Assembly: GCA_030527015.1 (NCBI GenBank)
Contig: JAUNBR010000014.1
Span: 1 to 64,000 of the forward strand
DNA from: Planctomycetia bacterium
GTDB taxonomy: Bacteria; Planctomycetota; Planctomycetia; Pirellulales; Thermoguttaceae
Direction of reading: 5' to 3'
DNA: 64,000 bases
The notes beneath the pieces are model-generated. The model was not told the DNA's origin. It searched no databases and worked only from the letters and a program-made list of their open reading frames with translations. Of the stretch, positions 1 to 64,000 are shown piece after piece. Numbering within the stretch: position 1 is the first letter of the stretch; each line of letters opens with the position of its first letter. The position numbers and the translations under genes were made by a program.

Positions 1-1
1 C

Positions 2-3000
2 ACCGCCGAGACGGGCATCACAAATCGCACCGCGGGCACGCAGTCCGGCACAGTGCAAGTTAATTCTGGCGCGGAGTACAATCTTTCCGGCTCGGGTATC
101 ATCTCCGGAGCGATAACCATCGACGCCCCCACAGCCATCCCCGGTGGCACCTCAACGCCAGGCGGCGTATTTAACCTCAGTGACAACGGAACCATTTCAA
201 ACACCGTCACAAACTCCGGCACATTCGGGATGACCGGCGGCTCCATCTCGAACGCGGATACAGATTTCACCGTCACAAATAATGCCGGCGCTACGTTTAG
301 CATTTCCAACGGCACCATCGACGAGGCGGTCGCGAACTCCGGCACGTTTAATCTTTCCGGCACGGGCGCGATTACCGGCACGGTGACGAACAACGCAGGC
401 GCCACGTTCGATTACGGCGGCGGCAGTTTTACGTCCATCGCGAACGCTGGTAACCTGAATTTCAGCACGGATTATACGTATGGCGCGCACACCATCACCG
501 GCAATGGTACAATGTCCAACACCGCGGGCACGACGTTCACGCTTTCCAGCGGCACGCTTTCGCAGGCCTTCACGGTTGGCGGCACGTTTAATCTTTCCGG
601 CACGGGCGCGACGACCGGTCTTGTGACCGTCCAAAACGCTGGAATTTTCACGCAGTCGGGTGGTTCTTCGAACGATATTTATATTGAGGCGGGTGGCTCG
701 GGCAGTCTTTCTGGCGCCGACGCGACGGTGACGGGTAACGTCACGAACTACGGCACATTCGGGATGACCGGCGGCTCCATTCAGGGTACGGGTAAAACCG
801 TCCAGAATATTAGCACCGAAACGTCTACAGGCACGTTTGACCTTTCCGGCGGTCAAATTTATAATCCCGTCGCGAACTCCGGCACGTTTAATCTTTCCGG
901 CACGGGCATAATTTCCGGCGCGGTGACGACCTCGAATGATTTTAACATGTCCGCGGGCACAATTACCGCGAATGTTACCGTCACGGGCGGTACGTTCGAT
1001 ATGACGGGTGGAAGCATTACAGGTCTGGCCACACTGTCGGGCGGAACGACGACCGTTTCCGGCGGAACTTGGGAAAATTTTAACACAGGGGTGGATGTTA
1101 ATACGGTTCAGGACGCTACTCTGACAATAGGAGGGAGTGAGACCACCACAGGTACCCTCAACCTGTATACGCTTACCTTGAACAACAACGCAATTCTTAA
1201 CCTTGAGGAGAATGGCGTTTTGGGATTATCCTATCAGCTAAAAAGAGGTGACGGCGCAAATATTACGATTAACTTCAAAGGTGGTACGGTCAAGGCAATC
1301 GGTGACGATGCTTTACTTTTAGGAGCAGGTACGACGGAGGGATCTTCTCATGTGATTTTTCATGAAAACACGACTACGATCTTTGACGCGAATGGTAAAG
1401 GGATGACCATGAATGCGTCTACGACGGGCACAAAAACAGAAAATATGGGAAATATTAAGATTGTAGATTCGTCAGGCTCAACTTCAGTAGGCCATATTAT
1501 TTTTGCTGATCATACCCAGCTTACCATAGGAGGAACCATTATCGTTGACAAAGCCTCGCTTGATATTCAAAACGCGGGTATGCATGGAACGAATTTGACG
1601 ATTACGAATGCTGGATCTGTAGAAATTTCATCTGCGTATACGACGCAGAGTTCCTTTACGGGCGAAATTGTGGTAGACAATGGTGTCTTGGAACTACATA
1701 CGACGACTCCCTTTGGTGATGCAAGTACGGTGGACGGCCCCGATTTCATTCAGGTCAATTCCTCCGGAACGCTTACGTTCCACAGTACAGATTCCAACAT
1801 TTTTTCACCTATCAAGGTGAACGGGGGAACGGTGTCGAGTGCTGGTACTGGAACTTTATTGCTTTCAAATAAAATTACTAGTGACGGTGGAGGTACTATT
1901 TCCGTGCCTTTAACGCTTCAAAACACAACGGCGCAAACGATTGAAGTGACGAACGATACCTTAAATATTAATAACACCATTTCCGGTGGCACTGGCATCA
2001 CGAGTTTTACGAAAACGGGCGCAGGTACGTTGAGCCTTTCCGGCAATACGTCGCTGAACCAGGTGGTGGAAGCGGGAACCTTAGCGCGTACGGACGGCAC
2101 TTCGACCGGTACGGTGACGGTGGGAGATGCAGACGGGACGCTCACGGGGGCGTATACTCTTTCTGGAGGTAAGCAGTCCGGACAGGTGACGGTGAATACC
2201 GGCTCAAGGATTTCTATTACCGGTGGTAATGCATCGAATGTGGAAGTGACGGCCGGCGCGACGGGGGAATTAATCTCTGGTAATATTACCGAAAAACTTA
2301 CAAATAGAGGGACGTTCGATATTGGAACTGCCACATCCGATGGGACGGCATCACTGATCGCGGACAATTATGGTACTCTGAGGCTGAACACAGGAACGAT
2401 TACTGGAACAGTGACAAACTATGGTGAGGACTTTACACTTTCAGGAGGAAGCTTTAACGGTACCATAACTAACGAATCCACAGGAAATATGATAATCAGT
2501 GGTAGTACTATAGCAGGAACGACTCAACCTGTTGCAAACGCAATTTTGAATAACAAAAATACTGTTACCATGACGAGTGGAACGCTTGAACACGTTGCAA
2601 TTAACATTACCAGTCCTGAAACTCGCTCTGCTAATTTTACTATAGATGGCGGGACTATAGAGAGCACGGCGACGTTTAATGTGACGGGCAATGCAACGCA
2701 TAAGGCGAATCTTTATATAAACGGGGGGGAACCGACGTCAACAGACACGACGGGGGTTGGATGTGGTGTAACTGTCAACGAATATGGTTATGCGGAAGTC
2801 AATGGTGGCTACACGGGTAATATTGCAGTGCACAAAGATGGAGAACTTATTATATTAAAAACCGGCACGGGAGCACCTAGTGTAAGAAACATTCATGTAG
2901 GAGAGGTGGCTACCCCTGGAGGAAACGTGGAAATTCATGGTGGTACAGTGAGGGGGAGCTTTGCTAATTACGGTACGATTAATCAGTCTGGGGGAACCGT

Positions 3001-4231
3001 CAATGACGCAGGATGGAACTATGCGGCCGGGGACTATACTCTCTCTGGAGGAACGATTTTGGGAGGAGGTTCATTTGGTTTTATGAATTCAGGAGGTTCC
3101 GTGACAATCGAAGGAACCGGTGAAATCTTGACGGGATTCCGAACTAACAACAATGGAAGTGTTACCATGACAGGAGGTAAAATTGATGGCTATTTGCAAA
3201 TAAGCTACGGAACGGCAAGTTTTACCGGCGGTAAGATTGTCGGGACGTCAACATCGGGGGTTTACGGTATTGATGGTGTTACCGTGGGGGAGTACGAAAC
3301 TAGCGGTGGTGCTACATTTACGATTAACCCCGGCACGGATCCAAGTACATATTCGTTCACTACGGATAAATTTTCTGTTGGAGTGAACGCTGCGTCGGGA
3401 ACGGTAAACCATCTGACGGGAGATATTAGTGCCACTGAATCGGTCGAATTGGGGGTGGAAAAGAGAGATCTGTCGGGAACGGGAAGATATAATCTGGTGG
3501 GTGGAAGTGTTACGACGCCTACTTTTACGGTAAATACCGGCTCGACGCTGTATTTGCCGGGACTTACGGGAACTGCGGCAGATGGTACGGTGACCGGGGA
3601 CGTGACAAATGCCGGAACCCTCGAATTGAGAAATAGAGGTGAAGATGGTTTGAGTTCCACGGAAGTGGTAGCGGCAAGCTATACGGAATCTATTATTTCA
3701 GGTAATTTTAATAATACCGGACTGTTGAGTATCGGTGTTTTGTGGACAGATCTTGCAAGTGAAGCGACAGGTGAGTTTTTCGAAACAGGCGACGCGAATG
3801 GACGAGCGGACTGGCTGAAGGTGAGTAATGCCACTGACACTGACCCTGGCACTGCAACGGTTACTCTTTCAGGAAATCTTTGGTTGGAACTGGGGAATGC
3901 GACTCAGTGGACTGAGGCTGATCTGGGTACATATATTCCTATAATTTATTCGGACACGATGATTACAGGCACGTTCGATTCTGTGAGCTGGACGTCTGGC
4001 ATGCAGGATGGACTGGCGTGGGAATTTGTTGTTCCGGGGCAAGTTGATGATCCTGTTGCTGCGAGTACCAGTGCGGGAGGTCTGACGACTATGGCTATTG
4101 GGAATGAAGGAAAGATAGGGTACATTCGATTGGTCGAATCACAAACACAGGTTCCAGAACCGGCGACGTGGGGTATGATGCTCCTGGGTCTGGCAGGACT
4201 TTTATATTTCTGCCGTCGAAAACAGGCCTAG
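2..4231 (+). CDS. Giant PEP-CTERM beta-strand-repeat protein (5' end outside window)
   Basis: The reading frame is open to the window edge, so the true start lies upstream; at least 1,409 residues are present. The chain is almost entirely Gly/Thr/Ser/Asn-rich short repeats of the type G-T-F-N-L-S-G-T-G and V-T-N-x-G-T-F, as expected of a right-handed beta-helix or autotransporter-like passenger. The last 25 residues start with VPEPATWGMMLLGLAG and end in CRRKQA. That is a PEP-CTERM signal: a PEP motif, a hydrophobic segment and a basic tail. In known systems exosortase recognises this signal and the protein is delivered to the cell surface or matrix; no exosortase gene is visible here. The first 1.1 kb is noticeably more GC-rich and more regular than the rest, with a 29-nt module repeated at about 350, 590 and 890. 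An intrinsic terminator follows. The structural class is well supported; the ligand or function is unknown. Confidence 0.93.
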   Translation, partial: TAETGITNRTAGTQSGTVQVNSGAEYNLSGSGIISGAITIDAPTAIPGGTSTPGGVFNLSDNGTISNTVTNSGTFGMTGGSISNADTDFTVTNNAGATFSISNGTIDEAVANSGTFNLSGTGAITGTVTNNAGATFDYGGGSFTSIANAGNLNFSTDYTYGAHTITGNGTMSNTAGTTFTLSSGTLSQAFTVGGTFNLSGTGATTGLVTVQNAGIFTQSGGSSNDIYIEAGGSGSLSGADATVTGNVTNYGTFGMTGGSIQGTGKTVQNISTETSTGTFDLSGGQIYNPVANSGTFNLSGTGIISGAVTTSNDFNMSAGTITANVTVTGGTFDMTGGSITGLATLSGGTTTVSGGTWENFNTGVDVNTVQDATLTIGGSETTTGTLNLYTLTLNNNAILNLEENGVLGLSYQLKRGDGANITINFKGGTVKAIGDDALLLGAGTTEGSSHVIFHENTTTIFDANGKGMTMNASTTGTKTENMGNIKIVDSSGSTSVGHIIFADHTQLTIGGTIIVDKASLDIQNAGMHGTNLTITNAGSVEISSAYTTQSSFTGEIVVDNGVLELHTTTPFGDASTVDGPDFIQVNSSGTLTFHSTDSNIFSPIKVNGGTVSSAGTGTLLLSNKITSDGGGTISVPLTLQNTTAQTIEVTNDTLNINNTISGGTGITSFTKTGAGTLSLSGNTSLNQVVEAGTLARTDGTSTGTVTVGDADGTLTGAYTLSGGKQSGQVTVNTGSRISITGGNASNVEVTAGATGELISGNITEKLTNRGTFDIGTATSDGTASLIADNYGTLRLNTGTITGTVTNYGEDFTLSGGSFNGTITNESTGNMIISGSTIAGTTQPVANAILNNKNTVTMTSGTLEHVAINITSPETRSANFTIDGGTIESTATFNVTGNATHKANLYINGGEPTSTDTTGVGCGVTVNEYGYAEVNGGYTGNIAVHKDGELIILKTGTGAPSVRNIHVGEVATPGGNVEIHGGTVRGSFANYGTINQSGGTVNDAGWNYAAGDYTLSGGTILGGGSFGFMNSGGSVTIEGTGEILTGFRTNNNGSVTMTGGKIDGYLQISYGTASFTGGKIVGTSTSGVYGIDGVTVGEYETSGGATFTINPGTDPSTYSFTTDKFSVGVNAASGTVNHLTGDISATESVELGVEKRDLSGTGRYNLVGGSVTTPTFTVNTGSTLYLPGLTGTAADGTVTGDVTNAGTLELRNRGEDGLSSTEVVAASYTESIISGNFNNTGLLSIGVLWTDLASEATGEFFETGDANGRADWLKVSNATDTDPGTATVTLSGNLWLELGNATQWTEADLGTYIPIIYSDTMITGTFDSVSWTSGMQDGLAWEFVVPGQVDDPVAASTSAGGLTTMAIGNEGKIGYIRLVESQTQVPEPATWGMMLLGLAGLLYFCRRKQA

Positions 4232-4266
4232 GATCGTTGAATGTCGTTGAGGAATCTCGTGTGAAA

Positions 4267-4296
4267 AGGGACGTGTGAATCACGTCTCTTTTTTTG
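4267..4296 (+). terminator. Intrinsic terminator of the PEP-CTERM gene
   Basis: GACGTG and CACGTC form a stem around a 5-nt loop, extended by G-T pairs, followed directly by a T-run (CTCTTTTTTT). It sits about 40 nt after the stop codon. Confidence 0.85.
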
Positions 4297-4311
4297 TGGA
4301 AAAGGGGGGAG

Positions 4312-4360
4312 GGAGTTAGGAGTTAGGAGGGAGGAGGGAGGAGTTGGGAGTTGGGAGTTG
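4312..4360 (+). repeat. Heptanucleotide tandem array (7 units)
   Basis: Seven head-to-tail 7-bp units: GGAGTTA twice, GGAGGGA twice, GGAGTTG three times, running into further G-runs up to 4373. A second array with the same consensus (GGRGTKR) is at 8669-8717. The strand has many G-triplets and could form a G-quadruplex. Confidence 0.9.
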
Positions 4361-4373
4361 GGGGGGTTGGGGG

Positions 4374-4402
4374 TTGACAGGGGGGGGCTGCTCTGGTATT
4401 AT
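4374..4402 (+). promoter_or_regulatory. Sigma70-type promoter with an eight-G tract in the spacer
   Basis: A perfect TTGACA (4374-4379) and TATTAT (4397-4402) are separated by 17 bp. The first eight bases of that spacer are an uninterrupted G-run (4380-4387). It points at the hydrolase gene starting at 4496, giving a leader of roughly 85 nt. Slippage in the G-run would change the -35/-10 distance. Confidence 0.7.
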
Positions 4403-4418
4403 GGGGGGAGTTTTTATG

Positions 4419-4468
4419 GAATGCCTCGGTGATGTGCAAAATGGAAATTTAAAATGGAATCAGAATAT
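4419..4468 (+). repeat. DPE, forward, right half only
   Basis: Matches the right half of the dispersed element: AATGCC, then the right arm GGAAATTTAAAATGGAA and CAGAATAT. The left arm is missing. It lies in the 5' leader of the hydrolase gene. Confidence 0.7.
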
Positions 4469-4495
4469 GCCTGATAAAAAGGAGAGGTTTACACC

Positions 4496-6586
4496 ATGAA
4501 ATTAAAGGTGTTATTGCTTACAGTACTGAATTTTGCGATTCTTTCGCAAGGTATGGCGGCAGAATCCAATATGATTTTTCATTTGTCGAATGCTTATGTC
4601 GGTCGAACACTATCGATCCAAGATGGTATTTTGCGTACCGTGAAGATCGAAAATAAACGACTTAAGAAGAGTTGGGAGCCGACCGAGGCGGCCGAATTTC
4701 GAGTGCGCGTTTCGAAGGGAACGCAATTTTTGGAGGGAGACGAGATTTTGTCGTCGCGCGATTTTAAGTGCACGGGTCAAAAGTCGTATGTTTTGCAGGA
4801 AGGAGGAAAAGGACTGGAATTTACCCTGGAAAATAAAACGCGTCCGATGAAAGTGGTGGTTCGTTATGAACTGAAAACGGACGAATTTTATATGAGGAAA
4901 TGGCTGGAGATCGAATCGGGAACTCCGATAACGCTGGAATATATAGAGGTGGAATCGATTCCGGCGGCGGATGCGAGTCAGCCGTATACGTGCAGGGAGA
5001 TTTATGCACGCGGTACGTGGCGTCCGGGTCTGGGTCAGCCGCTTTATACGACACAGACGAGCACGTTTTGGGGAATGGAATTTCCGGCGGCGGTGAATTC
5101 GGTGGAAGCAAAAGTCCTGCAGTGCGCCTATTATTGGGGCCGTGAGGTGAAAGCGGGAGAAAAATACAAAACATATGCGTCGGTGTGTGGCGTGGGAGAT
5201 GATCCGGCATATGTTTTCGAGGCGTTTTTGGAATATATCGATAAAACGCGTGCCCATGAAGCACGTCTGCAGGTCCAGTATAACACATGGTTTGACATGG
5301 GTGGCGGCGTTACGAAAGACAGCTTCAAAACAAGCATCGAAACGATTCATGATCAGCTGGTACAAAAACGTGGGTGCCCGGCGCTGAACGCGTATGTGAT
5401 TGATGCTGGGTGGAGCAGAAAAACGGACGTTCTGAAACAGGCGTATCCGGTAAATAATAAATTCGATTCGGATTTTACCACGTCACGTCAGGCGGTCAAA
5501 GCAGCAGAATCCTCTCTTGGTCTGTGGCTGAGCCCGGGATGTTTTTTTGGTTCGCAGCCGATGGTTTCGGAATATCGTGCGGCGGGGTATGAGGCCCTGT
5601 CACTGTCCATGTCGATGTGTGGTCCGAAGTATATGGACTTATGGGAAAAAAGAGTTCTGGAACTGACGAAACTTGGTATCAGCTATTTTAAATTTGACGG
5701 ACTTTTTGGGCATTTACATGTGCGCGATTTTGAACTGCAGGGCCGAGGCTGTCCTGGGATGCCGCAGCTGGAAACGAATTTTAGCTGTAATGATGAAAGG
5801 CTTAACGAAGATAAGTATAATGAGTTAAAATATTATTATTTGACCGCGGGCAGTGAACGTCTGATTTCAGCGTTTACAAAAATACGGGAAATTAACCCCG
5901 AAATATATATCGCCATCACGAATGGCGCTTGGCTGAGTCCGTGGTGGCTTCAGCATGTGGACACGGTTTGGCTGATTAACGCGGGAGATGCCGCGACAGG
6001 CGCGACGCGCAGAGAAGAACTGGTTTATCGAGATGGTATTTATAATTCGATATATCGGGTGGAGAAAACACAATTTCCGATGAATTCACTCTTTAACCAT
6101 GAGCCGAAAAAGAATAAAGCGGGCGAAACGGCGAAGGAATTTCGAGATTATCTGTGGATGAATATGTCTCGGGGTACCGGATTCATCGAATTATATATTC
6201 GTCCTAGAGTTTTGACGGAATCCGACTGGGATATTTTGTCGGAGGGAATTTTGTGGGTGCATGAAATATTTCCGTGTTTTAAGCGTGCACGGATGCATGG
6301 GGGCGCGCCACAGAAGGGAGAGGTTTACGGTTTTTCTGGATGGGATGGGGTGAAAATCGGTTACGTTTCGATTCATAATCCGTCGGACGTGGCGCAGGAT
6401 TATAACGTTCATTTAGATCGTGCTTTAGGAATGCTTCCGGGAGATACGAACACGTATAAAGTGAAGGAAGTCGTGGGCGGAGGAAAAAATGATTTGGCCA
6501 CGGAATATAAATTTGGAGATTCTCTGACACTAAAAATGGAACCGGGAGAAATCCGCGTGATTCAGTTTGAGGTGTCGGGCACGTAA
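4496..6586 (+). CDS. Secreted glycoside hydrolase, alpha-galactosidase-like TIM barrel
   Basis: 696 residues. An N-terminal signal peptide (about residues 1-22, ending in GMAA) implies export. A beta-rich N-terminal region of about 250 residues is followed by a barrel carrying YVIDAGW, LWLSPGC and YFKFDG, then a C-terminal beta domain. The K-F-D strand resembles the nucleophile Asp of clan GH-D enzymes (GH27/GH36) and the D-A-G-W strand their substrate-binding Asp. That points to release of alpha-linked galactose or a similar terminal sugar from polysaccharides or glycans outside the cytoplasm. The start is supported by AAAGGAGAGG just upstream. The gene has its own promoter at 4374-4402 and no obvious operon partner. 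The hydrolase fold is confident; substrate and exact GH family are not. Confidence 0.85.
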   Translation: MKLKVLLLTVLNFAILSQGMAAESNMIFHLSNAYVGRTLSIQDGILRTVKIENKRLKKSWEPTEAAEFRVRVSKGTQFLEGDEILSSRDFKCTGQKSYVLQEGGKGLEFTLENKTRPMKVVVRYELKTDEFYMRKWLEIESGTPITLEYIEVESIPAADASQPYTCREIYARGTWRPGLGQPLYTTQTSTFWGMEFPAAVNSVEAKVLQCAYYWGREVKAGEKYKTYASVCGVGDDPAYVFEAFLEYIDKTRAHEARLQVQYNTWFDMGGGVTKDSFKTSIETIHDQLVQKRGCPALNAYVIDAGWSRKTDVLKQAYPVNNKFDSDFTTSRQAVKAAESSLGLWLSPGCFFGSQPMVSEYRAAGYEALSLSMSMCGPKYMDLWEKRVLELTKLGISYFKFDGLFGHLHVRDFELQGRGCPGMPQLETNFSCNDERLNEDKYNELKYYYLTAGSERLISAFTKIREINPEIYIAITNGAWLSPWWLQHVDTVWLINAGDAATGATRREELVYRDGIYNSIYRVEKTQFPMNSLFNHEPKKNKAGETAKEFRDYLWMNMSRGTGFIELYIRPRVLTESDWDILSEGILWVHEIFPCFKRARMHGGAPQKGEVYGFSGWDGVKIGYVSIHNPSDVAQDYNVHLDRALGMLPGDTNTYKVKEVVGGGKNDLATEYKFGDSLTLKMEPGEIRVIQFEVSGT

Positions 6587-6632
6587 ATGGGAAATTTCCC
6601 GAGGCATGTAAATTCTCGTGTCCTGAGTATTT

Positions 6633-6740
6633 TTATAGCCGATACGCTATAAAATTCGGCTTCCCCGGCATTCTGCATCGTGGAAAAGGTGCTTTCAGAG
6701 CGAGCTGTGGAAGATGACGTTAAGGTAAACCAGGGTAATA
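6633..6740 (+). repeat. DPE, forward, near full length
   Basis: Left arm GCCGATACGCTATAAAATTC, inner CCCCGGCATT, then GCTTTCAGAG and a diverged right arm ending CCAGGGTAATA. It fills almost all of the gap between the hydrolase and the thioredoxin gene. Confidence 0.8.
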
Positions 6741-6752
6741 TCGGGGAATCCT

Positions 6753-7370
6753 ATGAAAAATGGCCTGTTACGGTGTTTTGGAATGCGGCGAGCTGTTTCG
6801 AGTTATGAATCGGGTGGCTGGCGAGGAACGCGAGTTTTGTTGTGTTTCGCATTTTTGATACTGTTGGTCATGGCGTTTCTGATGACGGTGAAGCACAGTG
6901 ATCGGGAAGGTGCGGGAGAATGGGAAAATTTTGTTGGAACGCAGGCGAAACTCGGTGGTTTCTTTTTGGACGGAACGGAATGTCGTCTGGAAGATTACGC
7001 GGGAAAAGTCGTTTTGTTGGATTTTTGGGCCACGTGGTGTTCGCCGTGCCGGCGTGAAGTGGTGGAGAATCTTATCCCACTTTATGAAAAATATCATGAA
7101 GATGGGCTGGAAATCGTGGGCATTTCGTATGATTCGGATGCGTCGAAAGCGATAAAATTTTCACAGGAAAATGGAATTCGGTGGAAGCATCTTTTGGTCT
7201 CCGGTGTACAGTCGAATGGCGAATGGCTTTCGAAATATTATAAGGTGCAGTCCATTCCGTTTACGGTTTTAATCGGACGTGATGGAAAAATTGTGTCGGT
7301 AAACTCACATGGCGCTCAGCTGGAAAAGTGGATACAAAAAGAAATTCAGAGTGGTGGTGGAAGTTCGTGA
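6753..7370 (+). CDS. Membrane-anchored TlpA/ResA-type thioredoxin
   Basis: 205 residues. One N-terminal transmembrane segment (about residues 26-45) places the catalytic domain outside the cytoplasmic membrane. The C-terminal domain is an AhpC/TSA-like thioredoxin fold with the active-site motif W-C-S-P-C near residue 95, preceded by the strand VVLLDFWAT. A cis-proline region, SIPFTVLI, lies near residue 170. Family members reduce disulfides of exported proteins, for example during cytochrome c maturation, or act as peroxide reductases; nothing nearby selects between these. A CGGGGA ribosome-binding site precedes the ATG. The next gene begins 57 nt downstream on the same strand, so the two are probably co-transcribed. 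Confidence 0.9.
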   Translation: MKNGLLRCFGMRRAVSSYESGGWRGTRVLLCFAFLILLVMAFLMTVKHSDREGAGEWENFVGTQAKLGGFFLDGTECRLEDYAGKVVLLDFWATWCSPCRREVVENLIPLYEKYHEDGLEIVGISYDSDASKAIKFSQENGIRWKHLLVSGVQSNGEWLSKYYKVQSIPFTVLIGRDGKIVSVNSHGAQLEKWIQKEIQSGGGSS

Positions 7371-7427
7371 TGGTGAGGTGAAATCGCGGTATGAAATGGA
7401 ATATGGAATCCGTAGAAGGGAAAACTT

Positions 7428-8696
7428 ATGAATAAAAGCTCCCCAGAGGTTTTTTTGGGCCGTGCGTCGGTGGTAGGCAGGCTGTTCTTTTTTCTTGTTC
7501 TTGTTTTTTTCTTTTTGGTTGCCGTTAAACTGTTCGGTAATTCGGTGGAAACGTTCGGCAGTGAGTCGATAAAATCGCTTTTTGACGGACTTAAAAATCC
7601 CTTCGCGGGTCTGGCGGTGGGAATTCTGGCCACGGCTCTGATTCAGAGTTCCTCGGCGACGACCAGTATTATCGTGGCGATGGTAGGTTCCGGGCAGCTG
7701 GATTTCGCGACGGCGATTCCCATGGTCATGGGCGCGAATGTCGGTACGACGATCACCTGTCTGGTGATCGCGTTCGGGCATGTGGGAGATAAAATCACAT
7801 TCGGACGCGCTTTTGCCGGAGGAACGGTTCATGATAATTTTAATATCCTGACGGTGTGTATTCTGTTTCCGGTGGAAATTCTTACCCGACATATAAATGG
7901 AACTGGTTTTTTGGAGGGCAGTGCACTTTATCTGACGGGATTCTTGACGGGTGGAACCGCTGCCGCGTCGGCCTCCAGCACGACTCTGGGATCTCTGAAT
8001 CCGATTAACGCGACGGTCGCTCCGGTGGCGGCGGCGATTCAGGAATTCTTTTTCCGTCTCCCGATCCTCGAAGGAAATTGGAAAGCGATTCCTTCGGCTA
8101 TTTTCGCCCTGATTCTGCTGATTATCTCCCTGATATGGATCACGAAAAATATGAAAGTGCTCATCGCGGGAAAAGCAGAAGTATGGATTCAGAAAATTTT
8201 GTCGGAAAGAGGTTACCTGGGACTTCTTATCGGTTTTACGCTGACGATGATCGTGCAGTCTTCGTCGATTACGACTTCCCTTCTGGTGCCCATGTACGCG
8301 GCGGGAATTATTACGCCTTTTCAGGCTTTTCCGATTCTCGTGGGAGCAAATATCGGGACCACGACTACCGGTCTGCTGGCGTCCACCGTTTCCGATTCGT
8401 CCCTGGGAATTACGATCGCCCTGGTGCACACGCTGTTTAACGTGGTCGGAACCCTGATTTTTTACCCGCTGCCCTTCATGCGAAAAATCCCAGTCGCGAT
8501 CTCTGAGTTTTTTGCGTCGAAGGTTATCCAGCACCGTATATGGGCCCTGGTTTATGTGGTCATGGTGTTCTTCGTGATTCCGATTACCGGAATCTTTATC
8601 TGGAAAGATCCGCCGAAAGAAGGGCTGAATGCTCCACAGGCGGAGATGCAAAATGTGGAAGAGGGAGGGGAGTTGGGAGTGAGGAGTGAGGGGTGA
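7428..8696 (+). CDS. Na+/phosphate cotransporter, NptA/PNaS family
   Basis: 422 residues and strongly hydrophobic. It shows the two inverted QSSS repeats diagnostic of the Na/Pi-cotransporter family: IQSSSATTS near residue 72 and VQSSSITTS near residue 277. Each is followed by a GANVGTT or GANIGTT motif. It should import phosphate with sodium across the inner membrane. Many bacterial homologues carry a fused C-terminal PhoU domain. Here the protein stops without one and a separate PhoU-like gene follows at 9042. The last dozen residues (G-E-L-G-V-R-S-E-G) and the stop codon come from the heptamer array at 8669-8717, so the C terminus looks repeat-derived. The RBS is GAAGGG. Confidence 0.92.
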   Translation: MNKSSPEVFLGRASVVGRLFFFLVLVFFFLVAVKLFGNSVETFGSESIKSLFDGLKNPFAGLAVGILATALIQSSSATTSIIVAMVGSGQLDFATAIPMVMGANVGTTITCLVIAFGHVGDKITFGRAFAGGTVHDNFNILTVCILFPVEILTRHINGTGFLEGSALYLTGFLTGGTAAASASSTTLGSLNPINATVAPVAAAIQEFFFRLPILEGNWKAIPSAIFALILLIISLIWITKNMKVLIAGKAEVWIQKILSERGYLGLLIGFTLTMIVQSSSITTSLLVPMYAAGIITPFQAFPILVGANIGTTTTGLLASTVSDSSLGITIALVHTLFNVVGTLIFYPLPFMRKIPVAISEFFASKVIQHRIWALVYVVMVFFVIPITGIFIWKDPPKEGLNAPQAEMQNVEEGGELGVRSEG

Positions 8697-8717
8697 GGGG
8701 TGAGGAGTTGGGGGTGG
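8669..8717 (+). repeat. Heptanucleotide tandem array (7 units), overlapping a gene end
   Basis: Units GGAGTTG, GGAGTGA twice, GGGGTGA twice, GGAGTTG and GGGGTGG. The consensus and unit number match the array at 4312-4360. The transporter stop codon TGA (8694-8696) is inside the fourth unit. Confidence 0.88.
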
Positions 8718-8728
8718 TACCCCTTTTA
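8711..8728 (+). terminator. Possible short terminator after the Na/Pi transporter
   Basis: GGGG, loop TGGTA, CCCC, then TTTTAT. The stem is only 4 bp, so it may be weak or coincidental. Confidence 0.3.
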
Positions 8729-8841
8729 TAAAAAGGAAGTTGAGATAAAATGACGGGCTTTATTCGAGGCGTGATTTTGGGATGCTGAGGTTCAGGGATT
8801 TCCGCTTCGTACGGCTCGGAATGGGAGTGTTTTCCGTGAAG

Positions 8842-8947
8842 TATACTGGTTCCAATTTAAAATTTCGTTTTGTGCGGCTCTAAAAGCAGGCTTTTTCAGC
8901 GAAGCAAAAAAGCTGGTGAAGCGAAATTTTATAATGTATCGGGTATA
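8842..8947 (-). repeat. DPE, reverse, full length
   Basis: Begins TATACTGGTTCCAATTTAAA and ends GTATCGGGTATA; the inner stem is GGCTTTTT/AAAAAGC. It differs from the copy at 52929-53035, 44 kb away, at only about five positions. An additional loose right arm follows at about 8959-8990. Confidence 0.93.
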
Positions 8948-9041
8948 AAATGCTAGAGATGTGGAAATTTATAGTGTGCATCGGGTGTAAATCGGTATAA
9001 ATAGAATAGAACGAAATATAAAAGATTAAAGGATATTTGTT

Positions 9042-9776
9042 ATGTTTTATTGGCTGACGAAATCGTCGGGACGTCAAGTTTCGGGACTAAATAAAATTCG
9101 GAAGGATTTTTCGAATATGCTGGAGTCGGCAAGGCATGAATTTATTATTGCCACCGATACCTGTCTGGCGGGGATCGATCCAGAAAATATTCGCGATGAT
9201 CTTCTGGCGACAGATAAACAGATTAATAAAGCGGAACGCGATATTCGGAAAGAATTACTCATTCACGCGGCCGTGTCCTGTGAAATGCGTAAAAAATTTC
9301 CGGATTTTCCTGAATGCCTCGCGATGATGAGTATCGTGAAAGATGCAGAACGCCTGGGCGATTACTCCAAAAACATTTTTGACCTGGCTGTCATTTCGCC
9401 TCTGGAGCCGGAAGGGGATGACCGGGAACGAATGTTCATTTTGAAAAATTTGATAGATAAATTGTTCGTCTCTTGCCGGCATGTTTTTGATACGGAAGAT
9501 ATCGAAGCGGCAACTCAGCTGATTCGCGAAAGTACATGGATCGCGCGGCAGTGTGAACAGAATGTCGTGCGGATTTTGCAGGCCCAGGCGGGGGACCCAC
9601 GCGGTCCGTATTATGTCTTGCTGTATCGGTACATGAAACGAATCGCATCCCACCTGCGGAATATTTGTTCCAGTATCGTTCAGCCTGTACATAAAATCGA
9701 TTTTACGTCGAAACTTACTCGTGATGTGCGCGACGAAGGAGATTTGCTGGATATGAAAGGTGAAATGCCGGAATAA
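9042..9776 (+). CDS. PhoU-like phosphate-transport accessory protein
   Basis: 244 residues, predicted helical and cytoplasmic. Residues around 100-112 read DAERLGDYSKNIFD, close to the E-R-I-G-D-x-x-x-N metal-binding motif of PhoU-type helical bundles. The family moderates phosphate uptake. Because it follows the Na/Pi cotransporter, it most likely regulates that transporter, replacing the fused PhoU domain seen in many homologues. An AAAGGA ribosome-binding site precedes the ATG. A full reverse DPE and a heptamer array separate it from the transporter, so co-transcription is uncertain. It appears to have one PhoU repeat region rather than the two of canonical PhoU. Confidence 0.8.
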   Translation: MFYWLTKSSGRQVSGLNKIRKDFSNMLESARHEFIIATDTCLAGIDPENIRDDLLATDKQINKAERDIRKELLIHAAVSCEMRKKFPDFPECLAMMSIVKDAERLGDYSKNIFDLAVISPLEPEGDDRERMFILKNLIDKLFVSCRHVFDTEDIEAATQLIRESTWIARQCEQNVVRILQAQAGDPRGPYYVLLYRYMKRIASHLRNICSSIVQPVHKIDFTSKLTRDVRDEGDLLDMKGEMPE

Positions 9777-9800
9777 TTTTATTTTGTCGCGATTTTCTCC

Positions 9801-9890
9801 CTCCGATGCATGATAAAAATTCCGTTTTTCTTGTCCGCCGACAGGCAGGCCGGTATCTTACTTCGCTGCCAGCAGCAGGCTGGGCGGAGA
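9801..9890 (+). repeat. DPE, forward, left half with two GC-rich inserts
   Basis: The left arm CCGATGCATGATAAAAATTC is followed by an insert GTCCGCCGACAGGCAGG (9833-9849). Next come CCGGTATCTTACTTCGCTG-like inner sequence and a second insert, CTGCCAGCAGCAGGCTG (9866-9882). No right arm was found. Confidence 0.55.
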
Positions 9891-10092
9891 AAGGTTTTGG
9901 TGAAAAAAAGGGGAAAAACTGGGGAAAAATGGTGAAAGAACGGAGAAGAATAGGAAAAAGTGCGAGAAGTGCAGGGGAAAATAGAAAAAAGTGCAGGAAG
10001 ATCGGGGAAGTAGAGAAAAAAGACGAAAAATGAAAGAGACGTCGGGAAGAGAAAGAGAGGAATTATTTTTGAAAAATGGATTTCCTCCCCCC

Positions 10093-10120
10093 TTGTCAGA
10101 AAAAGTGAAATGGTTATAAT
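10093..10120 (+). promoter_or_regulatory. Promoter of the tRNA-tuf operon
   Basis: TTGTCA (10093-10098), 16-bp spacer, perfect TATAAT (10115-10120). The predicted start is near 10127, about 40 nt before the first tRNA. This is one of the best sigma70-like promoters in the window. Confidence 0.78.
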
Positions 10121-10165
10121 CTGTGACAAGAGTTGTAGGCAGCGACTAGAGTGTGCTATGACCGC

Positions 10166-10238
10166 GCTAGCATAGCTCAATTGGCAGAGCAGTTGATTTG
10201 TAATCAACAGGTTGTGGGTTCGAGTCCCACCGCTAGCT
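10166..10238 (+). tRNA. trnT: tRNA-Thr (anticodon TGT)
   Basis: 73-nt cloverleaf. The acceptor GCTAGCA pairs with CGCTAGC, with one A-C mismatch at the last pair. D-arm GCTC...GAGC, anticodon loop TTTGTAA and T-loop TTCGAGT are intact. CCA is not encoded. First of four clustered tRNAs. Confidence 0.96.
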
Positions 10239-10283
10239 CTGTATAAATAGCTAAAAATATATGTTTTTTAGCAAAATATTTTT

Positions 10284-10365
10284 GGTGGAATTCCCGAGTG
10301 GCCAAAGGGGGCAGACTGTAAATCTGTTAGCATCGCTTTCCGTGGTTCGAATCCACGTTCCACCA
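10284..10365 (+). tRNA. trnY: tRNA-Tyr (anticodon GTA)
   Basis: 82-nt class II tRNA. Acceptor GGTGGAA pairs with TTCCACC, anticodon stem CAGACT-GTA-AATCTG, a long variable arm, and T-arm GTGG-TTCGAAT-CCAC. CCA is not encoded. Confidence 0.96.
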
Positions 10366-10570
10366 TTTTTTATCGAAGCATATTTGTGCGAAATGATGGT
10401 TTCGTACTCACAAAAGAAAAAAATTGTGTTTGTGAGATAAAATGCAAAAATTATTAAAAAAATAATAGAAAAAGTAAAAAGTAAAGTTAAGTTAAGTAAA
10501 GAAAAAGAAATAAAGGATGTCGGGCGTGCGCAGTCGAGGTAATCGGCGGTGCGGGTCAGGCGAATAAATT

Positions 10571-10641
10571 GCGGGTGTAGCTCAATGGTAGAGCCATAGC
10601 CTTCCAAGCTAAAGACGAGGGTTCGATTCCCTTCACCCGCT
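10571..10641 (+). tRNA. trnG: tRNA-Gly (anticodon TCC)
   Basis: 71 nt. Acceptor GCGGGTG pairs perfectly with CACCCGC. The anticodon loop CTTCCAA and the T-arm AGGG-TTCGATT-CCCT are clear. One A-A mismatch at the top of the anticodon stem. Confidence 0.95.
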
Positions 10642-10798
10642 TTACTGCTCTTTCCACGGTAAATTTTTGCTCTCAGCGTGTTTTATGCTTATAAAATTCT
10701 GCTGTAGGGCATTAAATTACAATTTATCTGGGAGTCGAGAGTGGTATTTTGTTAGAAATTTGAAATTTATCGCATACCGATAAAACAGGTTTCAGGAA

Positions 10799-10871
10799 GC
10801 TGCTGTAGCTCAGTCGGTAGAGCACATCCTTGGTAAGGATGAGGTCACGAGTTCGATTCTCGTTGGCAGCT
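10799..10871 (+). tRNA. trnT: tRNA-Thr (anticodon GGT)
   Basis: 73 nt. Acceptor GCTGCTG with TGGCAGC (two G-T pairs), anticodon stem ATCCT-TGGTAAGGAT, T-arm ACGAG-TTCGATT-CTCGT. It lies just upstream of tuf, as thrT does in the E. coli thrU-tyrU-glyT-thrT-tufB operon. Confidence 0.95.
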
Positions 10872-10982
10872 CTGAAAGTTTTGAGTTTTCGGTTTTCTGT
10901 GTTTCCTGTCCTCTGGTTTTTGTTTGGTCATAGGCGGTGGAATACTTGAAACAAGAATATAATCGTTCGGCGAATAGTTTTT

Positions 10983-11090
10983 TGTCCCCGATACACTAAA
11001 GATAAGTGGCGTCTCTGGCATTTTTCATTTTTGCTGAAATGTCTGTTTGTAGAGCCGCTGAAAATGGAAATGAAGGTGGCATCAGGATAC
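10983..11090 (+). repeat. DPE, forward, diverged
   Basis: CCCCGATACACTAAAGAT at the left, an inner stem around CTCTGGCATTTTT/GAAATGTC, AGAGCCGC in the middle, and right arm GGAAATGAAGGTGG...AGGATA. It lies between the last tRNA and tuf. Confidence 0.7.
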
Positions 11091-11161
11091 GGCAGATAAA
11101 GGGACGGTGATAAAAACTTAAAACTCAAAACTTTTTAAAACTTATTGTAAGGGTTATTAAC

Positions 11162-12361
11162 ATGGCAAAAGAAAATTTTGAACGAACAAAGACCCACGTG
11201 AACGTGGGAACGATTGGTCATATCGACCATGGAAAGACGACATTAACCAGTGCGATTTTGGCAGTGCAGGCTCAGAAGAGTCTGGCGAAAGTGAAGTCTT
11301 ACGCGGATATCGCGAAAGGCGGAACCGTTCGTGACGCGACGAAAACGGTTACGATCGCCGTGGCGCACGTGGAGTATGAGACGGATACCCGTCATTATGC
11401 GCATATCGACTGCCCCGGTCACGCGGACTTCATTAAAAACATGATTACCGGTGCGGCTCAGATGGACGGCGCGATCGTCGTCGTGTCGGCTGCTGACGGT
11501 CCCATGCCCCAGACGCGCGAGCACATCCTGCTGGCTCGTCAGGTGAACGTGCCGAACCTGGTCGTATTCCTGAATAAATGTGACTTGGTGGATGACGCCG
11601 AGCTTCTGGACCTGGTGGAAATGGAAGTTCGTGAACTGCTGGATAAATATGAATTCCCCGGCGATGATGTCCCGGTAATTCGTGGTGCTGCGAAACCTGC
11701 ACTGGATAATCCTGCGGATCCGAATGCTGCAAAATGCATCGACGAACTGATGAACGCTCTGGATACGTATTTCCCCGATCCTCCCCGTGAAAACGATAAA
11801 CCGTTCCTTATGGCTGTGGAAGACGTGTTCTCGATCGAAGGTCGTGGAACCGTGGCCACCGGTCGTATCGAGCGCGGTGTGGTGAAGATGGGCGACGAAG
11901 TGGAAATCGTGGGTTACACCGCTGAGCCGCGTAAAGTCGTCTGCACGGGCGTCGAAATGTTCAAGAAAAACCTCGAGCAGGGAATCGCTGGCGATAACGT
12001 CGGTCTGCTGCTTCGTGGTGTGAAGCGTGAAGAAATTCAGCGCGGTCAGGTTTTGGCGAAACCGAAATCCATTACACCTCACGTAAGTTTCGAAGCAGAA
12101 GTTTATATTCTCTCGAAGGAAGAAGGCGGACGAACCACGCCGTTCTTCACGGGCTATCGTCCCCAGTTCTATTTCCGCACGACGGACGTGACTGGTAAAG
12201 TAACCCTGCCGGCAGATGTCGAAATGTGCATGCCTGGCGATAACGTGAAGATGACCGTGGAACTGATTGAGCCGATCGCTCTGGACAACGAAAACCGTTT
12301 CGCGATTCGCGAAGGTGGACGTACCGTCGGTTCGGGCGTCGTGACGAAGATTCTCGAGTAA
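11162..12361 (+). CDS. tuf: Translation elongation factor EF-Tu
   Basis: 399 residues. GTPase that delivers aminoacyl-tRNA to the ribosomal A site. The P-loop [14 protein letters not shown] and NKCD motifs (G1, G3, G4) are all intact. The usual switch I sequence R-G-I-T-I-N-T is replaced by K-T-V-T-I-A-V; the magnesium-coordinating Thr is retained. I remember this variant from planctomycete EF-Tu. Domains 2 and 3 follow through [14 protein letters not shown] at the C terminus. Codon use is more GC-rich and biased than its neighbours, as expected for a highly expressed gene. TAAGGG precedes the ATG. It is probably co-transcribed with the four upstream tRNAs. Confidence 0.99.
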
Positions 12362-12420
12362 TTTATCCTAAAATTATTGTCGCGGAGTGGTATCCGCGGC
12401 GGATTAAAATTGTGTGCTCC

Positions 12421-12452
12421 CCTGGCGTTTCACGATGTGTGAAATGCCGGGA
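12421..12452. other. Hairpin downstream of tuf, DPE-like core
   Basis: CCTGGCGTTTCAC and GTGAAATGCCGGG form a near-perfect stem with a GATGT loop. It resembles the inner hairpin of DPE copies at 31527 and 47625, but no arms flank it. It is not followed by a T-run. Confidence 0.5.
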
Positions 12453-12503
12453 TTTAGCTGAAAAAAACTTCATATGAAGCGTTTCAGATTTTAATTTGGG
12501 GGA

Positions 12504-12552
12504 GAAAGGGCAGGCCAGATTATCACAGCCCATGCTGGCTGCCTTTCTATTT
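12504..12552 (+). terminator. Terminator between tuf and tRNA-Trp
   Basis: GAAAGGGCAGGCCAG pairs with CTGGCTGCCTTTC with small bulges around a 16-nt loop, followed by TATTTT. It ends one or two bases before the tRNA. Confidence 0.6.
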
Positions 12553-12553
12553 T

Positions 12554-12626
12554 AGGGGTGTGGCTCAATTGGTAGAGCAGCGGTCTCCAAAACCGCAGGT
12601 TGAGGGTTCGAGACCTTCCGCCCCTG
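12554..12626 (+). tRNA. trnW: tRNA-Trp (anticodon CCA)
   Basis: 73 nt. Acceptor AGGGGTG pairs with CGCCCCT, D-arm GCTC...GAGC, anticodon loop CTCCAAA within a GCGGT/ACCGC stem, and T-loop TTCGAGA. The tuf-trnW-secE order is widespread in bacteria. Confidence 0.96.
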
Positions 12627-12668
12627 TTTTTTTGGACGAGATGGAAAGTTTACCGCCGGGAGAAACCC

Positions 12669-13124
12669 ATGATACAGTTCCTTGTAAGTTTTTTATCAGA
12701 AATGTTCCGTGTGAATCTGTATAAACGTACGCAGGGGAAAATAGTTCGTCAGGCGACAGCTTTTGCGGTGTTCGCGGTTCTTTTCGGTGCGGTATGGCAG
12801 TTCAGTACGTATCTGCACACGTCGAGCGTAACGATTTCACTGCGTTATTTACTGCCTGCGCTGATGGCGTTTATTTTCGCCTGGTTTTGTTTTCGGCTGG
12901 TTCAGTTTCCGCGTTTTGCCGACTTTTTAATTAAAGTTGAGGCGGAAATGCGAAAAGTTTCCTGGCCGAGTAAACAAGAGCTGATTACCAGCTCCTCGGT
13001 GGTTATTTTCGTGATGTTTTTCCTTGCCGCTATTTTGTTTGGGTACGATCTGCTGCTGAAATGGCTGGTGGATGTTATCGGAATCGGCGCGGCGAAAGTT
13101 TTTGCGTGGCTGGGGATTTTTTAA
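12669..13124 (+). CDS. secE: Preprotein translocase subunit SecE
   Basis: 151 residues from the ATG at 12669. An in-frame upstream start at 12600 would lie inside tRNA-Trp and is rejected. A GGGAGA ribosome-binding site precedes the chosen start. The C-terminal 60 residues match SecE: an amphipathic segment EAEMRKVSWPSKQELITSS, then one transmembrane helix. The protein is longer than the minimal one-helix SecE. Two additional N-terminal hydrophobic segments (about residues 33-52 and 60-80) suggest a three-helix topology like that of E. coli. It stabilises the SecY channel in the inner membrane. Confidence 0.95.
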   Translation: MIQFLVSFLSEMFRVNLYKRTQGKIVRQATAFAVFAVLFGAVWQFSTYLHTSSVTISLRYLLPALMAFIFAWFCFRLVQFPRFADFLIKVEAEMRKVSWPSKQELITSSSVVIFVMFFLAAILFGYDLLLKWLVDVIGIGAAKVFAWLGIF

Positions 13125-13382
13125 CTTTCGGTTAAAATCTCTGTCGGCGTAAACGGGTTTAGGACGAAAAATAGAGCATAAAATTTTTGCTAAAAAATTG
13201 CTGTGAAATAAAAAATTACGGCATATTAAAATAAAGACGTTAAAATAAAATATTTTTATATAGTGTTTTATCATTTTACATACGTAAATATAAAAATGGT
13301 AAAGCAGACGTTCGACCACAAACGGAAATGTGGCAGTCATCGAATGACGTTATGGAATTAGCCCTGTAAGGAAGGTACCGAA

Positions 13383-14012
13383 ATGGATGAAACATTATCG
13401 GACAATCTGAAAGTAGAAGAAACCGCTCCAGACGGTGCGCCGGTGGAGGATATGGACAGGGCAGAAGAAACGTCCGAAGAAATCGTAATGGACTGGTACA
13501 TTTTGAAAGTGCAGAGTAATCGAGAAGACTCGATCGCCGCTGCACTGATAAGACGAGCGAAAATTGCGAATCTTTCAGAATACTTCGGACAGGTAATCGT
13601 TCCTATCGAGTCTGTAACAGAAGTCCGAAATGGTCGTCGTCGAACAACGAAACACAAGTTGTATCCAGGTTATATTATTGTCCAGATGGCGATAAATGAG
13701 GATACATGGTATTTGGTGCGGCAGACCAGCGGAATCGGAGATTTTGCCGGTGCGGCTGGAAAGCCAGTACCCATGCTGCCAGAAGAAGTAGAACGGATTT
13801 TGGCCGGCCAAATTCAAAAAGAAGAAGCCCCGCAGCTGAAAATCGGTTTCCAGGTCGGAGATCGAGTGAAAGTGAAGGAAGGAAACTTCGAAAATATGGA
13901 CGGCGAAGTCAGTAGTATAGACGTCACTAGCGGTCGCGTAAATGTGATGATAAACTTCTTTGGGCGCAGCACGCCAGTAGAACTTGAGTACTGGCAAATT
14001 GAGCAGATGTAA
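13383..14012 (+). CDS. nusG: Transcription termination/antitermination factor NusG
   Basis: 209 residues. The NGN domain starts near residue 37 (MDWYILKVQSNRE) and includes the conserved HKLYPGYIIVQM strand. A C-terminal KOW domain starts with VGDRVKVKEGNFENMDGEV. The first 36 residues form an acidic extension (rich in D, E and A) that standard NusG lacks. The ATG at 13383 has a good GGAAGG site, and an internal ATG at codon 37 would give a normal-length protein. NusG binds RNA polymerase and couples it to Rho or the ribosome. It follows secE, the usual order, but 258 nt away. Confidence 0.97.
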   Translation: MDETLSDNLKVEETAPDGAPVEDMDRAEETSEEIVMDWYILKVQSNREDSIAAALIRRAKIANLSEYFGQVIVPIESVTEVRNGRRRTTKHKLYPGYIIVQMAINEDTWYLVRQTSGIGDFAGAAGKPVPMLPEEVERILAGQIQKEEAPQLKIGFQVGDRVKVKEGNFENMDGEVSSIDVTSGRVNVMINFFGRSTPVELEYWQIEQM

Positions 14013-14190
14013 AATCAGCTGGTTTCCGAAAAGGCGAAATCGTGTCGGTCGTGGAAAAACGAAAGTTACGATGAACGTCTTTACATAAAACTCGGAACTC
14101 GCAGTTTATTCAGATGACGGACAGCAGGGAACGGTCGTATCCTGATTTCACGTTAAATTTTCGTTTTACTCGGTTCTTGTCGCGGGTATT

Positions 14191-14296
14191 TTGTCCCCGA
14201 TGTATTATAAATTTTGTTTTTTAGGCATTTTGCTCACTGAAAATGCCGGGCTTTCAGGGCCACACAAAATGGAAATTTAAATGAGAACCGGTAAAT
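14191..14296 (+). repeat. DPE, forward, near full length
   Basis: TTGTCCCCGATGTATTATAA at the left, inner stem AGGCATTTT/AAAATGCC, right arm GGAAATTTAAATGAGAACC then GGTAAATA. Confidence 0.85.
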
Positions 14297-14501
14297 AAGA
14301 AAAATCTTACGGAGGCGAAAATTTACGGTGTGTCGAGGATTCATCTTTCGGACTCTGAGGATTTTCCCATCATGAAGAACGACTTTTCAGAATTTGTGTT
14401 TTACGATTTTTGAAAAGAGACTCAGGAAAAGAAACTGTCTGGCCGGATACGCCGATTTCACGAGAATTTTATGTCTGATACGCAATAAATACTCATTTTT
14501 T

Positions 14502-14592
14502 ACATCGGATGCACTACAATTTTTGCTTTTCTGGCATTTTGCTTTTTGTCTGAACATGTCAGAGAAATGAAAATTTAGAGTGAGTCAGGAGA
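14502..14592 (+). repeat. DPE, forward, diverged
   Basis: CATCGGATGCACTACAATTT, CTGGCATTTTGC and right arm AAATTTAGAGTGAGTCAGG. The inner stem is degraded. Confidence 0.6.
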
Positions 14593-14712
14593 ATGTTAAG
14601 AAGTGAGAATATAAATGGGTATCGGATAAATAGTAGTAACAGGGAGTCTGGAGGCTGAAAGGTCGACGAAGTAAGTCGCGAAGGTTTCCTATCTGAAAAT
14701 TAAGGTAAAAAT

Positions 14713-15138
14713 ATGGCAAAACAATTAGTAGGAATCGCCCGATTTCATGTTCCTGGTGGCAAAGCGACACCTGCCCCGCCGGTGGGTACCTCGTTAGGTC
14801 AGTATGGAGTGAATTTGGGTCAGTTCGTAACGCAGTTTAATGATCGAACGAAGGGTGACATGGGACTTCGAATACCTGTGATTGTTCGTTGTTATAACGA
14901 TCGTTCGTTCGAGCTGGAGACGAAAAGCCCGGCGGCGGTGGATTTACTGAAGCAGGCGGCGGGAATTGTCAGCGGGTCAGGAAATGTCCCGAAGGTAAAA
15001 GTTGGAAAAGTAACGCGTGCGCAGATCGATGAAATCGTGAAGCGGAAGGCGGCGGATCTAAATGCAAGAAATCCAGAACAGGCGCGAAAGCTAATTGAAG
15101 GTACCGCGCGCAGTATGGGTTTAGAAGTTATTGACTAA
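14713..15138 (+). CDS. rplK: Ribosomal protein L11
   Basis: 141 residues, the standard length. The N-terminal signature (PGGKATPAPPVGTSLGQ) and the C-terminal 23S rRNA-binding domain (KVGKVTRAQIDEIV) are both present. L11 forms the GTPase-associated centre and lies at the head of the L11-L1-L10-L7/L12 series. TAAGG precedes the ATG. Confidence 0.98.
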   Translation: MAKQLVGIARFHVPGGKATPAPPVGTSLGQYGVNLGQFVTQFNDRTKGDMGLRIPVIVRCYNDRSFELETKSPAAVDLLKQAAGIVSGSGNVPKVKVGKVTRAQIDEIVKRKAADLNARNPEQARKLIEGTARSMGLEVID

Positions 15139-15238
15139 AGAAGAAACGTAAATTATATTAGGGAATTTGTTTCTGTGAGTGCCCGAGCGAAAGGCACAGG
15201 CAAGTCACGGGGGCGGTTCAATGAAAGAAAGCGGAAGC

Positions 15239-15919
15239 ATGGCTAAGCGATCAAAACGTATACGAGCACTGGCCGCGACAGCGCCAGGAAAACAGCCTCT
15301 CCCTCTGGCAGAGGCGGTCAAGTTACTGAAGACATTTAATACCACGAAGTTTGAGCAGTCTGTCGAAATCGCGATGCGTCTGGGAATCGAGCCGAAACAG
15401 GCGGATCAGCAGGTGAGAAATTCAATTGTTCTGCCGCACGGAATCGGACGTACACTGCGCGTGGCGGTCTTTGCGAAAGGTGATAAAGCGGCGGAAGCAC
15501 AGGCAGCGGGCGCGGATATCGTCGGAGATGCAAATCTCGCGGCCGATATTAAAGCGGGAAAGCTGGATTTTGATGTGTGTATCGCCACACCGGATATGAT
15601 GGGCGTGGTGGGGCCACTAGGTAAAATTCTTGGTCCACGTGGTATGATGCCCAGTCCGAGAGCAGGGACGGTAACGATGGATGTGACGAAAGTTATCCAT
15701 GAGTATAAAGCGGGAAAAGTTGAGTTTCGTAATGACTCGGGTGGAAATGTTCACGCGATCGTGGGGAAATTAAATTTCACGCAGGAACAGTTATGTGAAA
15801 ACATTCAGAAGTTTATCGATTTTATTATTACCCTGAAGCCTGCCACGGCGAAGGGGCAGTATGTAAAAGGAATTGCCATCAGCGCGACCATGTCGCCTGG
15901 AATCAGAGTGCAGTTATAG
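15239..15919 (+). CDS. rplA: Ribosomal protein L1
   Basis: 226 residues from the ATG at 15239 ([11 protein letters not shown]), which aligns with the usual L1 N terminus. In-frame starts at 15179 (GTG) and 15221 (ATG) would add 20 or 6 residues without homology. The L1 signature [15 protein letters not shown] is present near residue 130. L1 binds the L1 stalk of 23S rRNA and in many bacteria represses its own L11-L1 mRNA. The distance from rplK is about 100 nt. Confidence 0.97.
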
Positions 15920-16232
15920 GTGTAATTTATCGTTTAAGCACGGTCCCGGGCAGTGTTTTTTGTTCTTGTCCGAGAGATATGATTCTTGAAGTACCGAAAA
16001 TTTTCTTTTGAATTTTTTCGTGACCGGACTGCCGGCAGACAGAACTGTGCGAGATAAAAATTTATACTGAGTCACTAAATTTTCGTTTTATGCGGTTACG
16101 GAAGTAAATATTTTATGTATCGCGAAATTTTGAAAGACTGAAAATTTTAGTGCACGGATATAAAATTAGACCTGTATTAATTAATCATTAGGATTTAAAC
16201 CGGTTTCGGTTTCACAACAAATATAAATAACC
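15920..16232. other. rplA-rplJ spacer
   Basis: 313 bp. It holds a diverged reverse DPE (16063-16162) and no gene. An L10-type leader structure may exist but I could not recognise one. Confidence 0.5.
16063..16162 (-). repeat. DPE, reverse, diverged
   Basis: TATACTGAGTCACTAAATTT then CGTTTTATGCGG at one end and TTTTAGTGCACGGATATA at the other. The centre is poorly conserved. Confidence 0.65.
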
Positions 16233-16757
16233 ATGAGTAAGTATGTAAAGAATCTTCTTACCGAGCATGTCGCAAAAGCACTGGACGGTGTCCAGGATGC
16301 GCTGTTAGTGGATATGGTCGGAATGACAGCAAATATGACGAATATTCTTCGGGGTGAGCTGGAATCAAAAGGCATTTCCCTGATGAAAGTGAAGAATACG
16401 TCTGCAAAACGTGCGCTGGAGGGAACCACGCTGGCTCCTCTGTTCGAAACGATGGAAGGCAGTTCGGCTCTGTGCTGGGGCAGTGAGGATATTATCTCTC
16501 TGGCAAAAGAAGTCACGGCGCTGGCTGAAGATAAACGTTTTGCGGAATTTTTTGTCATGAAATGTGGCGTCATGGACGGTGAACGTCTGGATGCGAAAAT
16601 GGTCAAAGAAATTAGTAAATGGCCTTCCCGAAAAGAACAGCTCGGTCTGTTGGTCGGTCAGATTCTTGGACCAGGGGCAAATCTTGTCGCCGCGATGCTT
16701 GGTCCAGGAAGTACTGTGGCAGGGCAAATTGCGTCCAAAGCAGAAGGCGAAGAATAA
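16233..16757 (+). CDS. rplJ: Ribosomal protein L10
   Basis: 174 residues. The N-terminal globular domain that binds 23S rRNA includes residues of the type MKVKNTSAKRAL. The C-terminal helix (about residues 135-170) carries the L7/L12 dimers. No good Shine-Dalgarno sequence is visible before the ATG, which is unusual for a ribosomal protein gene. It is followed 464 nt later by rplL. Confidence 0.97.
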   Translation: MSKYVKNLLTEHVAKALDGVQDALLVDMVGMTANMTNILRGELESKGISLMKVKNTSAKRALEGTTLAPLFETMEGSSALCWGSEDIISLAKEVTALAEDKRFAEFFVMKCGVMDGERLDAKMVKEISKWPSRKEQLGLLVGQILGPGANLVAAMLGPGSTVAGQIASKAEGEE

Positions 16758-17221
16758 AAAATCATACCTCGGTCAGAGCTGTTTTTAGTTTTAATCGGGG
16801 TATGTCGGTGACGTTTATCGAAAACGGAAATTAAAATAAACGGTGCCTTAAGCGGATTTCGCTTTTCTTCCAGTTTTGAGTAGTTCACGATATTTTTATC
16901 GCGCGGACTGCTTCAGGAATGTAAAGAAAAAGGGAATCAAAAGAAAATTTATCTGGCGGATGTGCCGGCGTTTTGTGAATCTGTATGAAAAAGCAGAGGG
17001 AAATAGGAAGTCGGTAAATATTTAGTCAGCATGGAATATACAAAAATTAATTTTTACTGAATCGTGAAAATGATTTGCCGGGTGAAACGCGCCCTCAGAA
17101 GAGTGTGAGAGAAACTGAAGGTGGTGCCGCGGTGTGCGGAGTGTGAGAGAAACACATTTAGGCGGCGTCTCAGAGAGGCGGTTATTTTTGCGAAAGCGAC
17201 CAAAACGAAAGGAATAAAGAA
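16758..17221. other. rplJ-rplL spacer with a direct repeat
   Basis: 464 bp. It contains degraded DPE-like traces (near 16790-16840) and a 15-nt direct repeat, GAGTGTGAGAGAAAC, at 17101-17115 and 17139-17153. A GC-richer block follows, up to the rplL ATG. That block could be a structured leader. No gene seen. Confidence 0.5.
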
Positions 17222-17626
17222 ATGTCAGAAGAAACACGTGAATTCTCCGCACTGGCGAAAGAACTGGGCGATAAAATTGCAGAACTGACCCTGAAACAGG
17301 CGAAAGAACTGGCGGATTATCTGAAAGATGTCCACAAAATCGAAGCAGCAGCCGGTGGCGCAGTGGTTATGGCCGCTGGTCCCGCGGCAGCGGATGCTGG
17401 TCCTGCGGCAGAAGTGCAGACGGAATTTACCGTCGTACTGGAAAGTTTCGGCGATAAAAAAGTCGAAGTAATTAAAGTGGTCCGTGGCGCCACCGGTCTG
17501 GGTCTGAAAGAAGCGAAAGATCTGGTAGAGTCCCTCGGTAAAGTGAAAGAAGGAATCTCGAAAGAAGATGCCGATAAATTGGCTGCCGACCTGAAAGCCG
17601 CCGGCGCGACCGTGGCGATTAAATAA
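17222..17626 (+). CDS. rplL: Ribosomal protein L7/L12
   Basis: 134 residues. An N-terminal dimerisation helix, an Ala/Gly-rich hinge (about residues 40-65) and the C-terminal domain [10 protein letters not shown]-like strand followed by [20 protein letters not shown] are all typical. It recruits translation GTPases. AAAGGA lies upstream of the ATG. A strong terminator follows at 17651, so rpoB is at least partly separated transcriptionally. Confidence 0.97.
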
Positions 17627-17650
17627 GTTTTTGACTGCGTACATTTATGA

Positions 17651-17678
17651 AACCTCGTGTTACGGCGCGAGGTTTTTT
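17651..17678 (+). terminator. Terminator/attenuator between rplL and rpoB
   Basis: AACCTCG and CGAGGTT form a perfect 7-bp stem around TGTTACGGCG, followed by a T-run. E. coli also has an attenuator at this position. Confidence 0.88.
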
Positions 17679-17728
17679 TATTTTCTTGGAATTTTTCTGA
17701 AAAAAGTGAGGAAAAAGGTCTTTTTTTC

Positions 17729-17830
17729 TGACTGTTTCCCTTTTAAATTTCCGTTTGCGCGGTTCTGAAAGCAGGCATTTTTAGCGAAGAAAATGCTGGA
17801 GAAGCGGAAATATATCGTGCATCGAGGATA
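17729..17830 (-). repeat. DPE, reverse, near full length
   Basis: TTTAAATTTCCGTTTGCGCG, CTGAAAGCAGGCATTTTTAG and GGAAATATATCGTGCATCG. The terminal TATA at the left end is degraded. Confidence 0.85.
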
Positions 17831-18540
17831 AAAGTGAAATGTACTTTATGAAAATAGAATTTAGTACGTGTCATATTATGAAATTTCATTTTTGGCGTAC
17901 TGAAAATAGGATTTTTAGTGCTAAAATCAGGGTTTCCAGCGCAGGAAAAGTCGGTGTAACCTGTTTTAGCTGGAAAGAAAGTGAAAAATGATACGGTAAT
18001 GAATGGGAAAATGCAGGAAATAGGGGATATTTTATAAAAAAGAGAAAATTTACGGATGTGCGGCGAAAAGAAAGAATAATACGGAAATAGAAAAGAGAAC
18101 AGAATAAAAGAAGGCGTGCAGAGGGAAAGATTTTGTGCGAGAAAAGAAAGGAAATTTAGTGAAATATTTAGAAAAATTGAGAAAAAGTAAAAAAACTAAT
18201 AAAATTTGGCAAAAATTATCCCCCCCTCCTTTTCATCTTGAGAATTTTGGTGTATAACTACACAACTTGATATTTTTATCAGGCCTGTATGTCGACTCTA
18301 TTTTTTCATTTGAGTCTGGTTTTTTAACAGGGTTTTAGAGTGCTTATGATGCATTTATGAGAGAACTTACGATGGTTGCGTGAGAACGAGGATTTTACGC
18401 GCGGTCATCGTATTTTGTTGTTTTATTTCATTTTTTTATAAAAAAAGTAAAAAAATGGAATTTTTCTGATCGCCCTGGTTTTGACGTGGTGCTTAAAGCA
18501 TTTTCATATTTCCTATAATTACGATTTCTGGTGAAATTAA

Positions 18541-21500
18541 ATGGCAACATCTCCATCCCGTCGTATTTATCCGAGTCAGGTCCGTATTTTTGGCTCGAAT
18601 ACAGAAGTAACCCCGGTTCCGGATCTGACAGTGATTCAGACCGTCAGTTATGAACGCTTTTTACAGTACCAGTATCCGGAAGAGGAACGCGATTCTCTTC
18701 CTGACGAGATAAGGCTGAACGATTATCGTATTCCGCCTCACCTGCGTAAGGATGAGGGTCTGGAATCCGTGCTTCGAGAAGTTTTTCCGATTAAGAGTCA
18801 TGACGAGAAGGTCACGCTGGAGTATTTAGGTTATGAACTGGGGAAACCTCGTTATGAGCCGGATGAGTGCCGCCGTTTACGTCTGACGTATGGCATGCCA
18901 TTTAAAATTCGTCTTCGTCTGAATAAAGAAGAGCCTGTGGAAGAAGAGGTTTTTCTTGGTGAGCTTCCGATCATGCTCGGCGGAGGAGAGTTTATTATTA
19001 ATGGTGCGGAACGTGTGGTGGTTAGCCAGCTGCACCGCAGCCCGGGTGTGGATTTTGTGTCGGAAGAAGATTCGGGTGAAGACAGCCGAATGTTTAGTTG
19101 CCGCATTATTCCGGAGCGCGGGAGCTGGATCGAGCTGAATATTTCACGGAAAAATAGCATCACGGTGCGAATCGATCAGAGTGGTAAGTTTTCCGCATTA
19201 ACTTTATTGCGTGCGATGGATCCGAAATACACGGATAACGCGAGTATTTTGCGTGCGTTCTGTGAAACCATGATGGTGAAGACGGATAAGGGAAAGTGCG
19301 TGGCGGACATCGAGGGAAAAATCGCGGTGGATAACGTGATTTACCCTGTGGGCTCAGATCGCGCGGGCGAAGTGATTCTTGAGTGTGGGCAGAAAATTAC
19401 AAAAAATATCGCGGAGCAGATCTGCACCTCTGGCATTCAAGAAATTGAGGTGATGAATGATACGCGGAACACGCTGCTGATGAATACGCTGGCGGAAGAC
19501 GTGACGCAGAGTCATGAAGAAGCCCTGTTAAGGATTTATCAGCGGATGCGTCCTGGGAATCCGACGCATCTGGATAAAGCGCGGAAGCTGTTCGAGGAAA
19601 AGTTTTATGATGTGAATCGTTACCGACTGGGGCGCGTAGGAAGATTCCGTATTAATCGAAAATTTGGGCTGAACATTTCTGAAGAGGTGATGGTTCTGCG
19701 TCCGGAAGATTTAGTCGCGGCGATTCGTTACGTGATCGGGTTAAGGAATGGGGAACCGGGTATGTCGGTGGATGATATCGACCATCTGGGGAACCGGCGC
19801 TTGCGGACGATCGACGAATTGGCGGCGGATGAAGTGCGAAAAGGGTTTAATAAACTTCGTCGCACGGTCGTGGAACGTATGGGGATGAAAGATGTCCATG
19901 AAATGACGCCGCGAGGTCTGATAAATCCGAAGAGCATTTCTTCGGCGATCGATTTTTTCTTTGGGCGCAGCGAGCTGTCCCAGGTAGTTGACCAGACGAA
20001 TCCGCTGTCGATGCTCACGCACGAACGTCGTTTGTCGGCATTAGGTCCTGGAGGATTAAACCGTAAGCGCGCGGGTTTTGATGTGCGAGACGTTCACGCT
20101 TCGCATTACGGGCGCATCTGCCCGATCGAGACGCCGGAAGGTACGAACATCGGTCTGATTTCCAGTCTGGGGATTTATGCCAGTGTGGATGAATACGGAT
20201 TTTTGATTACTCCGTATCAGGTGGTGGAGAATGGTCAGCTGACGGGTGAAATTCGCTGGTTAAGGGCGGACGAGGAAGAGTCGGCAGTTTTTGCTCCGGC
20301 AGATGTTTTGATAAAGGATGGACGGATCGTCGGCGACTCGCGCGCCGTGGGTGAAAATGTAATCGCGCGTTATGCGGGCGAATATGAAATTGTGCCCATA
20401 AATCGAGTGAATTATATCGACGTATCTCCCAGTCAGATGGTGGGTGTTTCGGCGGGATTAATTCCATTTTTGGAGCATGATGACGCGAACCGAGCTTTGA
20501 TGGGCTCAAACATGCAGAGACAGGCAGTTCCTCTTCTTGTATCAGAAACCCCGCTGGTGGGAACCGGTCTGGAGACGGCTGCCGCGCGGAACTCCAGTTT
20601 AATTCTTCGTGCGAAACGTGGCGGGACGGTAACGTACTGTGATGCGTCACGGATTATGATAGACGAGGAAGTTTATAAACTTCGGAAGTTCACGGGGATG
20701 AATGAGCGTACCTGTCAGAATCAGAAGCCGATCGTGGTTCCGGGGCAGGTGGTGAAGGCGGGAGAAATTATCGCGGATGGTGCTGCGACGCATAATGGAG
20801 CACTGGCGCTGGGACGGAATGTTCTGGTGGCGTTTATGGTGTGGGAAGGTTATAACTTCGAGGACGCGATTATCATCAGTGAAGAACTCGTGCAGAATGA
20901 TGTTTATACGTCCATTCATATCGAAGTATATGATATCGAGATTCGAGAAACGAAACTTGGTCGAGAAGAATTTACACGGGATATTCCGAATGTTAGTGAG
21001 AAGGCGTTAAGAAATCTGGATGACCGGGGAATCGTGCGTGTCGGGACGTATGTCCGTCCGGGAGACATTTTAGTGGGGAAAGTGACACCGAAATCGAAAA
21101 CGGAGCTTACCCCGGAAGAAAAATTACTGCATACCATTTTTGGTCGTGCTGGTGAAGATGTGAAGAATGATTCTCTGGAAGTTCCTTCGGGAGTGGAGGG
21201 AATCGTGATCGACACACAGCATTATTGTCGGCGCATCAGTCTGAATGAAATGGAACGTCGGGAATTTGAGGAATCCATCAGTAAAGTGGAAGCGGAATGC
21301 CAGAAAGAGATTACAGAAGCGTTCGCGGCCATGATCCAGGAAGTGGAAGAGTGTACGGGAAAACCGGTGCTGGATCAGTATGGTGAGCCGATCGTGGAGG
21401 GGAAATCGCATAAGGATATCGTCGCCCAGGCACGAAACTTTTCTTATGGTTCTCACCTGAATTATCCAGAATCCGTCCGGCAGCAGGTTTTTGATATATT

Positions 21501-22329
21501 TATGTCGCACCGACTGAGGGTGGAACGTCTGCTGGACGCGATGGATCATAAAATTAACTCGATGAAAATCGGGGATGAGTTACGCAGCGGAGTACTTCAG
21601 ATGGCGAAAGTTTATATCGCTGCGAAACGCGTGATTTCCGTGGGAGATAAAATGGCGGGGCGTCATGGTAATAAAGGTGTGATTTCGAAAATTCTGAAGA
21701 AAGAAGACATGCCATTTTTGCCAGATGGTACGCCAGTACAAATTTTGTTAAATCCGCTGGGCGTTCCGAGTCGTATGAATGTGGGTCAGATTTTAGAAAC
21801 ACATCTTGGCTGGGCCAGTGCGGCGGGAGGGTTCCGTTCCATTACACCGGTATTTAATGGCGCGAAGGAAGAAGATATTAATGTCGCGTGTGAAGAAGCG
21901 GGTCTGCCTCGGCACGGGAAAATCCGTCTTTATGATGGTCGTACGGGAGAACCTTTCGAACAAGAAACCACGGTGGGTTACATTTACATGTTAAAACTTC
22001 ACCATCTGGTGGATGATAAGGTGCACGCGCGCAGTACAGGGCCTTATTCCATGATTACCCAGCAGCCGCTGGGCGGAAAAGCGCGTTCTGGTGGACAGCG
22101 TTTTGGAGAAATGGAAGTATGGGCGCTGGAGGCTTATGGAGCCGCATATATCCTTCAGGAATTATTAACGGTGAAAAGTGATGATGTGGAAGGGCGTACC
22201 AAGATTTATGAATCCATGGTTAAAGGAGAAAATATTTTGGAAGCCGGTACACCTGCCAGTTTTGACGTTTTAACGAATGAAATTAAAGGTCTCGGCCTGA
22301 ATATGAGAATGGGGCGCGGAGAAATCTAA
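18541..22329 (+). CDS. rpoB: RNA polymerase beta subunit
   Basis: 1,262 residues, covering both beta lobes, the fork loop/rifampicin region and the C-terminal clamp ending in [13 protein letters not shown]. The rifampicin-pocket cluster reads [18 protein letters not shown], so several positions differ from E. coli (F514V, M515V, N518T by alignment) while the D516, H526 and S531 equivalents are kept. The catalytic-region motif GHKGVIS-like ([11 protein letters not shown]) is intact. It forms the core enzyme with RpoC, encoded 547 nt downstream. The ATG has only a weak TGGTGA site. Confidence 0.99.
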
Positions 22330-22369
22330 ATTCTGACTTCTGTTTTCGTTCGGGCGTTATTTTCCCCGT

Positions 22370-22428
22370 TTACATTAAATTTCGTTTTAGAGGTGTTCCT
22401 GAAATCAGGCACCTCGGCTAAGAGAACG
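22370..22428 (-). repeat. DPE, reverse, left half
   Basis: TTACATTAAATTTCGTTTTA, then a changed centre (CCTGAAATCAGGCACC). It is cut off by the next copy. Confidence 0.5.
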
Positions 22429-22527
22429 GATACTCCTTTAAATTTCCGTTTCATCCAGATCGAAAAGCAGGCGTTTTTAGTGAAGCAAAAATGCCGGTGA
22501 AGTGGAAATTTATGGTGCATCGGGTAT
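22429..22527 (-). repeat. DPE, reverse, full length
   Basis: TTTAAATTTCCGTTTCATCC, inner GGCGTTTTTAG/AAAAATGCCGG, right arm GGAAATTTATGGTGCATCGG then GTATA. Confidence 0.88.
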
Positions 22528-22876
22528 AAAAATCGGATGGAGCGAAATTTTAAAGTGTGTCGGGAACATAAATTTCCGTTTCGTGTATGCCGGATCTCCG
22601 GGATACGGATCACCACGCGAAAAATATTTTGTGTGCGGAATGGAAAAAAGTAAGAAATTCAGTACGCGAAAATTAGGAAAGAGGGAATCATGGTTCGTCA
22701 GAAAATATTATAAAATGTATCATTTTAATCCCTGATAAACCGTATATTTACTTTTTCTGTATTTTTGTTTTCCTGATAATTTTTGCTGAAAAGAACTATA
22801 AAAATTAGAGTTTAAGTAAAACCAGGTATAATAAATTATAATATAATCATAATCCAAGAAAGTGGGGATCCAGTGC

Positions 22877-25800
22877 ATGAGCATGGATGAACGCAGTTAC
22901 GAAAGAATTAACGATTATACATCTGTAGAAATTAGTCTTGCCCGGTCTTTTGATATTCGGAGCTGGTCTCATGGAGAAGTGAAAAAGCCCGAGACGATTA
23001 ATTACCGGACTTATCGCCCTGAGCGGGACGGTCTTTTTTGTGAGCGTATTTTTGGCCCGGAAAAAGACTGGGAGTGTATGTGCGGTAAGTACCGTGGAAT
23101 GAAGTATAAAGGAATGATATGTGATCGCTGCGGAGTGAAAATCACACACAGCCGTGTGCGTCGTCAGCGGATGGGGCATATCGAGCTGGCGGCACCGGTG
23201 GCGCATATCTGGTTTTTTAAGACGTCCCCCAGTCGTCTGGGAAATTTACTGGACATAAAGATGAGCAGTCTGGAAAAAGTAATATATTTCCAGGATTATG
23301 TCGTTACCGATCCAGGAGATACCCCTCTGAAGAAACGCCAGCTGATTACGGAAAATGAGTATCGGGAGGCGGTGCAGACGTACGGTGCGTCGGCATTTAC
23401 GGCGGAAATGGGAGCGGAGGCGATTAGTAAACTGCTCAGAGAACTGGATCTGGTAACGCTTTCACAAGAACTCCGGGTGGAGCTGCGTACCACGAATTCA
23501 AAACAGAGAAAAAAGGAACTGATAAATCGGCTGAAAATCGTGGAAGCCATGCGTGACAGTGATAATAAGCCGGAATGGATGATTCTGGATGTTATCCCGG
23601 TAATTCCACCGGATCTTCGTCCTCTGGTGATGCTGGATAATGGTAATTTTGCGACTTCTGACCTGAATGACCTTTATCGCAGGATTATAAATAGAAATAA
23701 TCGTCTGAAGAAACTGACGGATCTGAATGCGCCAGAAGTTATCGTCCGAAATGAAAAGCGGATGTTACAGCAGTCGGTGGATGCGCTTTTTGATAATGCT
23801 CGCTGTAAACGGCCTGTGCTGGGCAGCAGTAATCGTGCGCTGAAGTCCCTGACGGATATGATTAAAGGAAAGCAGGGACGTTTCCGAGAAAACTTGCTGG
23901 GAAAACGTGTGGATTATTCGGCACGAAGTGTAATCGTCGTGGGGCCGACGCTCCGTCTGCATCAGTGTGGAATTCCCAAGAAAATCGTTTTAGAGCTTTT
24001 CCAGCCGTTTATAATTCGCCGATTAAAGGAACTGGGGCACGCGGATACGATTAAAAGTGCCAAGAAAATGCTTGAGCGAAAAGATGAGGAAGTATGGGAT
24101 ATTCTGGAAGATGTGATTAAAAATCATCCGGTGCTCCTGAACCGTGCTCCGACGCTCCACAGAATGGGAATCCAGGCTTTTGAGCCGATTCTTGTGGAAG
24201 GAAACGCGATAAAACTGCACCCGCTGGTGTGTCGTGGTTTTAATGCGGATTTTGACGGTGACCAGATGGCGGTTCACCTCCCACTTTCGATCGAAGCGCA
24301 GGTGGAAGCTCATACGCTGATGATGTCCACGAATAATATTTTTAGCCCGGCGAATGGCCGTCCGATTATTAGTCCGTCTCAGGACGTGGTCATGGGGTGT
24401 TATTACATGACGATCGAGCTGGCGGATCGTGTCGGAGAAGGTATGAAATTTCCGGGTTTTGAGGAAGTTTACACAGCGTACCAGCATGGAAAAGTTACCT
24501 TACATACGCCGATCGAGTTACGGCTGCCGAAACGTTATGAAAAAACGGGAGTAAAAGGCAGTCCGGGAATAAAAGTAGGACAGCGGTTCCATACGACCGT
24601 CGGTCGTGTCATGTTTAATGACATGTTACCGGTGGGAATGCCTTTTTATAATGAACAGATGCGTACGGGTACTCTGGGAACAGTGATTTCAGACTGTTAT
24701 GAACTTTTGGGGCGGCGTGCGACGATCGATCTTTTGGATGATATGAATCAGATGGGGTTCCGTGAAAGTACACATTCAGGTCTGTCTTTTGCGACGGATG
24801 ACCTGATTACCCCGGCTTCCAAAAAAGCGATCATCGAAGAAACAGAACGTATGGTCATGAATTACATGAACAGTTACCAGTATGGTGCGCTGACAGAACG
24901 TGAGCGTTATGCGCGTACGCTGGATGCCTGGACGGAAGCGAATGGCCGAATTACTCGGGAAATGACGCAGGCTCTGGATAATGATCATCGGTGGCCGGGT
25001 TATGTGAATCCGATATATCTGATGGCGCAGTCCGGGGCGCGAGGAGGAATCGAGCAGATACGTCAGCTGGCGGGAATGCGTGGTCTGATGGCGAAACCGT
25101 CAGGGAAGATTATCGAAACTCCGATTAAAGCGAATTTCCGTGAGGGCCTGAGCGTTTTAGAGTATTTCTCGTCGACGCACGGAGCACGAAAAGGTCTGGC
25201 GGATACGGCATTAAAAACGGCAGACTCTGGTTATATGACGCGTAAACTGGCGGACGTGGCGCAGAATTTTGTGGTAACCTGCGAAGACTGCGGAACGACA
25301 CAGGGGATCTCGAAAGGAATCATTTATCGTGGCGAAAAAGTGGAAGTGAGTCTGGCGGAGTCTATTAAGGGGCGTGTCAGCTGTGCGAATATCGTGAACC
25401 CGATTACGGATGAAGTGATCGTGGAGGCGAATGGAATGATTACGCTGGAAGCCGCGCGAAAAATTGAGGAAATGGGTCTGGAAAAGATCATGGTACGAAG
25501 TCCCATGACATGTGAGGCGTCACTGGGAGTGTGTGCGAAATGTTATGGAATGGACCTTTCCACAGGAGAAATGGTGGAGCAGGGCATGGCGGTGGGAACC
25601 ATCGCGGCTCAGAGTATCGGGGAACCGGGTACTCAGTTAACCATGCGTACGTTTCATATCGGTGGAACGGCGGCACGTGGTATGGAACAGAGGGACATTA
25701 AAAATAAGAAGCCAGGAAAAGTGCGTTATACTCGTCTGAAGGCGGTAACGAACAGTACGGGTCAGGTGGTGTCTCTGACGCGAAATGGAGAGGTGTCTCT

Positions 25801-27262
25801 GTTAAACCCACGGGGATGGGAACTGGAAAAATATGAAGTGCCGATCGGTGCGCAGATTCTTGTGGAAGATGGGAAGGATGTGCCGGCGGGAACGGTGATC
25901 TGTCGCTGGGATCCACACTCCATTCCGATTTTAGCGGAGGTGGATGGAAAGGTACGTTTCGAAGATTTAATAGAGGGCGAAACGGTCCGAGTGGAAAAAG
26001 ACGCGGTGGGTACGAGTCGTCTGACGGTTATCGATTATCGTGGAGATTTCCATCCGCAGATTATTTTAGAAGGTGAAGGCGGAAAAATTCTTGACTTTTA
26101 TTACCTTTCCGAAAAAGCGTATATAGAAGTGGAGGAAGGCGCGGAGATAAAAGCGGGTACGATTCTTGCCAAAACACCGCGAGAGGTGTCTGGTACTCAG
26201 GATATTACGGGAGGTTTACCGCGAGTCGCTGAAATTTTTGAAGCGCGGAAACCGAAAGATCCTGCGGTAATTGCGGAAATAGATGGTGTGGTGGAAATCA
26301 TGGGCGAAAAACGCCGTGGAAAGCGCACGGTAAAAATCGTTCAGGAGGATACCGGTCTGGAGCGCGAGCATCTGATCACTCATGGAAAACATTTACGTGT
26401 GCGTTCCGGAGATTATGTAAAAGCGGGAGAAGCTCTGGTGGATGGTCCTCTGGTGCCTCATGATATTCTGCGTATTTCTGGTGAGGAAGCGGTGCAGCAG
26501 TATCTGACGCGTGAAGTGCAGAATGTGTATCGTTCTCAGCGTGTGCAGATAAATGATAAGCATATCGAGATTATCGTTTCCCAGATGCTGAGAAAAGTTT
26601 TAGTGGAAAATGTCGGGGATACGGGTTTACTGGAAGGTGCCCTGATGGATAAACATGAATTTCAGGAGCAGAACCGATTACTGGATGGCTGCCTGAAAAT
26701 CGTGGAACCTGGCGACACTCCGTTTATTGCGGGAGAAATCGTTCCGCGTGAAAAAGTCGAGCTGCGGAATGATGAAGTGGAGGCGGCCGGTGGGAAACCT
26801 GCGACATTCCAGGCACCACAAAAAGCGGTGGCTTCCACACAGCTTTTAGGTATTTCGAAAGCTGCGGTTCAGAGTTCCAGCTTCATTTCTGCGGCGAGTT
26901 TCCAGGAAACGACGAAAGTTCTTACGGAAGCGGCACTGGCGGGAAAAGTGGATCACCTGGTGGGCTTAAAAGAAAATGTGATTCTTGGTCATTTAATTCC
27001 CGCTGGTACAGGATTTAAAATGTATCAGGATGCGGAGTGGACACGGACAGAAAGCACGTATGCGGAGGCCTCCATTCTGGATCAGATGGTGGAAGATGCG
27101 GAAGAAGTGGATTTTACACTGCTGGATGATACGAATCTTTTGGCGGCTGGAATTAATTTAGACGAGACGTCTTCTCCTGATTTAACGGTGGATGCCGGTA
27201 CGGAATCGGAGGATGTAAATCTTCAGGAACCGGAAAATAATGGTGACGTTTTGTCTGAGTAA
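22877..27262 (+). CDS. rpoC: RNA polymerase beta' subunit
   Basis: 1,461 residues from the ATG at 22877, chosen because GTGGGGA lies 8 nt upstream; a GTG at 22862 would add five residues. The N-terminal zinc-finger cysteines (CMCG...CDRCG), the absolutely conserved NADFDGDQ that chelates the catalytic magnesium (near residue 455), and the second zinc site (CEDCG...CAKC) are all present. The C terminus has an acidic Asp/Glu-rich tail of about 40 residues. Two DPE copies lie between the stop codon and a strong terminator at 27632, so they should be in the rpoBC mRNA. Confidence 0.99.
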
Positions 27263-27275
27263 AAGCAGGCAGATT

Positions 27276-27368
27276 TCGTGTTAAATTTTCGTTTAATATG
27301 CGGCCATGAACAGACGTTTTTAGCGGAACAAAAATGCGGTGACGTGAAATTTATAGTGCATCAGGTAT
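27276..27368 (-). repeat. DPE, reverse, first of a tandem pair
   Basis: TTAAATTTTCGTTTAATATG, GACGTTTTTAGCGGAAC, and right arm AAATTTATAGTGCATCAGG then TATG. Its end runs into the next copy with a shared TAT. Confidence 0.8.
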
Positions 27369-27466
27369 GCTGGTTCTGCCTTAAATTTCCGTTTTATACG
27401 GTCACAAAAACAGACAGTTTTAGTGAAGTATACATGGGACGCTAAAATTATAGTGCATCAGGTATA
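27366..27466 (-). repeat. DPE, reverse, second of a tandem pair
   Basis: TATGCTGGTTCTGCCTTAAA, then CCGTTTTATACGG and an altered centre, then AAATTATAGTGCATCAGG and TATAAA. Confidence 0.8.
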
Positions 27467-27631
27467 AAGTACCGGATGTGAATGTCTGTGTATGGCGAAA
27501 GTTTACCGTGTGTCGGTTATAAATTTTATTTGATGCACGATAAAATTTTGTATTCCAATTTTTGTGCCGGGGAAACACTCGTTTTAATCGCGTGGTGCGG
27601 AACATAAAATTCTAAAGTGGAACTGGTATGT

Positions 27632-27673
27632 AAGGAAAATGAAATGGGATTCCGGTTCATTTTCCTTTTTTTA
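27632..27673 (+). terminator. Terminator of the rpoBC unit
   Basis: AAGGAAAATGAA pairs perfectly over 12 bp with TTCATTTTCCTT, followed by a T-run. It lies 370 nt after the rpoC stop codon. Confidence 0.93.
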
Positions 27674-27815
27674 TGTCTGAAAATAAAGATGTCGGATTTA
27701 TTGGAAATTTCATTTTTTGGATATTTTTGTCGTGCCAGAACCCTTTTCATTTTTTGTTTTACGTGACCATTTCGGCAAGAATTTTTCACGCCGTTCATCG
27801 TGGGTGGCGGAGAAA

Positions 27816-27920
27816 TATACTGTTTCCACTTTAAATTTCCGTTTTGTGCGGCTCTTAAAGCCAGACATTTTCAGCGAAAAAAAAGCCGGGAAGGTGTAAT
27901 TTTATAATGTATCGGGTATA
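27816..27920 (-). repeat. DPE, reverse, full length
   Basis: TATACTGTTTCCACTTTAAA at the left, GTGCGGCTCTTAAAGCCAG in the middle, and AATGTATCGGGTATA at the right. Confidence 0.92.
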
Positions 27921-28132
27921 AAATGTCTGGAAAACTTATTTCGGGATCCGTTTCGCGATAAAATTTTTTGTCGCCGTTTTTTGTTTTATTAAAAATTTTT
28001 TGTGGCCGCGTAAAACGAAAATATAAAACGAAATGAGAATATATATGTGTCAGTTTTAAAACTGGTGTGAAAAGAGGAGTGGTGTCAGGAAAATATTTCT
28101 CTTGCGGATAAATTTCCAGAGGAGAATGGAAG

Positions 28133-31100
28133 ATGGAAATTCTAAAATTAACTTTTGAGAACTTAAATTCTCTGACAGGCGCCTGGGAAATTGATTTTAC
28201 GGATGAGGCGTTTCATCGGGAGGGCATTTTTGCCATTACCGGTCCGACAGGAGTCGGAAAGTCCACGCTTTTAGATGCAGTCTGTCTGGCATTATATGGA
28301 AAGACACCACGCCTGAAAAATATCAGTAATACTCAGAATGAAATTATGTCACTTCAGGCCGGGAGATGTTCTGCCGGAGTAACATTTCGGACGAAAGAGG
28401 GAGATTTTCGCGCATCATTTTCCCAGAGACGTGCTGGTGACAGACCTGATGGAAATCTTCAGATGGTTAAGAGGGAATTCGCCAGAATCTGTAATTTAGA
28501 AACAGGAGAGGCCGAAATTCTGAGTGATCAGAAAACACAGAGTACGCGGGATCTTGTCGAGGAATATATCGGACTGGATTTTAATCAGTTTACCCGAGCA
28601 GTACTTTTATCTCAGGGAAATTTCGCGGATTTCCTGAATGCGTCCAGTTCAGAAAGGGCGACGATTTTAGAAAGGCTGACGAAAACAGATATTTATTCCA
28701 AAATATCACAGAAAATATATGAACGTCAGGGTGTGGAAGCCAGTGAATTTAAATTTCTTGAAGCGAAACTGGAGGGAATTACGTTTCTTTCTTCGGAAGA
28801 AATGGCGAAAAAAGAAATTTTTCTGGTGCAGTTACAGCAGGTGGAAAAAACACTGGAAACATATTTAAATGAAACACAAAAATTACTGAACTGGAGGGAA
28901 AAACTGGCGGAACTGGAAACAAAACAAAAGTGGTTTCAGAAAGAAAAAATAGATTTTGAAAAGCGAAAAGAAGCATTTATCCCAAAAATACAGAAATGGG
29001 AACGTGCTCAGGGCGCAGTATGCATTAATTCGGATTATCAGGCATTTCTAAATGCGAAAGATGTGTGGGAATCTGACGTAAAAGAACGCTGTCAGATGGA
29101 AAAAACACTTCAGGAAATGAGGAGTGTGAGAGAAGAGCTTCAGAAAGAACGGGAGAAACTGAAATTTTTATTAAAAGAAAGAGAGACGGAGGCGGCACTT
29201 TCTGACGTGGTGCCTGTTTTACGAGAACAGATAAATAGTTTAAACACTCTGTTTCATTCTTTTTTGCTGCAGCAAAAAATGGATGTGGAAAATTGGCAGC
29301 GAGTGATTTCTTTAAGAAAAAAAATCGCGGAGGAAGAAGTTCCGTTAAAAGAAGACGAGAAGAAAATTCAGGAAACTGAGCATATCAGGAAAGAACTGGA
29401 GAAAAAGAGTGAGGAACTTCTGGCAGGAAAAGAAGTCGGAGATATTCAGAGGGAAGAACGGTCACTGAAAAGGTATATGGAAATTTTGGCGTCCATGGAA
29501 GAATCCGTGGAGTTATATCAAAAGACGCGAGAATTTTTACAGAAGCTGGCAAAACGCCAGAAAAAACTGCAAGATATTTTTGAGATACGTGAAAAATTTT
29601 GTAGGCAGGCAGAGCAGAAAACAGAGCAGTTAAAAGAAAAATTAAATCATGAAAAACTGAAAATGAATTTTGCGCGGCAGCGTGAAAATCTTCGGCCGGG
29701 TCAGCCGTGTCCTTTATGTGGGGCGAAAGAACATCCATATGCGGAAATCGGCGAAACGGTTATGCAGGATGAAATGAAAATAAAATTAAACCAGGCAGAA
29801 AGTGCGCAAAAACTGGAAGAAAAAAAGAGGGAAAACACGGCCCACCGCCTTTCATTAACAAAAAAACAGATGCGTAATCAGAGTAATTTTTTTGAGGAAA
29901 AAGAATCGAATTTTATCGAATTAAAAGAAGCGTTTCTGGAAGAATTAAGAGAAGGTCAGCGAAAGTGGGAAGAAGAATTATATGGAGATGGAATCCAGGA
30001 ATATTTGGAGCTGGAAGTAAATGATGCGCATGTTTTAGAAATAATAAAAAAGAAAAGACAGCGTTTTCAGTTACGCAAAAATGGCATACAAAAAATAATC
30101 GCGGAAATACAGCAGCTGCATCAGAAACAGATGTCCATACAAAAAGAAGTGGAAGATTTCCGTAAAATCTTGGATGCTCGAAGAATGAAGTTTTATGAAA
30201 TGATAAACGAAGAATCACGTTTATCTGGAGGGATACAGACTGAAAAAGATAATCGCGAAAAAGAACAGCAAAAAATTATATTATTCCGTAAAAATATGTG
30301 GGAAAAGGCATCTCCGTTTATTACAGGAAAATCATTACTTCCATCAGAAGTGAGTCAGTTATCAGAAAAGCTGTCAGATTATTCAGGACGTGATTTTCCG
30401 GAGGATCATTCTGATTTAGCACGCTTTTTTGAAGAGGAAACTGCGCAGTGGAATGCGCTTTTTCAGATACTTTTTCAGCGCGAGGAAGAAAGAAAAAAAC
30501 TGGAAAGATCATTCACGGAAGTGGAAAATAAATTAAACGTCTGTGAAGGCCAGATCCTGTTACAGGAAAATTATAAAAAGGAAAGAGCACTGAAATGGGA
30601 AAAGGATGAAGCCGATTATCGAAATGCGGAGATGCACTGGTCTAAAGTTTTGGCACGTTCCAGTTTTAAAGATATGCAGGATTTTCTTGATGCACAGATG
30701 GAAGAAGCGCAGCGCAGGAGTATCGAGAAAACGCAAAAAGAGATGAGTGCAGAAGCACATGCTCTTCAAGAAAAAATACAAGAAAATGAGCGGAAGTTGG
30801 CAGAAGAGAGAGAAAAAAACTTTACCGAAAAAACAGAAGATGAGTTAAAACGGCAGAGGGAACGTCTGAGTCAGGCAAAAGATGAAAATCTGAAAAAACA
30901 GGGTGAGTTACATCATGAAATTTCACGGTCTCGGCGGGAGCAGGCACGTTATGACCAGGAATGGCGAAAGATCCAAGAAAAATTGGCCACGGTAAATCGC
31001 TGGAAAAAACTGAATGATCTGATCGGGTCAAAGAATGGAGATAAATTTAAAAATTTTGCTCAGCATTTAACGTTTACTGCGTTATTACGTCATGCGAATA

Positions 31101-31516
31101 TTTTTTTGCGAAAAATTTCTGATCGTTATGTACTGCTTCCGTCTGATAAAATCTCAGATCTGGACATTCACGTTCTGGATAATTATCAGGCGGGCGCAGT
31201 TCGGACATCAAAAAATCTTTCGGGTGGTGAGACTTTTTTAGTTAGTCTTTCGCTGGCCCTGGGCCTGGCGGCCATGGCGGGAAAAGAAGTGAGTATGGAC
31301 ACTCTGTTTTTAGATGAGGGTTTCGGTACTCTGGACGAAGAAACACTGGATGTGGCGTTAAATGCCCTGGGAACGATTCAGCAGTCAGGTAAAATCATCG
31401 GTATTATTTCCCATGTAAGCGCCTTACAGGAACGACTTACAGCTCAGATTAAAGTAACACATGTCGCGCAGGGACGGAGTGAAATTTCGGGGCCAGGCAT
31501 ACGTAAAATAAAGTAA
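28133..31516 (+). CDS. sbcC: SbcC-like AAA/SMC-type exonuclease subunit
   Basis: 1,127 residues. The N-terminal Walker A is GPTGVGKST (about residues 37-45), followed by a Q-loop segment. Two long coiled coils flank a zinc hook, CPLC, near residue 525. The C-terminal half has the ABC signature LSGGE, then Walker B LFLDEGFGTLDEET (about residues 1028-1075). This is the Rad50/SbcC architecture. With SbcD (Mre11) it cleaves hairpins and protein-blocked DNA ends, and in E. coli it removes long palindromes after replication. No sbcD lies next to it. That activity is notable in a genome full of palindromic repeats. The start is supported by CAGAGGAG. Confidence 0.95.
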   Translation: MEILKLTFENLNSLTGAWEIDFTDEAFHREGIFAITGPTGVGKSTLLDAVCLALYGKTPRLKNISNTQNEIMSLQAGRCSAGVTFRTKEGDFRASFSQRRAGDRPDGNLQMVKREFARICNLETGEAEILSDQKTQSTRDLVEEYIGLDFNQFTRAVLLSQGNFADFLNASSSERATILERLTKTDIYSKISQKIYERQGVEASEFKFLEAKLEGITFLSSEEMAKKEIFLVQLQQVEKTLETYLNETQKLLNWREKLAELETKQKWFQKEKIDFEKRKEAFIPKIQKWERAQGAVCINSDYQAFLNAKDVWESDVKERCQMEKTLQEMRSVREELQKEREKLKFLLKERETEAALSDVVPVLREQINSLNTLFHSFLLQQKMDVENWQRVISLRKKIAEEEVPLKEDEKKIQETEHIRKELEKKSEELLAGKEVGDIQREERSLKRYMEILASMEESVELYQKTREFLQKLAKRQKKLQDIFEIREKFCRQAEQKTEQLKEKLNHEKLKMNFARQRENLRPGQPCPLCGAKEHPYAEIGETVMQDEMKIKLNQAESAQKLEEKKRENTAHRLSLTKKQMRNQSNFFEEKESNFIELKEAFLEELREGQRKWEEELYGDGIQEYLELEVNDAHVLEIIKKKRQRFQLRKNGIQKIIAEIQQLHQKQMSIQKEVEDFRKILDARRMKFYEMINEESRLSGGIQTEKDNREKEQQKIILFRKNMWEKASPFITGKSLLPSEVSQLSEKLSDYSGRDFPEDHSDLARFFEEETAQWNALFQILFQREEERKKLERSFTEVENKLNVCEGQILLQENYKKERALKWEKDEADYRNAEMHWSKVLARSSFKDMQDFLDAQMEEAQRRSIEKTQKEMSAEAHALQEKIQENERKLAEEREKNFTEKTEDELKRQRERLSQAKDENLKKQGELHHEISRSRREQARYDQEWRKIQEKLATVNRWKKLNDLIGSKNGDKFKNFAQHLTFTALLRHANIFLRKISDRYVLLPSDKISDLDIHVLDNYQAGAVRTSKNLSGGETFLVSLSLALGLAAMAGKEVSMDTLFLDEGFGTLDEETLDVALNALGTIQQSGKIIGIISHVSALQERLTAQIKVTHVAQGRSEISGPGIRKIK

Positions 31517-31526
31517 CGTAAAGTTT

Positions 31527-31687
31527 TATACCCGGCACACTAAAATTTTAGCTTTTCGGACATTTCGTGATGTATGAAATGCTCTGGTTTCTCGTTCTGT
31601 GCATGCTGGTTTTCCTTTAAATTTCCATTTTGTGCTGGTCTGCTGGTGGAAATGAAAAGCGAAAATTCGTAGTACCTGGGTATGAAA
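31527..31687. repeat. DPE composite: forward left part joined to a reverse copy
   Basis: Starts as a forward copy (TATACCCGGCACACTAAAAT, CATTTCGTGATGTATGAAATG). It then changes into a reverse copy (GCTGGTTTTCCTTTAAATTT ... GCGAAAATTC ... ACCTGGGTAT). It fills the sbcC-hemB gap. Confidence 0.65.
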
Positions 31688-31716
31688 AATGAAATTAGTA
31701 TAAAATGGAGTATAAA

Positions 31717-32718
31717 ATGCAAAATTTTTTGGGTCATTTTCCGCAGGTGCGTATGCGGCGATTACGTCAGAATCCGATTATTCGGAAAATGGTGCAGGCA
31801 TATCATCTTCGTCCGGAACAGCTGATTTTACCTCTTTTTATTCGTGAAGGCCGTGGCGTGAAACATGAAATTTCGTCCATGCCTGGTATTTATCAGATGT
31901 CACTGGATATTCTGGCGGAAGAAGTTCGGTGCGTGGAATCACTGGGAATCGGAGGTGTTTTACTTTTTGGTATTCCAGAGAAAAAAGATGAAATGGGATC
32001 CGATGCACTTTCGTCTCGAGGAATTATTGCGCGGGGAATCGAGACGGTGAAAAAAAATGCGCCGAATCTTTTGTGTGTTACTGATTTATGTTTTTGTGAA
32101 TATACCAGTCATGGTCACTGTGGCTGTCTGACGGAAATCGCGGGAAGAACGGATGTCGATAATGATGCCACGCTGAAAATGATTCAGCAGCAGGCTCTGG
32201 TACATGCCAGAGCAGGTGCGGATTTACTGGCGCCCAGCGGAATGATGGATGGGATGATAAGTGCCATGCGTACTGCACTGGATGCGGAAGGATTTTCTCA
32301 TTTACCGATTATGAGTTATGCGGTGAAATACGCAGGAAGTTTTTATGGGCCTTTTCGGGACGCGGCGGAAAGTGCTCCTCAGTCAGGGGACCGCCGGAGT
32401 TATCAGATGGATCCCGCTGCGCTTTCAGAAACGGCTCTGAGGGAAACTGCGCTGGATCTGGCGGAGGGGGCGGATATCGTGATGGTGAAACCTGCTCTGG
32501 CATATCTGGATATTCTTCGGCTGGTAAGAGAACATTTTCCGGGAGTTCCGCTGGCAGCGTATAATGTTTCGGGGGAATACAGTATGGTAAAGGCCGCAGC
32601 GCAGCGAGGATGGTTGGATGAAAAATCCGTCGTGATGGAAAGTCTCCTCGGAATGTCTCGGGCAGGTGCTGGGATCCTCATTACTTACTGGGCGAAAAAT
32701 GTCGCGGAATGGATTTAA
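31717..32718 (+). CDS. hemB: Delta-aminolevulinic acid dehydratase (porphobilinogen synthase)
   Basis: 333 residues from the ATG at 31717, preceded by TGGAG. An ATG at 31705 would add four residues. HemB condenses two 5-aminolevulinate molecules to porphobilinogen in tetrapyrrole synthesis. The zinc-site cysteines of the C-x-C-x7-C motif (CFCEYTSHGHC) lie near residues 125-135. The two active-site lysines lie in AVKYAGSFYGPF (about 203) and MVKPA (about 256). Length and motif order match the family. No other haem genes are adjacent. The upstream DPE composite runs to within about 20 nt of the ATG. Confidence 0.97.
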   Translation: MQNFLGHFPQVRMRRLRQNPIIRKMVQAYHLRPEQLILPLFIREGRGVKHEISSMPGIYQMSLDILAEEVRCVESLGIGGVLLFGIPEKKDEMGSDALSSRGIIARGIETVKKNAPNLLCVTDLCFCEYTSHGHCGCLTEIAGRTDVDNDATLKMIQQQALVHARAGADLLAPSGMMDGMISAMRTALDAEGFSHLPIMSYAVKYAGSFYGPFRDAAESAPQSGDRRSYQMDPAALSETALRETALDLAEGADIVMVKPALAYLDILRLVREHFPGVPLAAYNVSGEYSMVKAAAQRGWLDEKSVVMESLLGMSRAGAGILITYWAKNVAEWI

Positions 32719-32741
32719 AATGGAGTTAAATAGATACGGGT

Positions 32742-32848
32742 TTATCCCGATACACTATAAAATTCCGCTTTCTCGGCATTTTTTGCTTCGCTGAAAATAC
32801 CTGCGTTCAGAGCATCACAAAACGGAAATATAAAGTGGAACCAGTATA
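32742..32848 (+). repeat. DPE, forward, full length
   Basis: TATCCCGATACACTATAAAA, TCGGCATTTTTTGCTTCGCTG, and right arm ending GTGGAACCAGTATA. Close to consensus. Confidence 0.94.
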
Positions 32849-32884
32849 AACTTTTATTTTGTATGGACATTCATGTTTTTTATG

Positions 32885-33005
32885 CACGATGCACCTTAAA
32901 CTTTTATTTCCTCGTCTGCGTGAGACAGACATTTATATTTCATGATATGTAAAAAGTCTGGTTTAGTGGCTGCATAAAAAAGGAAATGTTAAGTAGGATC
33001 CGCAT
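32885..33005 (+). repeat. DPE, forward, diverged
   Basis: CACGATGCACCTTAAACTTT, a rearranged centre with GTCTGCGTGAGACAGAC, then TGCATAAAAAAGGAAATG and AAGTAGGATCCG. Confidence 0.5.
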
Positions 33006-33191
33006 AAGAGGAATTCTGTGAAAGAAGCAGAATGTTCTGGAGAATTAAAATTTTGCCGTACTCCGGATATAAAAACAGAACGTATGGACAGTATAAAAAG
33101 GGAAGTTTAAAGTGGCGTGATCATAATTGAGATGAAGATATGAAGATATAATGATAAAAGACTGTATGCAGCGAAAAAGGGAGAGAGAAAT

Positions 33192-34916
33192 ATGTATATA
33201 CCAAAAATTGTAATCGTGGGACGTCCGAATGTGGGAAAATCCAGTCTTTTTAACTGGATCGTCGGAAAGCGGCTTTCGATCGTAGATCCACAGGCTGGGG
33301 TAACCCGAGACTGGATGAGCAGCGAAATCGAAATAGAGGGCCGAGTTTTTGAAATTTTTGACACGGGCGGAATGGGAATTCTGGATCCGGATAACCTTAC
33401 CGAGGATATCGAGAATCAGATTCAGACGGCGATCGAAATGGCAGATATGATTCTTTATGTGGTGGATGCACGTGAAGGAGTGGTTTCTCTGGATGAACAT
33501 GTCGCGCGGCGTCTGCGCCGGCTGGCGATTCCCATTCTCTGTGTGGCGAATAAGGTGGATCACCCGAAATTTGAGAATCATATCCATGATTTTTATCGTT
33601 TTGGCTGGGATATAATTTCTGTTAGTGCAAAAGAAAAACGTGGACGTGATGAGTTACAGGAATATATTTTGGAACATCTGCCTGAAAAAATGCAGAGAGA
33701 TATGGGCGAAGATGCGGATTCGAAAATGCTGGATATGGATTCCGTGATGAAAATCGCGATCGTCGGGCGGCGAAACACAGGGAAAAGTACCTTCGTAAAT
33801 ACGCTGGTGAAATTTCCTCGGATGATCGTCAGTAATGTGGCGGGTACGACACGTGACAGCGTGAATGTGCAGTTCGAGATGGACGGCAAAAAATTTATCG
33901 CAGTCGACACGCCAGGTTTTCGGCGCCGGGTGAGTGTAAAGACGAATGTCGATTATTATGGTACGCACCGGGCGCAGAGGAGTGTACGTTTCGCGGATGT
34001 AACGCTTATGTTTTTTGACTGTTCCTCGCAGATCAGTAAAGTGGATAAACAGTTAGTGGCGTATATCGCGCAGGAAAATAAGCCCTGTATTTTTGTGGTA
34101 AATAAATGGGATTTAATGAAAGACCACATGAAAACAGATGCCTGGGCGGATTATCTTCGGGATACGTTTCCGACCATGTGGCATGTTCCGATCGCGTTTA
34201 TTACCGGGCAGACGGGGAAAAATGTGAAAACACTTTTAAATCATGCTCAGATGCTTTTTAAACAGGCCAGAACACGGGTTCATACCAGTAAACTGAACCG
34301 GCTCGTGAGGGCAGCTCTGATGTACAGTCCACCGCCGCTTTATCGGACGACACGTCCCAAGATTTATTTTGCCACTCAGACAGGAATTCTTCCGCCGACG
34401 ATCGTGCTGTTTTGTAATAATCCGGACATGTTTTCTCCGACGTATCGTCGGTACATGCTCAGCGTGATTCGGGATCAGCTGGATTTCGGAGAAGTTCCCA
34501 TCCGACTTTTTTTTAGAAAGCGTGAGGCGAATGATAAGCGTGATGACGTGGAGGCACATCTGGCGGAAGTGCGGGAGAAGAAACAAAATGCGGCCAGCCT
34601 GAAAAAACAGGAAGAAATTCAGGCGTGGTTTGAGGCGCAAGCATATTATGAAGAAAAGTATCATGCCCAGATTCAGACTCTTCAGGAAGAGGAGCCGGAA
34701 ACAGAGGTGGATATGGACGAGTTTCCCGGAGAGGATATGGATTTTCCTGTGAATGAAAATGAAGCTGCACATATGGAAGAGGAGGATTCATTTTTAGAAG
34801 AAAATGATAATTCTGAAACAGAGGAAAAAGATTTTGATTTGTCGCAAGAAACATTTTTGAAGCCTGGCGGAGAAGTTTTTCTTGTGGACGATGATTTTGG
34901 GGATACGGATGAATAA
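33192..34916 (+). CDS. der: Ribosome biogenesis GTPase Der (EngA)
   Basis: 574 residues with two tandem GTPase domains. G1 motifs are GRPNVGKSS (residue 10) and GRRNTGKST (residue 192). G3 motifs are DTGG and DTPG. G4 motifs are NKVD and NKWD. A KH-like C-terminal domain ends near residue 460. Der acts in 50S subunit assembly. The usual length is 440-490 residues. The remaining 100 or so here form an acidic, Glu/Asp-rich tail (E-E-E-P-E-T-E-V-D-M-D-E) that is probably disordered. GGGAGAGAG precedes the ATG. In the second G1 motif the usual P-N-V-G is R-N-T-G; the lysine and serine/threonine that bind nucleotide are kept. Confidence 0.97.
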   Translation: MYIPKIVIVGRPNVGKSSLFNWIVGKRLSIVDPQAGVTRDWMSSEIEIEGRVFEIFDTGGMGILDPDNLTEDIENQIQTAIEMADMILYVVDAREGVVSLDEHVARRLRRLAIPILCVANKVDHPKFENHIHDFYRFGWDIISVSAKEKRGRDELQEYILEHLPEKMQRDMGEDADSKMLDMDSVMKIAIVGRRNTGKSTFVNTLVKFPRMIVSNVAGTTRDSVNVQFEMDGKKFIAVDTPGFRRRVSVKTNVDYYGTHRAQRSVRFADVTLMFFDCSSQISKVDKQLVAYIAQENKPCIFVVNKWDLMKDHMKTDAWADYLRDTFPTMWHVPIAFITGQTGKNVKTLLNHAQMLFKQARTRVHTSKLNRLVRAALMYSPPPLYRTTRPKIYFATQTGILPPTIVLFCNNPDMFSPTYRRYMLSVIRDQLDFGEVPIRLFFRKREANDKRDDVEAHLAEVREKKQNAASLKKQEEIQAWFEAQAYYEEKYHAQIQTLQEEEPETEVDMDEFPGEDMDFPVNENEAAHMEEEDSFLEENDNSETEEKDFDLSQETFLKPGGEVFLVDDDFGDTDE

Positions 34917-34928
34917 ATCGGTGTTCTT

Positions 34929-35035
34929 TTATCCTCGAGGTACTATAAATTTTCGCTTTTCAGGTATTTTTGCTTCGTTAAAAATACCTGGCTTTCAGAA
35001 CTTCACGAAACGGAAATTGAAACGAGAACCAGTAT
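34929..35035 (+). repeat. DPE, forward, full length
   Basis: CTCGAGGTACTATAAATTTT at the left. The inner stem AGGTATTTT/AAAATACCT has the T-A instead of C-G pair. The right arm ends GAGAACCAGTATG. Confidence 0.93.
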
Positions 35036-35082
35036 GAATTCCGCTTCCCTGGTGTTTTGTTTAGCGCGGAGAATACCTGGTT
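35036..35082 (+). repeat. DPE, forward, centre fragment
   Basis: CCGCTTCCCTGGTGTTTTGT and GAATACCTGG only; both arms are lost. Confidence 0.5.
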
Positions 35083-35177
35083 TTATGCCCGAGGTACTAT
35101 AAATTTTCATTTCTCCGGTATTTTTGCTTCGAGGAAAATACCTGTGGCTTTAAGTGCTGTATAAAATGGAAATTTAT
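35083..35177 (+). repeat. DPE, forward, right arm truncated
   Basis: GCCCGAGGTACTATAAATTT, inner CCGGTATTTTTGC/GAAAATACC, and the right arm stops after GGAAATTTA. Confidence 0.82.
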
Positions 35178-35191
35178 GCCCGATGCATTAT

Positions 35192-35300
35192 TATACCCGA
35201 TACACTATAAATTTTTGCTTTCCAGGCATTTTTGCTTCGCTAAAAATACCTGGCTTTCAGAACCTCACGAAACGGAAATTTAATGGAGAATCAGAGTATA
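35192..35300 (+). repeat. DPE, forward, full length
   Basis: TATACCCGATACACTATAAA, GGCATTTTTGCTTCGCT, and right arm GGAAATTTAATGGAGAATC then GAGTATA. Confidence 0.95.
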
Positions 35301-35393
35301 AAGAAGAACCGGCAGAAGACATATCGGGAATAAAATGGTATCTTGGTTTCACAGAGCCTTTTCGTTTTTATGCGTGGAGGAGTGACGGAGTGT

Positions 35394-35500
35394 TTATATC
35401 GGATACACGATATAAGATTCTGATTTTTGGCATTTTCTTGGTGAAAATACCTGAAAGAAGAGCCGTCTTAAACGGAAATTTCAGGAAGAACCAGATATAT
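35394..35500 (+). repeat. DPE, forward, full length
   Basis: TATATCGGATACACGATATA, TTGGCATTTTC/GAAAATACC, AGCCGTCTTAAACGG and AAGAACCAGATATAT. It ends 27 bp from the pyrophosphorylase stop codon. Confidence 0.85.
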
Positions 35501-35526
35501 GACGGAATGGAAAAAAAGGTGCGCGA

Positions 35527-36924
35527 TTATTGAAGCAGAATTTCTTTTTCTGTAAAAACGGTGCCTGGAGAAAGGCGTGTTTTTAATTCGTTCATGGACG
35601 TGGCGAAAGAGGGCGCGATTTCCACCAGCGCATCTGGAGGAAATATGATGTTCGCGGCGCGGAGCCATTTTTTGTAAAGCTGACAGAGATGTGTAGTCAC
35701 GGGAACCGGATCATCCTTTAGCGTGGTAAAAATTTCTTCGCGTTCCATTTCCAGGACGAGAGGAGACTGGGCATAAGGTAAGATGTCAAAAATGAAGCGT
35801 TCTGGTTTTATACCGTCCACTTTTTGTCCATAAGAATTTATTTTACGTAAAGGAAAATGCCAGGGAATACTCTGAGGGTCATTCAGAATTTTTTGCGTTA
35901 TTTGGCGCATGAAAGAAAGCTCCAGAACGTGGATGCCGACGCTTCCTGCCCAGAAGGTAAGGCGGCCCGTTTCGTCACGCATTTCCGCGAAAGAGTCGGG
36001 AAAGTCCAGATATTCGACGATAGAAATTTTATTGTCAGGTTTACGGCGAACGATATTTCCCACACGTTCCTGGGCAGTATTTTTTTTCACGGCCAGAAGT
36101 GTCATTTCACTGCCGGTATTTAAATGAGAAGTTAAAATTTCCGGTGCGGCGATCGGAACCAGAGGATTATCCACATGAAAGGTGAAAACTGATTTTATGC
36201 CATGATGCTCCATATCTGTATAAGCACCGCTGTGATGCAGAGCGGGTAAAAGACCGCCATGACCGTCTGGGCCAAAACATAAATGTCCCTCATCCTGCAG
36301 CAAAAGTTCACCGGAAGTGGGGGAAAACGCAGGCATTTCCCCCTGCTGAAAAATGAAAATTTGTTCTTGCGGAATTCCAAAATAATTATTTTGGCTCAGA
36401 TAAGACCGGGTATCTTCGTCCGTGGCTCTGCTGGTCATGAGATATATTCGTAATGTCGTGGCGTATTTTTGTTGAACGCGACGAATTTTCTCAAAATGGA
36501 TTTCAAAAAGAGTTTTTTGTGTCAGAGGAGTGATCGGGAAAGTTCCTTTCGGCGCAAAATAATTTAGTCGGGAGCCGACACCTCCCGCCAGTAGGATAAG
36601 TGCCAGTTTCCCCTGCTGAAGATATTTTTCTCCTTCCATATTTTCTTCGCGGTTTTCTGTATCCTCGGGTGAAAGAGAATAAAAATCTTGCGCAGTAAGA
36701 GGCGAAATCTGAAAAGGAAAGCGCCCATTATTTTTTTGAGATTCCTGGTATTTCTGAAAAAATGTCTGCATTAAAGGAAAATTAACCCGTGATAAATCCG
36801 TAAGAAGTGTCTGGCGATTTTTGTCGGACAGTTTCTGTAAATGTTCCCACAGCTTTTTTTGAGAAGTATTCAGCAAAATGTTTCGAAATTTTTCCATTAA
36901 GATGGTTTCGGAAGTTTCTTTCAT
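35527..36924 (-). CDS. UDP-sugar pyrophosphorylase of the eukaryotic UAP1/UGP type
   Basis: 465 residues from the ATG at 36924. The frame is open to a TTG at 36975, and another ATG lies at 36897; none has a strong ribosome-binding site. The nucleotide-binding motif LAGGVGSRL (about residue 120), followed by PKGTFPI, is the glycine-rich signature of UDP-GlcNAc/UDP-Glc pyrophosphorylases. GPDGHGG and FHVDNPL lie further on. It should couple UTP with a sugar-1-phosphate to give UDP-sugar and pyrophosphate for envelope or glycan synthesis. This is the UAP1/UGP2 fold family, not GlmU or GalU. It lies downstream of, and is probably co-transcribed with, the DUF1571 gene. The exact sugar cannot be told. 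Confidence 0.9.
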   Translation of the reverse strand: MKETSETILMEKFRNILLNTSQKKLWEHLQKLSDKNRQTLLTDLSRVNFPLMQTFFQKYQESQKNNGRFPFQISPLTAQDFYSLSPEDTENREENMEGEKYLQQGKLALILLAGGVGSRLNYFAPKGTFPITPLTQKTLFEIHFEKIRRVQQKYATTLRIYLMTSRATDEDTRSYLSQNNYFGIPQEQIFIFQQGEMPAFSPTSGELLLQDEGHLCFGPDGHGGLLPALHHSGAYTDMEHHGIKSVFTFHVDNPLVPIAAPEILTSHLNTGSEMTLLAVKKNTAQERVGNIVRRKPDNKISIVEYLDFPDSFAEMRDETGRLTFWAGSVGIHVLELSFMRQITQKILNDPQSIPWHFPLRKINSYGQKVDGIKPERFIFDILPYAQSPLVLEMEREEIFTTLKDDPVPVTTHLCQLYKKWLRAANIIFPPDALVEIAPSFATSMNELKTRLSPGTVFTEKEILLQ

Positions 36925-37009
36925 AAGTGATTTATAAATAAAGGAGGAAAGAATCAGTTCGTGGCAAAAAAACAAAAAAGGAAAATCCGAATAAATCGTA
37001 AAACTTATT

Positions 37010-38602
37010 TTACTTCTTTTTTATATAATTTTCAAGAACTGACTGATGAAATTTTTGCTCACGCTGTGACATGCGCGGTACAAAATCCCGAAACTGGTAA
37101 TGCGAATTCAGATAACAGAAATCGATATCTGTTAATCCAGGATTTAACTGCTTAATGATATAAATATATTCTTCCAGCACCTCCCCTGGCTGATCGGGAT
37201 GATTCCCCCAGTCATACATGGCCACGCGGATGGGCAGGTCATATTCACGGTCCACCATGACTTCCATACGGAAAAAATCCAGATCGGGACGTTTTTGAGG
37301 AAAGGTTACCTCCAGAGCATAACAAGAACGATTTCCCACACGTGCGTCGGGGTAAAAGCGTACTTTCGCATCTTTTAGAGCCTCTGCATTACTGGAAATT
37401 TGAATCAGCTGTTTCATTAATTTTTGGAATCCTACTTCCGTTACACCGTGTGTGGAGCTGTTTTTTAATGCGGGCGAATCCTGTCCGATAAGCAGAGTGC
37501 GATTATTAAACATGTCACCGGTGCTTACGATAATAGAATGTTCATAGTGGCCTTCCCAAAAAATGAATTCTCTGTTTCTGAATTTTGTGGGAAACTCATA
37601 TTTTGCATAAACGCTAAACGGTTTTTCTCGGACGAAAAGATGCATGACTTCTCGTTCCCTGGTAATGAGATTCGTCTGATCCCATTTATAAAGGATGCAG
37701 TAATAGTCGTGCAGCTCTTCTTCCATCTGAGCCAGACGGTTTTTTGCGTGCTGGTGAAACTTCTGTAAAAGCTGCTGTCCGTCCTGAATGTAAATAGGAG
37801 AAGACTCATCGGCCTGAGCAGAAAATACAGAAGAAGGTGGAATGGATTCATTCGGGTTTTCCGTTTTTTCTCGGGAGGCTTTATTTTGAGCCTGTATTTC
37901 ATCAAAAACTCTTAAAATTTCTTCATGATCAGAATGATGCGTATTTTTGTTTTTCGGTGATAAATTTTGGGGCTCTGCGTTTACTTCAGCATGGGCAGGT
38001 AATTCCGGTACAGGGAGGAATTCTTGAGTGGGTTTATAATGTTTACGAGGAACGTTAGAGCCAGAATTCCCAGAAGACGGTACCTGTTCATAAATCCTTA
38101 AAAGAGGGGAAGGCGAAAGCCGAGGATGATTTTGTGGTGGTTTTATATTTTCTAGGTCTGTTTCACTAGGAATTTTTGCCACCACATAAGGATGGTGAAC
38201 GTTATTCTGGAGTTCCGATTCCTCTGCAAAAGTTTTGTTTGAAGACGCCGAATCTAGAAAGGAGTTCTTTTCTGAAATAAGTTCCTTTTTCTCTGGTACC
38301 TGAGGTGAAGATGGTGTATTCTTGACGGAAGAATTATCTTGCGGCAGTATTCGTCCGAAAGGCACGTGACTTTTTGATTCTGGATTTAAAAATTCCCAGC
38401 CGGCGGGATAAAACGGCTCGTGGGAAAGTGCGGAAAAATCTCTTTCCAGAGAAAGTGGCTTTTTAGGTAAATGGTGTATGATTAATCGAAAAGAATACAA
38501 AATTACGAGTGTACATATACCATAAACGGTAAGTACCAAAAAATAGCTTCCCTGGCGTGTGAAATGAGGAGTCGTATTTTTCTTTTTAAAAAATAGGGTC
38601 AT
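37010..38602 (-). CDS. DUF1571 protein with N-terminal membrane anchor
   Basis: 530 residues from the ATG at 38602, preceded by AGGAT; an upstream start at 38635 would add 11. One transmembrane helix (about residues 20-45) is followed by a long low-complexity linker rich in Ser, Pro, Glu and Asn (about 60-280). A C-terminal domain of about 250 residues matches DUF1571, with the typical ending L-N-P-G-L-T-D-I-D-F near residue 490. DUF1571 proteins are common in planctomycetes and of unknown function. The fold region resembles lipoprotein-carrier-like beta sheets. It probably faces the periplasm. UDP-sugar pyrophosphorylase follows on the same strand. Confidence 0.88.
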   Translation of the reverse strand: MTLFFKKKNTTPHFTRQGSYFLVLTVYGICTLVILYSFRLIIHHLPKKPLSLERDFSALSHEPFYPAGWEFLNPESKSHVPFGRILPQDNSSVKNTPSSPQVPEKKELISEKNSFLDSASSNKTFAEESELQNNVHHPYVVAKIPSETDLENIKPPQNHPRLSPSPLLRIYEQVPSSGNSGSNVPRKHYKPTQEFLPVPELPAHAEVNAEPQNLSPKNKNTHHSDHEEILRVFDEIQAQNKASREKTENPNESIPPSSVFSAQADESSPIYIQDGQQLLQKFHQHAKNRLAQMEEELHDYYCILYKWDQTNLITREREVMHLFVREKPFSVYAKYEFPTKFRNREFIFWEGHYEHSIIVSTGDMFNNRTLLIGQDSPALKNSSTHGVTEVGFQKLMKQLIQISSNAEALKDAKVRFYPDARVGNRSCYALEVTFPQKRPDLDFFRMEVMVDREYDLPIRVAMYDWGNHPDQPGEVLEEYIYIIKQLNPGLTDIDFCYLNSHYQFRDFVPRMSQREQKFHQSVLENYIKKK

Positions 38603-38737
38603 ATCGGCATCCTGCTGCGTATGAAATATATCCAAAAATAATAATAATGTATATTTCTGACTTATAATAAATTTATACTTTCCATCATATTTTTACTGAA
38701 ACAAAAATGGTGGAAAACAAAAAATTATACTGGTGTT

Positions 38738-38826
38738 ATACCTGGTGCATTATAAATTTCCGTTTCACCGGCATTTTCAGGGAAGCAAAAATACTGGTGT
38801 GGCAGAAGTTTATAGCGTATCTGGCA
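38738..38826. repeat. DPE, arm-swapped (left arm at both ends)
   Basis: Opens like a forward copy (TATACCTGGTGCATTATAAA) and closes like a reverse copy (AGTTTATAGCGTATCTGG). The two ends are inverted copies of the same arm instead of the two different arms. Confidence 0.75.
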
Positions 38827-39180
38827 CAAAATAAATCCGGAAAAAATAATAATCTTACATTAAATAATAGCTTATAAAAATTAGCCATGTTTTTTTTCTT
38901 TAGGATAAATTTTAACTTTTGTGAAATTTTTTAGGAAAATTTTTACAAAAAGACGGATTATATGGAATATACAGAGTGGCGTGTGTCGTAAAAATCATAT
39001 TTAGAAACCATCTCTGTGAGGAAAGGAAGTATTTTGAGGAATTAATTAAATCTGAAAATACAGTAATTTTTTGATTTTTTATCATAATGTTCAGACTGGG
39101 ACAAAACAGTTCTGTTTTCAGAAAACAGTGTATGGTAAATTTTAAATGATATATTTTGTGTGGTTAAGTAAAAATAATTT

Positions 39181-39284
39181 TGTACCCGATACACTATAAA
39201 TTTCCGCTTTTCCAGCATTTTGCTCCGCTGAAAATGCCTGCTTCGAGAACCGCATAAAACGGAAATGAAAGTGGAAACAGTATA
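39181..39284 (+). repeat. DPE, forward, full length
   Basis: TGTACCCGATACACTATAAA, CCAGCATTTTGCTCCGCTG, and right arm GGAAATGAAAGTGGAAACAG then TATA. Confidence 0.94.
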
Positions 39285-39654
39285 TTTAATTGCATTAAGT
39301 AAAAATAATACAGAAACGTAATGAAAATTCATGCGTATAACTTATTAGGGGGAAGGATAACGGAAAAAAGAAAATCACAGGGAATATGGATCATAAAAAT
39401 GAAATGTTTCAGCCGGTACAAAATGTTCAGGTATCTGACCGTGAAAGGGGCATGCCGCGAAAAATAATCGTCAGTAGAGATAAAAATTTAAAAAAATGGT
39501 TTTTTTGTTATTTTTTTAAAAACAGATGTTCCATTCCACGATATTTAATATTATAATGTGAGGGAAAAGTAGTTTTTGTTAGTTTTTTTATGAAAAAGTA
39601 TAACGGAAATTGAACGGTGAGCGTACTAAAATGAAAATCATGGGGGAAATCGAA

Positions 39655-40629
39655 ATGTATGCCTGGAAACGGAATCAGAGAGTAAGCGCGAATAGCCTGC
39701 GCTGCAGAAAAGGATTTACCCTGGTGGAAATGCTGGTGGTCATTACGATCATGGCGACGATCATGGCCGTACTTTTGCCGGCGGTAAATTCAGTCCGGGA
39801 AATCGCGAGACTTACGCAGTGTAAAAATAATTTGAAACAAATTTCGCAGGCGGCTCAAAATCATGTCGCGACGAATGACGAACGTTTTCCGTGTGGTGGA
39901 TACAGCCATTTTTATATCGGTGACCGAAAGCGCGGGAATAATGTGAAAGAGAATGATTTTGCAGAAAATTCTGCTGTGAATCAGCGTGGTGGCTGGATTT
40001 ATAATATATTACCGTATCTGGATCAGGAAAATTTACGGAATGCGGATTTAAAGACGCGTTCAGAGACTCCTTTAAGTATGTTTTATTGCCCCACACGACG
40101 AAGACCTCTGGTATATGATGGATATAATCGGGAAGTGAGAGGAGATTCTGAAAAAATTACGTTACGTTTTGCTTCTAAAAGTGATTATGCAGCAAATTCT
40201 GGACCGTATACACTGGTAGAAATTACAGATCGTAAGTCGGATAAGAATAGGAATGGAGTTATTTTCCGGTACAGTAACATTCGATTAAAAGAGATTTCAG
40301 ATGGAACGTCATATACCTGTTTAATGGGTGAGAAATATCTTGATGCAGATGTTTATTTGGCGAATAAAACAGGAGATGAAAGTGATGATGACTCTTATTT
40401 AGGCGGTCAAAATAAAGATACACTGAAATGTCTTGGTGATGGAAGATTAGTCATGGATCGTAGAGGACTGCAGAAAACGGAAACTTTCGGAGGCCCTCAT
40501 TCTCAGGCGATGAATATGATTTTTTGTGATGGTCGTTTGGCCGCAATTAATTTTAATATTAGTTCCGCGACACTTACGAATTTTTTAAATCGTAGAGACG
40601 GTAATGTGGTAACGGAGCTGAGTAAATAA
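39655..40629 (+). CDS. DUF1559 prepilin-like protein
   Basis: 324 residues from the ATG at 39655, chosen for its GGGGGA site; earlier in-frame starts at 39610 (TTG), 39631 and 39640 lack one. A type IV prepilin-like N terminus, [21 protein letters not shown], begins about 20 residues in and fits the rule K/R-G-F-T-L-x-E with cleavage before Phe. The body is the DUF1559 (SBP_bac_10) domain, ending in the H-X9-DG motif ([12 protein letters not shown]). Such proteins occur in dozens of paralogues in planctomycetes and are presumed exported pseudopilin-like surface proteins; their role is unknown. The second paralogue follows on the same strand. Confidence 0.93.
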
Positions 40630-40718
40630 TAGATGAGTTGAACGGATGATATTTTTGCCACCATATGTATTTTGTTGGATATGATCGCGTTTTTACTGTA
40701 AAAATGGAAAATTTGATT

Positions 40719-40838
40719 TTTGAGGCGCTCTAAATTTTTGTTCTTTTAGGTTTTTGTATTACTGTCCACGGCAGGCAGGCTGAAAATGAATGTTTCCCGG
40801 GCCGTGGAAAACGGAAATTTAAAGTGGAATCGGTATAA
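40719..40838 (+). repeat. DPE, forward, with GC-rich insert
   Basis: Weak left arm (GCGCTCTAAATTTTTG). In the loop is an insert GTCCACGGCAGGCAGGCTG (40764-40782). The right arm is good: GGAAATTTAAAGTGGAATCGG. It reaches the leader of the next DUF1559 gene. Confidence 0.8.
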
Positions 40839-40896
40839 AATAAATTTTGGGGTAAGGATGAATTTTTCGCAGAGTCATCCGAGAAAGGAAGAAGAG

Positions 40897-41910
40897 ATGC
40901 TTTCCTGTTTAAGAAAATTTAACGTAAATATTCTGAATTTCGAATTTATTTTTACAGGATTCGGAAGCTCAAAAGTTTTGCCAAAAGTTTTTCTTGATGA
41001 TAAAAAACGGTCAGGTTTTACATTAATTGAGTTATTGGTCGTGATTACGATTATTAGTGTTTTAGTTTCGTTACTGATTCCTGGTGTACAGGCGGTGCGA
41101 GAGTCTGCCCGACGTACGAAATGTAAGAATAATTTAAAACAGTTCGGGGCGGGTGTCCAGCAGCATCTGGTGGTGAATAATGCGCGGTATCCCACGGGTG
41201 GGTATGAGGGGTACACGTATGTGGGAGACAGAAAAAGGGGAACGGCGAATGATCAGCGCGGCGGCTGGGCGTATAATATTTTGGATTTTATTGAGTTAAG
41301 TAATCTTCGTCAGGCCACGTTAAGAGTTCGTGCGGATACTCCGATTCCGATTTTTTATTGCCCCACGCGGAGAAAGCCTAATCTTTATCCTGCTTTAGCC
41401 CGGGATATTTATTCGGATGATGAAAAAGATAAGCTGGGCACACGTTCCGCAAAAATGGATTACGCCGGAAGTTATGGTGGCGCAAAACAGCTGGATGGAT
41501 CTTCCAGTGATCCGGGTTATCAGTCGGGGATTTTTTATGTAAAAAGTACTGTTTATGAAAAAGATGTAATTGATGGTGCGGCGGTTACCGCGCTTATTGG
41601 AGAAAAAAATGTGAATGCGGATGGATATATTATCGCAGGTTCTTATACACCGGACGCTGGAGATGATGATTTATATCTCAGCGCACGAAATCAAGATACG
41701 TATCGGTGCTGGTATGAGGGAAAAATATTCCAGGATCGGTCGGGTTATACGAAATCACACAGTTTTGGCTCCTCTCATGCTGGTTCGATGAATATGTCGT
41801 ACTGTGACGGTCATGTGTCGAATATGGATTATAATATTAATTCGAATGTTTTATACCGGCTCTTAAATCGTAAAGATGGGCTGCGTGTGTCGGAGACAGA
41901 TACGGAATAA
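40897..41910 (+). CDS. DUF1559 prepilin-like protein (second paralogue)
   Basis: 337 residues from the ATG at 40897, which has AAGGAAG 7 nt upstream. The frame stays open to 40786, but that first segment is just translated DPE sequence. The prepilin motif [18 protein letters not shown] starts about 50 residues in, so the leader peptide is unusually long. The DUF1559 body follows and ends in H-X9-DG ([12 protein letters not shown]). It shares GDRKRG, QRGGW and FYCPTRR blocks with the preceding gene, so the two arose by tandem duplication. The product is probably exported and exposed at the cell surface. Confidence 0.92.
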
Positions 41911-42116
41911 AGAATCTGGCATAAGAAAACGCCACGACATTTTTGATTTTAGGATGTTTCTTATTTTTCTTTTATGCAGAGTGAAAATGTTTTGAAAGTC
42001 ATATCGAGGTACGATAAGAATACCGGAATTTTTTAAATTTTTTCGCGTGGTGCTGAAGACAGATGTTCATGCATCATGAAGTGCTGGGAAGAGTAAAATT
42101 TTTAGTGCGTTTTGGG

Positions 42117-42223
42117 TATATCCTGTTTCTATTTTAAATTTCCGTTTTGTGCGGCTATTAAAGCAGGCGTTTTCAGCGAAGTAAAATGCCGGGGAAGCGA
42201 AAATTTATAGTGTATCGGATATA
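42117..42223 (-). repeat. DPE, reverse, full length plus an extra right arm
   Basis: TATTTTAAATTTCCGTTTTG, CAGGCGTTTTCAGCGAAG, GTGTATCGGATATA. A second right arm (GGAAATTTATAATGCATCGG then GTATA) is added at 42227-42265. Confidence 0.92.
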
Positions 42224-42305
42224 AAAATGTCGGTGAAGCGGAAATTTATAATGCATCGGGTATAAAAAAGCACGGATAAAAATGAAGAAAAGATTTTTTT
42301 GAGAG

Positions 42306-42332
42306 AAGCTCTGGTATTCAGAGCTTTTTTTA
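42306..42332 (+). terminator. Terminator downstream of the DUF1559 pair
   Basis: AAGCTCTG and CAGAGCTT form a perfect 8-bp stem with a 5-nt loop, followed by a T-run. The DPE just before it would be in the 3' UTR. Confidence 0.9.
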
Positions 42333-42433
42333 TACCGGGGAGGTTTTCCTGTTTTTTTCTGCGGGCATGATGAACTGCAGGATGCTTACTGACTGAATCA
42401 CAAAAATGGAAATTTAAAGGAGAATCTGGTATA
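42331..42433 (+). repeat. DPE, forward, diverged left side
   Basis: The left half is weak (TATACCGGGGAGG). The right half is clear: GGAAATTTAAAGGAGAATC then TGGTATA. It abuts the lipoprotein promoter. Confidence 0.6.
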
Positions 42434-42471
42434 AAGTGAAATCTGGTATGTGCTGTGAAGAAAAACTGATC

Positions 42472-42502
42472 TTGACATTTTGAGTGAATCTCTTTATATG
42501 AT
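42472..42502 (+). promoter_or_regulatory. Promoter for the lipoprotein gene, apparently leaderless
   Basis: A perfect TTGACA (42472-42477) and TATGAT (42497-42502) with a 19-bp spacer. The -10 box ends 5 nt before the ATG, so transcription would start at or next to the start codon. No Shine-Dalgarno sequence is present. Confidence 0.6.
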
Positions 42503-42507
42503 AAAGT

Positions 42508-43692
42508 ATGAAATACTTTCTAAAAATATACAAAAAAATTAAAATTTTCCTGTGTTTATGCCTTTTAAGTGGTATACTTTTCTCGGTGGCGGGCTGTCCG
42601 AGTCAGAAGGAAGAGCGTTCTGGAGAGGAAATTTCGCGAGAGAAAAAGGCGGAAATTCAGATGGAAAAATCTCCGATTACGGATCAGGAGGCGATTTTAT
42701 TTGGGCAAGAATTGGAACGGACGTTAACTGCTGGTGACGGTATGATGTATGTGCGTTCCATGGACTGGAGTGCCATTACGGACGCGGTATTACGGGATTT
42801 ACCGGAGAATCGTGAAGAGGGAACGTATCGGCGAAAAGACGTGCTGGAGTCACTTTCTCAGTCAGGGGGAATCGCGCGGCGGATCACGGAAAAGGTGAAG
42901 CGGGGCGGCGCGTACCATTTTTTGCGTGTGAAAAATGTGCCGGGTGCGGAAAAAGAAAAGAAGATTCTGGCGTTCCGATTTATTGATCCAGATGGTGGTG
43001 TGGATTATCATGATCTTTATATTCACCGGGGCATGACCGGCTCTCTGATGATATATGATATATATCTTTATTTTTATGGAGAAAAGTTCTCTGAAAATAT
43101 TCGCCAGACGCTGGTGCCGGAATTATATGTGGGAGGAACGTCTGGTTTTGGAGATATGATCGTGGAAATGTCGGAGGTGGTTCAGATACTTTTCCGTGAG
43201 CATATGAAAACGATCGAAATGCTTTTTACGGCATATGAAGAGGGCGACTATCAAAAAACACTGGATATTTTTGACGCGCTTCCAGAAGAATTGAAGCGGA
43301 ATAAATCATTATTAATTATACGATTAAATGCTGCTCTGCGGCATATGGATCCGCAGGAATACCTTTTTGTTTTGGCGGATATTCGAGAGAAAATTCCGGA
43401 TGACCCGTGTGTGGATTTTTTGTCTCTGGATTATTTTTTTCAGAAGGAGATGTATGAGGAAGCACTGCGGAGTTTAGATCGGATCGAGCATGTAATCGGG
43501 CCAGATGCGTATCTGAATTTCTTTCGCTGTGTGGCGAATGAGTTTATGGGACGTCCGCAAGAGGTGAATCGGCTGTACCAGCAGGCCATGCAGCAGGATC
43601 CGCGGTTAAAAAATGATCGAGATTTTAGGCGTTATGCCCCATCTCGGGGAACGCAGCAGACTGGACCTGCGGAGGATCCGTCTTCTTTTTAG
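42508..43692 (+). CDS. Lipoprotein with helical-repeat C terminus, function unknown
   Basis: 394 residues. A lipoprotein signal peptide with lipobox-like VAG-Cys (Cys near residue 30) suggests anchoring in a membrane. A middle region (about residues 55-225) has no family I recognise. The C-terminal third (about 235-375) is made of alternating helices of the type A-L-R-x-x-D-R-I, like tetratricopeptide repeats. The translation start is supported by the signal peptide rather than by a ribosome-binding site; see the promoter entry. Nothing nearby indicates a pathway. Confidence 0.88.
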   Translation: MKYFLKIYKKIKIFLCLCLLSGILFSVAGCPSQKEERSGEEISREKKAEIQMEKSPITDQEAILFGQELERTLTAGDGMMYVRSMDWSAITDAVLRDLPENREEGTYRRKDVLESLSQSGGIARRITEKVKRGGAYHFLRVKNVPGAEKEKKILAFRFIDPDGGVDYHDLYIHRGMTGSLMIYDIYLYFYGEKFSENIRQTLVPELYVGGTSGFGDMIVEMSEVVQILFREHMKTIEMLFTAYEEGDYQKTLDIFDALPEELKRNKSLLIIRLNAALRHMDPQEYLFVLADIREKIPDDPCVDFLSLDYFFQKEMYEEALRSLDRIEHVIGPDAYLNFFRCVANEFMGRPQEVNRLYQQAMQQDPRLKNDRDFRRYAPSRGTQQTGPAEDPSSF

Positions 43693-43751
43693 AAAAAAGT
43701 TTTGATGTGGAACCAGTATATTCATCCGTGGAACGGTGAGCCAGAGGATTT

Positions 43752-43855
43752 TATACCCGATACACTATAAATTTTCGCTTTCACGGCATTTTGCTTCGCA
43801 GAAAATACCTGCTTTCAGAACCGCAAAAAACTGAAATTTAAAATGGAACCAGTAT
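43752..43855 (+). repeat. DPE, forward, full length
   Basis: TATACCCGATACACTATAAA, CACGGCATTTTGCTTCGC, right arm AAATTTAAAATGGAACCAG then TAT. An isolated right-arm remnant (TGTGGAACCAGTATA) lies at about 43706. Confidence 0.95.
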
Positions 43856-43892
43856 GGAGCATCTGTCATGGAAAGAATAAGGAGAGAAAATA

Positions 43893-44456
43893 ATGGGTGA
43901 AATACACTGTCCGCTTCCTGTTTTGCCGATTTCTGCTGTTTTTACGCGTCATGAAGAGGCGCTGCTGTGGGCGAAAACGAGAATGGAACGTGAGTGGGGA
44001 AAAATTATTTTGCAGAGTGAGGGAGTTTCATTTTCTCAGACACGTTATTATGAAGCGAGCATGGGTGCTGGTTTAATGAAATATCTGTTCGCGCTGGAAC
44101 CGGTGATGGATCCGGCCAGGCTGGTGGAAATGAAGCATCAGTCGAATCTTTGGGAAGAAGAATTCGCGGAGTTTTGTCGGCAGCAAAAATCGGGAGAAAT
44201 CCCAGAGGAACGGCCATTAAATATGGACCCGGGTTATGTGGACCTGGGAAAACTGGTGCTGGCTTCTACGAAAGATTATGCGCACCGGATTTATCTTGAT
44301 CGTGGGATTTATGCAGAAATAACGCTTTTTTATCGTCATAAAAAATGGGAGTCTCACCCGTGGACATTTCCGGATTATGGAAGCGGTATTTATGATGATT
44401 TTTTGAATCGCTGCCGTGAAATTCTTTTTTCTTGTCGTGGCCGCGGAAAAGAGTAA
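43893..44456 (+). CDS. DUF4416 family protein
   Basis: 187 residues, soluble. The segment RPLNMDPGYVDLGKLVLAST (about residues 108-127) and the following KDYAHRIYLDRGIYAEITL are the hallmark of DUF4416, a family found in planctomycetes, Thermotogae and others with no assigned function that I know of. The final part, with HPWTFPDYGS, also fits. AAGGAGAG lies upstream of the ATG. It stands alone between DPE-filled spacers. Confidence 0.9.
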   Translation: MGEIHCPLPVLPISAVFTRHEEALLWAKTRMEREWGKIILQSEGVSFSQTRYYEASMGAGLMKYLFALEPVMDPARLVEMKHQSNLWEEEFAEFCRQQKSGEIPEERPLNMDPGYVDLGKLVLASTKDYAHRIYLDRGIYAEITLFYRHKKWESHPWTFPDYGSGIYDDFLNRCREILFSCRGRGKE

Positions 44457-44522
44457 ATGGAATTTCAGGGAATGCATCTCGGCGGTATGTATTTTGAGGA
44501 AAAATGTATCCATGTGAAATTC

Positions 44523-44643
44523 TTATGCCTGAGGTACGATAAGTCTCCACTTCCCCGTCCGCTGGCCGGCAGGTATTTTTGCTTAGCGGAAAATACCAGA
44601 TTCCAGAAACACATAAAATGGACATTTAAAGGAAAATCAGATA
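44523..44643 (+). repeat. DPE, forward, with GC-rich insert
   Basis: GCCTGAGGTACGATAAG at the left, an insert GTCCGCTGGCCGGCAGG (44557-44573) before TATTTTTGC/GAAAATACC, and right arm GACATTTAAAGGAAAATCAG then ATAT. Confidence 0.82.
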
Positions 44644-44745
44644 TGTCCGAGGCACCTATAAAATTTCATTTTCATGGTATTTTGTGGCGTATAAATGCCT
44701 CAGCTTTTATGTGGTGTAAAACTGAAATTTAAATGAAAGCGGATG
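44643..44745 (+). repeat. DPE, forward, tandem with the previous copy
   Basis: TATGTCCGAGGCACCTATAA, TGGTATTTTGTGG, ATGCCTCAGC, and right arm GAAATTTAAATGAAAGCGG. It shares its first bases with the end of the copy before it. Confidence 0.75.
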
Positions 44746-44750
44746 TTTTA

Positions 44751-44855
44751 TATACTGGTTCCGCTTTAAATTTCAGTTTTGTGCGGTTCTGAAAGCAGGC
44801 ATTTTCAGCGAAGCTAAATGCCGGTGAAGCGGAATTTTATAGTGTATCGGAATAA
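44751..44855 (-). repeat. DPE, reverse, full length
   Basis: TATACTGGTTCCGCTTTAAA, GCAGGCATTTTCAGCGAAGC, AGTGTATCGG. It is tail-to-tail with the forward copy ending six bases earlier. Confidence 0.94.
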
Positions 44856-44860
44856 AAGGA

Positions 44861-44899
44861 CACCCTTTCCTGACAGGGAAACCGTGCCATGAAAGGGTG
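44861..44899 (-). terminator. Probable terminator of the DUF11 gene
   Basis: CACCCTTTC pairs with GAAAGGGTG over 9 bp. Read on the minus strand it is followed by TCCTTTTATT, a moderate T-tract. It lies about 30 nt past the stop codon. Confidence 0.5.
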
Positions 44900-44930
44900 A
44901 ACTGTGAGTGGGGGTTATCTCGGAGAAAAT

Positions 44931-47447
44931 TTACTCGGAATAAACGCGCGTACTTTCTTCTTTCACGATCGGCGTGGCGAATTCTTTACTGGAAAGTCCG
45001 ACGGAAATTCTCTGATCTCCGCTGGAAATGCCACGAACTTTCAGCTGGTACAGAACTTCAGATTTTGGTGCCAGACGAGGTAAGGGTGCGAAAAGGAGCG
45101 TCTTTCCCTGTGTGGTATGAGCGGTGGGTGCTTTACATGCCAGAACCTGCATACCATCTGGGATCTGTACTCTTACAGAAACATTTTCAGCCTGTCTGGA
45201 ACCCTGATTCATTACGCTGATTTCGTAGGTGGTTTCTTCGCCCACCTGCACGGGGTCATTCGTGTCGGAAACCTGAAACATCAGAGCGGCGATTCCCTCC
45301 ACGGAAACACTTTTCTCACCATGATGTGCGGGACATATGTCGGCCACCGCTTCATACTTCATTACCAGCTGGCCGATTTCTGTCAGAGTAACGTTCATTT
45401 CCGCAGTCGCGCTGTCTCCGGAAGGAAGTTCCTGAAGCCGCCAGCAGACGGTATGGTTTTCTGGCAGATAACCGCCACCATTATTCGCGCTAACAAAATT
45501 CATGCCATGAGGCAGGGTAACTTTCATTTCGATATTTTTAGCGGGTGCCGTGCCGGGATTCGAGAGGACGAGTTTATATGTTCCATCTTTTTCCAGAAAA
45601 CGTTTCGCGGGTCCTTCCATCTGAACCTGTAAAGCGGGTGCGATTACTTCCAGAGGAAAGTCGCTTTCTTTACGGAGATTCGCGTCCGCGGTGGCGACGA
45701 TTTTATTTGTTAGCTGCCCTGGACGTACTGCCCGTAAGGGTAAGGAAATTTGCCGGCTTTCTCCAGGATTTAAATCGCCGACCTGATATAAAATTTCTGC
45801 ACCGCCCTCAAACTGTAATTCTGGTGGTACTTTTTCTGAAAGCACGATATTTCGAGTAATACCGGAACCGGGATTCGAAACGGTAATGAGGAATTCGGTG
45901 ACACTTCCCAGCAGTAATCGGGAGGAACCTGCCGTCTGGATGTCCAGCATGGGCCGAGTTACCACCGTTTTTGCGGAAGCTTCGGCGCGAAAAGTTACGC
46001 TGGCCACACTTCCGACGATTCCTTCCGTTTCCGGCATAAGTTCCGCTTTTACCACCGCCATGGTGCCTGGCGGCATGTTTCCGACATTCCATACGAGATT
46101 TCCATCTTCATCCTGAGCGGCACGTGGTGATGTGCTGATAAGTTTTGTACCTCGGGGAATGACATCATGAATCTGAACCCCGGCGGCTTCTTTTGTGCCT
46201 TCATTCCGTACAGTGATGCTCCAGATGGAAGGATTTCCGACCTGAATTTCCGCAGGTGCGGTTTTTTCCACCGTTAAACGTGGTGCCTGAATGCCTTCCA
46301 GATTTTTGTCGCCGGGTATTCCTGTTCCCTGAAGTGAGGTTTCGGGTGAGGTGTTTCTTTCTTCGCTGACAGGAAGCGCGGAAAGAGGCTGGGCGGTGGG
46401 AGGTAATTCTCGGGGAGCTTCCGATAAATGAATCGGAGGAGGTAATGTGTCTGGGATTTCCGCACGACTCGGCATTTTCCGTGTGGCCGTCCTGGGAAGC
46501 TGTTCAGCTGACGGGGTTTCTGGCGCATGTGTCTGTGGAGAATCTGAAATGGGCGCCTGTGTACCGGGTGAGTCTGTTTCAGAATTACTGAACATGGAAA
46601 ATGGATCTTCTGTGCTTACAGGTATGGTGTTATTCGCAGGCCGCGCGTTTTCCGTTTCTTCTTCTGACGGTGCCGGTACGCTTTCCGTTTTTGGATGCGG
46701 AAGTATGAGGGTTTCCGGGATTTCGTAATGAGTTTCGGCGGTGGGTGCAGAATCAGAATTCAGCAGAGGAAGTTCCTTTTCGGAGGGATTTCCGGGCAGG
46801 ATCATGTCTGGTGCCGGAATTTCATGAGTCGCGGGGAGAGTTTCTGGTTTCGTGGCGGGAAGTTCCTCAGGAATGTTTAGCGGAGGCAGCTGGTCAGGAA
46901 TCGTCGCGGGAATTTCTGTGGTATTTTTTTCGTCCGAGGATGTTTTGTTATCCGCGTTTTGGTTCATGGTGGCCGCGGGGAATGATTCCAGCGCGGATGC
47001 GGGCATTACGGCATACCGAGAACGAGTTTTTTCGGTGGAAGGTAATGGTCCGTCAGCTAAAGTTTCTGGGGTGTCGGGCAGCAGACCGGGAAGTGTGGAG
47101 GGGAGTGTGGGTAACTCGGAAGCCACTTCAGACGGATGAGAATTCATTTTTGAATCTGTTTTTGAAGTATCTCCCTCTGGCACGGTCTCTGAAAGAACGG
47201 GCAGAGAAATTTCCATTTTATTGGCCAGTTCTTCGTGGGAAGGTGCCGTCAGTTTCTGTGTCTGAGTGCGTGTTCTGGCCAGGGTGTTTTCCATGGAATC
47301 CGTCAGTGGAATTCCCATACGCAGAGCCACTTTACTTATGGCGGTATTACTGCGGGGCGCACCGTGTGCACTGGGCACGAAAGCGGTAAAAAATAATGCC
47401 AGAGATATAATGGCCAGTTTCGCCACGTTCTGTTTAACTGTCCTCAT
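44931..47447 (-). CDS. Secreted DUF11-repeat protein with proline-rich linker
   Basis: 838 residues. A signal peptide (about 1-29, ending SAHGA) implies export. Residues 60-385 are low-complexity, rich in Pro, Thr, Glu and Ser with recurring L-P and E-T-P steps. From about residue 390 to the end are four DUF11-type beta-sandwich repeats, each with a strand such as WSITVRNEGTKEAAGVQI, YKLVLSNPGTAPAKNIEM or YEISVMNQGSRQAENVSV. This resembles cell-surface repeat proteins. Chlamydial OmcB also uses such repeats, but these lack its cysteine richness. AGGTGGG precedes the ATG. It is likely a structural or adhesive envelope protein. Confidence 0.88.
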   Translation of the reverse strand: MRTVKQNVAKLAIISLALFFTAFVPSAHGAPRSNTAISKVALRMGIPLTDSMENTLARTRTQTQKLTAPSHEELANKMEISLPVLSETVPEGDTSKTDSKMNSHPSEVASELPTLPSTLPGLLPDTPETLADGPLPSTEKTRSRYAVMPASALESFPAATMNQNADNKTSSDEKNTTEIPATIPDQLPPLNIPEELPATKPETLPATHEIPAPDMILPGNPSEKELPLLNSDSAPTAETHYEIPETLILPHPKTESVPAPSEEETENARPANNTIPVSTEDPFSMFSNSETDSPGTQAPISDSPQTHAPETPSAEQLPRTATRKMPSRAEIPDTLPPPIHLSEAPRELPPTAQPLSALPVSEERNTSPETSLQGTGIPGDKNLEGIQAPRLTVEKTAPAEIQVGNPSIWSITVRNEGTKEAAGVQIHDVIPRGTKLISTSPRAAQDEDGNLVWNVGNMPPGTMAVVKAELMPETEGIVGSVASVTFRAEASAKTVVTRPMLDIQTAGSSRLLLGSVTEFLITVSNPGSGITRNIVLSEKVPPELQFEGGAEILYQVGDLNPGESRQISLPLRAVRPGQLTNKIVATADANLRKESDFPLEVIAPALQVQMEGPAKRFLEKDGTYKLVLSNPGTAPAKNIEMKVTLPHGMNFVSANNGGGYLPENHTVCWRLQELPSGDSATAEMNVTLTEIGQLVMKYEAVADICPAHHGEKSVSVEGIAALMFQVSDTNDPVQVGEETTYEISVMNQGSRQAENVSVRVQIPDGMQVLACKAPTAHTTQGKTLLFAPLPRLAPKSEVLYQLKVRGISSGDQRISVGLSSKEFATPIVKEESTRVYSE

Positions 47448-47517
47448 GACCCACCTGTTTTATTAATGGAAAAAGATAATCTTTTTATTTGTGCTGGTTT
47501 CATACACCAGATTACTT

Positions 47518-47627
47518 TATACACCCGATACACTATAAAATTCTGCTTCACCGGCATTTTTGCGTCACTGGAAATGCTCTGCTTTCAGAGCCGCATGAAA
47601 CGGAAATTTAAAGTGGGGCCAGTATAT
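47518..47627 (+). repeat. DPE, forward, full length
   Basis: ACACCCGATACACTATAAAA, CCGGCATTTTTGCGTCACTGG, and right arm GGAAATTTAAAGTGGGGCC then AGTATATA. The next copy begins within its end. Confidence 0.94.
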
Positions 47628-47731
47628 ACCGGTTACACTCTGTAAATTTATGTTTTTCTGGTGTTTCACGAGACAGGAATCTCTGTTTTCGTGGCCTTAA
47701 AAAACGAAAATTTCATCGGTAACGGATATGG
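47625..47731 (+). repeat. DPE, forward, diverged, tandem
   Basis: TATACCGGTTACACTCTGTA, inner CTGGTGTTTCACGAGACAGG, then AAAACGAAAATTTCATCGG and GGATATG. Confidence 0.65.
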
Positions 47732-47932
47732 AGCCTCTGAAGTATGAAATTATCATACATTTTCGTATTTTATATACCATATATGTTATTTTTAGAAAAG
47801 AGCAATTTTTGTGACCGGACGTGAAAATTTATCACTGGATAAAAAAAAGGCTTTTTTTTCTGAATGGATGCTTGAAATCTTTTTTTTTATCCGTTAAAAT
47901 GAAGAAAATTTTATTAGAATGGAGAGGTATTT

Positions 47933-48055
47933 TATATCCGATGCACTTTAAATTTTCGCTTCCCCTGTGTTTTCGTTCCCTGCCAGAAGCAGGCTGAGCT
48001 GAAAAATGCTGCTTTCATGGCCGCACAAAACGGAAATTTAAAGTAAAGCCAGTAA
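47933..48055 (+). repeat. DPE, forward, with GC-rich insert
   Basis: TATATCCGATGCACTTTAAA. The loop contains an extra CCTGCCAGAAGCAGGCTG (47979-47996), itself an inverted repeat (CCTGC/GCAGG). The right arm is GGAAATTTAAAGTAAAGCC then AGTAATC. Confidence 0.87.
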
Positions 48056-48101
48056 TCAGTTTTCGGGATTTTTTTTGTATTACTTTTTGGGAGATATATG
48101 G

Positions 48102-50240
48102 ATGAACATGCTTTTTGCGGAAACAGCAGTCAATTTTTCTTTTTCTGTACCAGATATTATCGTTTTTGTTGGATTTATTGTTGCAGTAATTTTCATTAGT
48201 GTTCGGATGAGTGGATCTGCGGGGGAATCCAGTGCAGATTATTTTCTCGCGGGCCGTGGTTTAAAATGGTGGTTAATTGGGTTTTCTTTAATCGCAGCGA
48301 ACATTTCTGCGGAACAGTTCGTGGGGATGTCGGGAAATGCTGCGCAGTGTACCGGACTGGCGATCGCCAGTTATGAATGGATCGCCGCCATTTCTTTAAT
48401 TGCCGTGGCGTTTATTTTTCTTCCCATGTTCCTAAAACGGGGAATTTACACGATTCCTGAATTTCTTGAATACAGGTACAATAAACTTTCCCGGTCTTTA
48501 CTGTCACTTTTCATGATGATTATTTTAGTCGGCGTTTCCACCGCGGCGGTGATTTATCTGGGTGCTCTGACCATTTATACTCTTTTTGCCGGTCAGGAAA
48601 TCCTGGGAGTTCAGGTGACGATCGTAAATGCCGCGTGGGTAATGGGGCTCGTCGCGTGTATTTACGTTTTTATCGGTGGTCTGAAAGCCTGTGCCTGGGC
48701 GGATCTGCTGCAGGGATCTGCTCTGATTATCGGTGGTGCTCTGGTAATGTTTTATGCTTTCGGGGAATTTAAAGATGAACCGCTGAAGAATGTGGCGGAC
48801 ACTCCCATTTATACGCGTCCGGAAGCGTATCAGACTCTCGAAAACGCGAATATGGTGGCGAAAGTTTCTCAGGAAACCCCGGTGCTGGAGAAATTTCAGG
48901 CAATTAATGCCGATAAACTCCATATGCTGCGGCCTCTTTCGGATCCGAATATCGTCTGGACCACCCTGCTGCTGGGTATCTGGATTCCGAACCTTTATTA
49001 TTGGGGGTTAAATCAGTACATTATGCAAAGAACCCTCGGATCCCATTCTTTGGCGGAGGGGCAAAAAGGTCTGGTTTTTGCTGCTGGAATGAAACTTCTG
49101 ATTCCTTTTATCGTCGTCATTCCTGGTATTCTCGCTTTTAACCTTTACCATAATGAAATGTCCAGGGAGGCTCAGACAGACACGCTGGCAAATAAATCCA
49201 CGCTGGAACTTTATGGACGAATTTCTGGAGGACAGCTTTTGCCTTCTGATAATCCGAAAACATTTTTTGTGTTTAATCAGGATTTTTCTGTTCTGCACCC
49301 AGAACTGGCGCGAGAAATTACTCAGCATAACATAAAAACTCTCGGGAAGGATGTCAGTATTTTTGATCTTATGGTAACGCGGGAACGAACAAAACTTTTG
49401 GACGAAAAAGATGCGGCGGATAAGGCGCTCGTGCCGATTTTAAAGGAAAATTCGGTTTTGGCGGATAATCTCGCGGTGTGGAATGTGAATAAAAAGCTGA
49501 AAGACGACCTGAAAATGCCGACCGTTCTGGAATCTTTTTCTGGTAAAAAGGCTGAATTTCCTGTCGCGAAAGAGCTGATCGGATATAAATATGACTCTGC
49601 GTTTCCTCTTCTTTTAAAACACCTGCCTTTCGCGTCGGGAATTCGTGGCTTTATTCTCGCGGCTCTCATGGGTGCGGTGCTCAGTTCGCTGGCGGCCATG
49701 CTGAATGCGGCGTCCACCATTTTTACGATGGATATTTATAAAGAATATATAAACAAAAATGCGTCCGAAAAAGGAATGGTTAAAGTGGGGCGGATCTGTG
49801 TGCTGGTGTTCAGTATTCTGGCATGTCTGCTGGTGCCGTTCTTGGCTGATCCGAAATTTGGCGGTCTGTTTAAGTACATTCAGGAATTTCAGGGGTATCT
49901 TTCCCCCGGCGTGCTGGCGATTTTCGTTTTTGGTCTGCTGGCTCCCAGGGTGCCTGGTTTCGCTGGTGCACTGACTTTATTACTCGGACCTTGCGTTTAC
50001 GGTGCGATGAAAATCGTACCATGCCCATTCCTCAGCCGCATGAACTTCCTGAACCAGATGGCTTTAACGTTTATTATTTTACTGATTTTCCTTGCCATTC
50101 TGACCTTTTTCTTCCCACGGAAAGAACCTCTTCAGATGGAAGCGAAAACGGACATGGATCTTACGTCTTCCCGAGGGGCTTTCGTGGCGGGAATGTTTGT
50201 TTTGGTACTTACTGTCGGACTGTATATCTTTTTCTGGTAA
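48102..50240 (+). CDS. Sodium:solute symporter (SSS/SLC5 family), SGLT-like
   Basis: 712 residues from the ATG at 48102, which has GGGAG upstream; a TTG at 48075 would add nine residues. Thirteen or fourteen hydrophobic segments are present. The family core motif near the first helices, DYFLAGRGLKWWLIGFSLIA, is followed by NISAEQFVGMSG. Members with this motif carry sugars, inositol or related solutes with sodium. A hydrophilic stretch at about residues 225-275 and another at about 350-490 make the protein longer than the usual 500-600. The neighbourhood does not identify the substrate. Confidence 0.92.
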   Translation: MNMLFAETAVNFSFSVPDIIVFVGFIVAVIFISVRMSGSAGESSADYFLAGRGLKWWLIGFSLIAANISAEQFVGMSGNAAQCTGLAIASYEWIAAISLIAVAFIFLPMFLKRGIYTIPEFLEYRYNKLSRSLLSLFMMIILVGVSTAAVIYLGALTIYTLFAGQEILGVQVTIVNAAWVMGLVACIYVFIGGLKACAWADLLQGSALIIGGALVMFYAFGEFKDEPLKNVADTPIYTRPEAYQTLENANMVAKVSQETPVLEKFQAINADKLHMLRPLSDPNIVWTTLLLGIWIPNLYYWGLNQYIMQRTLGSHSLAEGQKGLVFAAGMKLLIPFIVVIPGILAFNLYHNEMSREAQTDTLANKSTLELYGRISGGQLLPSDNPKTFFVFNQDFSVLHPELAREITQHNIKTLGKDVSIFDLMVTRERTKLLDEKDAADKALVPILKENSVLADNLAVWNVNKKLKDDLKMPTVLESFSGKKAEFPVAKELIGYKYDSAFPLLLKHLPFASGIRGFILAALMGAVLSSLAAMLNAASTIFTMDIYKEYINKNASEKGMVKVGRICVLVFSILACLLVPFLADPKFGGLFKYIQEFQGYLSPGVLAIFVFGLLAPRVPGFAGALTLLLGPCVYGAMKIVPCPFLSRMNFLNQMALTFIILLIFLAILTFFFPRKEPLQMEAKTDMDLTSSRGAFVAGMFVLVLTVGLYIFFW

Positions 50241-50356
50241 ACGCAGAAAATTTCAAAATTTTTGCTCCCCGTTCGTGTTTTTTCGTCTCCGCGTCTCATT
50301 TCAGAAAGAATTCTGAATCACACGGGGCGTGAAAATAATACGCGGAGCGCCAAGAA

Positions 50357-50446
50357 ATACGGATTCCACTTAAAATTTCCGTTTTATGTGGCTCTGAAAG
50401 CAGGCATGATGCCGGTGAAGCGGAAATTTATAGTGTATCAGGTATA
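50357..50446 (-). repeat. DPE, reverse, inner loop deleted
   Basis: ATTCCACTTAAAATTTCCG, GCTCTGAAAGCAGGCATGAT, right arm GTGTATCAGGTATA. About 17 bp of the inner hairpin (TTTTCAGCGAAGC) is missing, leaving GGCATGATGCC as a compact stem. Confidence 0.9.
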
Positions 50447-50464
50447 AAAATTTGAAAAAATCCC

Positions 50465-50504
50465 GGGTTTCAGGAGTAATCTTATTCCTGAAACCCTTTT
50501 TTTG
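50465..50504. terminator. Strong bidirectional terminator
   Basis: GGGTTTCAGGA pairs over 11 bp with TCCTGAAACCC. A T-run follows on the + strand and a second (GGGATTTTTT) on the minus strand. It should end both the symporter and the convergent 491-residue gene. Confidence 0.93.
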
Positions 50505-50532
50505 TATTTTTTCCATTTTTATACCCACCTCT

Positions 50533-50639
50533 TTTATCTCCGATGCACGGGGAAATTCCACTTTTCCAGCATTTTTACTTCACTGAAAAAGCCGGTTTTC
50601 GGAGCTGCATAAAACGGAAATTTAAAGCGAAAAAGTATA
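50533..50639 (+). repeat. DPE, forward, full length
   Basis: ATCTCCGATGCACGGGGAAA, CCAGCATTTTTACTTCACTG, AAAAAGCCGG, then right arm GGAAATTTAAAGCG and AGTATAA. Very similar to the copy at 50733. Confidence 0.9.
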
Positions 50640-50712
50640 ATTTTCCATTTTGTGCGCTTCCAGACACGAGCATTTTCAGCGCAGCGTGATGCTGGCAAAA
50701 GTAAAAAATACC
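50640..50712 (-). repeat. DPE, reverse, partial
   Basis: TTTTCCATTTTGTGCGCTTC, GAGCATTTTCAGCGCAGCG and GATGCTGG. The outer arms are incomplete. Confidence 0.55.
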
Positions 50713-50732
50713 GGCCTGCGATTTCCGAGGGT

Positions 50733-50819
50733 TTTATCCCCGATGCACGGTGAAATTCCACTTTTCCAGCATTTTTACTTCACTGAAAATGCCGGTTTTC
50801 GGAGCCGTATAAAATGAAA
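50733..50819 (+). repeat. DPE, forward, right arm truncated at island edge
   Basis: ATCCCCGATGCACGGTGAAA, CCAGCATTTTTACTTCACTG. The right arm stops at ATAAAATGAAAG where the compositionally different island begins. Confidence 0.85.
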
Positions 50820-50834
50820 GGAGGTGCCGTTACA

Positions 50835-52310
50835 TCATCTTCCCTGAGGCAGGGTGAGGATATGTTTTCCGTTAGCGTGGCACTGCGCTATGAAATGCGG
50901 GTTCCGACGCAGATAATCCTCGAAGTTTTTTTGATTTTGAATCGTTCGCGGATTCGGCATCATGCCTCGGGTTTCGGGAAATTGCAGCGGGAAACCGTCC
51001 GGTTCATTTAATATGGAAACCCAGAATGTGTAACGCAGGGAGACTTCACGCGGATCCATACGCGCTTCGCGCTGAGCGTCGGGCAGCTGATAACGGCCCT
51101 GCAGTGCGCGCGGAAAGTGGATGGCGCTAAATTGCTGGTCAAGACTCTGCGTTTCCCTTTTGGGCGGCACGATGGGCGCGCCCGAGTTACATTGTTCGAG
51201 AAAATCCGGATTCTGGCGCCAGTAATCCTCGAAGAGTTTTTGATTTTGAAGCGTCAGCGGATTCGGCGCATGGCCACGGGTTTCGGGAAATTGCAGCGGA
51301 TATTGTTCGGCCGAACGTAATGCGATCGTCCAGAAACTGTGGCGCATGGCGACTTCACGCGGATCCATACGCGACTGAAGCACAGCGTCCGGAAGTTGAA
51401 AACAGCCCTGCATGACGGAGGGCATCATTTGTGCGAACGCTGTGGACAGATCCATGGCAGGCGGACTGTCAGGCGCCGCAGCGGACGGACCGACAGGCGG
51501 AATGACAGGCGGACCGACAGGCGCCGTGGCGGATGGACCGAAAGACGGAGCGCCGGCGGGCGGATTTTGAACGTTACGCGCCGTGGCGGCAGAGGGATCC
51601 ATGCACGGGGGTTTCACTTTAGGATTTTCCCAGCCGTGAGCCTTAAATTGGTCATAATAACCTGGATGACGCCGGACGTAATCCTCGAAGTTTTTTTGAT
51701 TTTGAATCGTCAGCGGATTCGGTGAAAGGCCGCGGGTTTCGGGAAACTGGCTGGGCGCGTTTTGCGGACTCTGAAGCATCGCGTACCACGTGGCGTGGTA
51801 GCTTGCGACTTCCAGCGGACTTAGCCACAGCTCCTGCTGCGGACCTGGAATCCGAAACGTTCCCTGAAACACTTTCAGGCCTTTTGTGATAAAAAAATAA
51901 TGAGCGTACCATTCCTGCGGTGGTTTGCTGGCGCACTGCAGGCAGAAAAACATTCCTCTGAAGATGCGCGCCAAATATAAAGAGAAAAGACAGTACTTGG
52001 GAAAAGCAAAAATCAGTCCGTCGATGTTATCGATATTCGCGTTCTCCGGAATTTCCTCGCATAACAGCAGAAGAGCCATGGCGATGATCCAGCGCCAGAA
52101 AAACCATAAAAAACTCAGTGCAACATACTGTAGCGCCATGTTTGTTTTTTCCGCCGGCGTATAAAGCCCGATGCGAGAATCCCGCAGGAAAGCCGATACG
52201 CCGACAAACCAATTTTTTAACGGTTCAAGGAAAAAGATAAAACTGAGAATCGGATAAATATAATACCGATAAATACGATATAATTTAACAGTTGTGGCGT
52301 TTGGTTTCAT
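50835..52310 (-). CDS. Membrane protein with three copies of an unrecognised 75-residue domain
   Basis: 491 residues; I know no family for it. Residues 1-130 are hydrophobic with two or three membrane segments (about 14-28, 62-84 and possibly 99-125) and a CLQC pair near 123. Three copies of a 75-residue domain follow at 148-222, 300-374 and 403-477. Each holds the invariant core QFPETRG-x2-PNP-x-T-x-QNQK-x-F-E-D-Y and an upstream W. Pro/Ala-rich linkers separate copies 1-2 (223-299) and 2-3 (375-402). Copies 2 and 3 also share QLPDA and R-M-D-P-R-E-V. The gene is more GC-rich than its neighbours. It is divergent from the broken gene at 52371 and flanked by oppositely oriented DPEs. The domain could be a binding module; nothing shows what it binds. 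Confidence 0.85.
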   Translation of the reverse strand: MKPNATTVKLYRIYRYYIYPILSFIFFLEPLKNWFVGVSAFLRDSRIGLYTPAEKTNMALQYVALSFLWFFWRWIIAMALLLLCEEIPENANIDNIDGLIFAFPKYCLFSLYLARIFRGMFFCLQCASKPPQEWYAHYFFITKGLKVFQGTFRIPGPQQELWLSPLEVASYHATWYAMLQSPQNAPSQFPETRGLSPNPLTIQNQKNFEDYVRRHPGYYDQFKAHGWENPKVKPPCMDPSAATARNVQNPPAGAPSFGPSATAPVGPPVIPPVGPSAAAPDSPPAMDLSTAFAQMMPSVMQGCFQLPDAVLQSRMDPREVAMRHSFWTIALRSAEQYPLQFPETRGHAPNPLTLQNQKLFEDYWRQNPDFLEQCNSGAPIVPPKRETQSLDQQFSAIHFPRALQGRYQLPDAQREARMDPREVSLRYTFWVSILNEPDGFPLQFPETRGMMPNPRTIQNQKNFEDYLRRNPHFIAQCHANGKHILTLPQGR

Positions 52311-52370
52311 TACACAGTACTCCTTACATGTTCATAACGCGGGCCATCCTGCACACAAAGCAGGTGATTC

Positions 52371-52694
52371 GTGGCAAAAATTCAAGGTGGTTCAGCGACG
52401 ATTTTGATGGAAGCGGAAGACCGTACCAAAAAAGCGTTTCAATCGGTGGATGCGAGTTTCAAAAACTTTGGCAAGCAGCTGCAAGGAGTGGAAAAAACGA
52501 GCAAACCACTGGAAAAAATCTTTCAAAGTGGGTTAATTACGTCCAACGCAATTTCAAATGTCGGTGCCTATGCACAAGAGTTTACCACGTTTGGGGCTGC
52601 AGCGCAAGACCTGGTGGGAATTATTTCCAGTGAAACACTTTCTTCTGATCGTCGACGCTTGACTTCTCGCGGGGAATATTCGGTTCCACTTTAA
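52371..52694 (+). pseudogene. Truncated gene, N terminus resembles a phage tape-measure protein
   Basis: 107 codons from a GTG at 52371 (CAGGTG upstream). The first 85 or so residues are helical and polar (MAKIQGGSATILMEAEDRT, then AFQSVDASFKNFGKQLQ), reminiscent of the start of tail tape-measure or similar long coiled proteins, which run to hundreds of residues. The last four residues and the TAA stop are provided by the reverse DPE beginning at 52675, so the frame was cut where the repeat begins. Downstream of the repeat I see no continuation. It could instead be a short real gene. The phage link is only a resemblance. Confidence 0.45.
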
Positions 52695-52782
52695 ATTTCC
52701 ATTTTATGCGGTTCAGAAAACCGGCATTTTCAGCGAAGTAAAAAAGCTGGAGAAAACGAAATTATATAGTGTATCGTGTATA
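52675..52782 (-). repeat. DPE, reverse, full length, overlapping the truncated ORF
   Basis: ATTCGGTTCCACTTTAAATT, CCGGCATTTTCAGCGAAG, AGTGTATCGTGTATA. It supplies the stop codon of the frame above. Confidence 0.92.
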
Positions 52783-52812
52783 AAAAATTTTCTTTCACAT
52801 GAAAAACTTTCT

Positions 52813-52863
52813 CCTTAAAAAAAATGAACGTTCGACCTAAAATCAGACGTTCATTTTTTAAGG
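52813..52863. terminator. Bidirectional terminator
   Basis: CCTTAAAAAAAATGAACGT pairs with ACGTTCATTTTTTAAGG, giving T-runs on both strands. It serves the truncated ORF on + and possibly gltB on the minus strand. Confidence 0.82.
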
Positions 52864-52889
52864 ATATTTCCCATGCCCGATGCACCATT

Positions 52890-52928
52890 ATATCTGGTTC
52901 CACTTTAAATTTTCATTTTATGCGGTTC
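52890..52928 (-). repeat. DPE, reverse, left arm only
   Basis: TATATCTGGTTCCACTTTAA up to GCGGTTC, then interrupted by the complete copy that starts at 52929. Confidence 0.8.
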
Positions 52929-53035
52929 TATACTGGTTCCAATTTAAAATTTCGTTTTGTGCGGCTCCAAAAGCAGGCTTTTTCAGCGAAGCAAAAAAGC
53001 CGGTAAAGCTAAATTTTATAACGTATCGGGTATAA
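52929..53035 (-). repeat. DPE, reverse, full length
   Basis: TATACTGGTTCCAATTTAAA through ACGTATCGGGTATA. Nearly identical to the copy at 8842-8947. It sits inside another copy, whose halves are at 52890 and 53036. Confidence 0.94.
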
Positions 53036-53101
53036 AAGCAGGTATTTTCAGCGAAGTAAAAAAGCTGGAGAAGCGGAATTTTATAGTGTATCGGGGGTAT
53101 A
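53036..53101 (-). repeat. DPE, reverse, right half
   Basis: GCAGGTATTTTCAGCGAAG, then GGAATTTTATAGTGTATCGG and GTATATA. Together with 52890-52928 it makes one element split by the 52929 copy. Confidence 0.82.
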
Positions 53102-53116
53102 TAAAGGCGCGAATTC

Positions 53117-57676
<4,560 letters not shown>

Positions 57677-57797
57677 CTGCCTCTTCCTGGAAAGTTATGA
57701 AATTTATAAAATTATCTGGTTTTGGATTCATGAGAGCAAAAAGTGTTCCAGTTAAAAATACAGAAAATGGCGGAAATTTTTAAATAAGCACCTGTGG

Positions 57798-57887
57798 CTT
57801 TACAAAAATGTAAAGTTTTGTGGTGTTTTATGTGTAAATTTTGTAAAAAAGTTCCATATTTGTAAAAAATAAAAAGTACATTTTACA
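57798..57887. promoter_or_regulatory. Cluster of TGTAAA/TTTACA boxes upstream of gltB
   Basis: A perfect inverted repeat CTTTAC-N6-GTAAAG (57798-57815) is followed by TGTAAA at 57833, 57842 and 57861 and TTTACA at 57882. Six boxes in 90 bp, 120-210 bp upstream of gltB, could be operator sites. Base composition alone makes some expected. Confidence 0.35.
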
Positions 57888-57985
57888 GATTCAATTTTTA
57901 TTTTAACTTTTGCGCATTAAAATTTACGTGATTCGGAGCCGAAACATTTTCCCTCAGAATGAAAAGATGGTTTTTATGGTCATAT

Positions 57986-58090
57986 TATACCCATACATTA
58001 TAAAATTTAGCTTTACCGGTTTTTTTGCTTCGCTGAAAAAGCCTGCTTTTAGAGCCGCACAAAACGAAATTTTAAAGTGGAACCAGTATA
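57986..58090 (+). repeat. DPE, forward, full length
   Basis: TTATACCCATACATTATAAA, CCGGTTTTTTTGCTTCGCTG, AAAAAGCCTGC, then right arm AAATTTTAAAGTGGAACCAG and TATA. Confidence 0.93.
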
Positions 58091-58214
58091 AAAAGAATTA
58101 AAAATAGAATCAGAATATAAAAAATTTTTCGTTAAATTTTTGGCATATGTTTTGCGTATTTCCTCATGTGGATTCACCTTAAATTTTCGTTTCCTTAATT
58201 ACGGACGTATATAT

Positions 58215-58319
58215 TATACCCGTTACACCATAAATTTCCGCTTCTCAGGCATTTCGCTTCACTAAAAATGCCTGCTTTCAGAGCCGTATAAAACGGAAAT
58301 TTAAAGTGGAGCTAATATA
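58215..58319 (+). repeat. DPE, forward, full length
   Basis: TTATACCCGTTACACCATAA, CAGGCATTTCGCTTCACT, then right arm GGAAATTTAAAGTGGAGC and TAATATA. Confidence 0.93.
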
Positions 58320-58329
58320 TATTTCGTAA

Positions 58330-58368
58330 AATGGTGGTGAAGTAAAAATTTATCGTGTGTCGGATGGA
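58330..58368 (-). repeat. DPE, reverse, right-arm fragment
   Basis: GGTGGTGAAGTAAAAATTTA then TCGTGTGTCGGATGG; the rest of the element is absent. Confidence 0.5.
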
Positions 58369-58424
58369 AAAGTCACGTCCTTTTTTTGTTTACTGTTTTA
58401 CACTTATACAGGAGACGTCAGAAA

Positions 58425-60572
58425 ATGAGTAATTGTAATAGGATCCACGCGATTAACGCTGTGGCGGGCAGGCAGACACCGGCATGTCAGAAGGCAGAGT
58501 CCGCCAGTCTGGATCATTTTGGTGAGGATGTTTTTAATGTGACCGCGATTCGAAAATATCTTCCGAAGACCGTGGCGAAAAAATTGTTGGCGACGATTCA
58601 GGAAGGTAAGCCTCTGGATGCGTCGATCGCAGATGATGTGGCACATGGAATGAAAGAATGGGCACTGGAACGCGGTGCGACACACTTCACGCACTGGTTT
58701 CAGCCGCTGACCGGCTCCACGGCGGAAAAGCATGACTCCTTTTTGGATCTGAATGAAGATCATGAAGCGATCATGAGTTTTTCGGCGAAAAATCTTATCA
58801 TGGGAGAGCCGGATGCTTCCAGTTTTCCTTCTGGCGGACTGCGCTGTACTTTTGAAGCCAGAGGTTATACTGCCTGGGATCCCACCAGTCCGGCGTTTAT
58901 TAAGCGTCACTCGAACGGTGCGACTCTCTGTATTCCGACGATTTTTTGTTCTTATACTGGAGAGGTTTTAGACAAAAAAACACCTCTGCTGCGCTCTATT
59001 CAGGCCTTATCACGTTCTGTTTCTCGCCTTATGAAATGTTTTGGAAAACCCTTTCAGCACGTGGAGGTGACGCTCGGCCCAGAACAGGAGTATTTTCTCG
59101 TGGATCGGAATTTTTATATGTATCGTCCGGATCTGGTTCAGGCTGGTCGGACGGTTTTCGGCTCTCCGCCGCCGCGGCATCAGCAGCTGGAAGATCATTA
59201 TTTCGGCGCGATTCGTTCTCGTGTTTTGGCCTTCATGACGGAAGTGGAACATGAGCTGTGGAAGCTGGGAATACCTGCAAAAACGCGTCATAATGAAGTG
59301 GCACCTGCGCAGTTTGAAGTGGCTCCGATTTTTGAGGAATTAAATCTGGCTGTGGATCATAATATGCAGATGATGGAAATCCTTAAAAAAGTGGCGGTGC
59401 GTCACGGGATGGTGTGTCTTCTGCATGAAAAACCTTTCGCGGGCGTGAATGGTTCGGGAAAGCATAATAACTGGTCGATCACTTACGGAAAAGAGAATCT
59501 TCTGGATCCAGGGAATAATCCGTGTCAGAATGCGATTTTTCTCACTGTGCTCAGCGCGATTATTCGGGCAGTGGATTTACACGCCGATTTACTGCGCACC
59601 ACCACGGCCAGCGTGGGAAATGATCACCGCCTGGGCGCGAATGAAGCTCCTCCTGCAATTATTTCAATTTTCCTGGGTGATCAGCTGGCGGATATCGTGG
59701 AGCAGGTGGAAACTGGGGCAGTAACCGGGGCAAAATCTCTTGACGCCATGCGTGTCGGAGTGGATGCTCTTCCCTCTCTCTCGCGGGATGCGACAGACCG
59801 AAATCGCACCAGTCCTTTCGCCTTTACCGGAAATAAATTTGAGTTTCGTGCTTGTGGTTCCAGCCAGTCTTGCGCGGATGTAAACACCGTTCTAAACACG
59901 ATCGTTGCGGAATCTCTGGATTATATTTCGGAAAAACTGGAAAAGACAGGAATTCTTAGTGGTGACGCGGAATTTCACGATGAATTACAAAAATTGCTTC
60001 AGGAAATTATCACGAAACATAAGCGGATTATTTTTAATGGGGATAATTATTCCTCGAACTGGATTCAGGAAGCGCAGAGGCGTGGTTTACCGAATCTTCG
60101 TCACACCATGGACGCGCTGAAACCTTTACTGGAAGAGAAGAATCAGACTCTTTTTGCACGATATGGTATTTTCTCAAAATCCGAGCTGGATTCTCGGTAC
60201 GAAGTTTTTATGGAAGAGTATCACCGGAAAATTCGTATCGAAGGAGGAATCGCTCTGGAAATGGCGCGTAGTATGATTATGCCCGTGGTGGTGGAGCAGT
60301 ACAGGCAGCTGGTGGAAACAATTCACGTGGCACGGAAAGGAGATTTTAAAACGGGAATTTCCACTCTGAATGTTTGTGCTGAAAATCTTGGTGAAAAACT
60401 GGATCAGCTGAAAGTGCGCTGTGTGGAACTGGAAGCGGCTTTAGGAAAACTTCATGAAGATATTCTTGAAGCCATGAAAAATTTACGGGAGGTGGTAGAC
60501 GCTCTGGAGCTGATGGTGGACGACAGTCGCTGGCCGTTACCGAAGTACAGGGAAATGTTATTTATTTACTAA
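58425..60572 (+). CDS. glnN: Glutamine synthetase type III
   Basis: 715 residues from the ATG at 58425 (GGAGA upstream). An in-frame start at 58386 has no support. The length is typical of GSIII, far longer than GSI (about 470). Family features include THFTHWFQPLTGSTAEKHDSF near residue 80, the glutamate-rich substrate region LGPEQEYFLVD, and the C-terminal FEFRACGSSQSCADVNTVLN. It makes glutamine from glutamate, ATP and ammonia. With the divergent gltB it completes the GS-GOGAT ammonia-assimilation cycle. carA, a glutamine consumer, is the next gene. Confidence 0.97.
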   Translation: MSNCNRIHAINAVAGRQTPACQKAESASLDHFGEDVFNVTAIRKYLPKTVAKKLLATIQEGKPLDASIADDVAHGMKEWALERGATHFTHWFQPLTGSTAEKHDSFLDLNEDHEAIMSFSAKNLIMGEPDASSFPSGGLRCTFEARGYTAWDPTSPAFIKRHSNGATLCIPTIFCSYTGEVLDKKTPLLRSIQALSRSVSRLMKCFGKPFQHVEVTLGPEQEYFLVDRNFYMYRPDLVQAGRTVFGSPPPRHQQLEDHYFGAIRSRVLAFMTEVEHELWKLGIPAKTRHNEVAPAQFEVAPIFEELNLAVDHNMQMMEILKKVAVRHGMVCLLHEKPFAGVNGSGKHNNWSITYGKENLLDPGNNPCQNAIFLTVLSAIIRAVDLHADLLRTTTASVGNDHRLGANEAPPAIISIFLGDQLADIVEQVETGAVTGAKSLDAMRVGVDALPSLSRDATDRNRTSPFAFTGNKFEFRACGSSQSCADVNTVLNTIVAESLDYISEKLEKTGILSGDAEFHDELQKLLQEIITKHKRIIFNGDNYSSNWIQEAQRRGLPNLRHTMDALKPLLEEKNQTLFARYGIFSKSELDSRYEVFMEEYHRKIRIEGGIALEMARSMIMPVVVEQYRQLVETIHVARKGDFKTGISTLNVCAENLGEKLDQLKVRCVELEAALGKLHEDILEAMKNLREVVDALELMVDDSRWPLPKYREMLFIY

Positions 60573-60686
60573 AATAATAAATTATTGATGGAGGTTTAGA
60601 CCGAATTTCGCATGATGTTTAAGTTTTGTGGCATACTAAAATTTAAATGAAATGGAAATTAGGGTGATATTACCAGACACTCTTTT

Positions 60687-60726
60687 TATACCCGATACAT
60701 TATAAAATTCCGTTTCCTCAGCATTT
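60687..60726 (+). repeat. DPE, forward, left half
   Basis: TATACCCGATACATTATAAA to CAGCATTT, then interrupted by the next complete copy at TATACTCG. Confidence 0.85.
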
Positions 60727-60830
60727 TATACTCGATACACTATAAATTTTCGCTTCCCGGCATTTAGCTTCGCTGAAAATGCCTGCTTTAAGAGCCGCAC
60801 AAAATGGAAATTTAAAGTGAGACCAGTATA
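60727..60830 (+). repeat. DPE, forward, full length
   Basis: TATACTCGATACACTATAAA, CCCGGCATTTAGCTTCGCTG, AAAATGCCTGC, then right arm GGAAATTTAAAGTGAGACC and AGTATA. Confidence 0.95.
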
Positions 60831-60846
60831 TTTTGGGAGACACATC

Positions 60847-60890
60847 CTTTCAGATTCACAGGAAACGGAATTTTAAGGTAAACCTGTATA
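60847..60890 (+). repeat. DPE, forward, right part
   Basis: CTTTCAGATTCACAGGAAAC then GGAATTTTAAGG and AACCTGTATA. With the half at 60687 it may represent one element split by the 60727 copy. Confidence 0.6.
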
Positions 60891-60981
60891 TCTCTTGGTG
60901 ACTGAGAGGGGAGTGTCGGTGAGACGTGGCGTGAAATTTTAATGAAGTCAGAATTTTTGAAAATTTTTGTGGTGTGCAGAC

Positions 60982-62064
60982 ATGATGAAAAATACGCATT
61001 TCCTCGCTTTAGAGGACGGGGAAATTTTTTATGGAATCTCTCGCGGTGCACCGGTGGACATGCTGGGAGAAGTGGTTTTTAATACAGGGATGACGGGGTA
61101 TGAGGAAATTATCAGTGATCCTTCATATTTCGGGCAGATCGTGGCGTTCAGTGCGCCGGAAATCGGAAATTATGGATGTAATGCCGCGGACATGGAGTCT
61201 CGCGGTCTTTTTTTTAGTGGTTTACTGGCGCGGGAGATAAATCCTCCCTCGAATTACACCGCGGAAGAATCTTTGTCGGAAATGCTCATCAGGCACAGAA
61301 AGCCCGCGCTTTCGCAGATCGATACGCGGCGTCTGGTGCTGCACTTACGAGAACACGGGACGAAAAAAGCGTTTATACATGCGTCGGATGAAATAATTTC
61401 TCCAAAAGAAGCCGTGACATGGGCACTTACGTGGCGGGGACTGGATGGTTATGATTCCGCGTCAGAGGTGACTCAGAAGGAATCTTATGTTTGGAACCCG
61501 GAGGGGGAGATAAATATTGTCGCGCTGGATTTCGGAATAAAGTGGAACATTTTGCGGCAGATGGCGAAACATGGAATGCGGGTGACCGTGCTTCCTGCAT
61601 GGACGGAGGCGGCTAAAATTTTAGCTCTGAAACCGGAGGGTGTGTTTTTCTCGAATGGCCCCGGAGACCCGGTGGGCGTGAAAGGCGCGATTTCCACCGC
61701 GAAAAATTTAATCGGTCACGTGCCCATGATGGGAATCTGTCTGGGACATCAGATTCTTGCTCTGGCCTGTGAAGCTTCCTGTGGACGCTTGAAATTCGGG
61801 CACCATGGCTGTAATCATCCTGTGAAAAATGTCTTGGAGGATTCTGTCTCGATTACCAGTCAGAATCATAATTTCGCGGTGTGTCCAGATTCCTTGCCGG
61901 AATGTTTGCAGGTAACTCATATAAATCTGAATGACGGGACGATCGAAGGAATGCGGCATGTTCGGGAACCCATGCTCTGTGTGCAGTTTCATCCCGAGGC
62001 GGCACCAGGGCCGAATGATTCGGTGAAAATATTTCACGAATTTTTGAAACTTATCGGAAGATAA
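60982..62064 (+). CDS. carA: Carbamoyl-phosphate synthase small subunit
   Basis: 360 residues from the ATG at 60982; a TTG at 60967 and an ATG at 60985 are alternatives, and none has a strong ribosome-binding site. The N-terminal domain shows FNTGMTGYEEIISDPSY. The C-terminal class I glutamine amidotransferase has its Cys nucleophile in GICLGHQI (about residue 254) and the His-Glu pair in VQFHPEA. It releases ammonia from glutamine and channels it to CarB for arginine and pyrimidine synthesis. carB follows 114 nt downstream. Confidence 0.98.
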   Translation: MMKNTHFLALEDGEIFYGISRGAPVDMLGEVVFNTGMTGYEEIISDPSYFGQIVAFSAPEIGNYGCNAADMESRGLFFSGLLAREINPPSNYTAEESLSEMLIRHRKPALSQIDTRRLVLHLREHGTKKAFIHASDEIISPKEAVTWALTWRGLDGYDSASEVTQKESYVWNPEGEINIVALDFGIKWNILRQMAKHGMRVTVLPAWTEAAKILALKPEGVFFSNGPGDPVGVKGAISTAKNLIGHVPMMGICLGHQILALACEASCGRLKFGHHGCNHPVKNVLEDSVSITSQNHNFAVCPDSLPECLQVTHINLNDGTIEGMRHVREPMLCVQFHPEAAPGPNDSVKIFHEFLKLIGR

Positions 62065-62178
62065 AACACGAACTTCATGGATGGAAATTTCGTGGGTGGC
62101 ACGGTGGTGACTTTTGTGTAAAAAAAATATATATAGAGACTGGTTTCACAAAAATAGGAAAGAGAGAAGTTTTTGCTT

Positions 62179-64000
62179 ATGCCAAAACGTAAAGACATTC
62201 AAAAAATCATGATTATCGGTTCCGGGCCTATCGTCATCGGACAGGGATGTGAATTCGATTATTCTGGCGTCCAGGCGTGTAAAGTTTTGAAGCAGGAGGG
62301 TTTCGAAATCGTCCTGGTAAACAGTAATCCCGCGACGATTATGACGGATTCAGAATTCGCGGATCGAACGTATATCGAGCCATTAACTCTGGCGAGTATT
62401 CATGAGATTATTCGCCGTGAACGTCCTGACGCACTCTTACCCACGCTGGGAGGGCAGACGGCGTTAAATTTGGCCATGGAGCTGGAGGATGCTGGATTAT
62501 TACGGCGGTATCAACTGAAACTTATCGGTGCCAGCGCGGATGTGATTCGCCGCGCGGAGGACCGGCAAGAGTTTAAGGCGGCGATGAAAAGTATTGGGCT
62601 GGAACTGCCACGTTCCATTTCGGTGCATACATTATCGCAGGCGCGTCAGGCCGCCGAGGAAATGGGAACGTTTCCGCTTATCATTCGTCCGGGCTTCACT
62701 TTAGGTGGCAGCGGGGGAGGAATCGCGCATGATGCGGAGGAATTCGAAACTATCGTCGCACGAGGACTGACGGCCAGTCGAAATTCGGAAGTGCTGATCG
62801 AGGAATCTCTGCTGGGATGGAAGGAATATGAGATGGAGGTCATTCGTGACAAAAAAAACACGGCGGTGATTGTCTGCTCGATCGAGAACGTGGATCCCAT
62901 GGGCGTTCATACTGGAGATTCCATTACCGTGGCACCGGCGCAGACTCTGACGGATAAAGAGTATCAGCGGATGAGGGACGACAGTCTGCGGGTGATGGAA
63001 GTTATTGGCGTGGAGACTGGCGGCTCGAATGTGCAGTGGGCGGTGAATCCTGAAAATGGTCGTCGGGTGATTATCGAGATGAATCCGCGCGTTTCGCGTT
63101 CTAGTGCCCTGGCGAGTAAAGCGACTGGTTTTCCGATCGCGAAAATTGCTGCGCTTTTGGCCGTGGGATACACACTGGACGAGCTGAAAAATGACATCAC
63201 AGGGAGTACTCCAGCCTGTTTTGAACCTGCGCTGGATTATGTAGTGACGAAAATTCCTCGCTTTACTTTTGAGAAATTCCCTGCCGCGGACACGACGCTA
63301 GGCACTCAGATGAAATCTGTCGGGGAGGTAATGGCGCTGGGACGCACGTTCGTGGAATCTTTTCAGAAAGCGTGGCGATCTTTGGAAACCGGCCGTGCTG
63401 GTTTTGGTGCAGACGGGAAGGATGAGCTGTATGAATCCCTGGATGACGACGCTTTACGAAACGCTCTAAAACGATTTTCTGCGGACAGAATGTTTTATAT
63501 TCGGGCCGCGATGAAACGAGGATGGACACCGGAATCTCTGCGGGATCTGACAGGCGTGGATCTTTTTTTCTTACAAAAAATATGGCAGTTAGTGGCGTAT
63601 GAATCGGAAATCGCGGTACGTGGTGAAACTCCTGAAGTTTTGCGGCGTGCGAAAGAAATGGGTTTTTCTGATCGACAGATCGCGTTTCTGACGGGGAAAA
63701 CGGAAGAGGAAATTCGTCAGAGGAGAATCTTGGAGGGAATCACTCCCGTTTATGGTACTGTGGATACTTGTGCGGGTGAGTTTACGGCACCGACACCATA
63801 TTATTATTCAACTTACGGCGAATATGATGAACCGGTGAGGGACTCTGCAGGAAAGCAGCGAATCATGATCCTCGGTGGAGGTCCGAACCGAATTGGACAG
63901 GGAATCGAATTCGATTATTGTTGTGTTCATGCGGCTTTCGCTTTACGTGAAGCGGGTTATGAAACCATCATGGTAAATAGTAATCCTGAAACGGTTTCGA
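62179..64000 (+). CDS. carB: Carbamoyl-phosphate synthase large subunit (3' end outside window)
   Basis: At least 607 residues, open to the window edge; family members have about 1,070. GGAAAGAGAGAAG precedes the ATG. The first ATP-grasp half opens with [18 protein letters not shown]. It contains [13 protein letters not shown] and the metal-binding [19 protein letters not shown]. The oligomerisation domain spans about residues 400-550. The second half begins near residue 560 with [20 protein letters not shown], the internal duplicate of the first. It makes carbamoyl phosphate from bicarbonate, ATP and the ammonia released by CarA. Confidence 0.98.

Follow-up and report, generated by a model that had tools for sequence, protein, structure and literature searches.

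Does a run of eight guanines between the −35 and −10 elements of a bacterial promoter mark a phase-variable switch, or can such a run be incidental to an ordinary, essentially fixed promoter? The question is raised by the intergenic region upstream of a gene for a putative secreted glycosidase in a planctomycete genome, analysed here within a stretch of 64,000 nucleotides (the window, which opens with the first base of contig C24). An earlier note had proposed a phase-variable promoter at this locus, and its description of the site is exact: both hexamers and their ideal 17-bp spacing, the G8 run at the beginning of the spacer, and the heptamer array just upstream of the promoter were all recovered (Table 1). 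A homopolymer is present between −35 and −10, as in promoters of the porA/opc type. The spacer reads G8, CTGCTC, TGG in this order, so that the run directly adjoins the −35 and not the −10, from which 9 nt separate it. The promoter is placed between the terminator of the upstream gene and the start codon (ATG 4496) of the GH36-like glycosidase gene, and transcription would start near 4409.

Table 1. Features of the window around the glycosidase promoter, and promoters with G-tracts in their spacers elsewhere in the same genome.
Feature	Position	Strand	Composition	Basis
Upstream gene (3' part), secreted repeat-rich PEP-CTERM protein	53–4231	+		ORF, PF07589, TIGR02595
Intrinsic terminator of upstream gene	4268–4295	+	GGGACGTG-TGAAT-CACGTCTC-T7	read by eye
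Heptamer array (dispersed repeat)	4312–4359	+	GGAGTTA/GGGAGTT; 6.9 copies of GGAGTTA	repeat scan
−35 hexamer	4374–4379	+	TTGACA	sequence and promoter scan
Spacer, 17 bp	4380–4396	+	GGGGGGGGCTGCTCTGG; 3' end TGG (TGn extended −10)	sequence and promoter scan
G8 run, 5' end of spacer	4380–4387	+	G8	sequence
−10 hexamer	4397–4402	+	TATTAT	promoter scan
Dispersed intergenic repeat fragment in inferred 5' UTR	4434–4475	+		88–90 % copies elsewhere in genome
Likely ribosome-binding site	4480–4487	+	AGGAGAGG	read from sequence
Secreted GH36-like glycosidase, 696 aa	4496–6586	+		ORF, profile search, structure model
Promoter, contig C48	C48:6934–6966		TTGACA-AATAC-G16-TATACT; spacer 21 bp	
Promoter, contig C50	C50:2214–2244		TTGACA-AATAC-G14-TATGCT; spacer 19 bp	
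Promoter, contig C120	C120:20207–20236		TTGACA-C-G15-TATAAT; spacer 16 bp	
Promoter, contig C37	C37:145–171		TTGACG-TTTCC-G10-TAGAAT; spacer 15 bp	

The promoter is real and, to judge from its sequence features, probably active. In a consensus scan the hexamer pair scored 11/12 as a sigma-70-like promoter at 17 bp and was the sole site of at least 9/12 within 4200–4520. A score of 11/12 on the plus strand with a spacing of 16–18 bp was reached in 2 of 4000 dinucleotide shuffles of 4297–4495, and a match by chance is therefore unlikely. The −35 begins at the border of the heptamer array, and the intergenic region is pieced together from repeats, which would suit a fortuitous match in G-rich repeat DNA, with transcription starting elsewhere (e. 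g., in the repeat at 4434–4475 or by read-through). However, the shuffles, the lack of any competing site, the terminator preceding the promoter and the recurrence of TTGACA-16/17-TANAAT as the promoter form across the family render this improbable.

The protein of the upstream gene, the true start of which may lie beyond the contig end, matches the PEP-CTERM family PF07589 (E 7e-7) as well as TIGR02595. A 97 % copy of its terminator stands behind another PEP-CTERM gene of the same genome; the consensus scanner did not report the terminator at 4268–4295, possibly misled by A-T pairs that can lengthen the stem into the T run. The heptamer repeat recurs at 8669–8711 of the window (GGAGTTA/GGAGTGA), at a few other sites of the genome and in several genera of the family, where it is sometimes arranged as inverted pairs and comes without the window promoter. 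The array was rejected as a cause of switching, being no part of the promoter and occurring elsewhere in its absence. The repeat within the putative glycosidase 5' UTR is a fragment of a dispersed intergenic element of ~65 bp (GCATAAAACGGAAATTTAAAATGGAATCAG...), with copies at C118:33254, C21:4941 and C19:56236.

The target gene had been described as encoding a secreted glycan-degrading enzyme. A search of Pfam and NCBIfam with the 696-aa protein gave no match at curated cut-offs, and a plain sequence search of the PDB gave nothing. A profile built from 17 homologues, two of which match Melibiase weakly (best E 0.0023), led to alpha-galactosidases in the PDB (E 2.8e-6), and the predicted structure (pLDDT 86) was matched by Foldseek to the GH36 enzyme 4fnr (E 4.4e-27, TM 0.59); an earlier model from four sequences was poor (pLDDT 50) and was set aside. 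The predicted architecture comprises a signal peptide (recognised in the sequence itself), a beta-sandwich, a (beta/alpha)8 barrel and a C-terminal beta-sandwich. The target resembles the GH36 alpha-galactosidases 4fnr, 2xn0 and 3mi6 in fold and in the FK(x)DG motif of the barrel, at an identity of only 10–14 %. The model has the GH36 fold with the catalytic Asp in FK-x-D, and K399 and D401 are invariant across the 17 homologues. The profile match, the model match and these invariant residues make the proposed secreted glycan-degrading enzyme a reasonable call. The protein carries no PEP-CTERM (its C-terminus reads ...IRVIQFEVSGT).

Is G8 a conspicuous length in this genome? The intergenic stretch 4297–4495 contains runs of G6, G7, G5, G8 and G6, and G8 or longer was present in 2044 of 4000 (51 %) of its dinucleotide shuffles, so that a G8 alone is expected in such G-rich DNA. 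In the 3.84-Mb genome there is a single case of TTGACA directly followed by G8, and none of the other G8 runs matched the promoter pattern. Counted at exact lengths, G-runs of the genome fall from ~58 (G7) to ~10 (G8) and 2 (G9) before rising to a second hump of ~20 runs at G10 or longer, as is expected if long tracts are maintained. The G8 run of the promoter is at background length for the genome, whereas nearly every tract that appears to switch has G9 or more. Among the longest runs are a G20 on C91 (beside Ns) and a G17 on C61, which lie close to the end of a contig or in sequence of low complexity and may be assembly artefacts.

Four long tracts of the window genome (G000) lie in promoter spacers (C48, C50, C120 and C37, Table 1). 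Located mostly before secreted PEP-CTERM proteins, these are candidates for true phase-variable promoters. The AATAC flank is found again in a congener (G001) with G10 (15 bp) and with G12 (17 bp); the C48, C50 and G001 promoters thus have like flanks and unlike tract lengths, with the spacing left uncompensated. In total, the contingency set comprises 26 promoters from the window genus and genus g52, whose spacers of 12–21 bp track tract length and whose tracts (G9–G16, one G8) abut the −10, an abutment that is partly by definition because the set was chosen for it. Tracts of G9 or longer number 22, 89, 15, 11, 53, 149, 20 and 38 in genomes G000–G007 of the window genus, respectively. In another genus (G058, G057, G059), TTGACAGCGCC(A)-G8..10-TGATTATACT occurs at several loci with spacers of 17–19 bp, and these loci stand upstream of LamG-like secreted proteins. 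Among the matches listed, the poly-G spacer promoter pattern extends to many distant bacteria (a measure of breadth, not of rates) and occurs several times per genome in rabbit-gut Bacilli MAGs and in Candidatus Ancillula Gsp477_bin129.

Other tracts of G10–G13 are located ~30–52 nt past the start codon, inside genes for secreted proteins. In the window genome, four share the frame of a long ORF (C2 G12, C58 G11, C87 G11, C104 G10) and three are out of frame (C87 G13, C88 G11, C114 G11). Two of these, the in-frame G11 at C87:27542–27552 and the out-of-frame G13 at C87:32205–32217, belong to neighbouring PEP-CTERM paralogues with the same leader, and similar early-frame tract loci are present in G005 and G004. 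Such a mixture would be the usual signature of translational phase variation; all compared genomes are drafts, and some of the mixture could stem from homopolymer assembly errors. The likely poly-G switches outside the window site appear to lie mostly at genes for PEP-CTERM surface-sorted proteins. Among ORFs read behind G-tract promoters in G000, G001, G002 and G005, 16 are at least 180 aa long, and ten of these finish with a PEP-CTERM-type tail (VPEPATWLLL...RKR). In G000, a same-strand tract of G9 or longer lies within 200 bp of the start of six PEP-CTERM frames, and translation added three further cases (C37, C48 and the first copy on C87), compared to a rough chance expectation of <0.1 for such proximity (22 tracts, 26 PEP-CTERM genes). 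Across the eight genomes the number of PEP-CTERM genes does not simply track that of tracts, G002 and G006 having many such genes and few tracts. The congener G005 also has what we take to be a DUF1559-type pilin-like protein, a signature that would place the genus in the Planctomycetota. From the tract and target patterns we infer that poly-G phase variation very probably operates in the window genome and its genus.

Whether the window promoter belongs to this class can be judged against a control, an McsA-like gene whose G8-spacer promoters came up in the same family search. Its promoter, TTGACA-16-TAGAAT, keeps its spacing strictly across the family, with a tendency towards G-richness in the spacer. 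Among 37 promoters upstream of its orthologues, 33 are spaced at 16 bp, the longest G-run in the spacer ranging from G1 to G8, and the spacers that contain G6 or longer (12 distinct ones) all measure exactly 16 bp, with 4–7 nt from tract to −10 and usually TGn. G-runs of up to G8 therefore occur in fixed promoters of the family, and for this reason a G8 run in the spacer is insufficient to call a promoter phase-variable. The window promoter likewise has near-optimal spacing, a run of no more than eight away from the −10, and TGn. It differs from the McsA-like promoters in its spacing (17 vs. 16 bp), in its gene and in the contact of G8 with the −35, which are separated by 1–5 nt in the McsA-like class; this contact is unlike any long-run McsA-like promoter, which makes the match to the fixed class inexact. 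With the contingency promoters C48, C50, C120 and C37 it shares TTGAC(A/G), a G-run in the spacer, a −10 of the form TANNNT and a secreted product. However, the contingency class has longer tracts, nearly all of G9 or more, abutting the −10, spacers of 12–21 bp and mostly PEP-CTERM targets, whereas the window G8 ends 9 nt before the −10 and precedes a gene of another kind. By its layout, the window promoter thus resembles the McsA-like fixed class and not the contingency class.

The earlier note had suggested comparing the tract in relatives, and this lent no support to a conserved switch. Close orthologues of the glycosidase are present in three of seven congeners (G004, G006 and G007; 56–58 % identity); upstream of these there is no G-tract, similar promoter or synteny, and the neighbouring genes differ. 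At this identity and with other gene orders they are too distant to show a fixed length within the species. A search of 4232–4600 across 119 genomes of the family found no relative with the window promoter, all matches being to the heptamer array, the terminator or the dispersed repeat. A contingency locus that has decayed from a longer tract, or a young one whose tract is growing, with switching now rare in either case, is very improbable: the neighbouring gene does encode a PEP-CTERM protein, the usual target class, but the tract occupies the −35 end of the spacer instead of the −10 end, and a longer version was seen in no relative.

We therefore favour, with a probability of about 0.63, an ordinary, strong and essentially fixed promoter of the GH36-like gene, in which G8 is incidental and no switch is maintained. 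RNA polymerase would use TTGACA and, at the optimal distance of 17 bp, the extended −10 (TGG-TATTAT), and the transcript of the glycosidase gene would have a leader of ~87 nt. The spacer presumably carries G8 because the intergenic region is G-rich, partly through the heptamer repeats. The run would probably slip rarely; occasional slippage is possible. Real poly-G switches, very probably present in the same genome, would form a separate class, in which longer tracts adjoin the −10 or occur early in the coding frame, for the most part at genes of PEP-CTERM surface proteins. Against this fixed reading stands that the organism tolerates and keeps long G-tracts, so that poly-G slippage may be high. 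Any slip in a spacer G-run must alter promoter spacing, and G8 tracts do switch in some bacteria. In a promoter of the porA/opc type, slipped-strand mispairing would turn G8 into G7 or G9 and the spacer into 16 or 18 bp, lowering or switching glycosidase expression. This is the part of the earlier proposal that we consider doubtful, even though the geometry is correct, the same genome has G-tract promoters as well as ON/OFF frame-shift tracts, and the expression of porA, fetA and opc varies with homopolymers in the spacer from −35 to −10 (PMC2791445; for opc also PMC3960869). The G8 is of background length, the layout is unlike all 26 contingency promoters, the target is not a PEP-CTERM protein and the congeners have no tract. 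Moreover, 16–18 bp are all workable spacings, so that one-base slips would give modest changes. What stands of the proposal is its general idea, which is well supported for this organism by poly-G tracts in promoter spacers, and by frame-shift tracts besides, in the genome and its congeners.

The window site itself matters little, and the wider poly-G result matters more. We consider it quite likely that the genus possesses an extensive poly-G contingency system, with as many as ~150 tracts of G9 or longer in a genome, which would switch PEP-CTERM exosortase-sorted surface proteins via promoter-spacer tracts and post-start frame-shift tracts and to which the window promoter would belong marginally. 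If true, such a repertoire across the genome, linked to exosortase-sorted proteins, would represent a testable route to surface diversity in these uncultured bacteria. The best-known cases of poly-G switching of surface proteins come from pathogens that live with a host (such as Neisseria, Campylobacter and Helicobacter). Neither phase variation in planctomycetes nor that of PEP-CTERM proteins turned up in a search of the open-access literature. For mononucleotide-repeat genes of the PEP-CTERM-bearing gut bacterium Akkermansia muciniphila, poly-G phase variation has been proposed, including a G8 repeat; these tracts lie inside genes, and the portion of that work considered here draws no tie to PEP-CTERM proteins (PMC3048395). 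Close parallels to the window site are the neisserial genes porA, fetA and opc, which likewise combine a G or C homopolymer between −35 and −10 with a surface or secreted product. However, these switch experimentally, whereas the window promoter, known from its sequence, has a G8 run at the −35 end of the spacer and an extended −10.
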